From: Tenrec ecaudatus
Taxonomy: Eukaryota > Chordata > Mammalia > Afrosoricida > Tenrecidae
Length of the DNA stretch: 64,000 nucleotides
Assembly (NCBI RefSeq): GCF_050624435.1
Contig: NC_134539.1
Location: 44,796,001-44,860,000 of the forward strand
Direction: 5' to 3'
This document shows positions 1-64,000 of the stretch, piece by piece; position 1 is the first letter of the stretch; the number at the start of each line of letters is the position of its first letter. Made by a program: the position numbers and the translations under genes. The notes under the pieces are model-generated. The model was not told the origin of the DNA and did no database searches. It saw only the letters and a list, made by a program, of their open reading frames with translations.

Positions 1-371
1 ATGAGAGGCAGATACCATTAATTTTAATGATGTATTTTATTTAACCCAGTGGGGAAGAAACATATTTTCTGAGAAATCATATTTGAGTTAGCCCCCTTTA
101 AAATCAGCTAGAAGTTACACATTTGTCTTGCCATCGTAATACAGCCAAACCCAAACAAAAACAAAATCCAACATCTTTTTAATCAATAACCTATACTTTT
201 GACATGGAAAGTGATCCTTAAATCAAGTTAGAAATAAAATGATTTTAATAGATTTTATGATGTAAAGAGACTAGCTCCACTTTTCAAAAATAAACATGTT
301 TAGATGACCTGGAGTTTGAGGTCTATGGAGAATTGAATAAAGGATTGATTGCAACCTTCAACTTGTTAGAG
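1..371. other. unassigned AT-rich sequence
   Basis: No ORF or repeat that I recognise; it may be an older LINE body. Confidence 0.4.
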
Positions 372-715
372 AAAAGAAAATCATTAAGCTGCCCCCTGAA
401 GGGGATAAATAACAGAAATGTGGGTGAAAGGAGACAACAGATAATGTGAGATATGAGATAATTAATAAAAACAAAACAAAAAAGGGCAGTAAAATCAAAC
501 GTTTAAAAAGTTTCCCCAAAAAGATATGGAATAATAATAACAATATAAAATTGACCAAGGATTCACGAGGGGGGTAGGGGAGTAGGGAGGGGAAAAAAGA
601 GGAGCTTATACCAAGGACTCAAGTAGAAAATGTTCTGGAAATGATGATGGCAACATATGTACAGATATGCTTGATACAATTGATGTGTGGAATACTGTAA
701 GAGTTGTAGGAATAG
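372..715 (+). mobile_element. L1 3' UTR fragment (first of two in tandem)
   Basis: GGGAGGGGAAAAAAGAGGAGC, ACTCAAGTAGAAAATGTT and TGTACAGATATGCTTGATAC match the L1 3' UTR blocks repeated at 960-1090, 33000-33150 and 37640-37760. An AT-rich insertion or divergence lies at about 455-545. Ends are approximate. Confidence 0.65.
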
Positions 716-1130
716 GAACTGGAAATACAGGGAATCCAGGACAGTTGATCCCTTCAGGACCAGTGGTGAGTGGTGATACCTGGAGGGTGGAGGGAAGGTA
801 GGGTAGAAAGGGGGAACTGATTACAAGGATCTACATATAACCTCCTCCCTGGGGGATGGACAACAGAAAAGTGGATGAAGAGAGGGAGACATCCGGCAGT
901 GTAAGATATGACAAAATAAGAATTTATGAATTATCACTGGTTCATGAGAGGGAGGAGTGGGGAGGGAGGGGGGAAATGAGGAGCTGATATCAAGGGCTCA
1001 AGTAGAGAGCAAATGTTTTGAGAATGATGGCAACAAATGTACAAATGTGCTTGACACAATGGATGGATGTATGGATTGTGATAAGAATTGTATGAGCCCC
1101 CAATAAAATAATTAAAAAAACAAAAAAAGA
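716..1130 (+). mobile_element. L1 3' UTR with poly(A) end
   Basis: It runs through CACAGTGTAAGATATGAC-like blocks to GAGCCCCCAATAAAATAATT followed by an A-rich tail. The AATAAA close to the end and the A tail mark the L1 3' terminus. The copy before it ends abruptly, suggesting one 5'-truncated insertion next to another. Confidence 0.72.
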
Positions 1131-1344
1131 TTTAGAACAGGTTGTTGAAAAGAAAAATAGCATATCTCCAGTCCCTCCCCAGGTGCCAGTCTCACAAACT
1201 GCTGCTGTCTGGACTCTCCATCAGTCACATATGACATTCAACATATGATTGGTTGATTGATTAACTGAGGCATATTATCATGGAAAAGTGTGTCTAATAA
1301 AATATAGTAATTTCCTAAAAAAAGGAAGAAACTTATTAAAAGGA

Positions 1345-1842
1345 CTCTTCTGCAAAAGACCTCTTTGAAATGTCAAAGAGCAGAGCTGTCGCTAGGAGGC
1401 CTAAGGTGTCCCGGAGCCATGGCATGGTATTTTCAATCACCCCATATGCATGTGAACCGTGGACAAGAGAGAAGGGGGACCGGAGGGCAGATGGGTTTTT
1501 GCATCACAGTGGGGGTGAAGAATCTCGGAAGTCCCACGGGCGCCAGAGGAACAAACACCTCACTCTTGAGGAACTGCTGCCAGAAGGCCCCCAGAAGGCA
1601 GGATGGGTGAGCTCATTCTCCATACGTTGGACACAAGATTAGAAGAGACCAGTCCCTGGCTCCGTAACTCCGAGGGACAGCAATAAAGAAAAAGAATCCG
1701 GAGGAGCCGGATTGTCACCGTGGCTGCAACAATGACTTCAAAATGTAACAACAGTTGTGAGAACGGCTGTAGACCCGACCACGTTCCGTTCCCTGGTACA
1801 ACAAGCCACTTTGTTGGAACTGACTGGATGGTTCCTAACAAC
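1345..1842 (+). mobile_element. RTE/Bov-B-like LINE, 3' end fragment
   Basis: One frame contains SHGMVFSITPYACEPWTREK, matching the C-terminal reverse-transcriptase region of Bov-B/RTE elements. The non-coding end has GTGGCTGCAACAATG, ACAACAGTTGTGAGAAC and a terminal TTGGAACTGACTGGATGG, the RTE 3' tail. Frames are broken, so the copy is dead. Confidence 0.75.
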
Positions 1843-3844
1843 CCCAAAATAATTTTCTAGAAAGTTCCATTCTGTGTTTTATACTAAGTCTTCAAAATCA
1901 GGTGAATATTCGCAGCAATTCCAAGCGTTCAAATGCTTCGTGCGCGCATTACCGCGTTGGGCAGGTGCAGGCCAGGTGGCCCTGCTGGAAGCTCTGGGAG
2001 CTGGTCAATGCTAAGGGCTTCCAATGACCCTGCAAAGGCCTCGCTCACCTTGGGCGCAGCAGTAGGCACCCGGGCTCCCTCAGTGCTGCGTCTCTGTGCA
2101 GGTTGGTGCACACCGAGAGGAAAGCCCCCAGCTTCTACTGCCAGGGAGGCTGCTTCCCTCCCGCCCCTGTCTGGTTCTAAGGAAGCCAACGCCTGCACAC
2201 GTGGGAAAGCATCTTGACTGGCCTTGGGCCTGGAGCCACCGCCCGAGCCCACCGTGCCAGGCCTCATTCCATGTTCACTCAGGTGAGGTGCGGCCTCCTT
2301 GCCAGCCGCCAGGCCACGCCCCTTGGACATGGTTTTGGTTTTCGGGTGCAGACAGGTCTGCATTCCTCTGAAGAGGCCCGCTCCAGCCTCATCAAAGCTG
2401 GCGAAATAAACAATAACAGTAACCTAGGACATAAGCCTGCAGTTCCCAGCAGCGCCACCAGGGGCGCAAGCTAACCAGGCCAGCTCTGGCTGGTGCAGAG
2501 CCCCTGGGAAGCCCAGGTGCGCCCCACCTCCACCATCATGTTCCAGAAGGAACCAGCCGCACTACAGCCCAGCTGAACAAGCATCTCAGCACCTACCTAC
2601 GTCCCCTAGTTGTCCAGGCCTTGGGCCCCCAGCCAAGGTGGCAGGGAGAGAGCCAGCCAGCTGTGAGCAGACCAACAGATGGCCCAGAGGAGATGCCTCT
2701 GAGGAAGCCTGCTCCTTGGCGTGGTGACAGGTGGAGACAAACAATGGGGAATCCAAAGTCTGCCTTCTGAGACTGGAGCCAGGAACCAAAAAGATTCCAC
2801 TGTTCGGATGTTCTCACCCCTGGGGCTGAAATAACAGCCCAGGCCTGACTCCCCGCGTGGTGTCTGTGGCCAGGGCAGGACCCACATAATGATGGCTTAG
2901 TTCAGGGGACGGCCTCTTCCATTCTGTGAGCCGATAGCGTCATAACAGCAACAGCAGCATTGCACTCCACACTGACTTAGCTACACAAAGAGCACCCTGC
3001 TTCGGCCAGCTCGGCTCAGCCCTGCGCCCCAAGGCATGCACCAAGCGGCCCAGGCGGAACGCGGCCTGAGGATCCCAGAGGACTCAGAGATGAGCCCATG
3101 AGCTTGCTCACGTTTTGGTTCGCCCTTCCTTAGCCACTGGCCAGCAAGAGAGGGCTGTTCGGGGTGGGCTTTTGGTTAGGAGGTACCCTGGGTTTAGTGT
3201 TTTCTAAAAAAAATCCAACTGCAGCAACAGTTTACCAGTTAACACGCCTAGCAAACTGTGCAGGCTAGCCCACTGGAAGGGTCAGAAACAGCAAAGTCAA
3301 AGAAGACTGGGAAGGAGCCTGAAAGAAGCATTGGGTCTGGAAGGGGGAGGAAGATGAGCAGAGCTACCTTTTATCTAGTGTTTTCTGAACCTCCTCTGAG
3401 TGCAGGGCTCACAGAAGTATTTGCATGTACTTTGAATATTTAATCCCTGAGGCAAGTCAGTACTAGTCAGAAATCTCTGCCATTCTGAAGTCAACAAAGC
3501 TCTGACCAATCGAAGCTTTTCTGGAATGTATTTGGTTGCAAAACCTAACCTGAAATGACACAAGTGTTTATTTATCCCACTCAGTGTGAATATTTATACA
3601 TTTGCTGCAGAAATAATAGTGTGTTTGATTTTGGGGAACCCCCGGGCTCCAAGGGGGGGTGCTATGTAGACCATGGCATGTGCATGGTATTGACTGTCGT
3701 TGTGAGGTGCCAGCAACTCTGTTCTGATCCATTTAAACTTGTGCTCGTGTTTAAGATTTTCTGCTTTCTTTCGATTGAGGATTTTATCTGTTTTGCTTTG
3801 TTATTGTTGTTAGGTTTTGTTTCGAATGCTTTCCGTAAATGAAA
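1843..3844. other. unassigned intergenic sequence
   Basis: Moderately GC-rich from 1930 to 3060. A possible MIR remnant lies near 3365-3490. The chance ORFs here (up to 144 codons) show no family likeness. Confidence 0.5.
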
Positions 3845-4060
3845 TCTAGGGTAAGTACATCTATAGAGACCGTAGCTGGATTAATGGTTCCTTGTGGGTA
3901 TGGCAGGGAACATTGGGGGACACAGGGAGCTAATAATGATGAGTACAAGAATGAAGACAATGATTGTGATGATGATTGTACAAACTCTTCTTAATGCAAC
4001 TGAACTAGTGGATTGTATGGTATGTGACCTAGATGACATACCTGGGGAGGCTCCGGGGGA
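3845..4060. mobile_element. possible LINE 3' UTR remnant
   Basis: GGCAGGGAACATTGGGGGAC, TAATGATGAGTACAAGAATG and GATGATTGTACAAACTC look like LINE 3' UTR text. The phrase GGTATGTGA is also near the A-tailed piece at 10.1 kb. The family is unknown. Confidence 0.3.
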
Positions 4061-4189
4061 GATATGCCTGGCATAAAGATCAGTAAGGTTCAAAAACTAC
4101 ACAGTGACAAGAGTTTTCCTCCAGAGACAACAAAAAGAAAGCCTTCCCCTAGAGGCCTGGATTTGGATTCTACCTCCTAAACTCTAAGA

Positions 4190-4975
4190 AGACAAATTGT
4201 TGTTGAAATTTGGTGCCATCCAGTTGGCTCGAAGTCGCAATTCTATGAACAACGGAATGAAACACTGCCCCACCCCGCGCTATTAACGTGTTTGCACTCC
4301 TTGTTCCAGCCACTGTGTCACTCCATCTCCGAGAGGGTCTCCCTCTTTTTTGCTGGCCCTCCACTTTTACACTAAGCCCGAAGTCCTTTCCCGGGGGCTG
4401 GTCTCGCCAGAGAGCATACTCAAAGTACTTGAGATGAAGTCTCTCCATCAGTGCTTCTAGGAGCATCCTGGCTCTCCTTCTTCCCAGACACCCTCGTTCC
4501 TTCTTCTGGTGATCCCTTGTACTTTCAATATTCTTTATCAGCATCATCATTCAAATGAATCAGTTCTTCTCTGGTCTCCCTTATGTGTTGTCCAACTTTT
4601 ACATGCATATGAAATGATACAAACGCACCCTCAGACGCACCCTCGACCTCAAAATGACATCATTGTTCTTGAACTCTTGAAAGAGATCTTGTGTGGCAGA
4701 TTTGCCCCGTGGAAGAGGTCATTTGATTTCTTAACTGGGTTGATTGTCAATCCAAGTAAAATGCAATCCTTGACAGCTTCAATCTTTTCTCTGTTTATTA
4801 TGACGTTTATTGGTCCCATTGTGAGGATTTTTGTTTTCCTTAGACTGAGATATAATCCATACTGAAGAATGCAGTCTTTGACATTCATCAGCAAGTACCT
4901 CAAGTCCTTGATTTCAACAAGCAAGGTTGAGTCATCTGCAAATACAGGTTGTTCGTGAGTCTTCCTACATGAAGG
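4190..4975 (-). pseudogene. RTE/Bov-B-like LINE fragment with reverse-transcriptase FADD motif
   Basis: Read on the minus strand, it includes a 130-codon stretch with FADDSTLLVEIKDLRYLL, then LRKTKILTMGPI. This is the catalytic (F/Y)ADD and downstream part of an RTE reverse transcriptase. It continues to the 3' tail near 4195. Only the C-terminal third of the ORF is present, with stops and frame changes. Such LINEs mobilise themselves by target-primed reverse transcription. Confidence 0.78.
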
Positions 4976-5144
4976 AGAACTTAGTGTCCAGAGCAGAGGA
5001 AGACTTATTAACAAGAAAACAAATGACTTGGTTAAAGCCACCGACTTGTATTTCTGTTACAGTGGCGGCTCTAGGAAACTAAGTCAATAGGTTTGAAAGC
5101 ACTTAGCTTAACGCGTGGAAAAAAGTAAGTGCTCCACAAATGTT

Positions 5145-5500
5145 GTTGTTGTTATTGTTGTTTTAGGTGCCCTCAAGTCAGCTCTGACTCACAGGGATGC
5201 CACGCACCACAGAACGAAGCCCCTCCCCGTCTGCCAAGTCCTCATAATTGTTATGTTTGCGCCTATGGCCACTGTGTCAATTCATCTGGTCAAGAGTCAA
5301 TCTATCTGGTCAAGGGTCAATCCATCTGGTCAAGGGTCAATCCATCTGGTCAAGGGTCTTCCTCTTTTTCACTGCTGTTCTGCCTTCTCGAGCATGATAT
5401 CCTTGTTCAGGGGCTGGTCTCTCTTGACAACACGAAATATCCCCGCCCATGCTTCTAAGGCGCATTCTAGCTGTACTTCTTCCAAGATAGATTTGTTTGT
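5145..5500 (-). mobile_element. RTE/Bov-B-like LINE 3' fragment with internal minisatellite
   Basis: In plus orientation: AGGTGCCCTCAAGTCAGC, GGCCACTGTGTCAATTCATC, GGGTCTTCCTCTTTTTC and GCATTCTAGCTGTACTTC. The order is that of the neighbouring fragment at 4.2-4.9 kb. A 20-bp unit is repeated four times inside it. Confidence 0.75.
5281..5358. repeat. 20-bp tandem repeat, four units
   Basis: The unit is CATCTGGTCAAGGGTCAATC with one or two variants, seen at 5281, 5301, 5321 and 5341. In other copies of the same LINE this block occurs once, so it expanded after insertion. Confidence 0.9.
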
Positions 5501-5599
5501 TCTCAATAAATCTTATCTAATGTTTACTGATATCTAATAGTGTTTAATGTCAAATAAACATCATCTAACATTCGCTCATGCTATTATTCTCAACGGCCA

Positions 5600-5970
5600 C
5601 CTCTGTCGGAGTGCCATGCTGTGGTGGCTTGCACGTGGCTGTCATGGTGGAAGCCACATCAGTGGTATTTCAAATACCAGCAGGATCACCCAGGGTGATG
5701 AGGTTTCACCAGGGCTGCCAGGCTGCCAGGCTAGGAAGAAAGGTCTGGAGAACTTCTTCCAAAATTAGGCAAAGAAAACCCTATGGATCGCAGCAGAATC
5801 TTGCCCAGGAGCGTCTGGACGATGAGCCTGCTAGGTTGGAAGGCACTCGGAGGACACTGGGCAGGAACAAGGCGCTGCAGCAGGTCCATGGCCATGAAGG
5901 TGGCACCGGGCCAGGCAGTGGATGGTTCTCTTTGAATTGGAACCAACTGGATGGTGACCAACGACACAAC
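5600..5970 (+). mobile_element. probable 5' region of an RTE/Bov-B-like LINE
   Basis: It contains GGCTTGCACGTGGCTGTCATG, ATACCAGCAGGATCACCCAG, CTAGGAAGAAAGGTCTGGAG and AGGTTGGAAGGCACTCGGAG, in the order I recall from 5' non-coding sequence of afrotherian RTE elements. It ends in a tail-like TTGGAACCAACTGGATGGT. Assignment is moderate. Confidence 0.5.
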
Positions 5971-6640
5971 CTGTATTCTCAAAGTGAGGCATGCACACCC
6001 AGAGGGCTCAAACTCACAGGAAGCAGGTGGTCAGTCAGTCTGGATTGGGCATTGTACTCGTTGTCAAGAAATTCAAAGTTTTCCCCAAATGACATTGGCA
6101 CAGGCTTATTAGGGAATTGAATGCAAGTATGACATGAGGCTTCAAGAAATGTTTAGCCTTCTTGCACCCTGCTTCTTGTTCGGGGCCTACCAGCCCTGAT
6201 GGGATAGTGTGTGGACCGGGATGCAATGTGGGAAGGTAGAGCAGCAGAGAATCACAGTTTGGCTGCTATGAAAAACTCTCCCAGAGGCCTCTCTTGGCCC
6301 ATGAACTCGGTCCAGGGTTAGCGAGTTTGATGAGATTTGTAAATGTTGGAAGTCAAAGTTCTACAGGTAACAGAATATAGAATATCAATTGGAGCTTCCA
6401 TGAGACCTCCTTCAGGTCCTGTGCTGGTGTTGGGGGCAGAAGAACACTGACGTGTGCTCAAGGCCCCGGGCCCAGGGCCCTCTGGCTGAGGGCGGAGGCA
6501 AAAATGCAAACAAACGCAGGACCAGGATGTGAGAAGGGGTGTCGGGGATGCTCGGAGGGCTGGGCGCACTGTGCAGAGGTGAGGAGGGGGAGGTGTTCCC
6601 TCTTCCGGGGTGGCCGGGAGCTGGGGAGAGTGTCATATGG

Positions 6641-6836
6641 AGGGAGCCCTGGTGGTACTGTGGGTGATCACTCACAGTTGCCAGCTAGAACCCACGAGCC
6701 ACTCGTGGGAGAAAGATGTGGCAGTCTGCTTCCATGGGCACTACAGCCTCGGAAACCCCACAGGGCTGGTCCAGCCTGTCCTAAAGGTTGGTTCTCAGTA
6801 GGAATTGGCTGCATGGCGGGAAGTTTGAGTTTGGCT
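6641..6836 (+). mobile_element. AfroSINE, near full length
   Basis: It starts at the tRNA-derived head GGGAGCCCTGGTGGTACTG, then GTGGGAGAAAGATGTGGC and CTACAGCCTCGGAAACC. It ends in a diverged GGAATTGGCTGCATGGCGG tail and TTTGAGTTTGG. Confidence 0.8.
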
Positions 6837-6910
6837 GAGGATGCTTTCACTCAGCAGTGGTTCTCACACTTGGGGCTGTTTTTGGAGGACCGAGAACAGC
6901 AGCAACAGAA

Positions 6911-7112
6911 CCAAACTCATGCATTCGGGTCCACTCTGTCCCATCCCCACCCTGCAGGACCTAGTGAAACTTCCCCCATTGCTTTCGAAGATGGTAACTT
7001 CTTATAAGAGTCTAAAGCCTCCTCTTTCTCCCTCAGGGCAGCTGCTGGTTTCAAACTGCTGACCTGGCAGTTAGCAATCCAGTGCATAACTCACTACACC
7101 ACCTGGCTTCCT
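6911..7112 (-). mobile_element. AfroSINE, reverse, near full length
   Basis: CCAAACTCATGCATTCGGGTC (tail), CTCCTCTTTCTCCCTCAGG, TTTCAAACTGCTGACCTGGC (B box region) and ACTACACCACCTGGCTTCC (head) read in reverse order. Confidence 0.8.
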
Positions 7113-7146
7113 TACTCCCAAACAACCTGGGGGTAAGGGGGCGGAA

Positions 7147-7265
7147 TCCAAACTCACTGCCTTCCAATCGTTGCTGACTCCTAGGACCCCTGTAACAGGG
7201 TAGACCTGCCCCATGGGTTTCAGAGGCTGCAACGCGCTATGGGAGTAGAATGGCACCCGGGCTCC
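7147..7265 (-). mobile_element. AfroSINE 3' half, reverse
   Basis: CCAAACTCACTGCCTTCCAAT, GTAACAGGGTAGACCTGCCC and CTATGGGAGTAGAATGG. It stops a few bases before the SPIN copy at 7280, so the tRNA-like head is missing. Confidence 0.75.
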
Positions 7266-7279
7266 CGAATGCTCTAGAG

Positions 7280-7487
7280 CAGTGGTTCTCAACCTTCTTA
7301 ATGCGAGACCCTTTCATACAGTTCCTCAAGTTGTGGTGACACCCCCCCAACCCCCGAGCCACGAAATGATTTTTGTTGCTACTTCATCACTGTCATTTTG
7401 CTACTGTTATGAATCGGGCGACTCCTGTGAAAGGGTCATTCGACCCACCCCCCAAAGGGGCCAAACCCCATTGGTTGACAAATGCTG
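7280..7487. mobile_element. SPIN-type hAT MITE, internally deleted
   Basis: It shares both ends and flanking blocks with the copy at 12.2 kb (CAGTGGTTCTCAACCTTCTT; CTGTGAAAGGGTCATTCGAC). It jumps straight from GTTATGAATCG to GCGACTCCTGTGAAAGGG, losing most of the AT-rich core, for 208 bp. The left flank is CTCTAGAG (7272-7279); the right flank CTCTGTCG keeps only half of the expected duplication. Confidence 0.8.
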
Positions 7488-7614
7488 CTCTGTCGGGTTG
7501 CCATGAGTTAGCATCAACTTGATGGCAGTGGGTCTGGGGTTTGGGTTGAGCTACATCAGGACTCGAAGAAAGGGTGTGCCAGGAGACCAGGGCAGCGAGC
7601 ACAAAGGCATGCTT

Positions 7615-7905
7615 GTTTTGGGGGTTCATTGAGTTGGTTCTGACTCGTAGTAAACCCGTGGACAACAGAATGAAACACCACCTGGTCCCGGGCCATCATT
7701 GTTGCAGCCACTGGGTCAATCCATCTCACGGAGGGGCTCCCTCTTTCTCAGCGATCCTCTGCTTTCCCAGGGGCAGTGCTCTTGTCCAGAGGCTGGTCTC
7801 TTCGGATAACATGTCCGGAGCCTGCGAGACAAAGTCTCAACAGCCTCGCTTCTCAGGAGCATTCTGGCTGCACTACCTCCAAGACAGGTTTGTTTGCTTC
7901 TCTGG
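7615..7905 (-). mobile_element. RTE/Bov-B-like LINE 3' fragment
   Basis: In plus orientation: GTTGGTTCTGACTCGTAG, GGACAACAGAATGAAACACC, GCAGCCACTGGGTCAATCC, CAGAGGCTGGTCTCTTCGG and GCATTCTGGCTGCACTACC. These match the copies at 4.2 and 5.2 kb. Confidence 0.75.
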
Positions 7906-8239
7906 CTTGCACAAAGACAGGGAGGGGCTGTAACAGCACCTGGCGGTCAAAGAGTTTAAAGCAAGTTTGGTTTGTGAGGCTCCAACATGATGCCTTGTCA
8001 GGGGCCAGATGATGAAAGGACTTGTGGTGCCAAGCTAAGGAGTTTGTACCTGACCTTGGAAGTGAAGGGCAGCCAGAGGAGGTTCTTGTGGTAGGAAGGA
8101 CATGAACACATTTGCATGTCAGCACGAGTGGAGCACATGATGTGGGAAGGAGACTTGTTAGGAGACTTGTCTCCACCTTGTTGGTATCCTGGAGGAGGGA
8201 AAACCAGAAGTCTATCAAAGAATCCCTGGAGGAACTTTC

Positions 8240-8345
8240 AGGTAAACATTGGATTGCTAGCCACAAAATCAGCGATTCAAAGCTCCCCACTGTTCCTCCG
8301 GAGAAAGACGAGCCTGTCTGCACCTGTAAAAGACTTACAGTTACT
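8240..8345 (+). mobile_element. AfroSINE head fragment
   Basis: GGATTGCTAGCCACAAAATC, GCGATTCAAAGCTCC and CTCCGGAGAAAGACGAGCC follow AfroSINE head order; the tail is absent. Confidence 0.55.
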
Positions 8346-8884
8346 TTGAGTGAGAATGGGCTTCATGGCCGTGGGATTTTGATACAAGCTAGGCTGGCCC
8401 CTGTGGGTGAGGGTGTGTTGTGTGTGTTAGAAGCTGTGATGTCTTTGTCCTCCCATCCCCACCCCTCCTGTGCCATTGATGCTAATGCGTCTCCTTTGAA
8501 ATCTTTGTGGGATGGAGAGAATGAGCAAGAGAGGTCTTGGGGGGCCCGGGTTCCCTAATGGGGACCGGCAGTGAAGGCAGTATCTGGCATTCAGTTATTC
8601 CTGCGGTGTGATGGAGCAGGCTCCGCAGGAGGAGGATGTCGCCTGCCAGCACTTCCACAGACGTGGCTTCAAATAACTCTCAGACACAGACAGTGGAAGA
8701 GAGCACAAAGCCACCCCTGCCAACACCCCTGGGACAGCAGGAGCAGCAGGACAGCTCGATGGCAGGTGGAAAGGGGTTTTTTAACTTTTTTTTAATGTAC
8801 TGAAACAACTCAATTAGGAACAGACCCAAAGAGACACGTGGAGGAATGAAAAGATAAAACACAGTGGAGAGGACCCTTTTAACT

Positions 8885-9072
8885 AAAAACTAAACAGTGG
8901 TTGTTACTGTCAACTCATGTAGCCCCGGATGTCATCAAAGTAGAACTGAGTCCCATCCGGATTCCCATGTACCAGTGGTGGGCTTTTCTGAAGCAGATCA
9001 TGAGCTCTTTCTTCTAAGACACCCCTGGGCAGAGGCAACACTCCCGGCTATTGGTTAACCGCTGAGCTTTTG
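8885..9072 (-). mobile_element. AfroSINE subtype B, reverse
   Basis: GAGTCCCATCCGGATTCCCA, GAAGCAGATCATGAGCTC, CTTCTAAGACACCCCTGGG and GGTTAACCGCTGAGC match the second SINE subtype, which carries an AGATC..CTTCTT.AGGCACC.CTGGG body. Confidence 0.6.
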
Positions 9073-9117
9073 TTGGTTTGTTTTGCTTTGTTACCATGAA
9101 TTAATTTGTTTAATTTT

Positions 9118-9830
9118 TTGGGTTTTTTTTTAACATTTTATTAGGGACTCATACAACTCCCATCACAATCAATTGTGCAAAGCACATCCGTACATTCTCT
9201 GCCCTCATCATTCTCAAAGCACCCGCTCCCCACCCAAGCCCCTTGCATCTGGTCCTCCTTTTTTCCCCTTCCCTCCCTGCCCCACCACGAGTCCCTGATA
9301 ATTTATAAATTATTATTTTGTCATATCTTGCCCTGTCCAACGTCTCCCTTCACCCCATTTTCTGTTGTCTGTCCCCCAGGGAGGAGGTCACATGTAGATC
9401 CTTGTAATCAGTTCCTTCTTTCCAACCCACTCTCCCTCTACCCTCCCAGTATCGCCCCTCACACCCCTGGTCCTGAGGGTATCATCCACCCTGGATTCCC
9501 TGTGCCTCCAGCTCCCACCTGCACCAGTGTATATCCTCTGCTCTATCCAGACTTGTAAGGTGGAATTCAGATCATGATAGTTGGGGGGAAGGAAGCATTT
9601 AGGAACTGGAGGAAAGCTGTATTCTTCATTGGTGCTACGTCGCACCCTGACTGACTCATCTCCTTCTCTGGACCCCTCTATGAGGGGATCTCCAGCGGCC
9701 AACAAATGGGCTTTGGGTCTCCACTCTGCACTTCCCCCTTCATTCACTATGGTAAGATTTTTTTTCTGATGATGCCTTATACCTGATCTCTTCAACACCT
9801 CATGATCTAAATTTTTGTTTTCAATGATTA
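9118..9830 (-). mobile_element. L1 3' UTR, reverse orientation
   Basis: It begins at a T-run and ATTTTATTAGGGACTCATAC, then GCCCTCATCATTCTCAAAG and GTCTGTCCCCCAGGGAGG. It ends with GGGCTTTGGGTCTCCACTC and CCCTTCATTCACTATGG. This long G-rich (minus strand) 3' UTR is the same type as those near 1, 14, 33 and 37 kb. Confidence 0.75.
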
Positions 9831-9842
9831 CTTTTTAGCTTT

Positions 9843-9902
9843 AGGAAGACCTTTGACAAGATGGACTGACACAGGAAGGCCTTTGACAAGATGGACTGAC
9901 GC
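9843..9902. repeat. 30-bp tandem duplication
   Basis: Two 30-bp copies of a unit starting AGGAAGACCTTTGACAAG, with two differences. Confidence 0.9.
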
Positions 9903-10039
9903 AGCGGCCACAGGGATGGGTCGACCTAGAGAGGAGCACTGTGGTACGAGCACAGGGCCCGGCGAGTTCTCTTCTGTGTGCGGGGGTTGCTAAGAGATTG
10001 ACTCGGAGGGACCTTACAACAACCGATTCATTGTTAAAC

Positions 10040-10133
10040 TCATAAAAGCCCACACTGCACCTTTAATATGATTAAACCAGTGAGTTGCCTGATGTGTGAA
10101 TTATATGTCAATCAAACGGTTAAAAAAAAACAA
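10040..10133 (+). mobile_element. short A-tailed LINE/retroposon 3' end
   Basis: GATGTGTGAATTATATGTCAA followed by AACGGTTAAAAAAAAA is a typical retroposon end. The body is too short to classify. Confidence 0.4.
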
Positions 10134-10830
10134 AACATCATGCAATGTTTCTTCTCGAAGGGCATTACATGGTGCATACGACACTGAATTGAATGCCCGG
10201 GACTGTGAACTATTGGCATTGTTAGTTCCCGCCCCCCCCCCCGCCCCTTCAAAGGTTACAGTCACCATAAAGCATGGTGGCCACAAACTTTCGGGGGTGG
10301 GGTGGGAGGAGGGTGTTTTAAACCACCCACAGGGAGCAAAACAATCACACTCACTCACTCGGCTACTCTTTTCAGAATGCCAGCATTCCTTCTTGCCCAC
10401 CCTTGACTCCCCCCCCCCCCCCACTCTGTTTAGAAGGAACTAAACCATGACACCTGGTCAACGGCAAAGATCTGACTACCCTTCCAGGGCAGCGCACCCC
10501 ACACAGAAGAATGCTGGATTTTAAAAGAGAAGATTGGGGGTAAAAGACGAAGGATTCCTTCACTCGTTCTTCACTAGTCGTAGGAAAGCTTTCGATCACA
10601 CAGCTTCACACTAGTAAAAAAAAACAATTAAAAAATCTTACACTAGAATCCTGTGATGTCTGTACATTGCTTCACCCTGTTCTGCAGCAAATACGGCGCC
10701 TTTGATATCTGGCTCTGTGTTCTTGTCACAGTCACGGTGCCATCTTTGGACACTTCTACCGGCTCATCATTCGGATGGAAGCCCCTGACTCCTGAGGAAT
10801 TTATTTCTGTCACTGACCACCTCTGCCAAT

Positions 10831-11032
10831 TCAAACTCACTGCCATCATGCCCATGCTGACTGACAGTGACCCTCCAGAAAATGGGTGGAAGTGCTCCAG
10901 GGGGGTTGGGAGCCTGGAACTCTTCATGGGAGTAGAGAGCCCTGTCTTCTTTCTGCAGAGTGGCTGCTGGTTTTGAACCACTGACTTTGTGGTTAGCAGC
11001 CCAACTCGAAACCACGATGCCACCAGGGCACC
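10831..11032 (-). mobile_element. AfroSINE, reverse, full length
   Basis: TTCAAACTCACTGCCATCATG, CTCTTCATGGGAGTAGAGAG, TGCTGGTTTTGAACCACTGAC and GATGCCACCAGGGCACC. Confidence 0.82.
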
Positions 11033-11373
11033 TTTCTCCAAGAATAGATCCAGTCACATCTTTGGGAAGAGTTAATTGTGTCATCCTTTGAGGTTCACCA
11101 AGTGCCCCCTATGATCCATGAGCCTCTGTGTAGGAAGAATCATCTCCCCGGGCACCCCGTGGTTTGGTTTGTAAGCCATCGGCCACTCTCATGGGCTCCA
11201 TGTATCTCTTGCAGAGCCCCAAGCTTCAGTACGGAAAGCGACCACGCCATCATGCTATTTACAGGTTTCCTTCTTCAGTTATCAGATCTCCTCCTACTCT
11301 AGGTGGTGGTGGAAGAGAGGAAGATTCCGAGCTCCTTCACCATTTGCATCTCCCACGGCCTCCTCTATTTGAG

Positions 11374-11573
11374 GAAACCAAACCCCCAACTGCCGAGTTG
11401 GTTCTCTTAGCAACCCAGTAGCACACAGGAGAGCTGCCCCAGAGGGTTTTCTTGGGGAACCTTTACATCTCTTGGGGAGCAGACTGCCACGTCTTTTTCC
11501 TGTGAGCAGTTGGTGGGTTTGAACAGCTGACCTTGTGATTAGCAGCCCCATGCGTAACCCACTGTGCCGAGGA
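11374..11573 (-). mobile_element. AfroSINE, reverse
   Basis: ACCCCCAACTGCCGAGTTGG, GGTGGGTTTGAACAGCTGACC and GCGTAACCCACTGTGCC. Confidence 0.75.
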
Positions 11574-12240
11574 GTTGGCGTCAAAGTCCCAGCTGCCATT
11601 TCCAGGCTGTGTGATCTGGGATAAGACCCGTCCTGTCCGTGAGCTTAGTGTGCTCCGTGGGGGAAAGTGTGCTAGACAGGGTACACTGGGCTCTAAACTC
11701 CCTTCCAGCCCTGCCATTCTGGGCTTTCCCTTCGAAACGTGCCCGGGAAATGTCAGACATTTAGAAGGACAGGCATCGATGTCTGCCAGGCATCGTTTGT
11801 CACCCTTCAGCTACTCTTGTCTACACTTGGGCCAGATGCCTTTCTCCAAAGTACGCACATTCTAAGTCCTCCAGCTCCGCTTCCTCATTGGTTTCGGCAG
11901 ACAGTTGCAGAAACAGAACACTGCTCTCTCTCTCTTTTTTTTTCTTAAAGCAAATATGCAGTCGCATACTAACAGGAATAATCTGTTTACAGGAGCCTCT
12001 TTTACAAGATACCAACTGTTTGCAAACACCTGGGTATTTGCCTCACCAGAGGAATCTCCTGATGAACAGCTTTCTCTCGCCCCAGTGAGAGCATTTCCCT
12101 TAACGCAATCATACAGAAATCAGACCTGAAAATGAAGTATCGAAGGCGAGCGCCCTGCTGAGCTGCTTCCTTCCTTCCCTTATCGTCCTTTCTGTGAGCT
12201 GTCCAGGGCCACTGTCTTAGCGATGCTCTAGACTCTAGAG

Positions 12241-12573
12241 CAGTGGGTCTCAACCTTCCTCGTGCCGCAACTCTTTCATACAGTTCTCATGTTGTGGTGG
12301 CCCCCCCAACCCTGAAATTATTTTCGTTGCTTCTTCATAACTGTAATTTTGCTACTGTTGTGAATTGTAATGTAAATATCTGATATGCAAGATGTATTTT
12401 CATTATTACAAATTGAACATAATTAAACATAATTAAAGCAGTGATTAATCACAAAACAATATGTAATTATATATTGTGAAATATTTATGTGTTTTCTGAT
12501 GGTCTTAGGCAACTCCTGTGAAAGGGTTGTTTGACCCCTAAAGGGGTCGAGACCCACAGGTTGAGAACCACTG
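12241..12573. mobile_element. SPIN-type hAT MITE, complete, with 8-bp target duplication
   Basis: The 333-bp element has inverted ends CAGTGGGTCTCAACCT and CAGTGGTTCTCAACCT (read inward). It is flanked on both sides by the 8-bp duplication CTCTAGAG (12233-12240, 12574-12581), which fits the hAT nTCTAGAn target. The interior has CATACAGTTCTCATGTTGTGG, a non-coding AT-rich core and AGGGGTCGAGACCCACAGG, the pattern I know from non-autonomous SPIN elements. There is no transposase ORF. A 10-bp internal tandem duplication (ACATAATTAA twice) is present near 12417-12436. Confidence 0.85.
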
Positions 12574-13589
12574 CTCTAGAGGAAAAAAGACCTTGAATTC
12601 TGTACTAAAGCTTACATGCTGAGCATCCCATTTGCAGGAGGCACTGGAGCGGAGCGCATTGGAAATCAGGGAGGCGCAATCTCTTAGGGGCTTGCCTGGG
12701 TGTGTCCTTGATGGACAGTTCTGAGGCTGGCAGGATCTTGGGTCATGTCCTAGCAGTCCGGACATGACTGCCTTTGTCCGAAAGCCCTGGGCCAATCTTG
12801 TAAGCCCTTCTCCTATCTAACATAGTGTCGTGTTCCAACCAAGGCACTGCTCTTGCTTCTGTAGGCCCACCTGTAAGTGTTGTCCTGTCCTCATCTGCCA
12901 CCAATCCTGAGTTTCCTTGGTCTTGTGGCTTAATTCACTAGGGTTCTTACTGAGTCATTGGACACCATTCTAAGGCATGCTCATGGCCTCTGTCATCCGG
13001 ACGAGGTGTCTGAGTCCTTATGTTGTCTTTGTCTATTTTAAGACTTAACAAATGTTCTTAAGTTATACTTGAGATTGGGGCCTCTTTGGTACCCCAAGAC
13101 AGTTCCAACATATTTTATGTAGTCCCCTTTATGAAGCTTAACACAGGACCAAGACAAGACCAAGAAAACCACCCTGGTGAAGGAAATCATCAACATGAGA
13201 CTGAAACAGTGTCCGAAGGCTTCCTGGCCACAGAGTGAGAGATTGAGGGTGTCATACCACAACCAACACAGTGGGAGGAAGAGGAGCTGTCCCCGTCTCA
13301 GCAAGACCATGACGGGAACCCACACACAGTGGCGATGAGGAAAATGTACAGGGGTTGACCTGGGGCCCTTGGAGCACCTAGCTCCTTGGTGTGGGGTATG
13401 ACGCATGACCCTGCAGCTCTGAGTCATATTTACTGGTACCCCAACCTCCAAGTGACACACTTCTGTAAATCATTCAAGACAAGCCTGGTCAAGTCCCCTG
13501 CATGCAAGATTGTCCTTCTCTGGGCTGGCTGAGAGAGTGGAAGACTACTTTCAAACCTACTCTGTCTGAGGGCAAACATTCTGCCTCTC

Positions 13590-13757
13590 AAAACCAAAAA
13601 AACGCTCCAATTCCCTGCCATTGAGTTGGTTCTGCCTCATAGCAACCTCATACGACAGAGTAGTACTGTCCCTGTGGGTGTCTGAGAAGACAACTGAAAG
13701 CCTCATCTTTCTCCCATGGGGCAGCTGGTAGATTTGAACTGTGGACCTTGCGGTGAC
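13590..13757 (-). mobile_element. AfroSINE, reverse, head truncated
   Basis: TGCCATTGAGTTGGTTCTGC, CAACCTCATACGACAGAGTAG, CTTTCTCCCATGGGGCAGC and GATTTGAACTGTGGACC. Confidence 0.75.
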
Positions 13758-14062
13758 GATGCCCCAGAACTCCTCTACTCTGACACATTACTGGCTAATG
13801 CACAGGATGCATTCAAACAGGCTGAGTTTTTCAATCGGGGCTCAAAATGCAAACCTTCCACAAACCAAGTGCTTCAGAATTTAAGCTCTCGTAATGTGAC
13901 CTCGCACGCCTGCATGAGGAACACCATAAGTGAGACGCTTTAGGGAAAGGAAATGCACTTTCTCACTACTGAGGAGGACAGAGGTCTGACTTTGAGCCGT
14001 CGGCTAAAGGGGGGAGCACTGTGGAAAGACCTCGGTCTCTTTCTGAGTTGGCTTCTTCTTTC

Positions 14063-14590
14063 TTTTTTAAAATCATTTTATTGTGGGAGAGTACAACTCT
14101 TATCACAATCCATACACTCACCCGTTGTGTCAAGCACATTTGTGCATTTGTTGCCATCATCATTCTCAAAATATTTTCTTTCAACTTGAGCCCTTGTTAT
14201 CAGCTCCTCATTTTCCCCCTCTCCCCCTCCTGAATCTGGGATAATTTATAAATTATTATTTTTTCATGTCTTACACTGACCAGTGTCTCCCTTCACCCAC
14301 TTTTCTATTGTCTGTCCCCCAGGGTTGTGGGTTATAGGGAGATCATTGTGATCAGTTCTCCCTTCATCCCCCACCTTCCCCTTCCCCTTCCCCTGCTCTC
14401 ATTATTGGTATCGCTGCTCTCATTATTGGCCCTGAGGGGTTTCTCTGCCCTGGAGTTCCTGTGTTCGCAGCTCTGAGCGGTACCTGTGTACGTGCTCTGG
14501 TCTGTTGGCTCCTTCGTTCCTCGGAGATCTTTATTGGACACCTATCACCTCCCCTTCATCCGTTTGCTTCTGCCTCATCTGGTCTTTCTA
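14063..14590 (-). mobile_element. L1 3' UTR, reverse orientation
   Basis: TTTAAAATCATTTTATTGTGG, CAATCCATACACTCACCCG and GTCTGTCCCCCAGGGTTG match the copy at 9.1 kb. The inner end near 14590 is approximate. Confidence 0.72.
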
Positions 14591-14633
14591 AACCAGGGAA
14601 GTGATTAGGTTTGCAATGTACCTTACACAGTGT

Positions 14634-14833
14634 GAAGAGTCCTGGTGGCATGGTGGGTCATGAGTTGGCTGTTAATCGATGGGTCAGCAATTCAAAATGG
14701 ACCAGTCAGAGAACGAGGAGATTTTTCTTTCCCATAAAGAATTCCAGTCTCAGAAAGCCCCTCTGGGGTTCTCCTTTGTCCTATGGGGTCTCTATGAATC
14801 AGCAGGCCTCAACTGGATAGCAGTGAGTTGTTG
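14634..14833 (+). mobile_element. AfroSINE, near full length
   Basis: GAAGAGTCCTGGTGGCATGG, GCTGTTAATCGATGGGTCAGC, CCAGTCTCAGAAAGCCC and GGGGTCTCTATGAATCAG. Confidence 0.72.
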
Positions 14834-15050
14834 AGAATTTTCCTTAGATCGACAGTGTCTAGATCAAGAATTCCTCCCAAGAGCTTTCTTCCCTCTTTTG
14901 TTGGGCTCAGCCTGGCACCCCCCCTCCCTCTGCCTCCTGAGGCCCTTCAGGACAACTCAAGTCCCTTTCCCACCCCCTGGGGTTCCGGGTTCTCCCCCTG
15001 CATCCTCCTGCTGCCACTCTCAGGGAACTCCTGGGTGCTTCTTTCTCAAA

Positions 15051-15235
15051 AAAGCCCAGGTGGCTCAAGGATCCAGCATCTGGCTCCTCACTGACAGGTT
15101 GGCAAGTTGAAGTCCAAGGAAGAAAGATCTGACATTCTGTTCCTCCAGATCAGAGGCTGGGAAGCCCTCTGGAGCCATTCTATTCCGTTACAGGGATGAC
15201 TGTGAGTCTGAGTTGGCCTGACCTCACCTCACAAC
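15051..15235 (+). mobile_element. AfroSINE, diverged
   Basis: AAGCCCAGGTGGCTCAAGG, GACAGGTTGGCAAGTTGAAGT, GATGACTGTGAGTCTGAGTTGG and a CAACAACAACAAC end. Confidence 0.55.
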
Positions 15236-15588
15236 AACAACAACATTGTTTCACGTGTTTAATTCTACTCATCAGCTGCTTGGAAGACTAGGATGGGCCC
15301 AAGACGTGACGAAGATTTAGTGCTTGGCTTCAAGAGCTCACGGTCTTCTGAGGAACCGAGAGAGGCCTTACAGAGACACAGGCGAGGCTGCTCTGATATG
15401 GCCACACTGTGCCTTTTCCAGTGAGGGCAGGAGAGGTGGGAGGCAATGTCACATGGGGAGGGTTGCACGCCATAAGCCAAACGTGGCGTCTCCAGTCGCA
15501 GTGCTGTTGGGTGTTGGGAGCTGGGAGCCTCGAGGCAGTGTGGGTTGGTACAGAGAAGAGCACACGGCTTGTAGCTGGAAGAGCGAGG

Positions 15589-15650
15589 CTTTGGCCCAGT
15601 TGTAATGTCAGAGTCTCTGCTTTGGCCCAGTTGTAATGCCAGAGTCTCTG
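15589..15650. repeat. 31-bp tandem duplication
   Basis: Two copies of a unit starting CTTTGGCCCAGTTGTAATG with one difference. Confidence 0.92.
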
Positions 15651-16137
15651 CAGGCTGGCCAAGGAGTCTCGTACTGTTGCCTTCGGGCTGCTGTTTGCTC
15701 TCACCAATGGCGGCTTGCTTACTTCTAAGGACAGGACGCTCCCTCCTCCTCCTCTCAAGAATCGAATACTTGTTAGTTCCTCTTGTGAAGGAGCACAAGT
15801 TTGCTTGCTCAGTCCCTGTTCTGTCTCTTGGGGTCCCCCAGGACTGCTGTTCCCATGCCCTCGCCTCCTCTTTATCCCCAGTTTCGCCTCTGCTTAGTCC
15901 TGCCCTGCCTGAAGGGATGCGGACTACCACGAGAACTAAGAGCCCACTGGTCTCTTTGAATTCTGAGGGGAGGGGCTGTGGCCTTCAATACCACCTGTCC
16001 TGAGCACCAAACCTGGTGGGAGGTGCTTGGGGCCTCCAGGTGCAAAGGCTAGAGGGGCTAACGAGGTGTTTTCTCTTCCAAAGCTCGACCCCTATGATCT
16101 CAAGGCCACTGTGACCAGTCACCTACCTTGAAACCTA

Positions 16138-16359
16138 ACTAAAACAAAACCCAAACTGACTGCCATCAAGTCGGTTCCGACTCTTAATCACCCCTTAGGA
16201 CGGAGTAGACCTGTCCCTGTGGGTTTCTCAGGCTGCAAGTCTTTACAGGAGCAGAAAGCCTCATCTTTCTCCCCTGGGGCAGCTGGTAGGCTTTGAACTG
16301 TTGACTCTGTAGTTAGCAGCCAGCCCAACATGTAACCACTACACCACCGAGGCGCCTGG
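16138..16359 (-). mobile_element. AfroSINE, reverse, full length
   Basis: CCAAACTGACTGCCATCAAG, GGACGGAGTAGACCTGTCC, CTCATCTTTCTCCCCTGGGG, CTTTGAACTGTTGACTC and CACTACACCACCGAGGCGCC. Confidence 0.85.
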
Positions 16360-16361
16360 AC

Positions 16362-16460
16362 CTGAGGTTTAGAAAGGTGAAAAACGCCTCTCAGAGGTCA
16401 CACCATCAGGAGACTGGAGAACCAACCGGCTTAATGCTCAGTCTTTCCCCTCCAAGACCA
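16362..16460 (-). repeat. MIR fragment
   Basis: GAGGTTTAGAAAGGTGAAAAA and CAGAGGTCACACCATCAGG. Confidence 0.5.
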
Positions 16461-16830
16461 GTGCTGTCTCTTCTACTCAAACTGTGCAGACGTGCCGAGA
16501 AGGGCGGGCGTTCAGGCAGACGGTAAGCGAGGAGCAGGGGCAGTCAAGAGACCACCCGGTGGGAGCCCTGGACCAAGGAAGTGCAGGCAGCACCTCTTTC
16601 CAGTATCCTGGACATGGGCAGGGGTCATGAGAGCAAGGCCAGAGAAGTGTCTGGAGCCAGACCACTCTCTTGTGAATATTCAATAACCCCCCCACTCAGC
16701 CATCAACCTCTGGGGGTGCACCTTCGATGAGATCTTGTGTATGTGCAGTGTAAATAATTGGGGCAATAATAATAGGGGAAAACTAAAAACAAGGAAAATA
16801 TTCACAGACAAGTGAATACATAATATCTTG

Positions 16831-17080
16831 TGGTTGTGGTTGCCGTTGTCGCCAGGTGCTGTTGAATCTGATTCATGCGGAAGGTGGTACTGTCCTGTGT
16901 CATCTCTATGAACGGTAGTTAGTGTGTCTGAGTCCATCGTGGAAGCTATTGTGTCGGTCCATCTCACTGAGCTCTTCCGCCCTTCTGCTGAGCCTCCACT
17001 TTACCACATGTGGTGCCTTTGCCAGTAACTGGTCTTCCCCCAGTGACCTGACCACGATGGAGCACTCCACGGAGTTACAC
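16831..17080 (-). mobile_element. RTE/Bov-B-like LINE 3' fragment, diverged
   Basis: GCCAGGTGCTGTTGAATCTG, TGTGTCGGTCCATCTCACTGAG and CCACTTTACCACATGTGGTG follow the order of the other reverse-oriented RTE tails in this window but with more changes. Confidence 0.55.
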
Positions 17081-17449
17081 ACGAATGATTTCTGCCGTGT
17101 GCAATAACGTGGAGCTGGACAGGCAAGGGAAGCCAGTAGCCTCCGGTTATAGAGAGCGTGATTCCTGGACTAAACTCAAAAAGAAATGGCTTTCATACAC
17201 ATACATTTGGTGTGAATGTTTGTTTGTTTGTTTGTTAAGTAAGGGACTACAGAGCAAAACTTTAGGGACAGTATTCGTGGAAGGTGACCATGAAGAAAGG
17301 CCAGGCCTGAGTTAGAAAAGTCTGACCCGGATGGGCAAACAGCGTGACTAACATTCCCATTCTCAACTTGGAAGTTGGCTTATGGATATTCATTTTTATT
17401 CTATTTTTAAACTTTTATACACCTATAGGGCCTTTGGATATGCTTTAAA

Positions 17450-17670
17450 GGATTCCTAATAAGGTGGTTAAGGTGCTTGGCTGCTAACTAAAAATGGACG
17501 GTTGGAGCCCACCAGCAGGCCTGTGGGAGAAAGGACTTGGTGAGATCTGCTCCCATAGATCCCTGCGTGGGGCCGTCGCAATGAGTACAGATCTGCTCCC
17601 ATAGATCCCTGCGTGGGGCCGTCGCTATGAGTACAGATTGGCCTGGCGATACCCAACCACAACAATAATA
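17450..17670 (+). mobile_element. AfroSINE with internal 46-bp tandem duplication
   Basis: The head reads AGGTGGTTAAGGTGCTTGGC and GTGGGAGAAAGGACTTGG. A 46-bp block starting AGATCTGCTCCCATAGATCC is present twice (17543-17588, 17589-17634) with one difference, so the GGGCCGTCGC(A/T)ATGAGT motif occurs twice. Confidence 0.75.
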
Positions 17671-17789
17671 TGTGTGCAATATACTATGAGTGAATACTAA
17701 TACAAGTCAACAGTAGTGGAAGGGCTAGGATTTTTTTTAAAGCAAAAACACAGAGGAGTTTAGCAGAAAAGTTCAAATACATGAAAGGA

Positions 17790-17895
17790 GAGCAACTGGA
17801 GAGCCCCTGGTAACCCTTTGAGAATGTAAGGTTTAAGAGTGTGTCGTGTTGTTAGCAGGCAGGGCAATGGGAGGTCGGTCGAGTTGTGGAAGGCA
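17790..17895 (+). mobile_element. possible AfroSINE head remnant
   Basis: GAGAGCCCCTGGTAACCC and TTGTTAGCAGGCAGGGC are suggestive only. Confidence 0.3.
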
Positions 17896-19194
17896 ACACT
17901 GGTGGTGTCCTCTGTAAACCTCCCTTGAATTCACAAGACAAAGTTCAATTTCTTTTTCTTGTTTAAGGAGCATGTGGTGTTCTCTTCCATAGGTCTGCAG
18001 TACTAGTCCAACCTGCCAGTCATCCTGTGCGCCACCACGCTCTGCTGGGATCTGGCGGTAGAGAAGAATTGGTCTTTGCTTTAGAGGCGCTCGGAGTTGG
18101 AAGAGGAGGGCAAAGCATTCGCTCGTGGGTTTGCGTGGGGGGGGGGGCTGTAACTCTTGGAGGCTGTAGAGCAGAATGGAAGGTTGCCTGGTCCCATGTC
18201 ACCTTCATGCCGGGTGGCAGGTTTGAGTCTCTTTGCAGTTGAGCAAAGTCCGTGAAGTCAACAATGGTAACCCCAAAGACATGCAGGGAAAGGAGGCACG
18301 ATGGGAGCTGGTTGCATCATGGGAGTAGTAGTCCTCTGTGTAGGCTTCCCAGGCAGACAGAGCACAGCCCTGCATGATCTCTTGGTTAACCCATTACGTG
18401 GGGCTGCATGCAGTCTAACACCCCTACTCCGCCAGTATCCACACTGCCACCTTCCCGTGACCCCACCTAGGGACCAGACCACGCTGGCTACCTGAGTCCA
18501 CCGTAGCGTCAGGTGTATGTCTGTATTGACCGCCCCGTGACTATCACGCAGAGCTCTTGACTTGACACTTTGGGGTGATGTGGGGAAGCCCAAGGCTCAG
18601 GGAGGACTCGTGATTCCGTCACGCCTCTCCATCCCGAGATGTTCGCTCTAAACCCCCAGGCAGGTTTTTGTAGCACCTCTGGAAAAATAAAGACACGATG
18701 TATGTGTCATGAAGCATACATCGGATGACTCATGCAGTTGTGTTTCACGTCTGTCTCCCAGGACTGGTGGCTGGACCGTGGGGTTCTCACTGTGTCCCTG
18801 GGTTGCTCCCACCGACTCATGGTCTGCTCACATGCAGGGCCTCCCTGCCAGACCGGATGTTTGCGGAGGGCAGAGACAACGCTGCTTATCTCCATGTTGT
18901 CCGACTGGCTTCTCAGAGAAACTTCTTAAACAAGGGTTGTTGAATCTGTGAAGGGAAGAGACCATTTCTGGGTATTGCTCCCCTCCTGCTGCGCCCTTCT
19001 AACCAGAAACAGCCTCGCTGTCCTCTCAGAGCTGCTGCGTGTGCTGCTTCTCGTAGCATGTCAAGGAGGCCCTCAAGCCGCGTCCTGTAATCTGGGTGTG
19101 TGCGTGTGTGCACGCATGTAGGTCTCGATGTATGGACATGCAATCCGGTTAGTCTGGTTACGCAGCATCGCACCAAAAACCCCATGCTACCGGG

Positions 19195-19405
19195 CTGTCC
19201 TCATTTATGAGTTTAAAAACAACAAGCTCTTCCATTCATTCAAGAGTGCTTTACGGTTGACAAAGTGCTGCCCGGGCTGGTTGCTGAGGTCAGAACTCAC
19301 AGCAACCGTGGGAGGTGGGTCTGATAACTCCCCGCTTCCGTTTTACACACGGGGAAACTGAGGCTCAGAGAGGGAGGTGGACTTGGCCAAATTCAAGAGA
19401 TCGGG
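19195..19405 (-). repeat. MIR SINE remnant
   Basis: CGTTTTACACACGGGGAAAC, TGAGGCTCAGAGAGGGAG and ACTTGGCCAAATTCAAGAG are the reverse-oriented MIR core, with AGTGCTTTACGG upstream. Confidence 0.7.
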
Positions 19406-20443
19406 TATCTCAGTCCCAAGTTGAGAGACTTCCCGGCTTCCAACCCCAGCCTGGTGGACAGTGGCACACGGAGTCCGGGTGAAGGTAGAGATGAGGCCGA
19501 GGGGCTCCCGGGCCCTGCCTTCTTCTGGGCAGGCGCTTATTTCTTGGGATGGTTGAGCTGGAGGCTGGAGCTTCGCCGTGAGAAGCAGGACCTGGGCCTT
19601 CCTGGCCCAGCAAGTCTGGCCCCTCAGAGCCGCTCCTCAGCCCAGCTCTGCGGCAGGCAGCCTGGCTTCCAGGAGAACGTATCGTGCTAAGGAATTCCTT
19701 TTGTTCCAGATGCATTCTTCACATCGTCTTTGCAGACAACGTTGATGATTTTGATCTATCTGATGACCACTGGCACAAGACATGCATCATGTCTTTAATG
19801 GACTACCTTTTGAAAACTTAAAATACATTTATGTCGGACAAAGAAACCCTGAATCGTGGTGTGCTGGCTCATTTCCTTTTCTCTAACACACGTTAAAGTA
19901 CGCGCCTACGTCTTTGAGTGAACGCCGGCCACTCTGTTAGCCCCCTGAGCTCTCTGGGACACCATGGCAGAGACATAGTGGGTCCGTGAAACAGGTGTGG
20001 CCTTTAAGTAATTACAGGGGACGCAGAGCCCGCTGAAAGAGCAAGTGCGAGTCAGAGTCAGGGCAGGAGAATTGATAGGCCTGACATTGATAGGGCTTGG
20101 GTGGTTGGCTCAGGATCCTCTTGGAGTCATGGATGAGAAGCCACTTAAGAGTTGGGTTGCAGGCAACCACAAGGCAGGGGAAATCCAGAACCTTTCTTGT
20201 GTCTCACGGTGGCCTTTGAAGGTCCTCTTTGAAAGAGGTTCCATAAACTTCAATGAGCAGGGGCTCTCCAGGAGGCAGACCTCTCAGAGACTGAGTGGGA
20301 AAGCCATCTCTCTGACAGCTAAAGGACCTTGGCCCGGTCACATGGCCTTTTGAAGCCTCCAGCATTCTGTCTGTAAACTGGGCATGTGCTAAGGTGTCTG
20401 GGGCTGTAGGCATAGATGACCAGCCTCCCTCTCTCTAAAGCAG

Positions 20444-20655
20444 CATTTCTCAGCTTTAGAGCTCCTGGCATTTTGAACCGGATGAATCTTTGCTAAGGGG
20501 ATGTGTCCGTTGTGGGGAAGATGTCTAGTGGCCTTTCTGCCCTATGTGTACTCATGCTATTTGCATCTCCCTCTCCACATCTCACCCCCTCACTTGTGAC
20601 AAACCAAGGCCATCTCCAGGCATTGTTTAATGTCCCTTGAGGAGGGGCCACTGGT
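20444..20655. mobile_element. MER5A-like hAT-Charlie DNA transposon remnant
   Basis: It starts AGCATTTCTCAGCTTTAG, then GGCATTTTGAACCGGATGA, and later CAAGGCCATCTCCAGGCATT and AATGTCCCTTGAGGAGGGG. These are in the order of the mammalian MER5A consensus. It is an ancient eutherian repeat, diverged as expected. Confidence 0.8.
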
Positions 20656-21059
20656 GACTTCTGTGAGTAGGTGGTCCTGGTGACCTCAACAGAGGGGATT
20701 CAAGCTGGAGCACAGATGAAGGTGGCCCCCGCCTTTCCGCTTCACAACCCCAGATGGGAAAGGAATGGTTGAAGAAAAGGCTTTGGTCATGGGTTTTGTC
20801 CTTGAAGGGGTGACTCACGGATCCCTTAAGTGCTGTCCTCAGAGAAAGACACTCCGAAGAGACAGAAGTGCTTTTGTTTCCAAAAGGACAGCCCAGTACT
20901 TCCCTGCTTGACCCCAGCCTCCAGGAGACAGCACCCAGCAGAAAACCGCCTAGTGGGGGACTCCAACCAAGTATGGGCGGAAGCAGAATGACTCGTCACC
21001 ACGGCGGGGGTTCACACACGCTCTCCGGTTCCTATAACCTGGCCAACCTGTTCTTTGAC

Positions 21060-21292
21060 TCATAAAAATAATTACAGTAATAGCATCACTGGAGCATCTC
21101 CTGCGCACCATGGCACAGGCTTACCTAATCCGCACAACAACCCATTATCCCCATTTGATACACGAGGACATTGAAGCTCCGTGGGGTTGGAGGACTTGCA
21201 CTGATTTGCACAGCTATTAAGTCGAAGGCACCAAATAAAAAGTGTAGACAGCAGTGCTCAGCCCAGGCCTGTCTGGTCTCGAGCCCTGCGTT
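21060..21292 (-). repeat. MIR-family SINE remnant
   Basis: CCGCACAACAACCCATTATC, CCCCATTTGATACACGAGGAC and GCACAGCTATTAAGTCGAAG. Confidence 0.7.
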
Positions 21293-22267
21293 ATTGTTCT
21301 TGTGTCAGGCTCCGTCCTGAGCACTCCTCCTTGACGGCGTGCGGAGAAAGGAAGCCAGCTGAGAAGAGTGTGAGGGGTTTGATCAAGCTGGTACGGCCGC
21401 CTCGGACCTCTTCTACCCTCATGAGCTGAGAGAAACACCCAAGCTCGCTTCCTAGGAGGTCGAGGCCAGACAGACTTCCTCTGTCCAATCTTTTTTCCAA
21501 TGCTGGCACCAGCTTCCTCTCCCAGAGCACTCTCGACTTCTCTGCTGGGTTGGAAGTTGGTTGCCATGGCCTCGTAGACAATACGCATGATTATGGGGTT
21601 CATTAGAGAAGTAACATGTTAGAACTTGGGATCAGGATGAACAGGCTACAACTTGGGTTCAGGATCAGGCGGCACATAGGCAAAGTCTCCCTTCTTCAGG
21701 GCAGGGCACTCTCTCGCGTAGCCTCGCGGGCTTCTCTTAGTCTTCCGAGGAAAGGCTTCTCTTGGCGCCTTCAGGACAGGCTATTCCTGGCCTTCTGCTT
21801 AACTTTGACCCGAATGGGGCACATTTTGAAAGCTCTTTACGTCTGCAGCTAAGTGCCTGGAGGCACCCTACGCAGCTAGCAGGTAGGGACTCTCCTGCCT
21901 GCAGGTACTCAGTCTTCTGCTCTGTGGATCGGCGGGCCGCAGTGGGCTGAGAATCCTACCCTGCGGTACCGCGTGGGTCAACTGCTGCCTTTTCTCTGCC
22001 TCTGGATTCTGCCATGCTGGCGGCCACTTCCCACCATCTCTACTATTTCAACTCTGACTCCTGGGTCTAGGCGGTTCTCAGCTTAAGGGCCTTAGGGCCC
22101 AAATCGGCACTCACCTTTTGGCTCTTCTTCCTGGATAGTGGTGAGGTCCCCTCTTTGCTCAGGGATTGGCTCTCTTTTTCAGCCCAGCAAGATGGCAAAA
22201 TGGACCAACCCCCTCATTGGGGTGCCATACACCTTGCGTGCATGTTTAGCAGGTCGCCTATTGCCTT

Positions 22268-22412
22268 CAGGAGCCTTGGTGGTGCTTTCGGTTACGTGTT
22301 GGACTGCTAACCACGAAGTCAACCGTTCAAACTCATCAATCCGCTGTGCGAGAAAGATGGGGCTGTCCACTCCTGTGAAGATGTGCAGCCTTGGAAACCG
22401 TAGATATGGGCA
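22268..22412 (+). mobile_element. AfroSINE, 3' truncated
   Basis: AGGAGCCTTGGTGGTGCTTTC, GGACTGCTAACCACGAAGTC, GAGAAAGATGGGGCTGTCC and GCAGCCTTGGAAACCGTAG. Confidence 0.78.
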
Positions 22413-22523
22413 TGATGAGCAAACAGGGGACCCGAGTTTACCCAATCACCCCATTTCCATTGTCCTACCCAGCTATCTTGTGGGAGTCACAAGATCACGC
22501 ATGTCTTGGAAGATCACTCTGTC

Positions 22524-22960
22524 AGTCGGGGTTGACTAGAGAAACAAATCCTTAGACATACATATGTGTATAGAAAAGAGCTTTATATACAAGAGCAATG
22601 GAATATTGAGAGAACAACCCAGAACAAGTCCATGAGTCCAATATGAGCCCAGAGGTTCGATACCAATCTATAAAGTCCTCTTCAAACTCATGAAACACAT
22701 GCAATGAATGCAGGTAGATCACAGGCCAGTGGGTGGGAAGTCTTGTGAATCCAGTGGCATTGTCAGCATCTCGGTGCTTGCAGGGGTCTCCATGTGGCTC
22801 CTCCAGCTCCCAGGGCTCTGGCTGCATCAGGGTAGCTTCATGTGGCTTCTCATCAGAAATGTCTCACAAGCAGTCTGAATGTGTCTCCTTCCACCTCTGT
22901 TGCTCAGAGAGAGTAGAAGCCAATTGCTGTGTCTTGACTGGCCCCTGGCAAGTTTTTAAG
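22524..22960. repeat. dispersed repeat family X, copy 1
   Basis: It begins GTCGGGGTTGACTAGAG and has AAAAGAGCTTTATATACAAG, AGATCACAGGCCAGTGGGTG and CTCCAGCTCCCAGGGCTC. Matching blocks in the same order occur at 44.4-44.8 kb. It is not AfroSINE, RTE or the common L1 3' UTR; I cannot name it. It has no long ORF. Confidence 0.55.
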
Positions 22961-23559
22961 ACCTCAGACAACAAACAAGGAGGTGATGGTATTCCTTAAA
23001 TATATATATCTTTTAAAATCTATGCATTTTCCCTTTATTCCTTTTCATTCTATATGATATATCTATGCAAGAATTCAACTTAGTTGGCCTGTAAATTTCC
23101 CACAGCCGAGATTCTACAGGTTGCAGATACTCGGTGCAGCTCCACATGGACCTCTGTCCCCTGTGTTCCTGGCAAAGCAGCAGGACATGATGTCTCATTT
23201 TCCATCATTTTTGATGTCAGCTGTCAATGACACCATTTAAAAGCTATTAATACATTAGGGGGAATACTCTAATTCCAACCTTTTGTTTATATGTATTACT
23301 CAGGAAATCTTTTATTTTTAAAACAGTTTTTACTTAGGGAATCTTAGGAGCAACTTTCTCTCCTTGATAATGTGATTGCCCAGTGGTGTCCTTCACCTGG
23401 TTTTCCTGATTCTAGAAGCAGAGAAGTTGCTTCTTTACACAAGAGATGGATTTCTCTTAGTCTGGCCTACGTATGAGTATCTCCCTGAGGTTCCTCACTT
23501 GCCTTTCTTCTTTGGTACTTTGAAATTTAACCCGTCCACCAGACAGCTCTTCTCATCAT

Positions 23560-23800
23560 TTTCTATGTGTACAATCATTCCTATGTTACATCACCTCTCT
23601 ATTTTTTAAATTGGGAGTTAATACACATACCACATTATTCCATAGTTCAATCACATCAAGCAGTATTGTACAATTGCTACCACAATCAGTTTATAAACAT
23701 CCTGGATTCCTTGAGATCAGCTTCCTTTTACCATGCCCCCCCACTATAATCCCTACCCCCAGAACCCCTAATTCTACTTGCTGTTCCTTTAGATTCATCT
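23560..23800 (-). mobile_element. probable L1 3' UTR fragment, older type
   Basis: GGAGTTAATACACATACCAC, CAGTATTGTACAATTGCTACC and CCACAATCAGTTTATAAAC resemble reverse-oriented L1 3' UTR sequence. No tail is visible. Confidence 0.4.
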
Positions 23801-23824
23801 CAACTCCTCTTTAGAGTCCATTCT

Positions 23825-23996
23825 GAAACTCTTCATTTCGGCCATTGAGTTGATTCCAATTCGTAGCAACCAGATAGGACAGGGTAGAACTGCTCCCTGA
23901 GATTGCTGAGGTATAGAAAGCTTCATCTTTCTCCCACCGTGGCTGGTGGTTTTGAACTGCTGACCTTTTGTAAGCACTAGGCCACCCAAGCACTAC
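23825..23996 (-). mobile_element. AfroSINE, reverse
   Basis: GCCATTGAGTTGATTCCAATT, GGACAGGGTAGAACTGCTCC, TTTTGAACTGCTGACCTTTT and AGGCCACCCAAGCAC. Confidence 0.8.
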
Positions 23997-24570
23997 TCTA
24001 CAATGACTACCCAGTTTCTCAGCTGCATTTTAGAACCACATTTTGGGAAAGCATTTCATATTCATTTGCTCCACTCCTTCCTTGGTTTACAGCGGCTGGC
24101 TTCAGCCCCCGGCTTCCCATAGACATTACAAAGGACTGCCATCAGCTACACTTCTGCAACTGAGTCTGGCCATCCAGAAGGAGGCACCAGGACAGTCATT
24201 GGGACTGGGTCTCACACTATGAATGACCTCACACTTAGAGGCTGGCTATAGGTGCCGCCATTGCAATTGATCTCTGGATTTGTTTGGGCATCAATCTGCT
24301 AAAAGTATGGTGATTGCTCTCACCCTGTTTTTTTGTGTTGAAATCAAGCAGGAAAGGGGTAGGGTGGGGGGAGATAAAGTAGTCGACTAGACAGGTGACA
24401 GGTGTTAACTTGGGTGGAGTGGCAGACAGAAGTCCACACGAAGGAGAAGTCAAGGAGCAGGTGGAGGGTGAGCTAGTGGAGAGGCTGGAAAGGGTGGCTA
24501 TGGTGGTAAGGAGGGTAGGCCATTAGTAAGTAGTTTAAACAATTGAAGACAAAGCTGATGCGGTCCCTTT

Positions 24571-24745
24571 TGGAATCCCCGGGTGGTGGAACAGTTTTCA
24601 GTCTCAGCAGCTAACAGAACACTTGGAGGTTCCATTCTACCCAGAGGTGCCCACAAGCAAGGCCTGGAGGTCTACTTCTGCAACAGCAGCCAAGGGAAAG
24701 CCCTGCAGACTACTGTCGATCTAACACAGACGGGTGCCGGAGCTC
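24571..24745 (+). mobile_element. AfroSINE subtype B
   Basis: GAATCCCCGGGTGGTGGAAC, CTAACAGAACACTTGGAGG, CTACCCAGAGGTGCCCAC and GGCCTGGAGGTCTACTTCTG follow the second SINE subtype. Confidence 0.65.
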
Positions 24746-24790
24746 GAATCCACTTCATGGCAGATAGTTTATGTGTTTTATTATGAAGAC

Positions 24791-25002
24791 TCTGGGACCC
24801 CTAGGGGCATCGTGGTTATGAGTTGGGCTGCGATCCTAAAGGTCAGCCGTTCAAAACCACCAACCGATCCTCTGGAAGAAGAGAGGGCATTCTACTCCCG
24901 GAATCAGATACAGTCTCTGCACCTTAAGGGGAAGTTCATCCTTGTCCTATGGGGCCGCTATGAGTCAGAGCTGACTCGATGGCAGTGAGTGTGGTTTTGT
25001 TT
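24791..25002 (+). mobile_element. AfroSINE, full length
   Basis: GGGACCCCTAGGGGCATCG, AAGGTCAGCCGTTCAAAACC, GGGGCCGCTATGAGTCAG and CTGACTCGATGGCAGTGAG. Confidence 0.82.
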
Positions 25003-25367
25003 GATCAGTACTATGGTACAAGCACTTGGTTTATAAATATAAAAATAAGAACACGGGGGTGGAGTTCACTAGCACGTTCATAGTTGGGGGTGGGGGTGGT
25101 GACAAAACGGTAATTTCTTTAGACCCACGGTCACTAGTTTGTGACTCTTGCTGTCTTAAATACAATTGTCACCTGTCCAGGCTGCCACGGCAATGTTAGA
25201 TCTAAGTACACAAGAGGCAGGGGAGGGATTCCTGCGATGATGTCATGGCAGCGCTGGTGAGGTGACCACGCACATGCGGGGCAGTCAGGGTTGGCCAGTC
25301 TCGACTCGGTGAGCGATCACCATGAAGCTTAAGACAGTGCCCCATCCCTCTGTCTGACCTCTCTGAC

Positions 25368-25640
25368 AGCTCTCGCATCTGCAAAATGAAGGATAATAAC
25401 AGGACCCGCCTCTGAGGGTTGGATGGTCAAGTGTGATAACAGTAGCAAACAAGTCCCTCACACTTACAAGGCAGCTGGCGCTGTGCCGTGTGCACTTGAC
25501 ACGCTTACTACACAACACTGATCAGAGGTGATTAGTATGAGACGGAAATCCAGAGAGTCAGGTAAAATATTTTGCTGCAGTCTACAGCTAGCGAGTGATG
25601 GGCCCCGGATTAGAACCCAGGAAGTCTGACTCCCAAGTTT
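25368..25640. repeat. two adjacent MIR remnants in opposite orientation
   Basis: CATCTGCAAAATGAAGGATAA (forward core, about 25375-25440), then TACAGCTAGCGAGTGATGGG and TTAGAACCCAGGAAGTCTGAC (reverse, to 25640). Confidence 0.6.
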
Positions 25641-25754
25641 TCAACCATACCCTTGTATAAGACGTCCCATTGTGCCAAAGACTCGTCACAGGACCTGACG
25701 ACACGGGGTGAGTGCTCAAGAAATGGTTAAGACTGCTAGTCCTACTGCAGTTCT

Positions 25755-25885
25755 TAGCACACGCATGGTTACCATGGGCCTGCTGTGTTCCAGAAGCCAT
25801 GTGAGTATTATGAACCCACCTCATAGGCTAGACAAGCGCGTCTCAGAGAGGGTAAGGCCTTTGCCTCTAAGTACACTGGGTAAAG
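25755..25885 (-). repeat. possible MIR remnant
   Basis: GGGCCTGCTGTGTTCCAGAAG and GTCTCAGAGAGGGTAAGGCC. Confidence 0.4.
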
Positions 25886-26999
25886 GTTTTACATCTTCGT
25901 TCTAGAGGCTTAGTCTTCGGACCCACCAATCATCCCGTTGAAGGGACCTGAGTGGACGCAGTTCTCTCACTCTGTAGAAACCAGCTCGGCCCTCACTTCA
26001 GGCGTATGGTCCCTTTGGAACCAAACAGGATTAAGATAGCCATCTGTCACTCATCAGGGAGAGGTCTGAATTCCTTAGAAAGGGGGGCTTGGAATCCATC
26101 ATTCAGCCATTACTTTTACGGGCCATCCCAAAATGCCCACGAGGCGGCTAGGAACCTCAGAGGAGACAGAAACAAGGAAAGATGCGGGCCAGGGTAACAA
26201 TGTTTGGGGAGATAAGCTAGAGAGAGGTAACTGCTGTTATAAATGCCAACATCTTTCTTTCCTCGTGTTTCTAGCGTTTTGAAACACTTTGCTGATAAAA
26301 CATCTGGGGGTTCATGTGGAGTTTGTGCTGAGAGCTCTCGGAGCGTGTTTGTGACTGAAGTGGACTCGTGTTTTAATCCGTCTGTAATGATGCCATTCTT
26401 CTACAGCTGATTCTACAGCCCCACACAGGGGTTCTGTGCCAGGCCTGTCTCTCTTTTATATAGGTGTGTCTCGTCCCCTAGACATGCTAAGCTCCCCCGA
26501 GCAAGGCCTATGCTGGAGCCTGGCGGTGGGAGAGGAGAAAAGAGAAGGCGGAGTCTGGAGACACGTGACTCCTAGACAAAGCTAAGTTCATCCATAGACT
26601 GATTCGGCAACCTTGAGCAAGCCGTCTAATGCGAGAAGCTCTCGTGCCTAATTAAACCATCCCGGGCAACTGTTGGCTAAAATAGGAGACCTTGTATAAA
26701 GGCCTGATGAGTGATTGGCCTGCATGGGTTTTGCATACTTCTCAAACCGCATTAGTTTTTAATGGAATATTTGTTTGCCAACAGTTACACCGGACGCTCC
26801 TCTATTTGCTGTCTAGTACACCCTTTAGCTGAGAAAGTGTGGGTTCCGTGTACCCTAATGGGTTTTTGTGCTTTGATTTCTATTTGGACGTCATTTCAAA
26901 CTCACACAAAGTGACAAAAGTCAAATTAGTACAAGTCACGCCCCATATTCATGACACAGACTCACCTGTTGCGAAGATTGTACTCCGTTCCCCGTCAGT
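25886..26999. other. unique sequence, possible conserved non-coding element
   Basis: No SINE or LINE. The part 26640-26960 is AT-richer with several TAAT/ATTA cores, for example GCCTAATTAAACC. No ORF is present. Confidence 0.35.
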
Positions 27000-27182
27000 G
27001 GGAATGCCCGGTCGTTGAAACAGTGAACACACTCAGGCTGGCCAGAGGGTTGGCGGTTTGAATCCACTCAGCACTGCTTCAGAAGAAAGGCTTCAGGAAA
27101 TGCCGCAGCACATTGTTTTCATGTAATACGCCTGGGGTCACCATGAGTCAGAATCTACTCGGTCGCAGCTTAAAAAAAATTT
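27000..27182 (+). mobile_element. AfroSINE subtype B with A-rich tail
   Basis: GGGAATGCCCGGTCGTTGAA, GCGGTTTGAATCCACTCAGC, CAGAAGAAAGGCTTCAGG and GGGGTCACCATGAGTCAGAA before a poly(A). Confidence 0.68.
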
Positions 27183-27782
27183 TTTTGAGGTTAAATTACA
27201 TGCATGATGTTAGTTTTCTCTTAACTCTTTCTGGAGGACAGGGAAAGTCTCTCAATAGTTTATTGACCTTTTACATAGACACGAATGCAGGTCTTTGGTG
27301 TTAGTTCCTCTCAAGTTTGTCAATCAACTTAATATTAGGCTCTGCCTACGTGACATCCTGTCTCAAGGCTCCAGATTGGTCACTGGAATTCTCAATTCAC
27401 AGCCACGGTGTCTAAAATAAAATTGGAGCTTTTTTTGCTCTCGGGGCAGGGGACTGAAATGGAATAGGCAAAGGATGACAGGTTGGATGAGCTCTGCGGA
27501 GTTGGAGCTGTGAATATGCCCTTTGGGATCTAGACCAGTGCCTTGACACGACTCCTGGGGGCCAAGGCCCAAGAAAAGAGGGCCTTGCTGAGACTCTAAG
27601 GTCAGACCACCAGTAGGAGAAGCCAAGGCGGCTGCACCAAGCATCGGAAGTTCTAATGCCCCAACAACCTCTCCTTCAAGGTGTCCTTTATCAGCATCAA
27701 CCAGGGACCACATTTCAGCTTGCCCCCCTTCCTCCAACACCCAGGGAACTCGACCGGTTAATAAACAATGATTACTTGTAAA

Positions 27783-27986
27783 CAAACAAACTCACTCCAT
27801 CGAGTCAATTCGGAGTCCTAGCAACCTTATGGGTTAGGGTACAACTGCCCTGGTGGCTTTCTGAGACAGTAACTCTTCATGGGAATAGACAGCCTCATTC
27901 GTCTCTCTCGGAGTGACTGGTGGTTTTGAACTGCTGACCTTGTGGCTAGCAGGCCAATGAATAACCCACTACACCACCAGGCCTCT
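27783..27986 (-). mobile_element. AfroSINE, reverse, full length
   Basis: CAAACTCACTCCATCGAGTC, GTTAGGGTACAACTGCCC, TTTTGAACTGCTGACCTTGT and CACTACACCACCAGGCCTC. Confidence 0.85.
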
Positions 27987-27994
27987 GCTTATAA

Positions 27995-28185
27995 ACATAG
28001 TCGACATTTATTGAATACTTGCTATAAAGCAGACATTGTGGTAAACATGTAACATGCATTATTTCATTTGATTCATATTAGTAACCTAACTTTTAACAAG
28101 CCCTATTTTACAGATGATGAAATTGAGCTAGGTTAAGTATTTAACTAACACCCCATCTTTTGGGAGTAGGCTTGCGAGTATTTTA
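27995..28185 (-). repeat. MIR SINE remnant
   Basis: ACATTTATTGAATACTTGCTA, TTTTACAGATGATGAAATTG and AGCTAGGTTAAGTATTTAAC. Its left end abuts the AfroSINE at 27.78 kb. Confidence 0.72.
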
Positions 28186-28382
28186 GTCTAGGCATTTAGA
28201 CTGATTTCTTCAGCTACTTTGCTGTCAGGAAGGAAGTGAGCACCAGAGGGCTTGGGGGTCAGTGCTTTGTGGGAGCTGGAGCACAGCAGGAGGGGTCAGG
28301 TCAAGTTTCTCAAGCATGCTCATAGATGAGCATCATACCAGTCAGGTGTGCAGCCGCCACTGTCCTCGGCTGTTGCCTTGCA

Positions 28383-28563
28383 CAACCAATCCACTGCCAT
28401 TCCAACTCACATCAGTCCTGTTCCGGGTTTCTGCAACTATACATCTTTAGGGGAGAGAGGCAGATGGCTTCATCTTCCTTCCTGGGGGTGGCTAGTGGGT
28501 TTGAACAGCCAGTTCCATATTTAGTCGTCCAAAGTCTAGCTTGCTGAGCCAACAGTACTCCTA
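28383..28563 (-). mobile_element. AfroSINE, reverse, diverged
   Basis: CAATCCACTGCCATTCCAAC, CTTCATCTTCCTTCCTGG, GGGTTTGAACAGCCAG and GAGCCAACAGTACTCCT. Confidence 0.6.
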
Positions 28564-29501
28564 AGCAGCAGTCTGGGGAACCTTGAATTTATACTGGACC
28601 TTTCGTGAAAAGACACTTCCACAGCTGGACTGCGTTTGCCTGGCCTGGAAGAAGAAATCGTAGCTGCTGAAAGGCGGGGTCACACGATTGAAAGAAAAGG
28701 ATCTACTGTGAACAAGCCAATCTCTTCTCTCAGAGCCCATTTCTTCATCTGAAAATGGGGTGAGGCCACCCTAGCCTTGTGAGAGATTGCCCTCCTGCTG
28801 CTGGGCCTCCCGAGCGCCGGGGAAGTGGGTGCTCAGAGTGCACCGCTCGGACCCACTGGGCCGCGAGGACCATTCATTCATAGCACTCGGTGGCTTTTGT
28901 GTGCAGCGTACTGGCACACTGTAAGTACTCAGAGGAGGCTTGATGAATACGTAGATGGCTTGGAAAACCATGCCGGGCGCAACAAAGACCATTCCAACGG
29001 TCTGGCCTTTATCCGCTTGAAAAGTGGGCTGACAGCCCTCCTCCAGATGAGAGGATGACAAACCTGCTCATTTTTAGTTTGGCTTCTAAGTATGCACATC
29101 ACCCGATAGCGACTTATTTTTGCTTCCTGTGAGTCAGAGAGCAAAAGACAGGTCTCTAAGCCACCAGGCAGCCTTTAAACAAACGGCCCCATAATGAATA
29201 GCCTTGGTGAAGTAACAGCCGCCGCATGCCTTGTCATAATACGCGAACGCTCTCTAATCGGGCCAGTGTTCTGTGCTAATAAAGACCGAGTCCTGTCATT
29301 TCGAAGGAGTCACAGAACGCTCCCTATGGCTGGTGAAAAGCCCCACGTCAGAGCCCTCCCAGGAGAGCAAGCGGAATCTCTGTCCAGCAGAATGGAGAGG
29401 AAGCAGCACTGGAGCGTCATCTCCTGTCCAGAGTCACTGGCCCTCTCTGAAATTCACCGGGAAGCTGGGCTGTGCCGAGATGACTTGGAGCTAATATACA
29501 A
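28564..29501. other. unique sequence between SINEs
   Basis: MIR-like scraps occur near 28740 and 28900. 29050-29300 is unique, with ATAATGAATAG and CTAATAAAGACC patches. No gene is apparent. Confidence 0.4.
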
Positions 29502-29708
29502 GAAGAGCCCTGCTGGCACAGCGGTTACAGTTCAGGCTACCAACCGCAAGGTCAGCCGTTCGAGACCACCAACAGCTCCTTGGGAGAAAGACTAGGCTTT
29601 CTACTCCCGTAGAGAGTCAACACTCTCCAAACCTACAGGGATCAATTCGACCCTGTCCTAAAGGGTTTGCTGTGAGTTGGGATCAACTTGCTGGCAGCGA
29701 GTGAGTGA
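29502..29708 (+). mobile_element. AfroSINE, full length
   Basis: AGAGCCCTGCTGGCACAGCG, GGTCAGCCGTTCGAGACC, GGCTTTCTACTCCCGTAG and GCTGTGAGTTGGGATCAAC. Confidence 0.82.
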
Positions 29709-29720
29709 AAGTAGCTCTAA

Positions 29721-29880
29721 GGAAGGAGCCCCGGTAGCTCAGTGATTCAACACCTGGCTGCCAACCCCAAAGCTGGCAGACGGAATGTACCCATCTCTCT
29801 GAGCGAGAAGGATGCACTGCTGCTGACGTCAGGGCCGCAGCCTGGATAACCTAATGGATTGGAACAGGGCTTGCCGACAA
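29721..29880 (+). mobile_element. AfroSINE, adjacent second copy
   Basis: GGAAGGAGCCCCGGTAGCTC and CACCTGGCTGCCAACCCC mark the head. It starts 12 bp after the previous SINE ends, in the same orientation; the 3' half is diverged. Confidence 0.55.
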
Positions 29881-30226
29881 TGGCTTTGAGGGAATGAATG
29901 CACATGGATGGGCTAAGGTAGGACATCGTATGGTTTGTTCGTTTCTTTCTTTTCCTATCTGGAAGCTTTCCTGTGCCGGAGCAGAAGAAGCCACAGCAAA
30001 GGGGCCCAGAAGTTGCTGGTGTCTTCATCACACAAACATAAAACTTATCTTGTTTGGCTTGCTGGTAGCAAACACGGTTATGTCACCGTGCTCATACAGT
30101 TCACACTGACTCTTAAATACCACACTACCTCCTCTTCTTCCCCCAGAGAGCCCACTGACCACCTAAAACAAAAGAAAGCAAGAAAGACCGGACACGTTGA
30201 ATTGTCCACCCCGAGGAAACATGGGA

Positions 30227-30390
30227 AAAGGAGCCCGGGGTGAGCATCAGACTGCTAACCCAACGGTCGGGCCTCGAAAGCCACCAGCTGTGCCGTAGAA
30301 GTAACATGAAGCGGTCTTGTCTGTCTCACAAACTCAGAAACCCTCATAGGGCCGACCAGATGGCAGTGGGTTTGGTTCTGGTTTGGGGTT
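30227..30390 (+). mobile_element. AfroSINE, internally shortened
   Basis: AAAGGAGCCCGGGGTGAGC, CAGACTGCTAACCCAACGG, ACTCAGAAACCCTCATAGG and GATGGCAGTGGGTTTGG. Confidence 0.72.
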
Positions 30391-30392
30391 GG

Positions 30393-30510
30393 TTACTATG
30401 TGCCTGGAGCTTCCATCCATCCTCACACTGGCCCAGCCCAGAAGGCAAACTGCGAACATTTTGACAACAAGGTAACTGAGGTTCGGGGAAGTTACAGGGA
30501 AGAGCAGCCA
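30393..30510 (-). repeat. MIR remnant
   Basis: TACTATGTGCCTGGAGCTTC and GGTAACTGAGGTTCGGGGAAG. Confidence 0.55.
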
Positions 30511-30794
30511 GGACGGGACTGCTCTGACGGCCGGGCCCTCTCACTGCACATTCTAAGGCCGTTCCATTCCTCCGTGTGTGGCCAGTGCCTGCTCTTATTA
30601 GTTCTAACTCAAACTTTGAGGGGAGATCCGAGAGGCATCGAGGGGTTTTTTCAAGAGGCAATGAAGAAGGACGCCAGCAGGTGTGGGGTCCAGCGGGTGT
30701 GGGCTCCAGCCGGCCAGTTGCCTGGTCAGACAAGGCTCTTATCAAAGGCCCTCACCGCCCCCGGGTGCAGGGTTTGCACTGAGTTTGGTGCCAG

Positions 30795-30905
30795 CAGCAT
30801 TGTAGTTCTTATTTCCCACCAACTCGGTGAGGCAGTGTGGTTATTCCCATTCACCTAAGGATATTCGGCTCAGAGAGGGGACAATTGAGACCCCAGTCAA
30901 AGGCA
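30795..30905 (-). repeat. MIR remnant
   Basis: AACTCGGTGAGGCAGTGTGG, TTATTCCCATTCACC and GGCTCAGAGAGGGGACAATTG. Confidence 0.6.
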
Positions 30906-31061
30906 CTGTTTGAGCACAGGGCACGACTGCATCCCAACTCAGTTCCTCGAAGTTCCTCAGTTCCTCCTCCATCCTCCTCCCATGAAAGCGCAGAGATTGC
31001 AGCGAGTCCCCTCTCTCTCTCAAACCCTAGCCAGCGAGCAACGATAACAAATAAGTAGAAA

Positions 31062-31245
31062 CAAAAACAAAAGCCAAATTCACTGCCATCGGGTTACTGC
31101 CAGCTCATAGAGACCAACAAAGCCCTTGAGGCCTAAGGGGTTAAGTGTTGGGCTGTTAACTGAGAAGTTAACGGAGAAGGCCACCCCGCCCCCACCACCC
31201 GTGGGTCCACAGGAGAAAGAAGGCTAAAGATTCACAGTGGGCGCC
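31062..31245. mobile_element. two AfroSINE fragments in opposite orientation
   Basis: A reverse tail, CAAATTCACTGCCATCGGG (31075-31115), is followed by a forward head, TTGAGGCCTAAGGGGTTAAG and CAGGAGAAAGAAGGC (31121-31240). Confidence 0.5.
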
Positions 31246-31261
31246 ACGCCCACATCCCTTC

Positions 31262-33190
31262 AGAAGAATGCTCTGCAGAGGACAGCACTGGGGCTACAGC
31301 TTGGGGAGAAGGGTGCTTCAGATTAATGCAAGGGATGGAGAGGGAGGAGAGGACACCCTGGCCCACCAAACCCCAAGGACGATGTTCCTGCTCAGAGCAG
31401 ACAACGCACGGGGAGGACTAGAGGGCTGGTCCCACCATGGCACATGGCGTCTCACACTGAACCGTGGTGCTGCAGGGGACAGCACCGAGACACAGCGCGG
31501 GAAAAGTGCACAGTCCGGCCCCTCACGCTGGGGCGGGGCACTGAGGGCACACAGCAGAGCCCCAGGGGGCGCAGACTGATGAAACCCCTAGGGATACCAA
31601 AAATAGACCTGGGAGACCCTGTGGCACCCCTTCAGACTGGACTGGAAAACACTTGTAATGGCCAACAAACAGACCTTGAACTATTTATAGGCTTTTCCAT
31701 AGTTGTCAGTGGCTTTATTTTTGTTATTGTTATTTTGTGTTTGGCTTTTGCTGTTGTTTGGTTGGTTTTGACTTCCTTTGTTGTTTTATTTGGCTTTGCC
31801 TGGATTTCGCACTTATTAATGTATCTGCATGTCTATCTAGATATGATAGGTGGGATAAATAATTTGGAGATGAAAAGAACGGGACCAATGGTTGGGGGGG
31901 GGATACAGGAGAAGGGGAGGTGGGAGAAAGGAAGGGGAGGGGAACCAACTCAGGAAGAAGGGAACAACAAGTGAACTAAAATCAATGGAAGGAAGGTCGT
32001 AGGATGCCTAGTGTGGCTCAATCAAGGGCAATGTAGCAGCGAGGAATTACTAAACCCAAATGAAGGCTGAACATGATGGTGGGACAAGAGGGAAGTAAAA
32101 AGGAAATAGAAGAAAGAACCAGGAGGCAAAGGACATTTATAGAGGCCTAAATATAGGCATGTACCTATGTAAATATATATAATGAGAGGGAATTAGAACT
32201 CATATCTATATGTTAAGAATTAAGGTTGCAGATAGACATTGGGCCTCAACTCAAGTATTCCCTCAACACAAGAACACTTTGTTCTAACAATCCGGCATTC
32301 TGTGATGCTCACCTTCCTGACACAATCACTGAAGACAAAATGGGTACATAAGCAAATGTGAAGAAAGCTGATGGTGCCTGGCTATCAAAATATATAGTGT
32401 CTGGGGTCTTAAAGGCTTGAATATAAACAAGTGGCCATCTAGCTCAGAAGCAACAAAGCCCATATGGAAGAAGCACACCAGCCTGTGCGATCATGAGGTG
32501 TCGATGGGATCAGGTATCAGGCATCTAAGATCCAGAATAAAACCATACTTAAGGTGAATGGCGGGCAGGGAGGGTGGGGGCGCTGCGCATGGAATTGAGA
32601 ACCAATGCCTATCTGTAGACAACTGGACATCCCCTCACAGAAGGGTCACAGGGAAGAGATGAGCCAGTCAGGGCACAACTTTCCTCTAGCTCTTTGCTGC
32701 TTCCCACCCCACCCCACCCCACCCCCACTATCATGACCTCAATTCTACTTTACAAATCAGATTAGACCAGAACATGCACATTGCTACAGATATGAGCCTG
32801 AAACACAGGGAATCCAGGATAGATAAAACCCTCCCTCAGGGCCAACTAGAAGAGTAGAGATACCAGGGGAGGAGAAAGTGGAACCAATCATAAGGATCAA
32901 TTTAGAATCTCCTTCCAGGGGCATGAATAACAGAGGAGCAGGTGAGGGGTGATGGAGGACGATGTAAGATATAGAAAAAATTTATAACTTATCAAGGGTT
33001 TGTCTGGGAGGGTGGGGGAGGGAGGGGGAAGAAATGGGGAGCTTCTATCAGGGACTCAAGTGGGAAGAGAATGCTTTGAAAATTATGATGGTGGCATATG
33101 TGAAAAATGTGTTTTGATACACTGGAGGAATGTATGGATTGTGATAAGAGATGTAAGAGCCCCCAATAAAAGTATTAAAAAAAAAAAGAT
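31262..33190 (+). mobile_element. long L1-type 3' region ending in AATAAA and poly(A)
   Basis: The end GAGCCCCCAATAAAAGTATT plus an A-tail is the L1 3' terminus seen at 1.1 kb. Upstream lie AGGGAACCAACTCAGGAAG-type and GGGCAGGGAGGGTGGGGGC blocks. The segment is almost 2 kb and lacks ORF2 coding sequence, so it is either an unusually complete 3' UTR or a non-autonomous derivative. The left boundary is uncertain. Confidence 0.6.
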
Positions 33191-33206
33191 TCAGAGTGTT
33201 AGATCC

Positions 33207-33420
33207 TGGGGAGCACTTGGTGGCTTAGTGGAGTGCCACCAGATTCTCGGGAGAGAATGGTGAGGCTTTCTTCCCCTTAAGCAATTACAGTCTTGGAAAC
33301 CCCTGGACCCAGGGGGAGTTCTGCCTTGTTCTATAAGGTCGCTATGGGTTGGAATTGACTCGATGGCAGTGAGTGAGTGAGTGAGTGAGTGAGTGAGTGA
33401 GTGAGTGAGTGAGTGAGTGA
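33207..33420 (+). mobile_element. AfroSINE ending in an expanded GTGA microsatellite
   Basis: GGGGAGCACTTGGTGGCTTAG, GGAAACCCCTGGACCC, GGTCGCTATGGGTTGGAATTG and ACTCGATGGCAGTGAG. The terminal GTGAG expands into the microsatellite at 33368-33420. Confidence 0.82.
33368..33420. repeat. (GTGA)n microsatellite
   Basis: About 13 uninterrupted GTGA units that start inside the GCAGTGAGT tail of the AfroSINE. Confidence 0.97.
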
Positions 33421-33654
33421 ATATCAGCTCAATTCCAACTCTATAGCCCCACCCCCACCTCCTGTTACTTTTAGAACTAAGCTCCAACCTGTTTTCTCTG
33501 TCTGATTTTTAGGAACGGGATCACCAGGCCTTGCTTTCAGGGCACACATGGATGGATTCCGAGGCCAACGAATGTGCTCATTCCATCACCCAGGGACACC
33601 CCCCCACCCCCTGACAACAATGTTGCCGGCGGGTATTGCACGCTGCCATCAAGG

Positions 33655-33790
33655 ACCGCGATGACCCGTGCAGGCCATTGGCCAAGGTCGGCAAAGGAAC
33701 GACTAGCATTCCGGTACAGCTACTCAGGATCTGGAAGCTGGTAAGCAAGGGAGCTAGGATTCGAATCCAGGGGCACTGGACCTTAGATTT
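33655..33790 (-). repeat. MIR remnant bordering the orphan CpG island
   Basis: AAGCAAGGGAGCTAGGATTC and GAATCCAGGGGCACTGGACC. Confidence 0.55.
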
Positions 33791-33829
33791 CGGTCAACAG
33801 GGGCCGGCCTCCGCAGACAGGAAGGGAAG

Positions 33830-34500
33830 GGCTTGAGGGCTGCGACGGGCTGCGTTGGCGACCCGGGGCCCGGGCGGTCCTGCGCGCGGCCGTCCGGCGG
33901 GGGGCACTGCAGACCGCGCCGCCGCCTCCACCTCGGGCCAGAGGGGCCCCCACCCGCACCCAGGGCTCCTGCGAGCGAACCGTCCTCCCCGCGGGCCAGC
34001 ACCGCCCAAGCGCTGCCCAGACCCGCGGGCGCGTGGGCTGCAGGGGCTCGGGCAGGGGCGGGGGGGGGGTGGGGGCGGCTGTCCCTGTGGGTGGCCCGCG
34101 TCCCGCGGCGCACACGCTTGCACTCACGCCTCTGCTTCGGCCGGGACAGGGTCCTCCAGGGTGGGGGGCGCGCCTGCCAGCCCCGGGGGCCAGTCTGACG
34201 ATCCCACTGGTCTGGCTCGGGCCGCGCCCGAGAGACTGGACTCGGGGAGGATCCCTGTGCGTCTTTGAAAAGTCATTTCGCTGCCTCCCCCACCCCACCC
34301 GCGCCTCCTCCTGGCTTTGCTCCGGCCCCGAGGACAAATCCTGACTTTGAACCCCCAATTGGCCACGCGTGTTCTGCCACAGCCACACCCAGCAGGCGTT
34401 CTGGCCCAGAGAGGAGCAGCCACAAGGGCCCTGGGGGCTTCGCTGTCCCCTGGGAGGGGACCCCAGCGCGAACAGCCAGCCGGGTGAGGTCACACTTTTA
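33830..34500. promoter_or_regulatory. orphan CpG island without a recognised gene
   Basis: The DNA becomes abruptly CpG-dense (for example CTGCGCGCGGCCGTCCGGCG near 33880). It stays GC-rich to about 34.5 kb and is free of SINEs. Long chance ORFs run through both strands (up to 259 codons), but none looks like a known protein. It lies about 16 kb downstream of KLF4. It may be a promoter of a non-coding RNA, an enhancer-type CpG island or a GC-rich accident. Confidence 0.5.
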
Positions 34501-34579
34501 AAGTTACTCCCAGGCGAGGTAAGGGGCACCCACGGAACCCCGTCCCTTCTCTCCGCAGCCATTCCTAGTAGGCATTTGA

Positions 34580-36077
34580 GGTAGTCTAATGAGGCGAGGA
34601 TGAAGTTAAAATGGCCTTGAATTGGAAGTGCCCGCTTGGGATCCTTTCTTTAGAAAGGTTTTAGGAATCTATGGTCCTCTTGGAGTTCGGATGTCAGGAA
34701 TAATTCTGAGATGTTAATAGCTCATCATTAACTTGTTAAAAGTCTTTCAGCACCCCCCGCCCCCACCCCCATTGCAAGTTTCAAGAGAACAAGGAAAATA
34801 ATTTTCCTGAGCTCTGCAGTTGAAGGGACACATCACTGTTTTTTTTTTTTGCATTGGGTTATACATTAGCATACTGGTTGAATTGAATTTTCCGCTTTTG
34901 CTTTTTAATATCTTTTCAATTTACAACGAGTCTCTGGAATTTTTTTTAAAGGGGTGGGAGGGTCCAGGCTGTATATGCCACAGATGGAGGGGGGAAAGCT
35001 GCCCAGAACAGGCTGACATTTAAAAGAAAAAGCTAACCTCCCCGCACCCCAAACCCCCCACCCGTGTTAAAACGATGATATTAGGAAAAGAGTATAACGG
35101 CAGAAGTTACTGGATGAACATCTGTTCCTTCCAATGGGAGGTTTCTTTCCTGCCAAGAATTTGTGAATGTTATATAGGCAAAGGGGGTCTGTTTGGAGAA
35201 GGAGGAAGGCACTGGGCCAAAGTGGCCCTGGCCCCTGGCTGCTTTGAATGCAGGGACACTTGACTTCTGGCATTCAGAGGATGTTTCAGGCCACTGCCCA
35301 GGCAAAAGCCTCCCTCCGCCCTATAGGCCTGACAGTGAAGGAAAAAAAGGGAGAGGGGTGGGGGAAGCAAGGAAGCACCAGAGGTTAATTTAGACTAGAA
35401 CAGCACAGAAGAAGCTAAAATCAGGTTACCAGGTCAAAACTAGTGGGGCCTGACTTTCATGCCTGAAAATCCTAATCTTTTTTGGAGAAGGTGGGGCAAG
35501 GGACTGTTTATTACAGGGCTGAAAACTAACCAGCTCCATCAGTTTGTTTTGAAAACTCCTTTCATGTTCACGTGGGCCAAGTAGGTGGTTCATTCAGCAG
35601 GCTCACAGACCTCAGTCCATCTGGCCAGCTACAATTAATTGTCTTGGGCAGTTCAATTGAGTCTGAGGATTGGAACGCTTATCTTCTGAAGCTACCACGG
35701 AGCCCAGAAAAGCCATGCGGGTGATTGGGGGCACTCAGTAGATTAGCAGTGGGGGCCATAATGATTGTCTTTTGGTTCAAAGCAAGTTTACCTAAGCAGA
35801 CATCTAGAGTTCTCTTCTGCAATCAAAATCAGTCTTTACCTTGGAGAAGATAGAGATATATGTCCAGCAGAGGGGAGGTCAAATGTTGTTGTTGTTTTTA
35901 ATTTTTAAATTTGTTTGCACTTTGAAAGTGGACCAATTCAGGGTTTTGGTCCCGTAAGTGGAATAAAACTGACTCTTTTTCACTTGGGATTTCAGAGGAC
36001 ACAGGGAGGAGGGGGGGGGGGCGGGCCAGGGATCCAGTCCATTTAAATGACAAGAATCTAAAGAACTCCTGCTTGAG
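34580..36077. other. SINE-free unique stretch after the orphan CpG island
   Basis: About 1.5 kb with no AfroSINE, L1 or RTE piece, although the surrounding DNA carries one SINE every 300-600 bp. Composition is ordinary with several A/T runs. No ORF, splice pattern or repeat is convincing. Confidence 0.5.
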
Positions 36078-36206
36078 CAAACCAAACTGACCTCACTGCC
36101 ATTGACTCAGCGAAGCTATAGGACAGAGTAAAACTGCCCTTGTGGGTTTCCGAGACTGTGACTCTTCATAGGAAGACAAAGTCTCCCTTTCCTCCCGAGG
36201 AGCCAT
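36078..36206 (-). mobile_element. AfroSINE 3' half, reverse
   Basis: CCTCACTGCCATTGACTCAG, GGACAGAGTAAAACTGCCC and GTGACTCTTCATAGGAAG; the head is replaced by unrelated sequence. Confidence 0.7.
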
Positions 36207-36328
36207 GGACGTGAGTCGCCCAACATGCAACCTCTCCACCCCAAGACTCCTGTTGCTGTTTGATGGGGGGGGCACCTATGGGCGTGGTGCTTTCATTCAG
36301 CGAGCACATCTTTATTACGTGTCTACAA

Positions 36329-36445
36329 AGAGCCCCGGTGGGTTAGTGCTGGGTTGCTGGCAGTTCAAATCCCCCAGGTGCCCAGCAGGAGCAAGGTGGG
36401 GGCTTCTGCACCTGTAAGCATCACCCGGAGTGGGAATCCCCCCAT
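36329..36445 (+). mobile_element. AfroSINE head fragment
   Basis: AGAGCCCCGGTGGGTTAGTG, GGCAGTTCAAATCCCCC and GTGGGGGCTTCTGCACC. Confidence 0.6.
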
Positions 36446-36461
36446 GAAATGAGATGTGGCA

Positions 36462-36628
36462 AGTGAGGAACCCTAGGGGAGCTTCTAACCAAAAGGACTG
36501 CGGTGGGCACTCACCAGATATGACAGTGTGCGTCTGTAAAGATGTACAGCCTTGGCCGCCCTGTGGAGGAGTTCTGTCCTGTCCTATAGAGTCCTTGTGA
36601 TTCTGAATTGACTCCGTAGCAATGGCAG
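36462..36628 (+). mobile_element. AfroSINE, diverged
   Basis: AGGAACCCTAGGGGAGC, GTAAAGATGTACAGCCTTGG, CTGTCCTATAGAGTCCTTG and TTGACTCCGTAGCAATGG. Confidence 0.65.
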
Positions 36629-36962
36629 ATTTCCCCCCTCATTTTAGGAGGAGCCAGGCCACAGATAGATCCAGTGTATGTTAAATTTCAGGCCATAAAT
36701 GCCTGAAACTGAAGAAACAGTAGGGTATCGAAATAAAGTTCACCAGAGCAATGGGTGGGAGGGCCCATAGTATGGTCAGGGGAGTTGGCTCTGAGGAATT
36801 GACATTTAGATCTTCATTCAGTATAACATTGATGTATTTTGATCAAATTTGCTTATTAGATTCCCGTTCCCATCACAGTGAACTTCTCAGTGAAAATTCC
36901 TCAGAACAGAGGAGGGTGGAGGGATGGGGAGATGCCGATCCACAGACCAGCTTCTCCTCTCA

Positions 36963-37152
36963 CAAGGAGCCCTGGTGGTGCAGTGGTTAGGCCATGGGCT
37001 CTTAACCAAAGAGTTTGTGGTTCAAATCTACCAGTGGCTCCAAGGGAGAAAGGAGGGGCTGTGTGTCCCCAGGAATGCTTGCAGTTTTGGAAAGCCTTGG
37101 TAGGTTTGCTGTGAGTCAAAATCGATTTGATGGCAGTCAGTTTGAGTTTGGC
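36963..37152 (+). mobile_element. AfroSINE, full length, well preserved head
   Basis: CAAGGAGCCCTGGTGGTGCAG, TGGTTAGGCCATGGGC, GGTTCAAATCTACCAG (B-box-like) and GAGTCAAAATCGATTTGATGG. It is the clearest tRNA-like head in the window. Confidence 0.87.
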
Positions 37153-37157
37153 CTTTT

Positions 37158-37300
37158 ACTGCTCCCTAGTTTCCAAATTCAAGGCAGGCCACCTAAGCCC
37201 CTCATGCCTCAGCTTCTTTTCTTTAAATGAGAAGAATTGGGTCGTCTTGTGGGGATTACATGAGAAAAGGCATTGAAAATGCTGAGCATTGGGTGCAGGA
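37158..37300 (+). repeat. MIR remnant
   Basis: CCTCAGCTTCTTTTCTTTAAA, TGAGAAGAATTGGG, GGATTACATGAGAAAAGGC and AATGCTGAGCATTGGG. Confidence 0.6.
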
Positions 37301-37317
37301 TAGCATGGACGAAACAC

Positions 37318-37812
37318 ACAACATTCCTCTAGTTCTTAAATGCTACATGACCCAGTTCTACCTTACAAATCTGGCTAGACTGGAACATATACATTGGTAC
37401 AGATAAGAGCTCTCGACTCACAGAATCCAGGACAGATAAATCAGGAACAATAAAGGGAGTAGCAATATCATGAGTGTAGGGAGAAAGTGGAGGGAGAAGG
37501 GGAAGAAAGGGGGAACCTATCCCCATGATTGATTTATAACACCCCTCCCCCCAGGGGAACAAACAGCAGAAACGTGGGTGAAGGGAGACAGAGGACGGTG
37601 TAAGATATGAAAATAATGATTGATAATTTATCAAAGGTTCACGAGGATGGGAGAGGGAGGGAAAAAAGAGGCGCTGATCCCAAGGGCTCAAATAGAAAGA
37701 AAATGTTTTGAAAATGACGATGGCTACATATGTACAAATGTGCTTGATACAATTGATGTATGGGTTATTATAAGAGTGGTAAGAGCTCCAATAACAATGA
37801 TTTATTTTTAAA
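37318..37812 (+). mobile_element. L1 3' UTR fragment
   Basis: ACAAATCTGGCTAGACTGG, GTGTAAGATATGAAAATAATG, AGGGCTCAAATAGAAAGAAA and GAGCTCCAATAACAATGAT parallel the 3' part of the 31-33 kb element. Confidence 0.72.
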
Positions 37813-37870
37813 AAGTTTAAAAAGAAGAAAGAAAATGCTGACTATAGGGCAGGTATAGATTAAAATGAAG

Positions 37871-38018
37871 AAAAAAAACACCACAAAACAGATCCACTGC
37901 GATGGAGTCAATTCCAACTCAGAGGGACCTCACAGGAGAGGGCGAAACCGCCCCTGTGCCATTCCGAGATGGTAATTCTGCATATCAGAGAAGAAAGAAA
38001 GCCTCATGTTTCTCCCGA
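37871..38018 (-). mobile_element. AfroSINE 3' half, reverse
   Basis: AACAGATCCACTGCGATGGAG, CAATTCCAACTCAGAGG and AAGCCTCATGTTTCTCCCG. Confidence 0.7.
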
Positions 38019-38383
38019 GGCAAAGCATAGCCCTTAAGACATGTTAGCCCTCGTTTCCTATCGTCTCCCAGACTGCCTAATGCCCTCCACCTCAAGGCTG
38101 CCCCAATGCTCCATACTGAACAAAAGGACTCGTGTAAACCCCAACGCAGATGCTCTGACAGAGATAAGGGAGAAGAGGAACACAACACAACAAGCAAACA
38201 ACACAAACAAGCAAAGCCCATGTTTAGAAAATATCCAGTCATGACATTTTCTAGGCAAGACGCATTTCCCTCTTGCTTTTTCCTGAAACTGAATCATACC
38301 TACTTACTGAAAGCCTGCCCCCTGAGCACCTCTGAGGAGGTTAGGAGATCCCCTGGATCTTACTAAGCCAAGTCACTCTAAGA

Positions 38384-38573
38384 CACAGGTTCCCAAACTT
38401 GTTTGCCTTTTTCAGATAAAAATGACTTAGTGTCCCCTAGCAAGTAAAAATGTTTGCACGAGCCCATAATCCCAGATACAGTGTAGGTATGTGCTGTGGC
38501 AGGCCCCTGGATCTTTCCAGCAGCGCCGCCCCCGGGGGTGGGGGGTGGGTATCACCCATGGTGGGAAACACTG
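38384..38573. mobile_element. hAT-like MITE of a different family, with 8-bp target duplication
   Basis: This 190-bp element is bounded by identical CTCTAAGA octamers (38376-38383, 38574-38581). Its ends are imperfect inverted repeats (CACAGGTTCCCAAACT and CAGTGTTTCCCACCAT read inward). The interior has no coding capacity and includes a G-rich run near 38533-38548. End sequence and target size fit the hAT superfamily; I cannot name the family. Confidence 0.65.
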
Positions 38574-39140
38574 CTCTAAGATAGCTCACGCCGGCAGAAG
38601 ACGAGGTCTGGGGCAGCCTTAGACTGGAATAAAGGTCTGCAGAAGGCATAACTGTGAGTGACTTGGGGTCTTGGCTTCCTCATTTGTGCAAGGAGGATTT
38701 AGTGAAATGTTCCTTTGGAAGGCCTTCCGACTCTGAGGGCTTCGTTCTTTGAGTGCTATCTCCCAGATTCTGCCCCCTTGTTCTGAAGAGCCTCCCCTGC
38801 TCCTGGGATCTAAAATGGCTCTCTGAGTCATTTGTTCATGCCCAGTGGCATCTACCCAGATCTATTTTAGGCGGAGATCCCGTTTAGGAGAAAGGGGATT
38901 ATCTTTAGATATTGCTAGCATTGGGAGAATGTTGACAGGGTCCGGTAGATGGGCCAAGAAGAGGGAGCGTTGCCCGGGATACGGAGCTAAGAATATGGGC
39001 CTCGTACCCTGCCCTCAACCAACTCCCCCTCCTGCACCCTGGACTGAAGGGGCGCCAGCAAGTTGGCACCTTGCACAAAAGTTACTTTAGTGGGGTTAAC
39101 GCCAATGGGTCCAACTACACAATAGTCTTAAAAGACTACG

Positions 39141-39165
39141 TGTGTGTGTGTGTGTGTGTGTGTGT
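39141..39165. repeat. (TG)n microsatellite
   Basis: About 12 perfect TG units. Confidence 0.95.
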
Positions 39166-39229
39166 ATAAAATGCTTTGAAATTAGTGAATGAAAACCCCA
39201 GGGGAAAAAGGAGTGACTTGTTTACTCCT

Positions 39230-39366
39230 GATGTTTTTCAAGAATTCCCGAGGGGGGCCGCAGCAAAGCTCCCAAACCTACCCAGAAACACCTCAGAGAA
39301 AGGCCTGGAGGACCGCTTCCAAAGAGCACAGCCGCTGAAAGCGCTGTGGAGAGGAGTTCCCTTCTG
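39230..39366 (+). mobile_element. AfroSINE subtype B fragment
   Basis: CTACCCAGAAACACCTCAG and AAAGGCCTGGAGGACCGCTTC; the head is weak. Confidence 0.5.
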
Positions 39367-39367
39367 A

Positions 39368-39530
39368 CGGGCGTTGCCAGGCGTTGGGCTGCTAACTGCG
39401 AGGTTAGCAGTTCAAACTCAGCAGCTGCTCTAAGAGAGGCTCCCTGCTCCTGGAAAGATAAACAGGCGTGGAACCCTCAGAGGGGCCAGTTCTATCGTGT
39501 CCTATAAAGTCAACATGGCAGTGCATTGGG
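39368..39530 (+). mobile_element. AfroSINE
   Basis: GGGCTGCTAACTGCGAGGTTA, GCAGTTCAAACTCAGCAGC and CGTGTCCTATAAAGTCAACA. It follows subtype B directly. Confidence 0.7.
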
Positions 39531-39579
39531 TGGCGGGGGTGGGGCATGGGGAGGGGGTTTTGAAGCTGCTCGGCAGTGC

Positions 39580-39755
39580 AAAAGGAGGCCTGGTGGTGCA
39601 GCGGTTGTGCACTGGGCTGCAACCCACAAGGTCAGCAGTTGGAAACCAGCGGCCGCTCCTTGGGAAAAAGAAAGAGCTTTCTACTCCCGTGAAGAGATAC
39701 GGTCTCAGAAACTCAGCAGGGCAGTTCTACCACGGCACCGGATGATAGTGAGTTG
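39580..39755 (+). mobile_element. AfroSINE
   Basis: GGAGGCCTGGTGGTGCAGCG, CACAAGGTCAGCAGTTGG, GCTTTCTACTCCCGTGAAG and CAGGGCAGTTCTACC. Confidence 0.78.
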
Positions 39756-39759
39756 ATTC

Positions 39760-39957
39760 GTTAGTGGTAGTGCAATGGTTAATGTGCTCCGCTGCTAACG
39801 AAAGATGGTCGCTCGTTCACTCAGGGTTGCCTTCGAAGAAAGAGCTGGTGATCCAAAAACATCAGCCATTGGAAACCTGACTGAGCACACAGCGCTGCGT
39901 TGACACATACGAGACCAGAGACCATCATGAGTCAGAGTTGACTCAGCAGCTCTGGTG
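39760..39957 (+). mobile_element. AfroSINE subtype B
   Basis: GTGGTAGTGCAATGGTTAATG, CTCCGCTGCTAACGAAAG, GAAGAAAGAGCTGGTGATCC and CATCATGAGTCAGAGTTGAC. Four SINE pieces lie head to tail between 39.23 and 39.96 kb. Confidence 0.7.
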
Positions 39958-40135
39958 TGCGAGTCACATGGACCTTGGTGGAATGCGGTGTGGTTTAGAA
40001 AATGATAGCTTAGATTGCTTTCTCCATTGGAAAAAGGTCTGGGTTGGGGCATATAGCTGCATCTATATCAAAGGTGTAATAACCCTTGTTTAGAGAAACA
40101 GGGAAACACAAATATCCAATGGGCTAAGACGATGC

Positions 40136-40324
40136 CAAGAAAACGCACTGCCATCACGCTGATTCTGACTCCCAGTGACCCTACAGGGCAGGGCCGAAGG
40201 GCTCCCGGGTTTCTGAGGTTGTGAATCTGTGCAGGGGTAGATGGTCTCATCCTTCTTCCATGGAGAGACTGGTGGTTTCGAACCGCTGATCTTGTGGTGT
40301 AACCTGCTACACCACCAGAGCTCC
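40136..40324 (-). mobile_element. AfroSINE, reverse, full length
   Basis: CGCACTGCCATCACGCTGATT, ACTGGTGGTTTCGAACCGC and CTACACCACCAGAGCTCC. Confidence 0.82.
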
Positions 40325-40382
40325 TCAGGGAGAAATAAAGTTAGCATACTGACCAAGGAGGCATTTCAATGTAGCAGAAAGA

Positions 40383-40545
40383 ACCTGAGGACAGGAGAAG
40401 TAGACTTGGGGTCAACCACCATGTGACCTTGAGCAAGTCACTTGACACCTCTTGAGCTTGGTCTCCACTGTGAAAAGGGGGTCACAATAAACTGAGCTAC
40501 ATCGAGCAGAACGTTTGCCAGGCTGTGCATGTTCATTAAGTGTGA
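40383..40545 (+). repeat. MIR SINE remnant
   Basis: CATGTGACCTTGAGCAAGTC, ACTTGACACCTCTTGAGC and CACTGTGAAAAGGGGGTCAC. Confidence 0.7.
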
Positions 40546-40576
40546 CTTCTCATTTCTACTCCCTGGGCACCTCTCC

Positions 40577-40775
40577 AGGGCCCTGGTGGTGGTAGGGCTG
40601 CTAACTGCAGCGTCAGCAGCTTGCCACCCCCCACCTGCTGCTCCTCAGGAGAAAGACAGGTGGACCTCATAGAACCTTTGGACCTCATAGAACGTGACAG
40701 TCTCAGGAATCCATCACGCAGGGCTACCATGTCCTGTAGGATCACTAAGAGTTGGCATGGACTTGGTCGTGAACT
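40577..40775 (+). mobile_element. AfroSINE with 19-20 bp internal duplication
   Basis: GGGCCCTGGTGGTGGTAGGG, GGGCTGCTAACTGCAGCGTC, GAGAAAGACAGGTGGACC. The block GGACCTCATAGAAC occurs twice, at 40662 and 40680. Confidence 0.7.
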
Positions 40776-40969
40776 TGGGGATTTGATCTACCTCTACATC
40801 ACCCAAGCCCAGCGGCCTCAGCACCTTCATCCCACGCACCAGAAAGGTTTTCTTGTGGTGAGTGACAAAGATGAAGATGGAGAAACTGAAGAGTTAAAAA
40901 GAAAACAAATAAATAAACAGGGCTTGAAACCCACAATCTGAGCCACTCTCTCCTCTCTCTCGCCGTTTT

Positions 40970-41100
40970 AAAAATCATTTTATTAGGGGCTCATGCAACT
41001 TATCACAATCCATACATACATCAGTTATGTGAAGCTCATCTGTACATTCATTGCCCTCATCATTCTCAAAATATTTGCTCTCCACTTAAGCCGTTCCTCA
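40970..41100 (-). mobile_element. L1 3' end, short, reverse orientation
   Basis: TTTTAAAAATCATTTTATTAG, CAATCCATACATACATCAG and GCCCTCATCATTCTCAAAAT match the terminal 130 bp of the L1s at 9 and 14 kb. Confidence 0.72.
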
Positions 41101-41310
41101 CAGTTTCTATTCCAGGTTTTATGTTGTCAATATTGGGAACCTTGTCAACGCAAATGTTGGTTACAAACTGTGTACCAAAGGACAGATAGTTCAACATCTT
41201 CTATAGCTGAGAGTATTGTTATCACAAGCCCAAAGAGTTTCCCCTCCTGCCCCCACCCCAAACCTTTATTTGTAAAGGAAGACATTTGACTCAAAAACAA
41301 AACAACAACA

Positions 41311-41514
41311 ACAAAAATGAACAACCCTCAACTCACTGCCCTGGAGTCATTTCTGAGTCATAGCCATCCCATAGGACAGGGAAGAACTGCCCCCTTGGCC
41401 ATCTGAGAGTATAAATCTTTACAGGAGTAGAAACCCCCACCTTCCTCCTACGGAGCTGCTGGTGGGCTTGAACTGCAGCCCATTGTGTAACCCACTGCAC
41501 TACTAGGATCCCTG
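41311..41514 (-). mobile_element. AfroSINE, reverse, full length
   Basis: CTCAACTCACTGCCCTGGAG, GGACAGGGAAGAACTGCCC, CTTTACAGGAGTAGAAACC and CACTGCACTACTAGGATCC. Confidence 0.8.
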
Positions 41515-42269
41515 GCATTTGAGAGAAGCATTCAAATATATCCTGATGGACTCCGAGGATTTTCTTTGCCTTTCCTTCTGCAAAGCGACCATGTGAGCAG
41601 ACTTCTGTGGCACTTTTCTGCAAAGTGCCCTGCGCGCCTAGTGGAGAAACTACTTGAAAATCACCGCTGTCTACCTAGAGGTTCTCTGCTGGCCACCGAC
41701 TTGGTGCCAAGACTGTCCCAGTCTTGCTGCAGCTTGGTGGACTGGGTTCACAGAGAAAGCCTTAATCGGTGCAAACATTGGGCCAAACTGTTTTTTGTCC
41801 CCAAACATTTGTAGCATCCAGCATCAATTGCCTCTCAGGACAAGAGAAGACAATGGAGCACTCTAAACCTGGGAGAAGTTACCTGTTTCCAAATGCAAAT
41901 GGAGACCCAAACATGACACAATAGAGAGCTTCTAATCCTTTTTACAGAGACACCAATTGCAAATCAGACTCCAGGGCCAGGGTAGCTTTGCCTAACAAAG
42001 TCTTTCATGCAAAGAGCCCCTTGGGGCAAAGCCACCTCTGTTGCTACAGCTCTGCCCCCAACAACAAAGTCACAGCTGTTGGGTCCCTGATCTGGATCCC
42101 TCAGCTCCATCCATGCTAACCCAGAGCCACGTCTTTGGGGTTGAAGTTCCAGTCTGACCAAATTATGAATTCCAACAGAAGCTCATGGCATTTGGGTGCA
42201 TAGGCTGGGACTTTCACACTGAACCCAAAGAAAACATTTTGACATGCCTTCACATGCACCTCCACCACT
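41515..42269. other. unassigned sequence next to the RTE fragment
   Basis: No recognised repeat or ORF; it may be diverged upstream RTE sequence. Confidence 0.35.
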
Positions 42270-43240
42270 GGTCTGTCAGTTGTTTTAATTCACCATGCAA
42301 AGGCATTTGACTGGGTCAATCATAACAGAGTTAATAAGACTGGGAAAAAAAGGGAATTCCAGAGCATTGAATTGTACTCATGCAGAAGGTGCACATGAAC
42401 CAAGACAGTCATGTGAACAGAGTAGATACACAGGGCAGTTTCAGATCAGGAAACCTGTGTGTCTGGGTTGTACTCTTACCTCGTATTCCATCTGTATCCT
42501 GAGCAGCTGATCCAAGAAACTGTGCTACATGAAGAAGAATGGGGCATGGGGATTGGAGGAGGACTCATGAATAACCCCAGAGAAGTCGATTACACAACCT
42601 TGCTTGCACTTTCCGCCCTTCCTGATGAAGAGAAAAGACTACAGCCTTCAGTGTGGATTGCCCTTCAACATAAAACAAAAATCCTCACCACTGGACCAAT
42701 GAGCGCATTGTGATCAACAGAGGAAATATTGAAGTTAAGGATTTCACTTTACGTGGGTCCATGACCAATGCCCAGGGACTCAGCAGCCAAGAAATCCAGT
42801 GTGTATTGCATTGGGCAGATCTGCCAAAGACATCTTTGAAGTGTTAAAAAGTAATGACGTTTCTCTTGGGGTGCTCCTGACTCAAGCCATGATACTTTCA
42901 ATAGCCTCATATAAATGTGACAGCTGGGAAGACCAGAGGCCAATGGGTGTATTTGCGTTATGATGTTGGTGATGAAAATGTGGATTGCCAGCAGACAAAC
43001 AAATGTGTCTTGGAAGAACATCCAAAATGCTCCTTAGAAGGGCCAATGGCAAGACATACTTGGGATGTATTTCCATGAGGGACCAGTTCCTGGCCAGGAC
43101 ATCATGTAGAGGGTGCTGACAATGAGAACCCTCAGTGAGACGGAAGGCAGTGGCTGCAGCAGGGGACTCCAACCGAGCAATCATTGTTTCATGTTGTTGG
43201 ACACTGTGTCACTGCGATTGGGAGTGAAATGAATAGCACC
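42270..43240 (+). pseudogene. RTE/Bov-B-like LINE reverse-transcriptase fragment and 3' region
   Basis: One frame reads FQIRKPVCLGCTLTSYSICI, corresponding to the RTE motif with FQIGKGVRQGC. The downstream DNA ACAAAAATCCTCACCACTGG pairs with the equivalent region of the reverse copy at 4.8 kb. Several frameshifts and stops split it. It is the longest RTE piece in the window (about 970 bp). Confidence 0.72.
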
Positions 43241-43578
43241 AGCCAACCACGACATGCACCTGGTCAGCAAGTTGGATGTGTCAAAAATAATGAGCAATCA
43301 AGGACACTAGAGAAAACTGATATATGTAGTTGCAGTTAATACAGTTCTGTTTCACAAAGAACTATCTGATTACGTTTCCAAGAGAGGTAACCATTTCGGT
43401 TGGGCTGTAGTTCATTTAACTTAGTCTTTATCTTACTTAGGGAACAATTATTAAGAAAATGACCAGTAGACCTGCTTATTTACATAGCCCTGTTCGTCTT
43501 TGAGTCCTCTGGCCCTTGTGCAGTAAGTGTTAAGGACGAGTCTTGAGTAGAGTGCATGAATCGGAAGGCTGGATTTAA

Positions 43579-43603
43579 TTGTGTGTGTGTGTGTGCGTGT
43601 GTG
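43579..43603. repeat. (GT)n microsatellite, one interruption
   Basis: GT repeat broken by a single GC step. Confidence 0.9.
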
Positions 43604-43689
43604 TTCAGGGTAGCGTTCCTTTGATCTTTAAAAAGAGGACACATGAGTGGGTGAATTGTACTAGGCCTGACTGGATGGCAACACGGCTC

Positions 43690-43880
43690 CATAGAAGCAC
43701 AAAACACTATTTGGATTATGAGTTGGGCTACTGACCTCAAGGTCAGCAATTCACAACCACCAGCTGCTCCGCAGGAGAAAAAACGAAGCCTTCTGCGCTC
43801 ATGAAGATGTACAGCCTCCAAAACACAAAGGGTCACCATGAATCAGCCTGGGCTCCACAGCGGTGAGGTTTTGTTTTGTG
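43690..43880 (+). mobile_element. AfroSINE
   Basis: TTATGAGTTGGGCTACTGACC, CAAGGTCAGCAATTCAC, CCACCAGCTGCTCCGC and GGGTCACCATGAATCAGCC. Confidence 0.75.
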
Positions 43881-44392
43881 TTGAGCATGCTTCCTTGCAT
43901 TTGGAGCTGTCCTTTGAGAAGCGTCCTTTTTGCCTGGCGCTTGAAAACATCCTAACTCACTCTGACCTTTCCTTGGGTTGTCAGGGTGGAATAGCCATCT
44001 GTTAGCCCATGAAGTCGGATCTAGGAACGGGTCGGTGTGCCGATCCCATCGTGGTTTGATCTTGGGCCTCAGTGTCCACCTTGAAAAACACATTTCACAT
44101 GCTCACAACTTACCCCTGAAAGCCATTCCTCAGCGAGACAGATAGATAGTCCCTCAAAGGTAGGGGTTATTTCTCAAGCGTACCGTTCCACCTCACGCCT
44201 AAAAGTATAGCTCAAAGGAAACAATCCCACACACTGTTTTCTAGAATCACTTCATTTAGGCATTTCCTGAAGTCAAAAAAGTACTGTCAGCCAAGAAACA
44301 AGGACAAGGTGAATGGCTTCCCAAGCACTGAGAGATGATCCTTCGCCATCTGGGCTGACTCACCCACCCCGAGGCACGAAGCGGCACGTTAG

Positions 44393-44810
44393 GTCGGGTT
44401 GTCTAGAGATACAATTCCAGCAACTCATACATGTTTAAGAAAGAGCTTGATAGCAAAATTTAATTTTATTTCAAGAGGGAATCCCAGCTCAGTCCAACTC
44501 CGATCCATAAGTCTGATGCTCACTGGGACCCTCCTCAGACTCACATCGCTATAGGCTGAGGCTGCAGAAACGTGATGACGCGGAAGCAGGGAGATCCCAG
44601 GCTGGTGGGTGGAGCGTTGTGTGGATCCAAAGTTGGTGGAAAAATGGCAGGAAGCCACCAGCTCCCAGGGTGGCTCCTAGGGTCAGTAACCCATAAAGAG
44701 CTGGCCCTGGCTGCAGACAGAGTCCCAGCAGGCAGCAAGGCAAGGGGGCAAGAGAGAGGGGGAAGGGGTCCTAGTGTGTCTCTTATACAAAGGCCACACC
44801 TCCCAGAAGG
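44393..44810. repeat. dispersed repeat family X, copy 2
   Basis: TCGGGTTGTCTAGAGATACAA, GAAAGAGCTTGATAGC, AGATCCCAGGCTGGTGGGTG and CCAGCTCCCAGGGTGG parallel copy 1. The copies differ by many substitutions and small indels, so the family is not very recent. Confidence 0.5.
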
Positions 44811-45914
44811 CATCATGAGACTGTGACCTGGTCGGCAGCTTGAACTCCACTCCTACAAAAATCGAAGTTGGCACAAAATCTAAATTCACACTAAACATAT
44901 GCCCTTGCCTTCACAAGGGAACCCAGTGCGTCACCCAGGGCAAAGAATAAAATATCATCCTTCCCCTTGGAGGGCATGCACTTGAGGGGTCAAAGTCTAG
45001 TGGTTCCCTAACTGCTTCCTGGGGGTCATTGGACACACACTGGCCTCTCTCATCACACACCAAGCCCCCTAACCGAACAAAACACCTCCTAGGATCATTC
45101 CAGAGAATTGCCTGACAAGGATGTCCTCTGAGATGAATGGTTAATTTTATTCACTGAAGAAACAGATCTCAGTGTCTTCCAAAAGCTCGTGCTTGGGGAA
45201 GGGGGGTGGGGGAAGAGATCCAGGTGTAGAGAGTTTCAGGAGAGATCGAGGGGAGACTGTGTAAGAACTAAACACTGAAAAATAGGCAGGCCTTTGCAAG
45301 GGAAAGAAGCAGCCTTTCCCAGAAGCAGTGGCGCTGACAACTTGCAAGCAAAGGCTCAGAGGCAGGCTCATGCCCGGGGCATGTTGAGGTGGACTACCAC
45401 GGAGGGAGGAAGATGGTGGTGAGGGTGAGGGACAAGAGGTGTGACAAAGTCTGGAATCCACAATTGGAGGAGTGACCAAGTAGTACAGGAGGCCCTGGGG
45501 ACAGTGGGCAGGGCATGAGTTGGGGAGGGGCTTGAGTAGGTCTGTCTGGCCAGGAGAGCTGAGTGCTGGGAAAGTAAGGACGGAAGCGGGGATGAGAAGG
45601 AGAGCCTGCTCTTCCACCAAAGTGCAGATGAGATTCATGGCCCAGTGACAGGCTCCAGAAACACCTGCAGGAGACTCAGGCCTCCCTCTGCAGCAGAGCT
45701 TGACGAAGGAGATAACACACTGCCTGGGAGACAAAGTCTGGCTGTATTGACATCTCAACAGGGTTACTGGAAGAACCTGGGCGTTAGCAAATCCTTCAGT
45801 CTTGGGGTGTATCCATTTTGCCTGTGGCCTCAGTGGCCCAACCGACGGAAGACAAAAGTATTAGAAGTGAAGTACCTTGAGGATGTCAGCAAGAATGAGA
45901 AACGAAAACAACGC

Positions 45915-45985
45915 ACCAGCCTGTTGAAGAAACCTCAATGTCCTCATCTGTAAAATGGGGGCAAGAGGAAGAAATCCATCACCAC
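45915..45985 (+). repeat. MIR fragment
   Basis: CCTCAATGTCCTCATCTG, TAAAATGGGGGCAAG. Confidence 0.5.
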
Positions 45986-46483
45986 CCTCCCCTCTTGTGG
46001 TGAGGAGCAGTCGAGGGTGTAAATCTGAAACCTCCCAGAGCTGTACAGAAGGAAGGGGTTCTTATACACCTGTGAAAGGGCAGCCTCTTTCATAAGAACA
46101 TGCTTGTCTGCTTGTTTGTCCCCCTACTGAGAAAGCCCCTCTGCCTGTCCCCGCCCTCTGGGTCCACTGACAGGCCCTTGCTCTCCTGGTTTGTGCACCT
46201 TCCTGTGTCTGCAGGGCTTTGTATCCAGGGGTCTTTCCACTTTCCTGGAAAACCATTTATTTATTTTAGCTTGTAAGTGGGTATGGGGCGATAGCACCCA
46301 CAAGTATTCACTTTGCCAGTGCCGATGTGGTGGTGCCAGCTAGTTAGATCGGAATATTTTAGGGGACATATGTACTCTATCTCCACTAAACTCCTGGCCT
46401 CAGACGCACTGGCCAAAGAGGTTTGACTCTGCACTAATTGATTTAACTGGATCATTGTCCAAACTGTACAAGGGGCTGGCCCT

Positions 46484-46495
46484 AATCTATCTATC

Positions 46496-46554
<59 letters not shown>

Positions 46555-46555
46555 A
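46484..46555. repeat. (CTAT)n microsatellite
   Basis: About 16 CTAT units with a CATC interruption near each end. Confidence 0.97.
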
Positions 46556-48096
46556 TCATCTCCGTATCACTTATCTACCTATCCCACGAGTTGCTCCTCT
46601 CGTCCCTTGCTCTGTTTAGATGATAACTTGGCAGGTAGACATGGAAAGGGTGACAAAAGAACTGCGCACGCTGGCGACATCAGTACACCAACAGAAAATC
46701 TGTTCTGCTGCGTGGGTCTTCCCCGAGCAGATGTCAGAGAGATCTTCTCTCCGTGTGAATTGACTTTTTGTTGGGATTAAACAGGGTTTCTGTTTGTTTC
46801 CTCCTTTTCCTTTAAGAACAAGTGGAGGCTCTTTGGGCCCAGCGGGTTGCAGTGTGCTGACTCATCTAGGGTGTCCAGAAGGCAGTTTGCAGAAGGGTTA
46901 CCCTATCAAGGGCTCTGTGGAAAACAAGGGATGGACTGCAGAGGTGTATGGTCTGGGGCCATCTCTCAGAGTGATCTTCCCACCCCAGTGCTGCTCCCCC
47001 CACCTCAGCTCGGCTAACTGGAGGTGGGACCAGCCTAGCGGACTGCGTGGTGGGCCACTGCTCTGCTCCGTGCTGGACTGTGACCACGCCTGGTACTGAA
47101 GTACATAGTGCTTCATGGGATCTAAGACCTTATCACGGTCTCGGGGGATGGAAAGGCGTTTCCTCACGATTCTCTTTTATGTTTAAGGAAAGCCTTCCTA
47201 AGTGCGTTCATTGCCAACTTGCATTTCAGTTTCACTTCATGAAAAAAGAAATAGGTTTAGTTGATCTTCATAAGGTATTCCAAGGGTAACCGTGGTTCCT
47301 TTGGGGGTTTCTGTAGAGAATAGCCCGTGGGGTAGTCCACAGAATTTGTTATGTGGAGACATCTTGATAGTTTTATATGAAGTATTGAATGTGTGAGCAA
47401 CGATAGTTTCATAAACTATCTTTAGGAGCAGATGTAGCTCCAATCTAGCACTACATAAAAAGCCTGTCATTTGATAATCGTCTGCAGAAGGTGCAAAGAA
47501 AGTACAAAGAAATAAAATCCTTAAGGAGTGCAATGTTTAGTGATTGAAATGATGAACCCATAAAATAAGCGCTTGGTGTAGGATTGTGTTGTGTACGTGC
47601 GTATGAGGGAAAAGGAGGGAGGGAGAGAGAGAGAATGTCTAGTCTACAGATCCATTAGTTTGGCTGGTGTTGTGTTGAATGGCGCTTCAGGAGCCAGAAC
47701 ATGTAACAGGTGGCTGGCACAGGCTGCTAAATTTAGATGCTGCTATGCCTCAGAGCACACAGGTACCACTGCCCCTCTCTAACCAATGCCCTCGTGCACT
47801 TGCTCCCAAAGCATCAGACTTTAACTCTAAAAACTGTCCACCTCCAAATAGGAAATAACATGTTGGGTTGGTAAAAATCAGGATTGTTTTTGAAAGGAAG
47901 AGGACTGTTTTTGCCTGCCCCCCACACCTTCCCACCGCAGGGTTCCTCCTGGATTAGCACAGATGCCTTGTTTCACTTTTTACAAACCAAAAACAAGATT
48001 GTAAGTCAAATGTTTGGGGTGAGAAAGAATATTTTGTTGGGAAAGAGGGTAGACCAGCAGTCTATTGATGTATAGAGAACACTATAGTTAATCCTC

Positions 48097-48124
48097 TGTG
48101 TGTGTGCGCGCGCACACACACACA
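48097..48124. repeat. (TG)(CG)(CA) alternating purine-pyrimidine palindrome
   Basis: Five TG, then three CG-type steps, then CA units form a near-perfect inverted repeat with strict alternation, a classic Z-DNA or cruciform-prone tract. It lies about 2 kb downstream of the KLF4 poly(A) site. Confidence 0.9.
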
Positions 48125-50103
48125 TTAAGTTAAAATCTAGGGTATATAAAATTAAATGTCACAAGGAGAATGTAATAAGCAGTCATCTCAATTATTAGGT
48201 ACTCTTTATTATACAGTATAAATGGCTTTGTAACTCCATAATGACAGTCCACCAAGGGACTGACAGGTAAGTGGCTTAGCTATGTGCATGTTGAGTAGTG
48301 TTTTGTCCTCTTACAGTTTTGGAAAGCCTTTTACATTTAACATAGATATGGAAGCTTTCTCTTTCCAGGTAGGAAAAGTCAATGCACAGTGACATTTCGG
48401 GAAAAAATAGAGTAAAAAAAATCTCTCAATATTTGGTGAATGTTTTTTTCTATTTGAGATAATATGAAGATGACCACCACTAGTGGATAAACCCATTTTG
48501 TGTCCCTACTGTGTGTCAGAAAACTCTAATGGAGGTAGATTGCCAGAGGAACCAATTACATCGTACTGCAAACAACAAAACAAAAAATTAAAATTTTAAA
48601 TTGCTTTCTTTGCTCTTTAAAAAATAACTCTTAAGTTATTTTTTTACCTATATGCTTAAAAAGGCACAGGAAGGTACTCTTCATTTTCAATAACTATTTT
48701 GTAAGTTGCAAACAATAATGGACATTGAAATCGAGACAACTAGGATTAGTATTTTGGTGCTGCCTTCTAGTCTTCTCTGGGTTTCCTATTGTTCACAGCT
48801 CCCTTCGGCGGACAGACGCACACACTGAAATGTACACAATTGCAGTTGCATTGCTTTTAGTCCTACATCCTGCTTTTTCCACTTAACATACCATGAGCAT
48901 TTTTCCATGCCATTAAATATGCGTTGAATATGTTCTTGGCCACATAAAATTCCATCCCATTGATACACCTGTTTTCTTTTAAGCAAAGACACACCATTTT
49001 TTCCAGTCATGCTGGACTCTTGTAAGCCAAGGAAAATACTTTTGTGTTGATCTACCATGAGCCGCCTGAATTTCTCTATTTTAATTCCATTTATAAAATA
49101 TAGCCAACAGTACAGACCTCTGGACAGTAGTGACAAGACAGTTTACAAGCACTTTGAAGAAAACGCCAGTCAGCTTCTGTCCCCTAGCTGTCAACTATTA
49201 GTCACCCACATCACCGTCACACACAGTACGGGCGGGTGACAAGTGTCGCACATGCCTTTTCCATAATGAACTGCAAACTTTTGGGCACCCACCTGAAAAC
49301 ATTTGAGTCACATACACTGTCCCCAAAAGTCTCCGGGCAAGTTTAAGCTTTAGGAAGTTCAAGAATAGGCTACAACCTTGAAAAAGAAACCCCCCAACGA
49401 GACTTAAATCTACTTCTCACTTAGTTCTGGTAAATACGATTTTTTTTTAATTGCTGTCTTTAACCAGATGGACGGATTAAGTTGGGTTCTGACATCTGTC
49501 GGGGCTGATCAGCAACATGCAAAGCACAATGAGGCCTTCGATCCTCACGAGGGCACTGTGGAACTACGTTCTTAGGGTTGGGCTGCTGCTGTGGGAAGGC
49601 TCTTTACATGTTTGGTGAGCCCCCAAAAAACCAGGCCTCTGCAGGGACAAGATTTTAATTTCATTTTTATAAAGGGCAAGCCATGAAAAGAGATGAGATT
49701 TTAATGTTTTCATTGCACTTTCATGAAGCACAAACTTCAGAACCTTTTAAGAAACGCAAAGCTGAAATACGTGTGATTATGTTATGAGTACATAGATACT
49801 AAACTGGGCAAATGGTGGAGCTGCCTTGACCCAGAAAGTCCGTGTCAGGTAAAGAAACTGTTTTCATGTACTTTAAAAATACCAGCTGACGAGTACATCT
49901 GGGGAACCCGGAACCAGGTAAGTTTTAGGGAACTGCTATTCCCAGTACTCATCTGGGCACTGCTGTAACACTACAAGTTAGAACACACCACCTGTTCTCC
50001 TCCCCCAAGTCTCTCAAGGTGTGCTTCTCCCATCCCTTAATGTTTAAAAGCGAAAACTCTGTTTCGTGCTTTCCCAGGGAAAACAAGCAAAGCAAAATCA
50101 TAG
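48125..50103. other. 3' flank of KLF4, repeat-poor
   Basis: Apart from an old L1-like scrap (48.8-49.0 kb), it is unique AT-rich sequence. It has no AfroSINE over 2 kb, which hints at selective constraint or recent luck. Confidence 0.5.
48810..48990. repeat. possible ancient L1 3' UTR remnant downstream of KLF4
   Basis: CTTTTTCCACTTAACATACC, ATGAGCATTTTTCCATGCC and CCACATAAAATTCCATCCCAT resemble an old mammalian L1 3' UTR. It is strongly diverged. Confidence 0.4.
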
Positions 50104-50123
50104 TTCAGATAAAATATTATAGG

Positions 50124-50129
50124 TTTATT
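50124..50129 (-). terminator. KLF4 main polyadenylation signal AATAAA
   Basis: On the minus strand AATAAA lies 15-20 bp upstream of the inferred cleavage site, preceded by TTAAGTTTTA. It is the distal of two canonical hexamers in the 3' UTR. Confidence 0.85.
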
Positions 50130-50245
50130 TAAAACTTAATTCTCACCTTGAGTATGCAAAATACAAACTCCACAAAATGTTCATTTTTTTACTTTGTAGT
50201 TTACAAATATACAAAATAGAAGTTTGCTTAAATTTATATTACATA

Positions 50246-50251
50246 TTTATT
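50246..50251 (-). terminator. KLF4 alternative proximal polyadenylation signal AATAAA
   Basis: A second minus-strand AATAAA, in the context CTTAATAAATATG, lies 122 bp upstream of the main one. Its use would shorten the 3' UTR by about 120 nt. Usage cannot be judged from sequence. Confidence 0.5.
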
Positions 50252-51022
50252 AAGGCAAGGAGCTATATAGAAAACACATTTGTTCTGCTTAAGGCATACT
50301 TGGGAATAAACCATTGTACAAATTATTGCACATCTGAAACCACAGTGCATACAACAAGACTGTCTGCATAAAAAAAATGTTAAAAGAAGTAAACCAGGTG
50401 TATTTACCTGACTTAGGTCATACATGTAGATCGGAAGACAACAATAGATTTTCCTTGTCGCAGTATGCAGCAGTTTGAGAACTTTGGCTTCCTCATTTGG
50501 TACCTTTAGAACCAAGACTCACTAAGCACCATCATTTAGGCAATTAAAACACATGTTCTGTACCTGAATTTCTTCCTTTTTTCTTCTCATAGAGTAATGG
50601 CTTTTAGAAGGCAAAGAGAATACAAGGTGATCTTTATGCTTATATTCAAGGGGAAGTTTTTCCATTCCCGCTCCCAATTCACGGATCTAATTTATACCCT
50701 GACAGCCACAACTTCCAGTCACCCCCCCCACCCCCTGCTTGGCATTTTTTTGTAAGTCCAGGAATGTTCAAGTTGAATTTAGTTTGGAATGATAGAAGAT
50801 CCAGCCACAGACCCCAGATTTGTTCTTTGATCTTTTTTTGTCTCTCGGTTTTCTTTCCTCCGTGCTTCCTGATTATCCAGTCACAAGCTGGCTCTGCTGG
50901 GAACTTGACCATGATTGTCGTGCTTTCCAGCCGGGTTCCTCTCCCTCACTGGGAAGACAGTGTGACAGGTAAAAATACTGAATTCTCTTCTGGCAGTGTG
51001 GGTCATTGCCACTGCTGGGGAT

Positions 51023-54621
<3,599 letters not shown>

Positions 54622-54626
<5 letters not shown>

Positions 54627-55236
54627 TAATGTGGAGGCCCACAAGGTCCTTGGGAGCCCGAAGTTGGGGAGGGTCCCCCGAGCCCCCAAATCAACGAAGA
54701 GTAAAAACAGGCTTAGAAAGGAAGCCAAAACCCCAAACCGCCTAAGATCCTTCTTCTTTGGATTAAAATAAGCCAGTGATAAAAGTCTTTCAAAAAAAGT
54801 TCCTTTGTATACAAAAGTTCTTAGAAAAGTTGTAAACGCTTATAAAAATAGACAAGGCGAGTAGTAGGTTCGGTAGCCAGGGCTGCGTTCTCCTCGGCTC
54901 AGTGGTGTCCCCCTCCGCGGTCGCGGTCGCCGTGGCTGTCGCCGTGGGCACCGGGGCTGTGGCCGGGGCGGCGTCGGCGGGCGGGTGGCGCCACCAGGTG
55001 AGACTGGCTGCGGCGGCGCGGAGCTGCGGACTGGGCGGCGGCGCAGGGCGAAGAGTCCAGGGGGCTGCGCGGGGCGCGAGCGGCCATGGGCGCGGGCCAC
55101 GGGTGGGTGAAGAGGTGGGTGGGGGGCCGGAGGAGGGGCGGGGAGGGGCACTCGGCGGTTCCCGGTACCGCCGCCCGCCGCCGCCTCTGCTCCCCACGCG
55201 CCCGCAGCCGCGCTCGCTCTCTCGGGCCGGGGAACT
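54622..55236 (-). other. KLF4: KLF4 exon 1: 5' UTR plus first five coding bases
   Basis: This exon is mostly 5' untranslated, strongly GC-rich in its first 350 bases and then AT-richer towards its end. It finishes with the first ATG (54626-54624) plus AG, followed by the donor GTAGGT. The AT-richer part (54760-54850) includes the AAGGAACTTTTTTT and GAAGAAGGATC patches that I recognise from the human KLF4 leader. The first ATG has T at -3 and A at +4, a weak context, so leaky scanning to the second ATG in exon 2 is likely. Confidence 0.85.
54899..55087 (-). CDS. upstream ORF in the KLF4 leader, 62 codons
   Basis: This complete small ORF lies wholly in KLF4 exon 1. It starts about 150 nt after the predicted cap site and stops about 270 nt before the main ATG. 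Its peptide begins MAARAPRSP, contains the block SQSHLVAPPA, and ends in RGGGHH; it is rich in Arg, Pro, Ala and His. The start has G at +4 but C at -3, a moderate context. From memory, the human KLF4 leader has an ORF at the same place that begins MAARAP and contains SQSHLAAPPA, HSP and GDRD, with a length within two residues. Peptide function is unknown. The ORF could act on KLF4 translation, or the likeness could just reflect conserved leader DNA. Confidence 0.5.
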   Translation of the reverse strand: MAARAPRSPLDSSPCAAAQSAAPRRRSQSHLVAPPARRRRPGHSPGAHGDSHGDRDRGGGHH

Positions 55237-55268
55237 GCCGGCGGCCGCCGCGCGCTTCTTACTTATAA
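55236..55268 (-). promoter_or_regulatory. KLF4 core promoter: TATA-like box and start region
   Basis: On the minus strand TTATAAG occupies 55268-55262. It lies about 30 bp upstream of the AGTTCCCCGG sequence (from 55236) that corresponds to the 5' end of the human mRNA as I recall it. The spacing fits a TATA-directed start within a CpG island. Confidence 0.72.
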
Positions 55269-55327
55269 CTTCTCGGCTCCCGCGCCCTCCCCGACTCCTC
55301 CCGGCCGAGCGCCCCGGCCAGCCGCCT

Positions 55328-55337
55328 GGCCCCGCCC
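55328..55337 (-). promoter_or_regulatory. GC box (Sp/KLF site) in the KLF4 promoter
   Basis: GGGCGGGGCC on the minus strand lies about 95 bp upstream of the inferred start. It is the consensus for Sp1/KLF factors, compatible with autoregulation, which is inference. Confidence 0.55.
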
Positions 55338-55390
55338 ATCCCTTTCTTCTCCCCTCCCTCCCTGCCCCCCCTCTTGTTGCCATGGCAGCT

Positions 55391-55402
55391 AAATAAACAA
55401 AC
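55391..55402 (-). promoter_or_regulatory. forkhead-like site in the KLF4 promoter
   Basis: The minus strand reads GTTTGTTTATTT, containing the forkhead core TGTTTAT. It is an AT-rich island inside very GC-rich DNA about 160 bp upstream of the start. FOXO control of KLF4 is known in other mammals; binding here is inferred. Confidence 0.45.
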
Positions 55403-55725
55403 TTCGTGCGCACGTGGGGGCGGGGGGAAGGAGGGGCGCTGGCGGGGCGGGCCGGGCCGTGACGCCAGCCGGGCAGCTGGCGCGCTGGAGCCACGCTGAC
55501 GCCGGTGGCGGCAGCAGTGGCCGACCGGGCTCTGGGCGTGGGCTCTGGGGTGCAGGCCCAATCGTCTCCTCGCCATCGGGGCCATCCAAGCCTCCCCGGC
55601 CGGCTCCCTGGATGCGAGCGCTCAGGCCCAGGGAGAGGGAGGCAGGGGGAGGGTTGGGAGGATCCCAGGCCCAGCTCCCGCACGAGCCGCCCGTGTCTGC
55701 GCCCCGAGAGGCGCGATTGTTGGCG

Positions 55726-55732
55726 TGACTCA
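55726..55732. promoter_or_regulatory. AP-1 consensus TGACTCA upstream of KLF4
   Basis: A perfect palindromic-type AP-1 heptamer sits about 490 bp upstream of the inferred start, at the edge of the CpG island. Isolated heptamers occur by chance, so function is only a suggestion. Confidence 0.35.
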
Positions 55733-55899
55733 TCGGGCCCTCCCGGGCCCTCCCGCCCTCTCACACGCACACACACGGGAGCGGGGCGCCAGCCCAGGAG
55801 CGCTCGGCCCAGCCTGGGCAGGTCGCAGGACCGTCAGCCCGTAGGGACGAGAAGCGGGAGACCCTGGCTGTCACCAGGACTCGGAGGAGGCCAACGGAG

Positions 55900-58261
55900 C
55901 CTTCCGCGCCGTGAAGGGCGAAAAAGAGGCCAGAGTGGGATCAGTCGGTTGGCTGATGGTTGGAAGAGCAAGGAGAGGGGTGGAAAAGCTCTGGATCGTT
56001 ACTTTGGGGGGGGGAGGGGGGAAGAGGCCCGGGAGGCATTTCAACCGAGGATCTCAAAGCACTTTACAAGCCAAGCATTCTCCTCTCCACTTTATGGATG
56101 AAAAAACTGAGTCACAAAGGGGAGAAATGGTGAAGTAAAGGTCAAACGACAACGCGTACCATTCGGCTCAGGCTCCAGGCAGGTCAGTCCCAAGTGGCCG
56201 GGTGCCTGGAGGGTGCTTGGAAGTGAAGTGAGGTTGTGGGCGCCGGATTCCCGAAAAGTGCACCCTGAGCTCCTCCCAGTAGCCAACCTGGATGCAGACG
56301 GCCCGGTGGGGTGGGGAGGAAACGGGAGGTCGTTAATTCAGTGTTACAACGCTGCTGCCCCCCCCCCGCCCCTGTTCTCAGCTTCTGATCGCTAATTTTC
56401 CAAGAGGAAAATGTTTTCGCCCTCTACTCTGCAAATAGTACTTTTGTTTCTCCCTCTTTTTAACGAGAAATGCGGTGTGGGGCATCGCTCGCTGGAAGTA
56501 GGCTTGGGAGATGTGCGTGCACAGGCTCTGGCCTCACCATGGCTGCCCCTTCCCCAATCACTTGCCACCCTCCGCGGGTGTCAGTCTAGGAGACAGACGG
56601 AAGGGACGCTGGGGAAAGGGTCGTAGCTCGAGGTGGAGTGTGGGCTGACCGTCACCGAGGTCTCCTTGCCTCGTACTTTGTTTGGGTCGGTGTCACCTGT
56701 TGAAGTCCTGCGATTCTGGTACCTATTAGGTTTCCTTGTGATATTTATTACCCCCGATGCTCCACGCCTCGCTGACCACAGAAGCATTCTTGGAATGCAT
56801 CGCGCCCCGAATGAATCGACTCAGCTGGCTTTGCCAACGCCAAGAAAGAATCCCTCTAGGTCCAGGGAGTTGGAAGGCTTGAAGGATGGAGCCTGCAGCT
56901 GGGGGGAGGGGTGTGCTCTGGCTGGGAAACCAGGGGCCACCCTCCCACAGCCTCTAGGGGCGCCACCACCCCCCACAGGACTAGGCTAGTAATGTTAACG
57001 CTTTGGAAATGTTGCCCTTTTAAGAGAATCGGAAAGGACTGACACCTGCTCTTCCTCCCACTGAACACCCTCCTTTCGCTGTGATGGAAAAGAAACTTCT
57101 TAGGATGCTAGGACTTGAGGTGTGCATGGACAATTTTTCCACTTCCCTATCAAGGCCAAGATCCCTAAACCCCAATGAACTTGGATGAGCCCTTGATTAG
57201 CAGCTATCCCTCTCCAGATGTAAACATGTAAGTCAAGACTTGAAATTTCCAATCTAGATAGCCAGCACACCAATTTTTTCCTGTTTGCTTTTATTTATTG
57301 AGGCAGTAACCACCGAGCAGGTCCTCCCATCTCCCCCCTGCCCCCTGAAAGGAACAACCATCACAAAGAAGAAAAAAAAATACCAATATTACACAGATGA
57401 GTTGGAAAGCCACAATTATATAATCAAGACAAGATTCTAAAACTCAATTTGAAAAGAGGAACTTGTACTTTCCAAACAGCCAGCCGCCTTCAGGAGAACA
57501 AAAGCCAGTGCCTCTTCATGGCCCCTGCGATCTGGGCCTTGCTCTGTTTGCATCACAAAGGGGCATCTGTGTATTGGAACCACGTTTCTAAAAGGGAAGG
57601 AACTGCAGTTCACAAATCATCTTTCAGGGCAGGTCTCCAGTGTGACAATAGGGTGATGTATGACCCTCCCTTTCTGGGGCCTTCAGAGCAGGTAGGTCCA
57701 GAAGAGTTAAATCCCTGCCCTAGATAATTTATAAACATGAGGCTGAGTAAACCTTTGATGACTAAATTGCACTCTAAAATAATAACAATAGAAGACACCC
57801 TTTAAAGAAGAATTAAATACTTACTGGTGACTTTATTTCAGCAAACTGATATTACAAGTTTTGTGGTAGGAAGTTAATTATTAATGTCCTTGGAGTTATA
57901 AAATAGATTTTTTTTTCAGTGCAAACCATTAGTTGGCAAAAGGTGATGGAAACCATCGTTGCTAAGGAGTTAGAGGGAGCTTCAGAGAGGAGTGAGAGAT
58001 CGAAGAGGCTGCTTGAAAGTTTCAGGTGGAGGGACTCTGCCCCCCGGAAAGATTGGGCTCAGGATCGGGGTGTCCCAGAGGCGTGGGGTATGTGTGTGCA
58101 AAGCTTAGCCAAAGCTGCTTTTGAAGAAGAGGAAAGCGGGGGATGGGTCAGTGGTTCACTAAGTGGCTTCATAATGAATCCCTGTTAATAACTGTGAGAG
58201 ATGGCAAAACCCTCTGCTCTGATTTTGTCAGCTCCCATCTCTTTATGAACCTGTCTTGTGT
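55900..58261. other. upstream flank of KLF4
   Basis: One MIR (56.05 kb) and no AfroSINE, L1 or RTE. There is a G-run near 56007 and a C-run near 56360. It is a candidate proximal regulatory region by position only. Confidence 0.5.
56045..56160 (-). repeat. MIR remnant upstream of KLF4
   Basis: GATCTCAAAGCACTTTACAAG, CCACTTTATGGATGAAAAAAC and TGAGTCACAAAGGGGAG. Confidence 0.68.
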
Positions 58262-58288
58262 ACACACACACACACACACACACACACA
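58262..58288. repeat. (CA)n microsatellite
   Basis: About 13 perfect CA units followed by a SINE-tail scrap. Confidence 0.95.
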
Positions 58289-58325
58289 GCCATGCAGTCA
58301 GTGCTGACTCAGAGAGGTGAAGAAA
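58289..58325 (-). mobile_element. SINE tail scrap after a CA repeat
   Basis: GCCATGCAGTCAGTGCTGAC, TCAGAGAGG resembles a reverse AfroSINE tail; only about 35 bp are present. Confidence 0.35.
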
Positions 58326-58334
58326 AGGCTTTGG

Positions 58335-58580
58335 TGCTAGGTTGCCTGGTTTGCAATCAAACTCTTGCTTTCAAGCCAGGCAAGTCACTTGATTTCACTT
58401 TACTGGTTTCCTGTTCTTTAAAATGGAGGTAATAATAGTACCTACCTCTTGGAATGGAGAAGTAAATGGGATCGTTGTAAGTTGTGAATGTCACAAGTGT
58501 CCTCCAGGAATGAGGCGACATTGTTGGGTTCACTGGTGTACCCGCAGGTCCTGGCACCTGGCACCTGGCAGTCCTCCCTA
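58335..58580 (+). repeat. MIR SINE remnant
   Basis: GGTTGCCTGGTTTGCAATC, GGCAAGTCACTTGATTTC, AAAATGGAGGTAATAATAG and TACCTACCTCTTGGAATGG. Confidence 0.78.
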
Positions 58581-58998
58581 GGTTGGTTGTTGAAGGATTC
58601 TATAACGTGCTTTTCCTTTGCATTATCCGCTAGCGGGAAGTTCAGCGCCCAGCTCCCAACAGAAGGGTCATACATAGTGTAGCAGGAATTCTTACCAGCC
58701 ACCACCTCCCGGACAGGCTCCAAACTGAACACCTTCCCTACTCTTTCTCCCCCATCCGCCTATCTTTGTCTCTGTGTTAGCTTTCCCCCAGCTCTAGCCA
58801 CTGTCTCCCGACCCTAGACATCCCGATGGCCACAGACTTCAGCCATGTCCATCACTCAGTAAAGGTCCCTCCCACCGTTTGCTGCTGCCTTGGTTCAAGC
58901 CCTCCTCCTGGCTCGCTTTCAGTGATTGCTGCAGCCTCCCCCCCAGCTGCCCTTCCCCACCCCCAGGGCCCTAATAGAACCTCTGCTGGCTTCAGTGC

Positions 58999-59178
58999 AG
59001 GAGCCCTGGTGGTTGGGTTAGGCAGGTCAGCAGAAAAAATTATTATTTGAAACCACCAGCTGCCCCTCCGGAGAAAGACGGGGCTTTCTGTTCCTGTAGA
59101 AACTCACCGGGCAGTTCTAACCTGCCCAATAGGGTCGCCGGGAGTTGGCATGGACTCGAGGGCCAGCCATGAGTTTGA
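58999..59178 (+). mobile_element. AfroSINE inserted beside L2-like sequence
   Basis: AGGAGCCCTGGTGGTTGGGT, GAAACCACCAGCTGCCCC, CGGAGAAAGACGGGGC and AGGGTCGCCGGGAGTTGG. L2-like sequence follows on its right. Confidence 0.8.
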
Positions 59179-59189
59179 ATGCATTTCAC

Positions 59190-59560
59190 TCTGCTTCTGC
59201 TAACCTCCCCACCTGCGTTTTTCTGCGGTTCCCCTTTGTGCCACGAAGCAAGCCTGAACTCCTTAGTCTGATGTCCCACATTCTTCCTCGACTGGCCCCA
59301 GATAAACTTTCTAGAATCCTCTCTAGAGACTGGCTCCACCGCCCTAAACTCCTGCTGACTGGATGATCTCTTCATTCCTCAGAGGTTGAATTTTCATCAG
59401 CTGCCTTCCCCGTCTGGAGTGCCCTTCCTCAAGGCCAACCTCAAACCCAAGTGTCACAGCCCTCCTTGATTGTCCCTGGTATGTGTGGCTTCTTTGCCCG
59501 AACTCTCTCCTCGCTAATTAAGTTATGTAACGACTCAGCTATGTGCCCGACCTATGGGGC
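59190..59560. repeat. L2-like LINE remnant
   Basis: CTGGAGTGCCCTTCCTCAAG, AACCCAAGTGTCACAGCCC and TCCTTGATTGTCCCTGGT resemble L2 3' sequence in reverse. It may continue left of the AfroSINE at 59.0 kb. Confidence 0.5.
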
Positions 59561-59865
59561 TGCCATTATCTTGTCACTAGTTTTCTGCTCTGGTTCCAAG
59601 GTGCTATCTCGAGGACAGATGCCCAGCGACTGTTTGTTGTGGAATGAGCGAGGTGGGCATCTCTGTCTGGATGAAGCGATTCTTCTAGTGAACCCCGTGG
59701 CTACCTTTTCAATGTCCCTCCCCGGCGGAGAGGTTACCGCCTTGTTTCCTTTCTCTGAAGAGTTCTGTGTGAAGGAGACAGAAAATAAAGCCCTTCAAAC
59801 GTTGTCCTCTCCAAGGAGTTGGATGGAGTGAGATCCGCCCGGCCAGGCCAGTGTCATGAAAGAAA

Positions 59866-59955
59866 GTAGAAAACACAAACAAAAATAACCCAAAGCCAAA
59901 CCCAAGCCAAATGGACACAGTCGACTCTTGTGTGTAGCCAATGGCAGCGCTTTCC
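59866..59955 (-). mobile_element. AfroSINE tail fragment, reverse
   Basis: AACCCAAAGCCAAACCCAAG and AATGGACACAGTCGACTC. Confidence 0.4.
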
Positions 59956-59960
59956 AAACC

Positions 59961-61854
59961 CAAATGCAGGGAGAGCATTGAAGTTTTTAGAGCAGAAAAT
60001 CAATCACAGACATTTAAAAATCAATTCTTAGAAATGTAATTAAAAGTCTTTCTCATGAACTCATAGGTTTGATCCCTTAAGTTACATTTCGTAGCTCCTC
60101 CCATTCCACCCCACCGAAACAACAACAACAACAACAGAAACCTTAGGCCCCTTACATTCTTTGAGCTATTTAAAAAAAAATCTAAGCTTAATGGGATTAT
60201 CTTAAAGGCCTGTGAGCGATTTTGACATCATTGTTAAATCCCAATGCTCAAGTGTCTTCAGTTTGTTCTGAGAATTTTAAAAAGATACAAAACCTGTTTG
60301 GGTTGCTTATTTGGAAAAGATGGCTTAAATCGAAGGTACTATCCTTTAAGAGTGAGATACACAACAGTAGTATTTATCTTAACAACAACAACAATCAGCA
60401 TTTGCTACCTTTATCCAGCATGACTGCTTGTAAGGTCAGGAGAAGAAATCTTCCGCCTATACACTTGAAGACAAACACAACATTGAAAATTACATGAGGA
60501 AGCAAGGCCGGTCAGCAGAGAAAATGTATTGCTGGAATTCGCTGCTTGATTGAACCTACCTACCTTTCCTACTTGGTAACCCCTTCCCCAGGGATATTTT
60601 ACTCTGAAAGGAGACCTGTAGGCATTCAGCTCCCAAAAGTTCCTGCTGCTTTTCTAAAAGGCCTTTGTGTCCAGCAGGTAGACAATGCCATCCCTGGGAG
60701 GAAAACTCAGATCCGAATGGAGGTAAAATGTTTACATGATCGGAAGTGTTGGGATTTTTGAAGGTTTGAAAACCAACACTTCACACTCTGAGAAATGCAA
60801 ACAAGAAACAAAACAATTCTGTGTTTAATTTCCTTCTCAGTTTGTGGGCCGGAGGAGAGATCTGTTATTTTTGCCAATTTAACATTATGTACTCTAAGCC
60901 AGGGAAAGGATTAAAAAAAAATTAACAATGCATTTGATTACCCTGTGGTTGACTCTGTTTCACAAGCATTGTGTTTGTTAATCAATTTCAATGGACAGGC
61001 TGGGACAGTGGCTAGTGCCAATGCTAAAAAAGAAAGGGAAAAAAAAGCCCCAAATTATCTGGCAGCGTTCGGACATCTCAGATTGTGCTTGATGCCTCGT
61101 TTCAAAGTCAGTAACTCACATCTAGCGATTGTGTGCTCCTATATCAAGGGACAATTAGAAGCTTCTTGGACACGGAAGCCCTTGAATAGCGACCTAATCT
61201 GAGAGGGATTTTCAACATCATAATAGATGGTCAAGGAGGTCATCTATTCAAAGAGTGGACTCGTCAAGGTCATCAGTTACTGAGGGATTTTTCTGATTAC
61301 TACATTTACCCAGCAAAGCCCACAGAGAGGAGAGTTTGCTGGAAACAGAAAGCTGTTGAATTTCACCATTCTGATGTTTTATTCAACAGGGTTTTCCACT
61401 AAAATAGAAACTCCTTTGGGCTTCCTGAAAGAAAAGACAATATTTTAAAAAAAGAAAGAAAAGAAAAGACAGTATTTTGGACAAACGGACTCAAAATCAG
61501 AGCTTCGTTCACGGAGTTGAATTCTTACAATTCCGCCTCGGAGGGAACCAGGCAGCATTTCCACCAGCAGGTCTCCCAGTATTGGTTGTGCAGCACTGAG
61601 TGATCTGAGCTTGTCCTGGGAAGTGAAGGCAGGCTGGGAGAGACTGGGAGGGATTCTGGGATTCTGCCACCCAAAGATTTGACTGCCTTCTACCAGTGGG
61701 ATGACCTTCGGCAGATCAGGCAGTTACATTCACTCCCCTTCTGAATGTGCCTGCCTCACAAGGCTGCAGTGAAGACGAAGTGAGACGTTGGATGGGAAAA
61801 CCCCAGCAAAAACAGCCGTTCACCTTAGGTTCGTTCCTTTGTCCATGAAACTTG
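59961..61854. other. upstream intergenic sequence
   Basis: CAA-repeat tracts at about 60119-60135 and 60380-60393, otherwise unique. No gene is visible. Confidence 0.5.
61675..61795 (+). repeat. MIR remnant
   Basis: CTACCAGTGGGATGACCTTC, GGCAGATCAGGCAGTTAC and GCCTCACAAGGCTGCAGTGA. Confidence 0.6.
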
Positions 61855-61988
61855 ACATCAAACCAAACTGAAAGGCATCACGTTGCTTCTGATACTTTAA
61901 CCCTATAAGGCAGAGTAAAACTGCCCCTTTGAGTTTCAGAGACCTTTAAATCTGTATAGACAGCCTCATCCTTCTGGCAATTTGACAT
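61855..61988 (-). mobile_element. AfroSINE, reverse, 3' half
   Basis: AACCAAACTGAAAGGCATCAC, AAGGCAGAGTAAAACTGCCC and GCCTCATCCTTCTGGC. Confidence 0.7.
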
Positions 61989-62004
61989 AGCTAATTCCCA
62001 TTTC

Positions 62005-62175
62005 AGAGTCCCTTGGAGGTGCAAATGGTTAAGTACTCCCGTACTAACTCTTTAAGGTTGGTAGTTCAAATCCACTCACAGGCAGGAAGAAAGTCTTGGT
62101 AATTGACCTCCAAAATGCACAGCCAGTGAAAACCTGATGGAGTGTGGTTCTCCCCTCTCTTGGAATCCATCACAA
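62005..62175 (+). mobile_element. AfroSINE subtype B
   Basis: GAGTCCCTTGGAGGTGCAAA, TGGTTAAGTACTCCCG, AAGGTTGGTAGTTCAAATCC and AAAGTCTTGGTAATTGACC. Confidence 0.7.
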
Positions 62176-63676
62176 CTGGTTTAAACCCCCTTTTGATAAA
62201 CTTTGGTGAACTGCAGTTCTGCAGTGTTTGAGTGATATGTCATATCTTAGATGTAAGATAAGATTGCTTTGTCCTAGTCCATTCTCTCCAATATCGTAGG
62301 GTCACTATAGATGCAGATAAAGGGACTCGCCTCATCTGTGACCTCACAGAGACACTGTTTCAGTTGGGGCCTAACAATGACCTTGGGAAGTACAATTCAT
62401 GCCTCTCCACCATGACCTGCAGAGACCACCCTGGCTGTGACAACCGGAGAAAGGCCACGACATTGGCCCTCCACAAGCCAGACATTGGCCCTCCACAAGC
62501 CAGTTAGTAGTTAGATTGGATATAGGGAAATCCCAAAGTCACGTCCGCCACTGAGGATGATGTTCTTCTCCACCGTGTTGGCAAAGTTCTAATCCTGAAA
62601 GTTGATGGCACTGGCAGGACCCCTGTGTGCCCCCCGTGGGAACCACGGACCCTGCCCCAGGTGTTGTGCTAAGGACTTCATAAACAGCCAACCATTTCAG
62701 CCGACACTCCCTACGTTGGTTGCTGCGCTTGCACGGGTCAGGGACTGCCGTACGGACATGTTCTTGCTCCAGATGGGATGCAGCGCGCTGTTTGCTGGCA
62801 CACGAAAAAGGGAGGTCTTCCAAACAAACGTTCGTTGAAAAATGGCATCTTGTTAACTAGTTTCCATGAACTTCTGGGAGTCCTTTTGTAGGTACGCACA
62901 CACACATTTATTAAATGACTGAGCCTCCCACTTAGTGAAGATAAACGGCAGCGTGCAGTGAGTGGTGGAGTAACTTTCTCAGGGTTGTACAGTTACATTT
63001 TCTAGGGAGCCAACCCAAGAAAGGCAGCCTCAGCATGTATCCTGCCTTTCACCTTTCAATCCTGCTCTGTGCTGTGCCTGCCTTCCGCGAGGCCAGGGTT
63101 CCTGGTTCAGGTTCTCCAAGGAGTAAAACCTGTAGAGGTGGAGGGAAAAGCAATCAGTCACCTGCACGGGGCTGGGAGGGATCCTATGCCTAATACTGGT
63201 ATTGATTTACATATGTATGCCGGTTCTGTTTCTTTAAACAACAGGGGGTGGGGAAGCGGGGGTGGGGTGGTTCCTTTCAACCAGTTAACCAGTTTTTATC
63301 TACACATGCGTCCAACTTTCTGAGTTCTCTTGGTGTCTGGGGTCCTGCATCTTGAAAGCAGACAGATTCATTTTCGTTTTTCTCTGATCTAAGTGTGTGG
63401 CCATTTGTCTGTCTGCCTCCCAGGCCCGGCCCCCCACCTTTACATGCATGGTTTTCACCTTTTCAATCCCTTTGCCATCCACCCCCTTAGTGAAGGTCCA
63501 CAGGGACACCCTAACAGGTTTGTTGGCCGCACTGCATCGTGCTTAATGTTGGTCTGTCTTTTACTCCCCCCACCCCCCGCCCACCTCCGAGTTTAATCAT
63601 GAAAGTATGCTTTCTTAAGTTCTGGCAAAACTTGATATTCCTTTGCTGAAAAATGAAGCCGAATCCATACCTCACA

Positions 63677-63678
<2 letters not shown>
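62176..63678. other. upstream intergenic sequence to the AT repeat
   Basis: A 22-bp duplication and a weak MIR-like piece (62.90-63.01 kb). No gene is visible. Confidence 0.45.
62459..62502. repeat. 22-bp tandem duplication
   Basis: Two identical copies of a unit starting GACATTGGCCCTCCACAAG. Confidence 0.92.

Positions 63679-63738
<60 letters not shown>
63679..63738. repeat. (AT)30 microsatellite
   Basis: Sixty bases of perfect AT alternation, directly before L1 ORF2-like sequence. Confidence 0.98.
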
Positions 63739-63739
<1 letters not shown>

Positions 63740-63741
<2 letters not shown>

Positions 63742-64000
63742 GGATGGGTCAAAGACACAAACCCCAAACTAACAATCATCAGAGAAAAACGTAGAGCGAA
63801 CTTAAGGACTCTATGGCACAAATAGACTATCAAAAAGATAAATGACCCAATTCAAAAATAGACAGAGGACACTGAACAGACACTTCACCAAAGAAGACAT
63901 CCAGGTGACCCGCACACACAGAGATGCTTGTGACCACTGCGACTCCCAACAACTATGAGATAGCATCTCCCCGCCCCAACAGTAACATTAATGTCGTTCA
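63740..64000 (+). pseudogene. L1 ORF2 fragment at window edge
   Basis: After the TA repeat, one frame contains NRHFTKEDI (63875-63901), a conserved patch of L1 ORF2 downstream of the reverse-transcriptase domain. Nearby are ATCATCAGAGAAAAACG and ACTATGAGATAGCATCTCCCC, matching the usual L1 order loosely. Stops interrupt it, and it continues beyond the window. Confidence 0.65.

What the first reader, a model, noticed from the sequence alone, without database searches (positions are those of the whole stretch)
54899..55087. Possibly conserved 62-codon upstream ORF in the KLF4 5' UTR
The minus-strand leader carries an intact ORF beginning MAARAP and containing SQSHLVAPPA. From memory, the human KLF4 leader has an ORF at the same position with the same start, the block SQSHLAAPPA and almost the same length (60 codons), although surrounding leader bases differ. 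Indels that keep frame across afrotherians and primates would suggest selection on the peptide or on translation through this ORF. It could repress KLF4 synthesis, make a micropeptide, or be a by-product of conserved DNA.
Basis: partly seen in the sequence, partly recalled or inferred. Interest (0 to 1): 0.75.

Follow-up and report, generated by a model that had tools for sequence, protein, structure and literature searches.

The report
KLF4 leader uORF, already described
The short open reading frame upstream of the stem-cell gene KLF4 is really there and has been published in mouse as a mild brake on KLF4 production, but on the few sequences compared the peptide it would encode changes about as freely as unselected DNA, so it looks like an ordinary regulatory upstream frame rather than a conserved micropeptide.

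Summary
The ORF is confirmed: minus strand 55087-54899, 62 codons plus stop, exon 1 of a mammalian KLF4 gene. Its openness is not evidence of coding: in this 80% GC stretch all three forward frames are open, and 1609 of 2000 shuffles of the ORF body stay open.

It is in print: Nishimura 2020 (PMC7043748) reports a 180-nt uORF in mouse Klf4 exon 1. Destroying its ATG doubled a reporter, but the uORF did not carry the polyamine response.

Peptide selection is not supported. Window-mouse dN/dS is 0.98, with differences 10/13/10 over codon positions; a shifted frame scores about the same or lower in each pair, within 0.02. KLF4 exon 3 gives 0.08-0.28. Identity falls after the uORF start.

Best reading: a start codon in conserved leader DNA that diverts some scanning ribosomes and lowers KLF4 output about two-fold whatever peptide is made. 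With three sequences and no ribosome profiling, weak constraint is not excluded.

The parts
54899..55087 (-). KLF4 uORF, 62 codons plus TGA stop
   Evidence: translation; only ATG before the exon-1-end ATG; orthologue of the published mouse 180-nt uORF
55080..55096 (-). uORF start region CCCGCGCCCATGGCCGC, a 17-base run invariant in the three leaders compared; C at -3, G at +4, so a moderate context that would allow leaky scanning
   Evidence: the context judgement is established knowledge applied to the sequence
54622..55236 (-). KLF4 exon 1 (putative TSS about 55236, by match of its first 12 bases to the published mouse 5' primer; TATA-like TATAAG about 30 bases upstream, 55267-55262)
   Evidence: inferred, no transcript data
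54624..54626 (-). first in-frame KLF4 ATG at the end of exon 1 (ACATTAATGAG); dispensable in the mouse reporter
   Evidence: mouse result
54478..54480 (-). second in-frame KLF4 ATG in exon 2 (GACATGG, G at -3 and +4); the start required in the mouse reporter; 299 mRNA bases after the uORF stop
   Evidence: mouse result; distance counted by hand coordinates
54790..54855 (-). AT-rich leader block (TTGTCTATTTTT...TTTTGTATACAAAGGAACTTTTT) with two of the three longest invariant runs of the leader; carries the first stops of the other two frames (ending 54840 and 54790)

Best explanation
It is an ordinary regulatory uORF. A 40S subunit scanning from the KLF4 cap meets one upstream AUG in a moderate context. 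A fraction of ribosomes start there, translate about 60 codons of an Arg/Pro/Ala-rich peptide, stop, and mostly do not restart at the exon-2 KLF4 AUG 299 bases on. The rest leak past and make KLF4, so output falls about two-fold. The act of translation matters, not the peptide. The start codon persists because it lies in a strongly conserved 5' leader, and the frame stays open because the DNA is so GC-rich that stops are rare in every frame. Shown in mouse: start-codon loss doubles the reporter (paper). Shown here, on few sequences: no sign of peptide selection. Inferred: leaky scanning, poor reinitiation, and transfer from mouse to this species.
For: Mouse uORF ATG to GTG gives 2-fold more luciferase with no change in the polyamine response; only the exon-2 ATG is needed. 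The bases around the start (GCGCCC|ATGG) are identical in window, recalled mouse and recalled human, and the published mouse primer shows the same bases apart from its own mutation. Window-mouse dN/dS 0.98, codon-position differences 10/13/10 of 58 each, 21 amino-acid changes against a permutation null of 21.4. KLF4 exon 3 control windows 0.08-0.28. Simulations with omega 0.2 reach the observed changes in 0 of 400 runs for mouse and 0 of 400 for human. One shifted frame scores as low as the uORF frame (within 0.02) or lower in each of the three pairs. Openness is expected from composition. RNA structure is not unusual: z -0.04, 48 of 100 shuffles as stable.
Against: Mouse passes the eight published checks made. 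Human matches 5 of 6 published primers, all outside the uORF; the sixth has 4 mismatches at its expected place downstream of the uORF, so either the printed primer or my recall is off there. The window-human pair (dN/dS 0.59; 19 changes, null 21.4, P 0.20; omega 0.5 simulations reach it in 127 of 400) does not exclude weak constraint, and in two of three pairs the uORF frame has the lowest dN/dS, by 0.02. Both indels in the uORF are multiples of 3. No ribosome footprints were seen here. The reporter effect is one study in one cell line, n = 3.
Confidence: 0.75

Rival explanations
1. By-product of conserved DNA: the leader is a conserved GC-rich promoter flank and the ATG and open frame are incidental, with little effect on KLF4 in the animal.
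For: The 149 bases before the uORF are more conserved than the uORF (0.915 against 0.817 window-mouse, Fisher P 0.015; 0.887 against 0.814 window-human, P 0.088; 0.889 against 0.794 mouse-human, P 0.024). All frames are open.
Against: In mouse the start codon has a measurable 2-fold effect in a reporter. A 17-base invariant run covers the start codon.
Confidence: 0.2
2. The frame encodes a micropeptide, or a nascent peptide acting on the ribosome, kept by selection.
For: Start, stop region and length are kept in three species. Two of two indels inside the uORF are multiples of 3, against 3 of 16 in the flanks (P 0.065). The block SHL-APPA and the GGG near the end are shared. The uORF frame has the lowest dN/dS of three frames in two of three pairs, by 0.02.
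Against: dN/dS 0.59-0.98, matched or undercut by a shifted frame within 0.02. Codon positions evolve alike. Constraint at omega 0.2 or below is essentially excluded by simulation for both pairs tested: at most 1 of 400 runs per setting. The GC-rich 5' leader also has 2 of 5 indels in threes. No Pfam match at E up to 1.
Confidence: 0.07
3. A regulated uORF: bypass under eIF2-alpha phosphorylation or another signal raises KLF4 translation.
For: The anatomy (a single uAUG with moderate context, far from the main AUG) is compatible. A review passage says Klf4 among others escapes mTOR-mediated repression in ES cells, without naming its uORF.
Against: The one signal tested, polyamine depletion, did not act through the uORF. 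No stress data on this uORF turned up in the passages read.
Confidence: 0.12
4. The uORF stop, lying upstream of exon junctions, makes KLF4 mRNA a target of nonsense-mediated decay, so the repression is partly at RNA level.
For: The stop is 277 bases before the exon 1 end (counted), further than the usual 50-55 nt rule (recalled).
Against: Klf4 is down, not up, in Upf2-null mouse blastocysts (passages only), though loss of epiblast cells confounds this.
Confidence: 0.1

Closest known systems
Mouse Klf4 exon-1 uORF (Nishimura et al. 2020, PMC7043748; abstract and the reporter-construction, 5'-UTR results and discussion sections read)
   Same: Same gene, exon, position, start context, near-equal length (180 nt against 189 nt) and both downstream in-frame ATGs; almost certainly orthologous.
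   Different: 9 nt longer here; codon 5 already differs (published mouse start encodes MAART, window MAARA); the 12-base CGG-type repeat noted in mouse is interrupted here.
Conserved-peptide small ORFs, including uORFs (Mackowiak et al. 2015, PMC4568590, authors recalled; passages read)
   Same: A short frame with start and stop kept between species.
   Different: That set is scored by depletion of nonsynonymous changes, frame conservation and conservation steps at start and stop; here nonsynonymous changes are not depleted and conservation steps down after the start. KLF4 is not named in its main text; its tables could not be read.
AMD1 uORF (MAGDIS), as discussed in PMC7043748
   Same: A uORF on a mammalian mRNA, considered for polyamine control.
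   Different: The KLF4 uORF is far longer and did not carry the polyamine response in mouse.

Membership tests
Repressive (non-peptide) uORF | AUG and stop both upstream of the main start, in the same mRNA | tested here: met
   ATG 55087, stop 54899, main ATG 54480; exon structure inferred by comparison with published mouse primers, no transcript data
Repressive (non-peptide) uORF | Loss of the uAUG raises main-frame output | not testable with these tools
   Published for mouse only: 2-fold
Repressive (non-peptide) uORF | Initiating ribosomes at the uAUG | not testable with these tools
   No profiling data held; implied for mouse by the reporter result
Conserved-peptide uORF / micropeptide | Nonsynonymous changes depleted relative to synonymous (dN/dS well under 1, phyloCSF positive) | tested here: not met
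   0.98, 0.59, 0.75 in frame; shifted frames 0.93, 1.65, 1.03 and 0.65, 0.61, 0.77; coding control 0.08-0.28; three sequences, two recalled; phyloCSF not run
Conserved-peptide uORF / micropeptide | Nucleotide conservation steps up at start and down after stop | tested here: not met
   Identity 0.89-0.92 before, 0.79-0.82 inside, 0.82-0.85 after
Conserved-peptide uORF / micropeptide | Frame kept through indels | tested here: inconclusive
   2 of 2 events in threes inside; 3 of 16 in flanks, of which 2 of 5 in the GC-rich 5' part; P 0.065 and 0.29
Polyamine-responsive uORF (AMD1 type) | uORF mediates the response to polyamine depletion | not testable with these tools
   Published as negative for mouse

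The most novel reading that the evidence does not exclude
Under weak constraint that three sequences cannot resolve (omega about 0.5, perhaps limited to the start and the SHL-APPA and GGG segments), the KLF4 uORF could make a short basic peptide, or tune the restart distance, as a placental-wide KLF4 dose control that responds to a signal other than polyamines.
Probability: 0.1. Interest if true: 0.45.

Novelty: already known. Interest (0 to 1): 0.15.

Why it matters
KLF4 dose matters in reprogramming, epithelia and tumours (established knowledge), so a two-fold translational brake in its leader is worth knowing, and the presence of the same frame here and in mouse suggests the brake is old in placental mammals. 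For the scan it is a caution: in very GC-rich leaders every frame can be open, so an intact 60-codon uORF shared by several mammals is not by itself evidence for a peptide.

Tried and rejected
Peptide matched to families: the uORF peptide has no Pfam match at E up to 1. Relatives in public collections: a 29-base leader pattern found 0 stretches in viral contigs and 0 in genome contigs, so no real mammalian leader was available here. RNA families: no match near the gathering score in 50000-57000 (3 weak matches). RNA structure of TSS-to-uORF stop: ordinary for its composition (z -0.04, 48 of 100 shuffles as stable). tRNA genes in the window: none.

Literature: the four peptide strings and two phrases occur in 0 papers. 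KLF4 with uORF: 33 papers, 31 listed, of which I opened seven (PMC7043748, PMC8718978, PMC9687065, PMC5340085, PMC13154585, PMC10902345, PMC11437038); in what I saw of them, only PMC7043748 treats the KLF4 uORF. KLF4 with ribosome profiling and upstream open reading frame: 8 papers, 4 of them opened. KLF4 translation phrases: 11 papers, of which PMC7043748 and PMC6100109 were opened. KLF4 with upstream ORF: 19 papers, 15 listed, 3 of them opened. All but PMC7043748 were seen as passages only.

Search for published strings inside the uORF, to verify my recall: 0 of the three uORF strings tried (two human, one mouse) and 0 of 6. The ChIP and PCR primers in PMC6100109 were read but not tested against the leader. 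A sixth human primer (PMC5522099, KLF4 Endo reverse) does not match my recalled human leader exactly: 4 mismatches at the expected place, downstream of the uORF.

Full report
What is there. The minus strand at 55087-54899 holds ATG, 61 further codons and TGA, as described. It lies in exon 1 of KLF4: the last 58 residues of the zinc fingers match seven distinct solved KLF4 sequences over their whole length at E 2.5e-43 to 2.4e-42, better than KLF5; four multi-finger sequences rank above only by summing several stretches. The leader begins with the first 12 bases of the published 5' primer for mouse Klf4. In the putative 615-base exon 1 there are only two ATGs: the uATG at 55087 and the first in-frame KLF4 ATG at 54626, whose codons run across the exon end. 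The second in-frame ATG is in exon 2 at 54480.

Is it more than chance? Not by length. The uORF is 80% GC and all three forward frames are open across it. In the other two frames, the first stops after the uATG come at 98 and 81 codons. 1609 of 2000 dinucleotide shuffles of the ORF body stay open; 1350 of 2000 draws from the shuffled TSS-to-stop region stay open; 469 of 2000 shuffled exon 1 sequences hold a complete ATG frame of at least 62 codons.

Prior work. Nishimura et al. 2020 (PMC7043748; abstract, and three sections) describe a 180-nt uORF in mouse Klf4 exon 1. Changing its ATG to GTG in a Klf4-luc2 reporter in NIH3T3 cells gave 2-fold more activity, with no difference in the response to polyamine depletion. 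Their first in-frame Klf4 ATG was dispensable and the second was required. The other papers opened do not treat this uORF in the passages I saw.

Getting sequences to compare. The two collections scanned held no match to a conserved leader pattern (0 stretches), and the window's own genome could not be reached. I therefore typed mouse and human exon-1 leaders from memory and checked them. The mouse copy passes the eight published checks made: 604 bases before the first ATG, 114 G+C in the first 140 bases, a 180-nt uORF, a 12-base CGG-type repeat (my pattern accepted any phase), and four primer-derived strings. The human copy matches 5 of 6 primers from three papers, all outside the uORF; the sixth has 4 mismatches at its expected place downstream of the uORF, so the printed primer or my recall is off there. 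Nothing published that I found checks the human copy inside the uORF. All comparative numbers below rest on these copies; the window-mouse pair is the most reliable.

Conservation pattern. Identity before, inside and after the uORF is 0.915, 0.817 and 0.823 for window-mouse; 0.887, 0.814 and 0.816 for window-human; and 0.889, 0.794 and 0.852 for mouse-human. Before against inside gives Fisher P of 0.015, 0.088 and 0.024. The start codon sits at the end of a conserved stretch (17 invariant bases, 55096-55080), the fourth longest run; the three longest (23, 20, 20) are downstream of the uORF. Conserved small coding frames are recognised by steps in conservation at start and stop, and by depletion of nonsynonymous change (PMC4568590, passages).

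Peptide selection. Of 189 uORF columns, the 9 with a gap in any sequence were dropped, and start and stop codons were removed, leaving 58 codons. NG86 dN/dS is 0.98 (window-mouse), 0.59 (window-human) and 0.75 (mouse-human). The same columns in frame +1 give 0.93, 1.65 and 1.03, and in frame +2 give 0.65, 0.61 and 0.77. So the uORF frame is the highest of the three in the best pair and the lowest, by 0.02, in the other two. Differences by codon position are 10/13/10, 7/13/14 and 10/13/14. Codons with an amino-acid change are 21, 19 and 24, against permutation means of 21.4, 21.4 and 23.6 (P 0.52, 0.20, 0.66). 16-25% of permuted copies would carry an in-frame stop, so intact frames are not surprising. 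As a positive control, six overlapping 58-codon windows of KLF4 exon 3 (window against a recalled human piece, 207 codons) give 0.08-0.28, with changes mostly at third positions. In simulations, omega 0.1 reaches the observed changes in 0 (mouse) and 1 (human) of 400 runs; omega 0.2 in 0 and 0; omega 0.3 in 1 and 16; omega 0.5 in 19 and 127; and omega 1.0 in 200 and 354. Strong constraint is excluded on these data; weak constraint is not.

Indels. In the three-way alignment both events inside the uORF (6 and 3 bases) are multiples of 3, against 3 of 16 outside: 2 of 5 in the GC-rich 5' part and 1 of 11 in the 3' part. The chance of both falling among the multiples of 3 is 0.065 over the whole leader and 0.29 within the GC-rich part. 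Two events cannot carry the argument, and GC-rich triplet repeats change length in threes without coding (inference). A frameshift would also do little harm to termination, because the AT-rich block stops the other two frames before the KLF4 start.

Mechanism. The uATG context is C at -3 and G at +4; the exon-2 KLF4 start has G at both positions. The uORF stop is 299 mRNA bases before that start (counted coordinates). This suits partial initiation at the uATG, leaky scanning past it, and little restart, giving a modest constitutive brake, as measured in mouse. Leaky scanning and poor restart are inferred; the two-fold effect is published for mouse; its presence in this species is inferred from the identical bases around the start. 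The leader's RNA fold is not more stable than shuffles.

Verdict. A real uORF, already described in mouse, best explained as a peptide-independent brake inside a conserved leader. The hope of a conserved micropeptide is not borne out on the sequences available, with the limits stated.

Noticed in passing
window 54855-54794, minus strand (also 54764-54745): An AT-rich block in the otherwise GC-rich KLF4 leader, with a neighbouring stretch, holds the three longest invariant runs among the leaders compared (23, 20 and 20 bases), one including GTATACAAAGGAAC; it may be the more interesting element, as DNA or RNA (two of the three leaders recalled).
   Followed up: partly
window 55383-54790, minus strand: A 197-codon ATG frame overlaps the whole uORF in another frame, but its ATG lies upstream of the putative transcription start, so it is probably a product of composition.
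   Followed up: partly
window about 55185-55165, minus strand: The 12-base CGG-type repeat that the mouse paper proposes as a polyamine-sensitive structure is interrupted here; my any-phase pattern finds none in the window leader and one each in the recalled mouse and human leaders.
   Followed up: no
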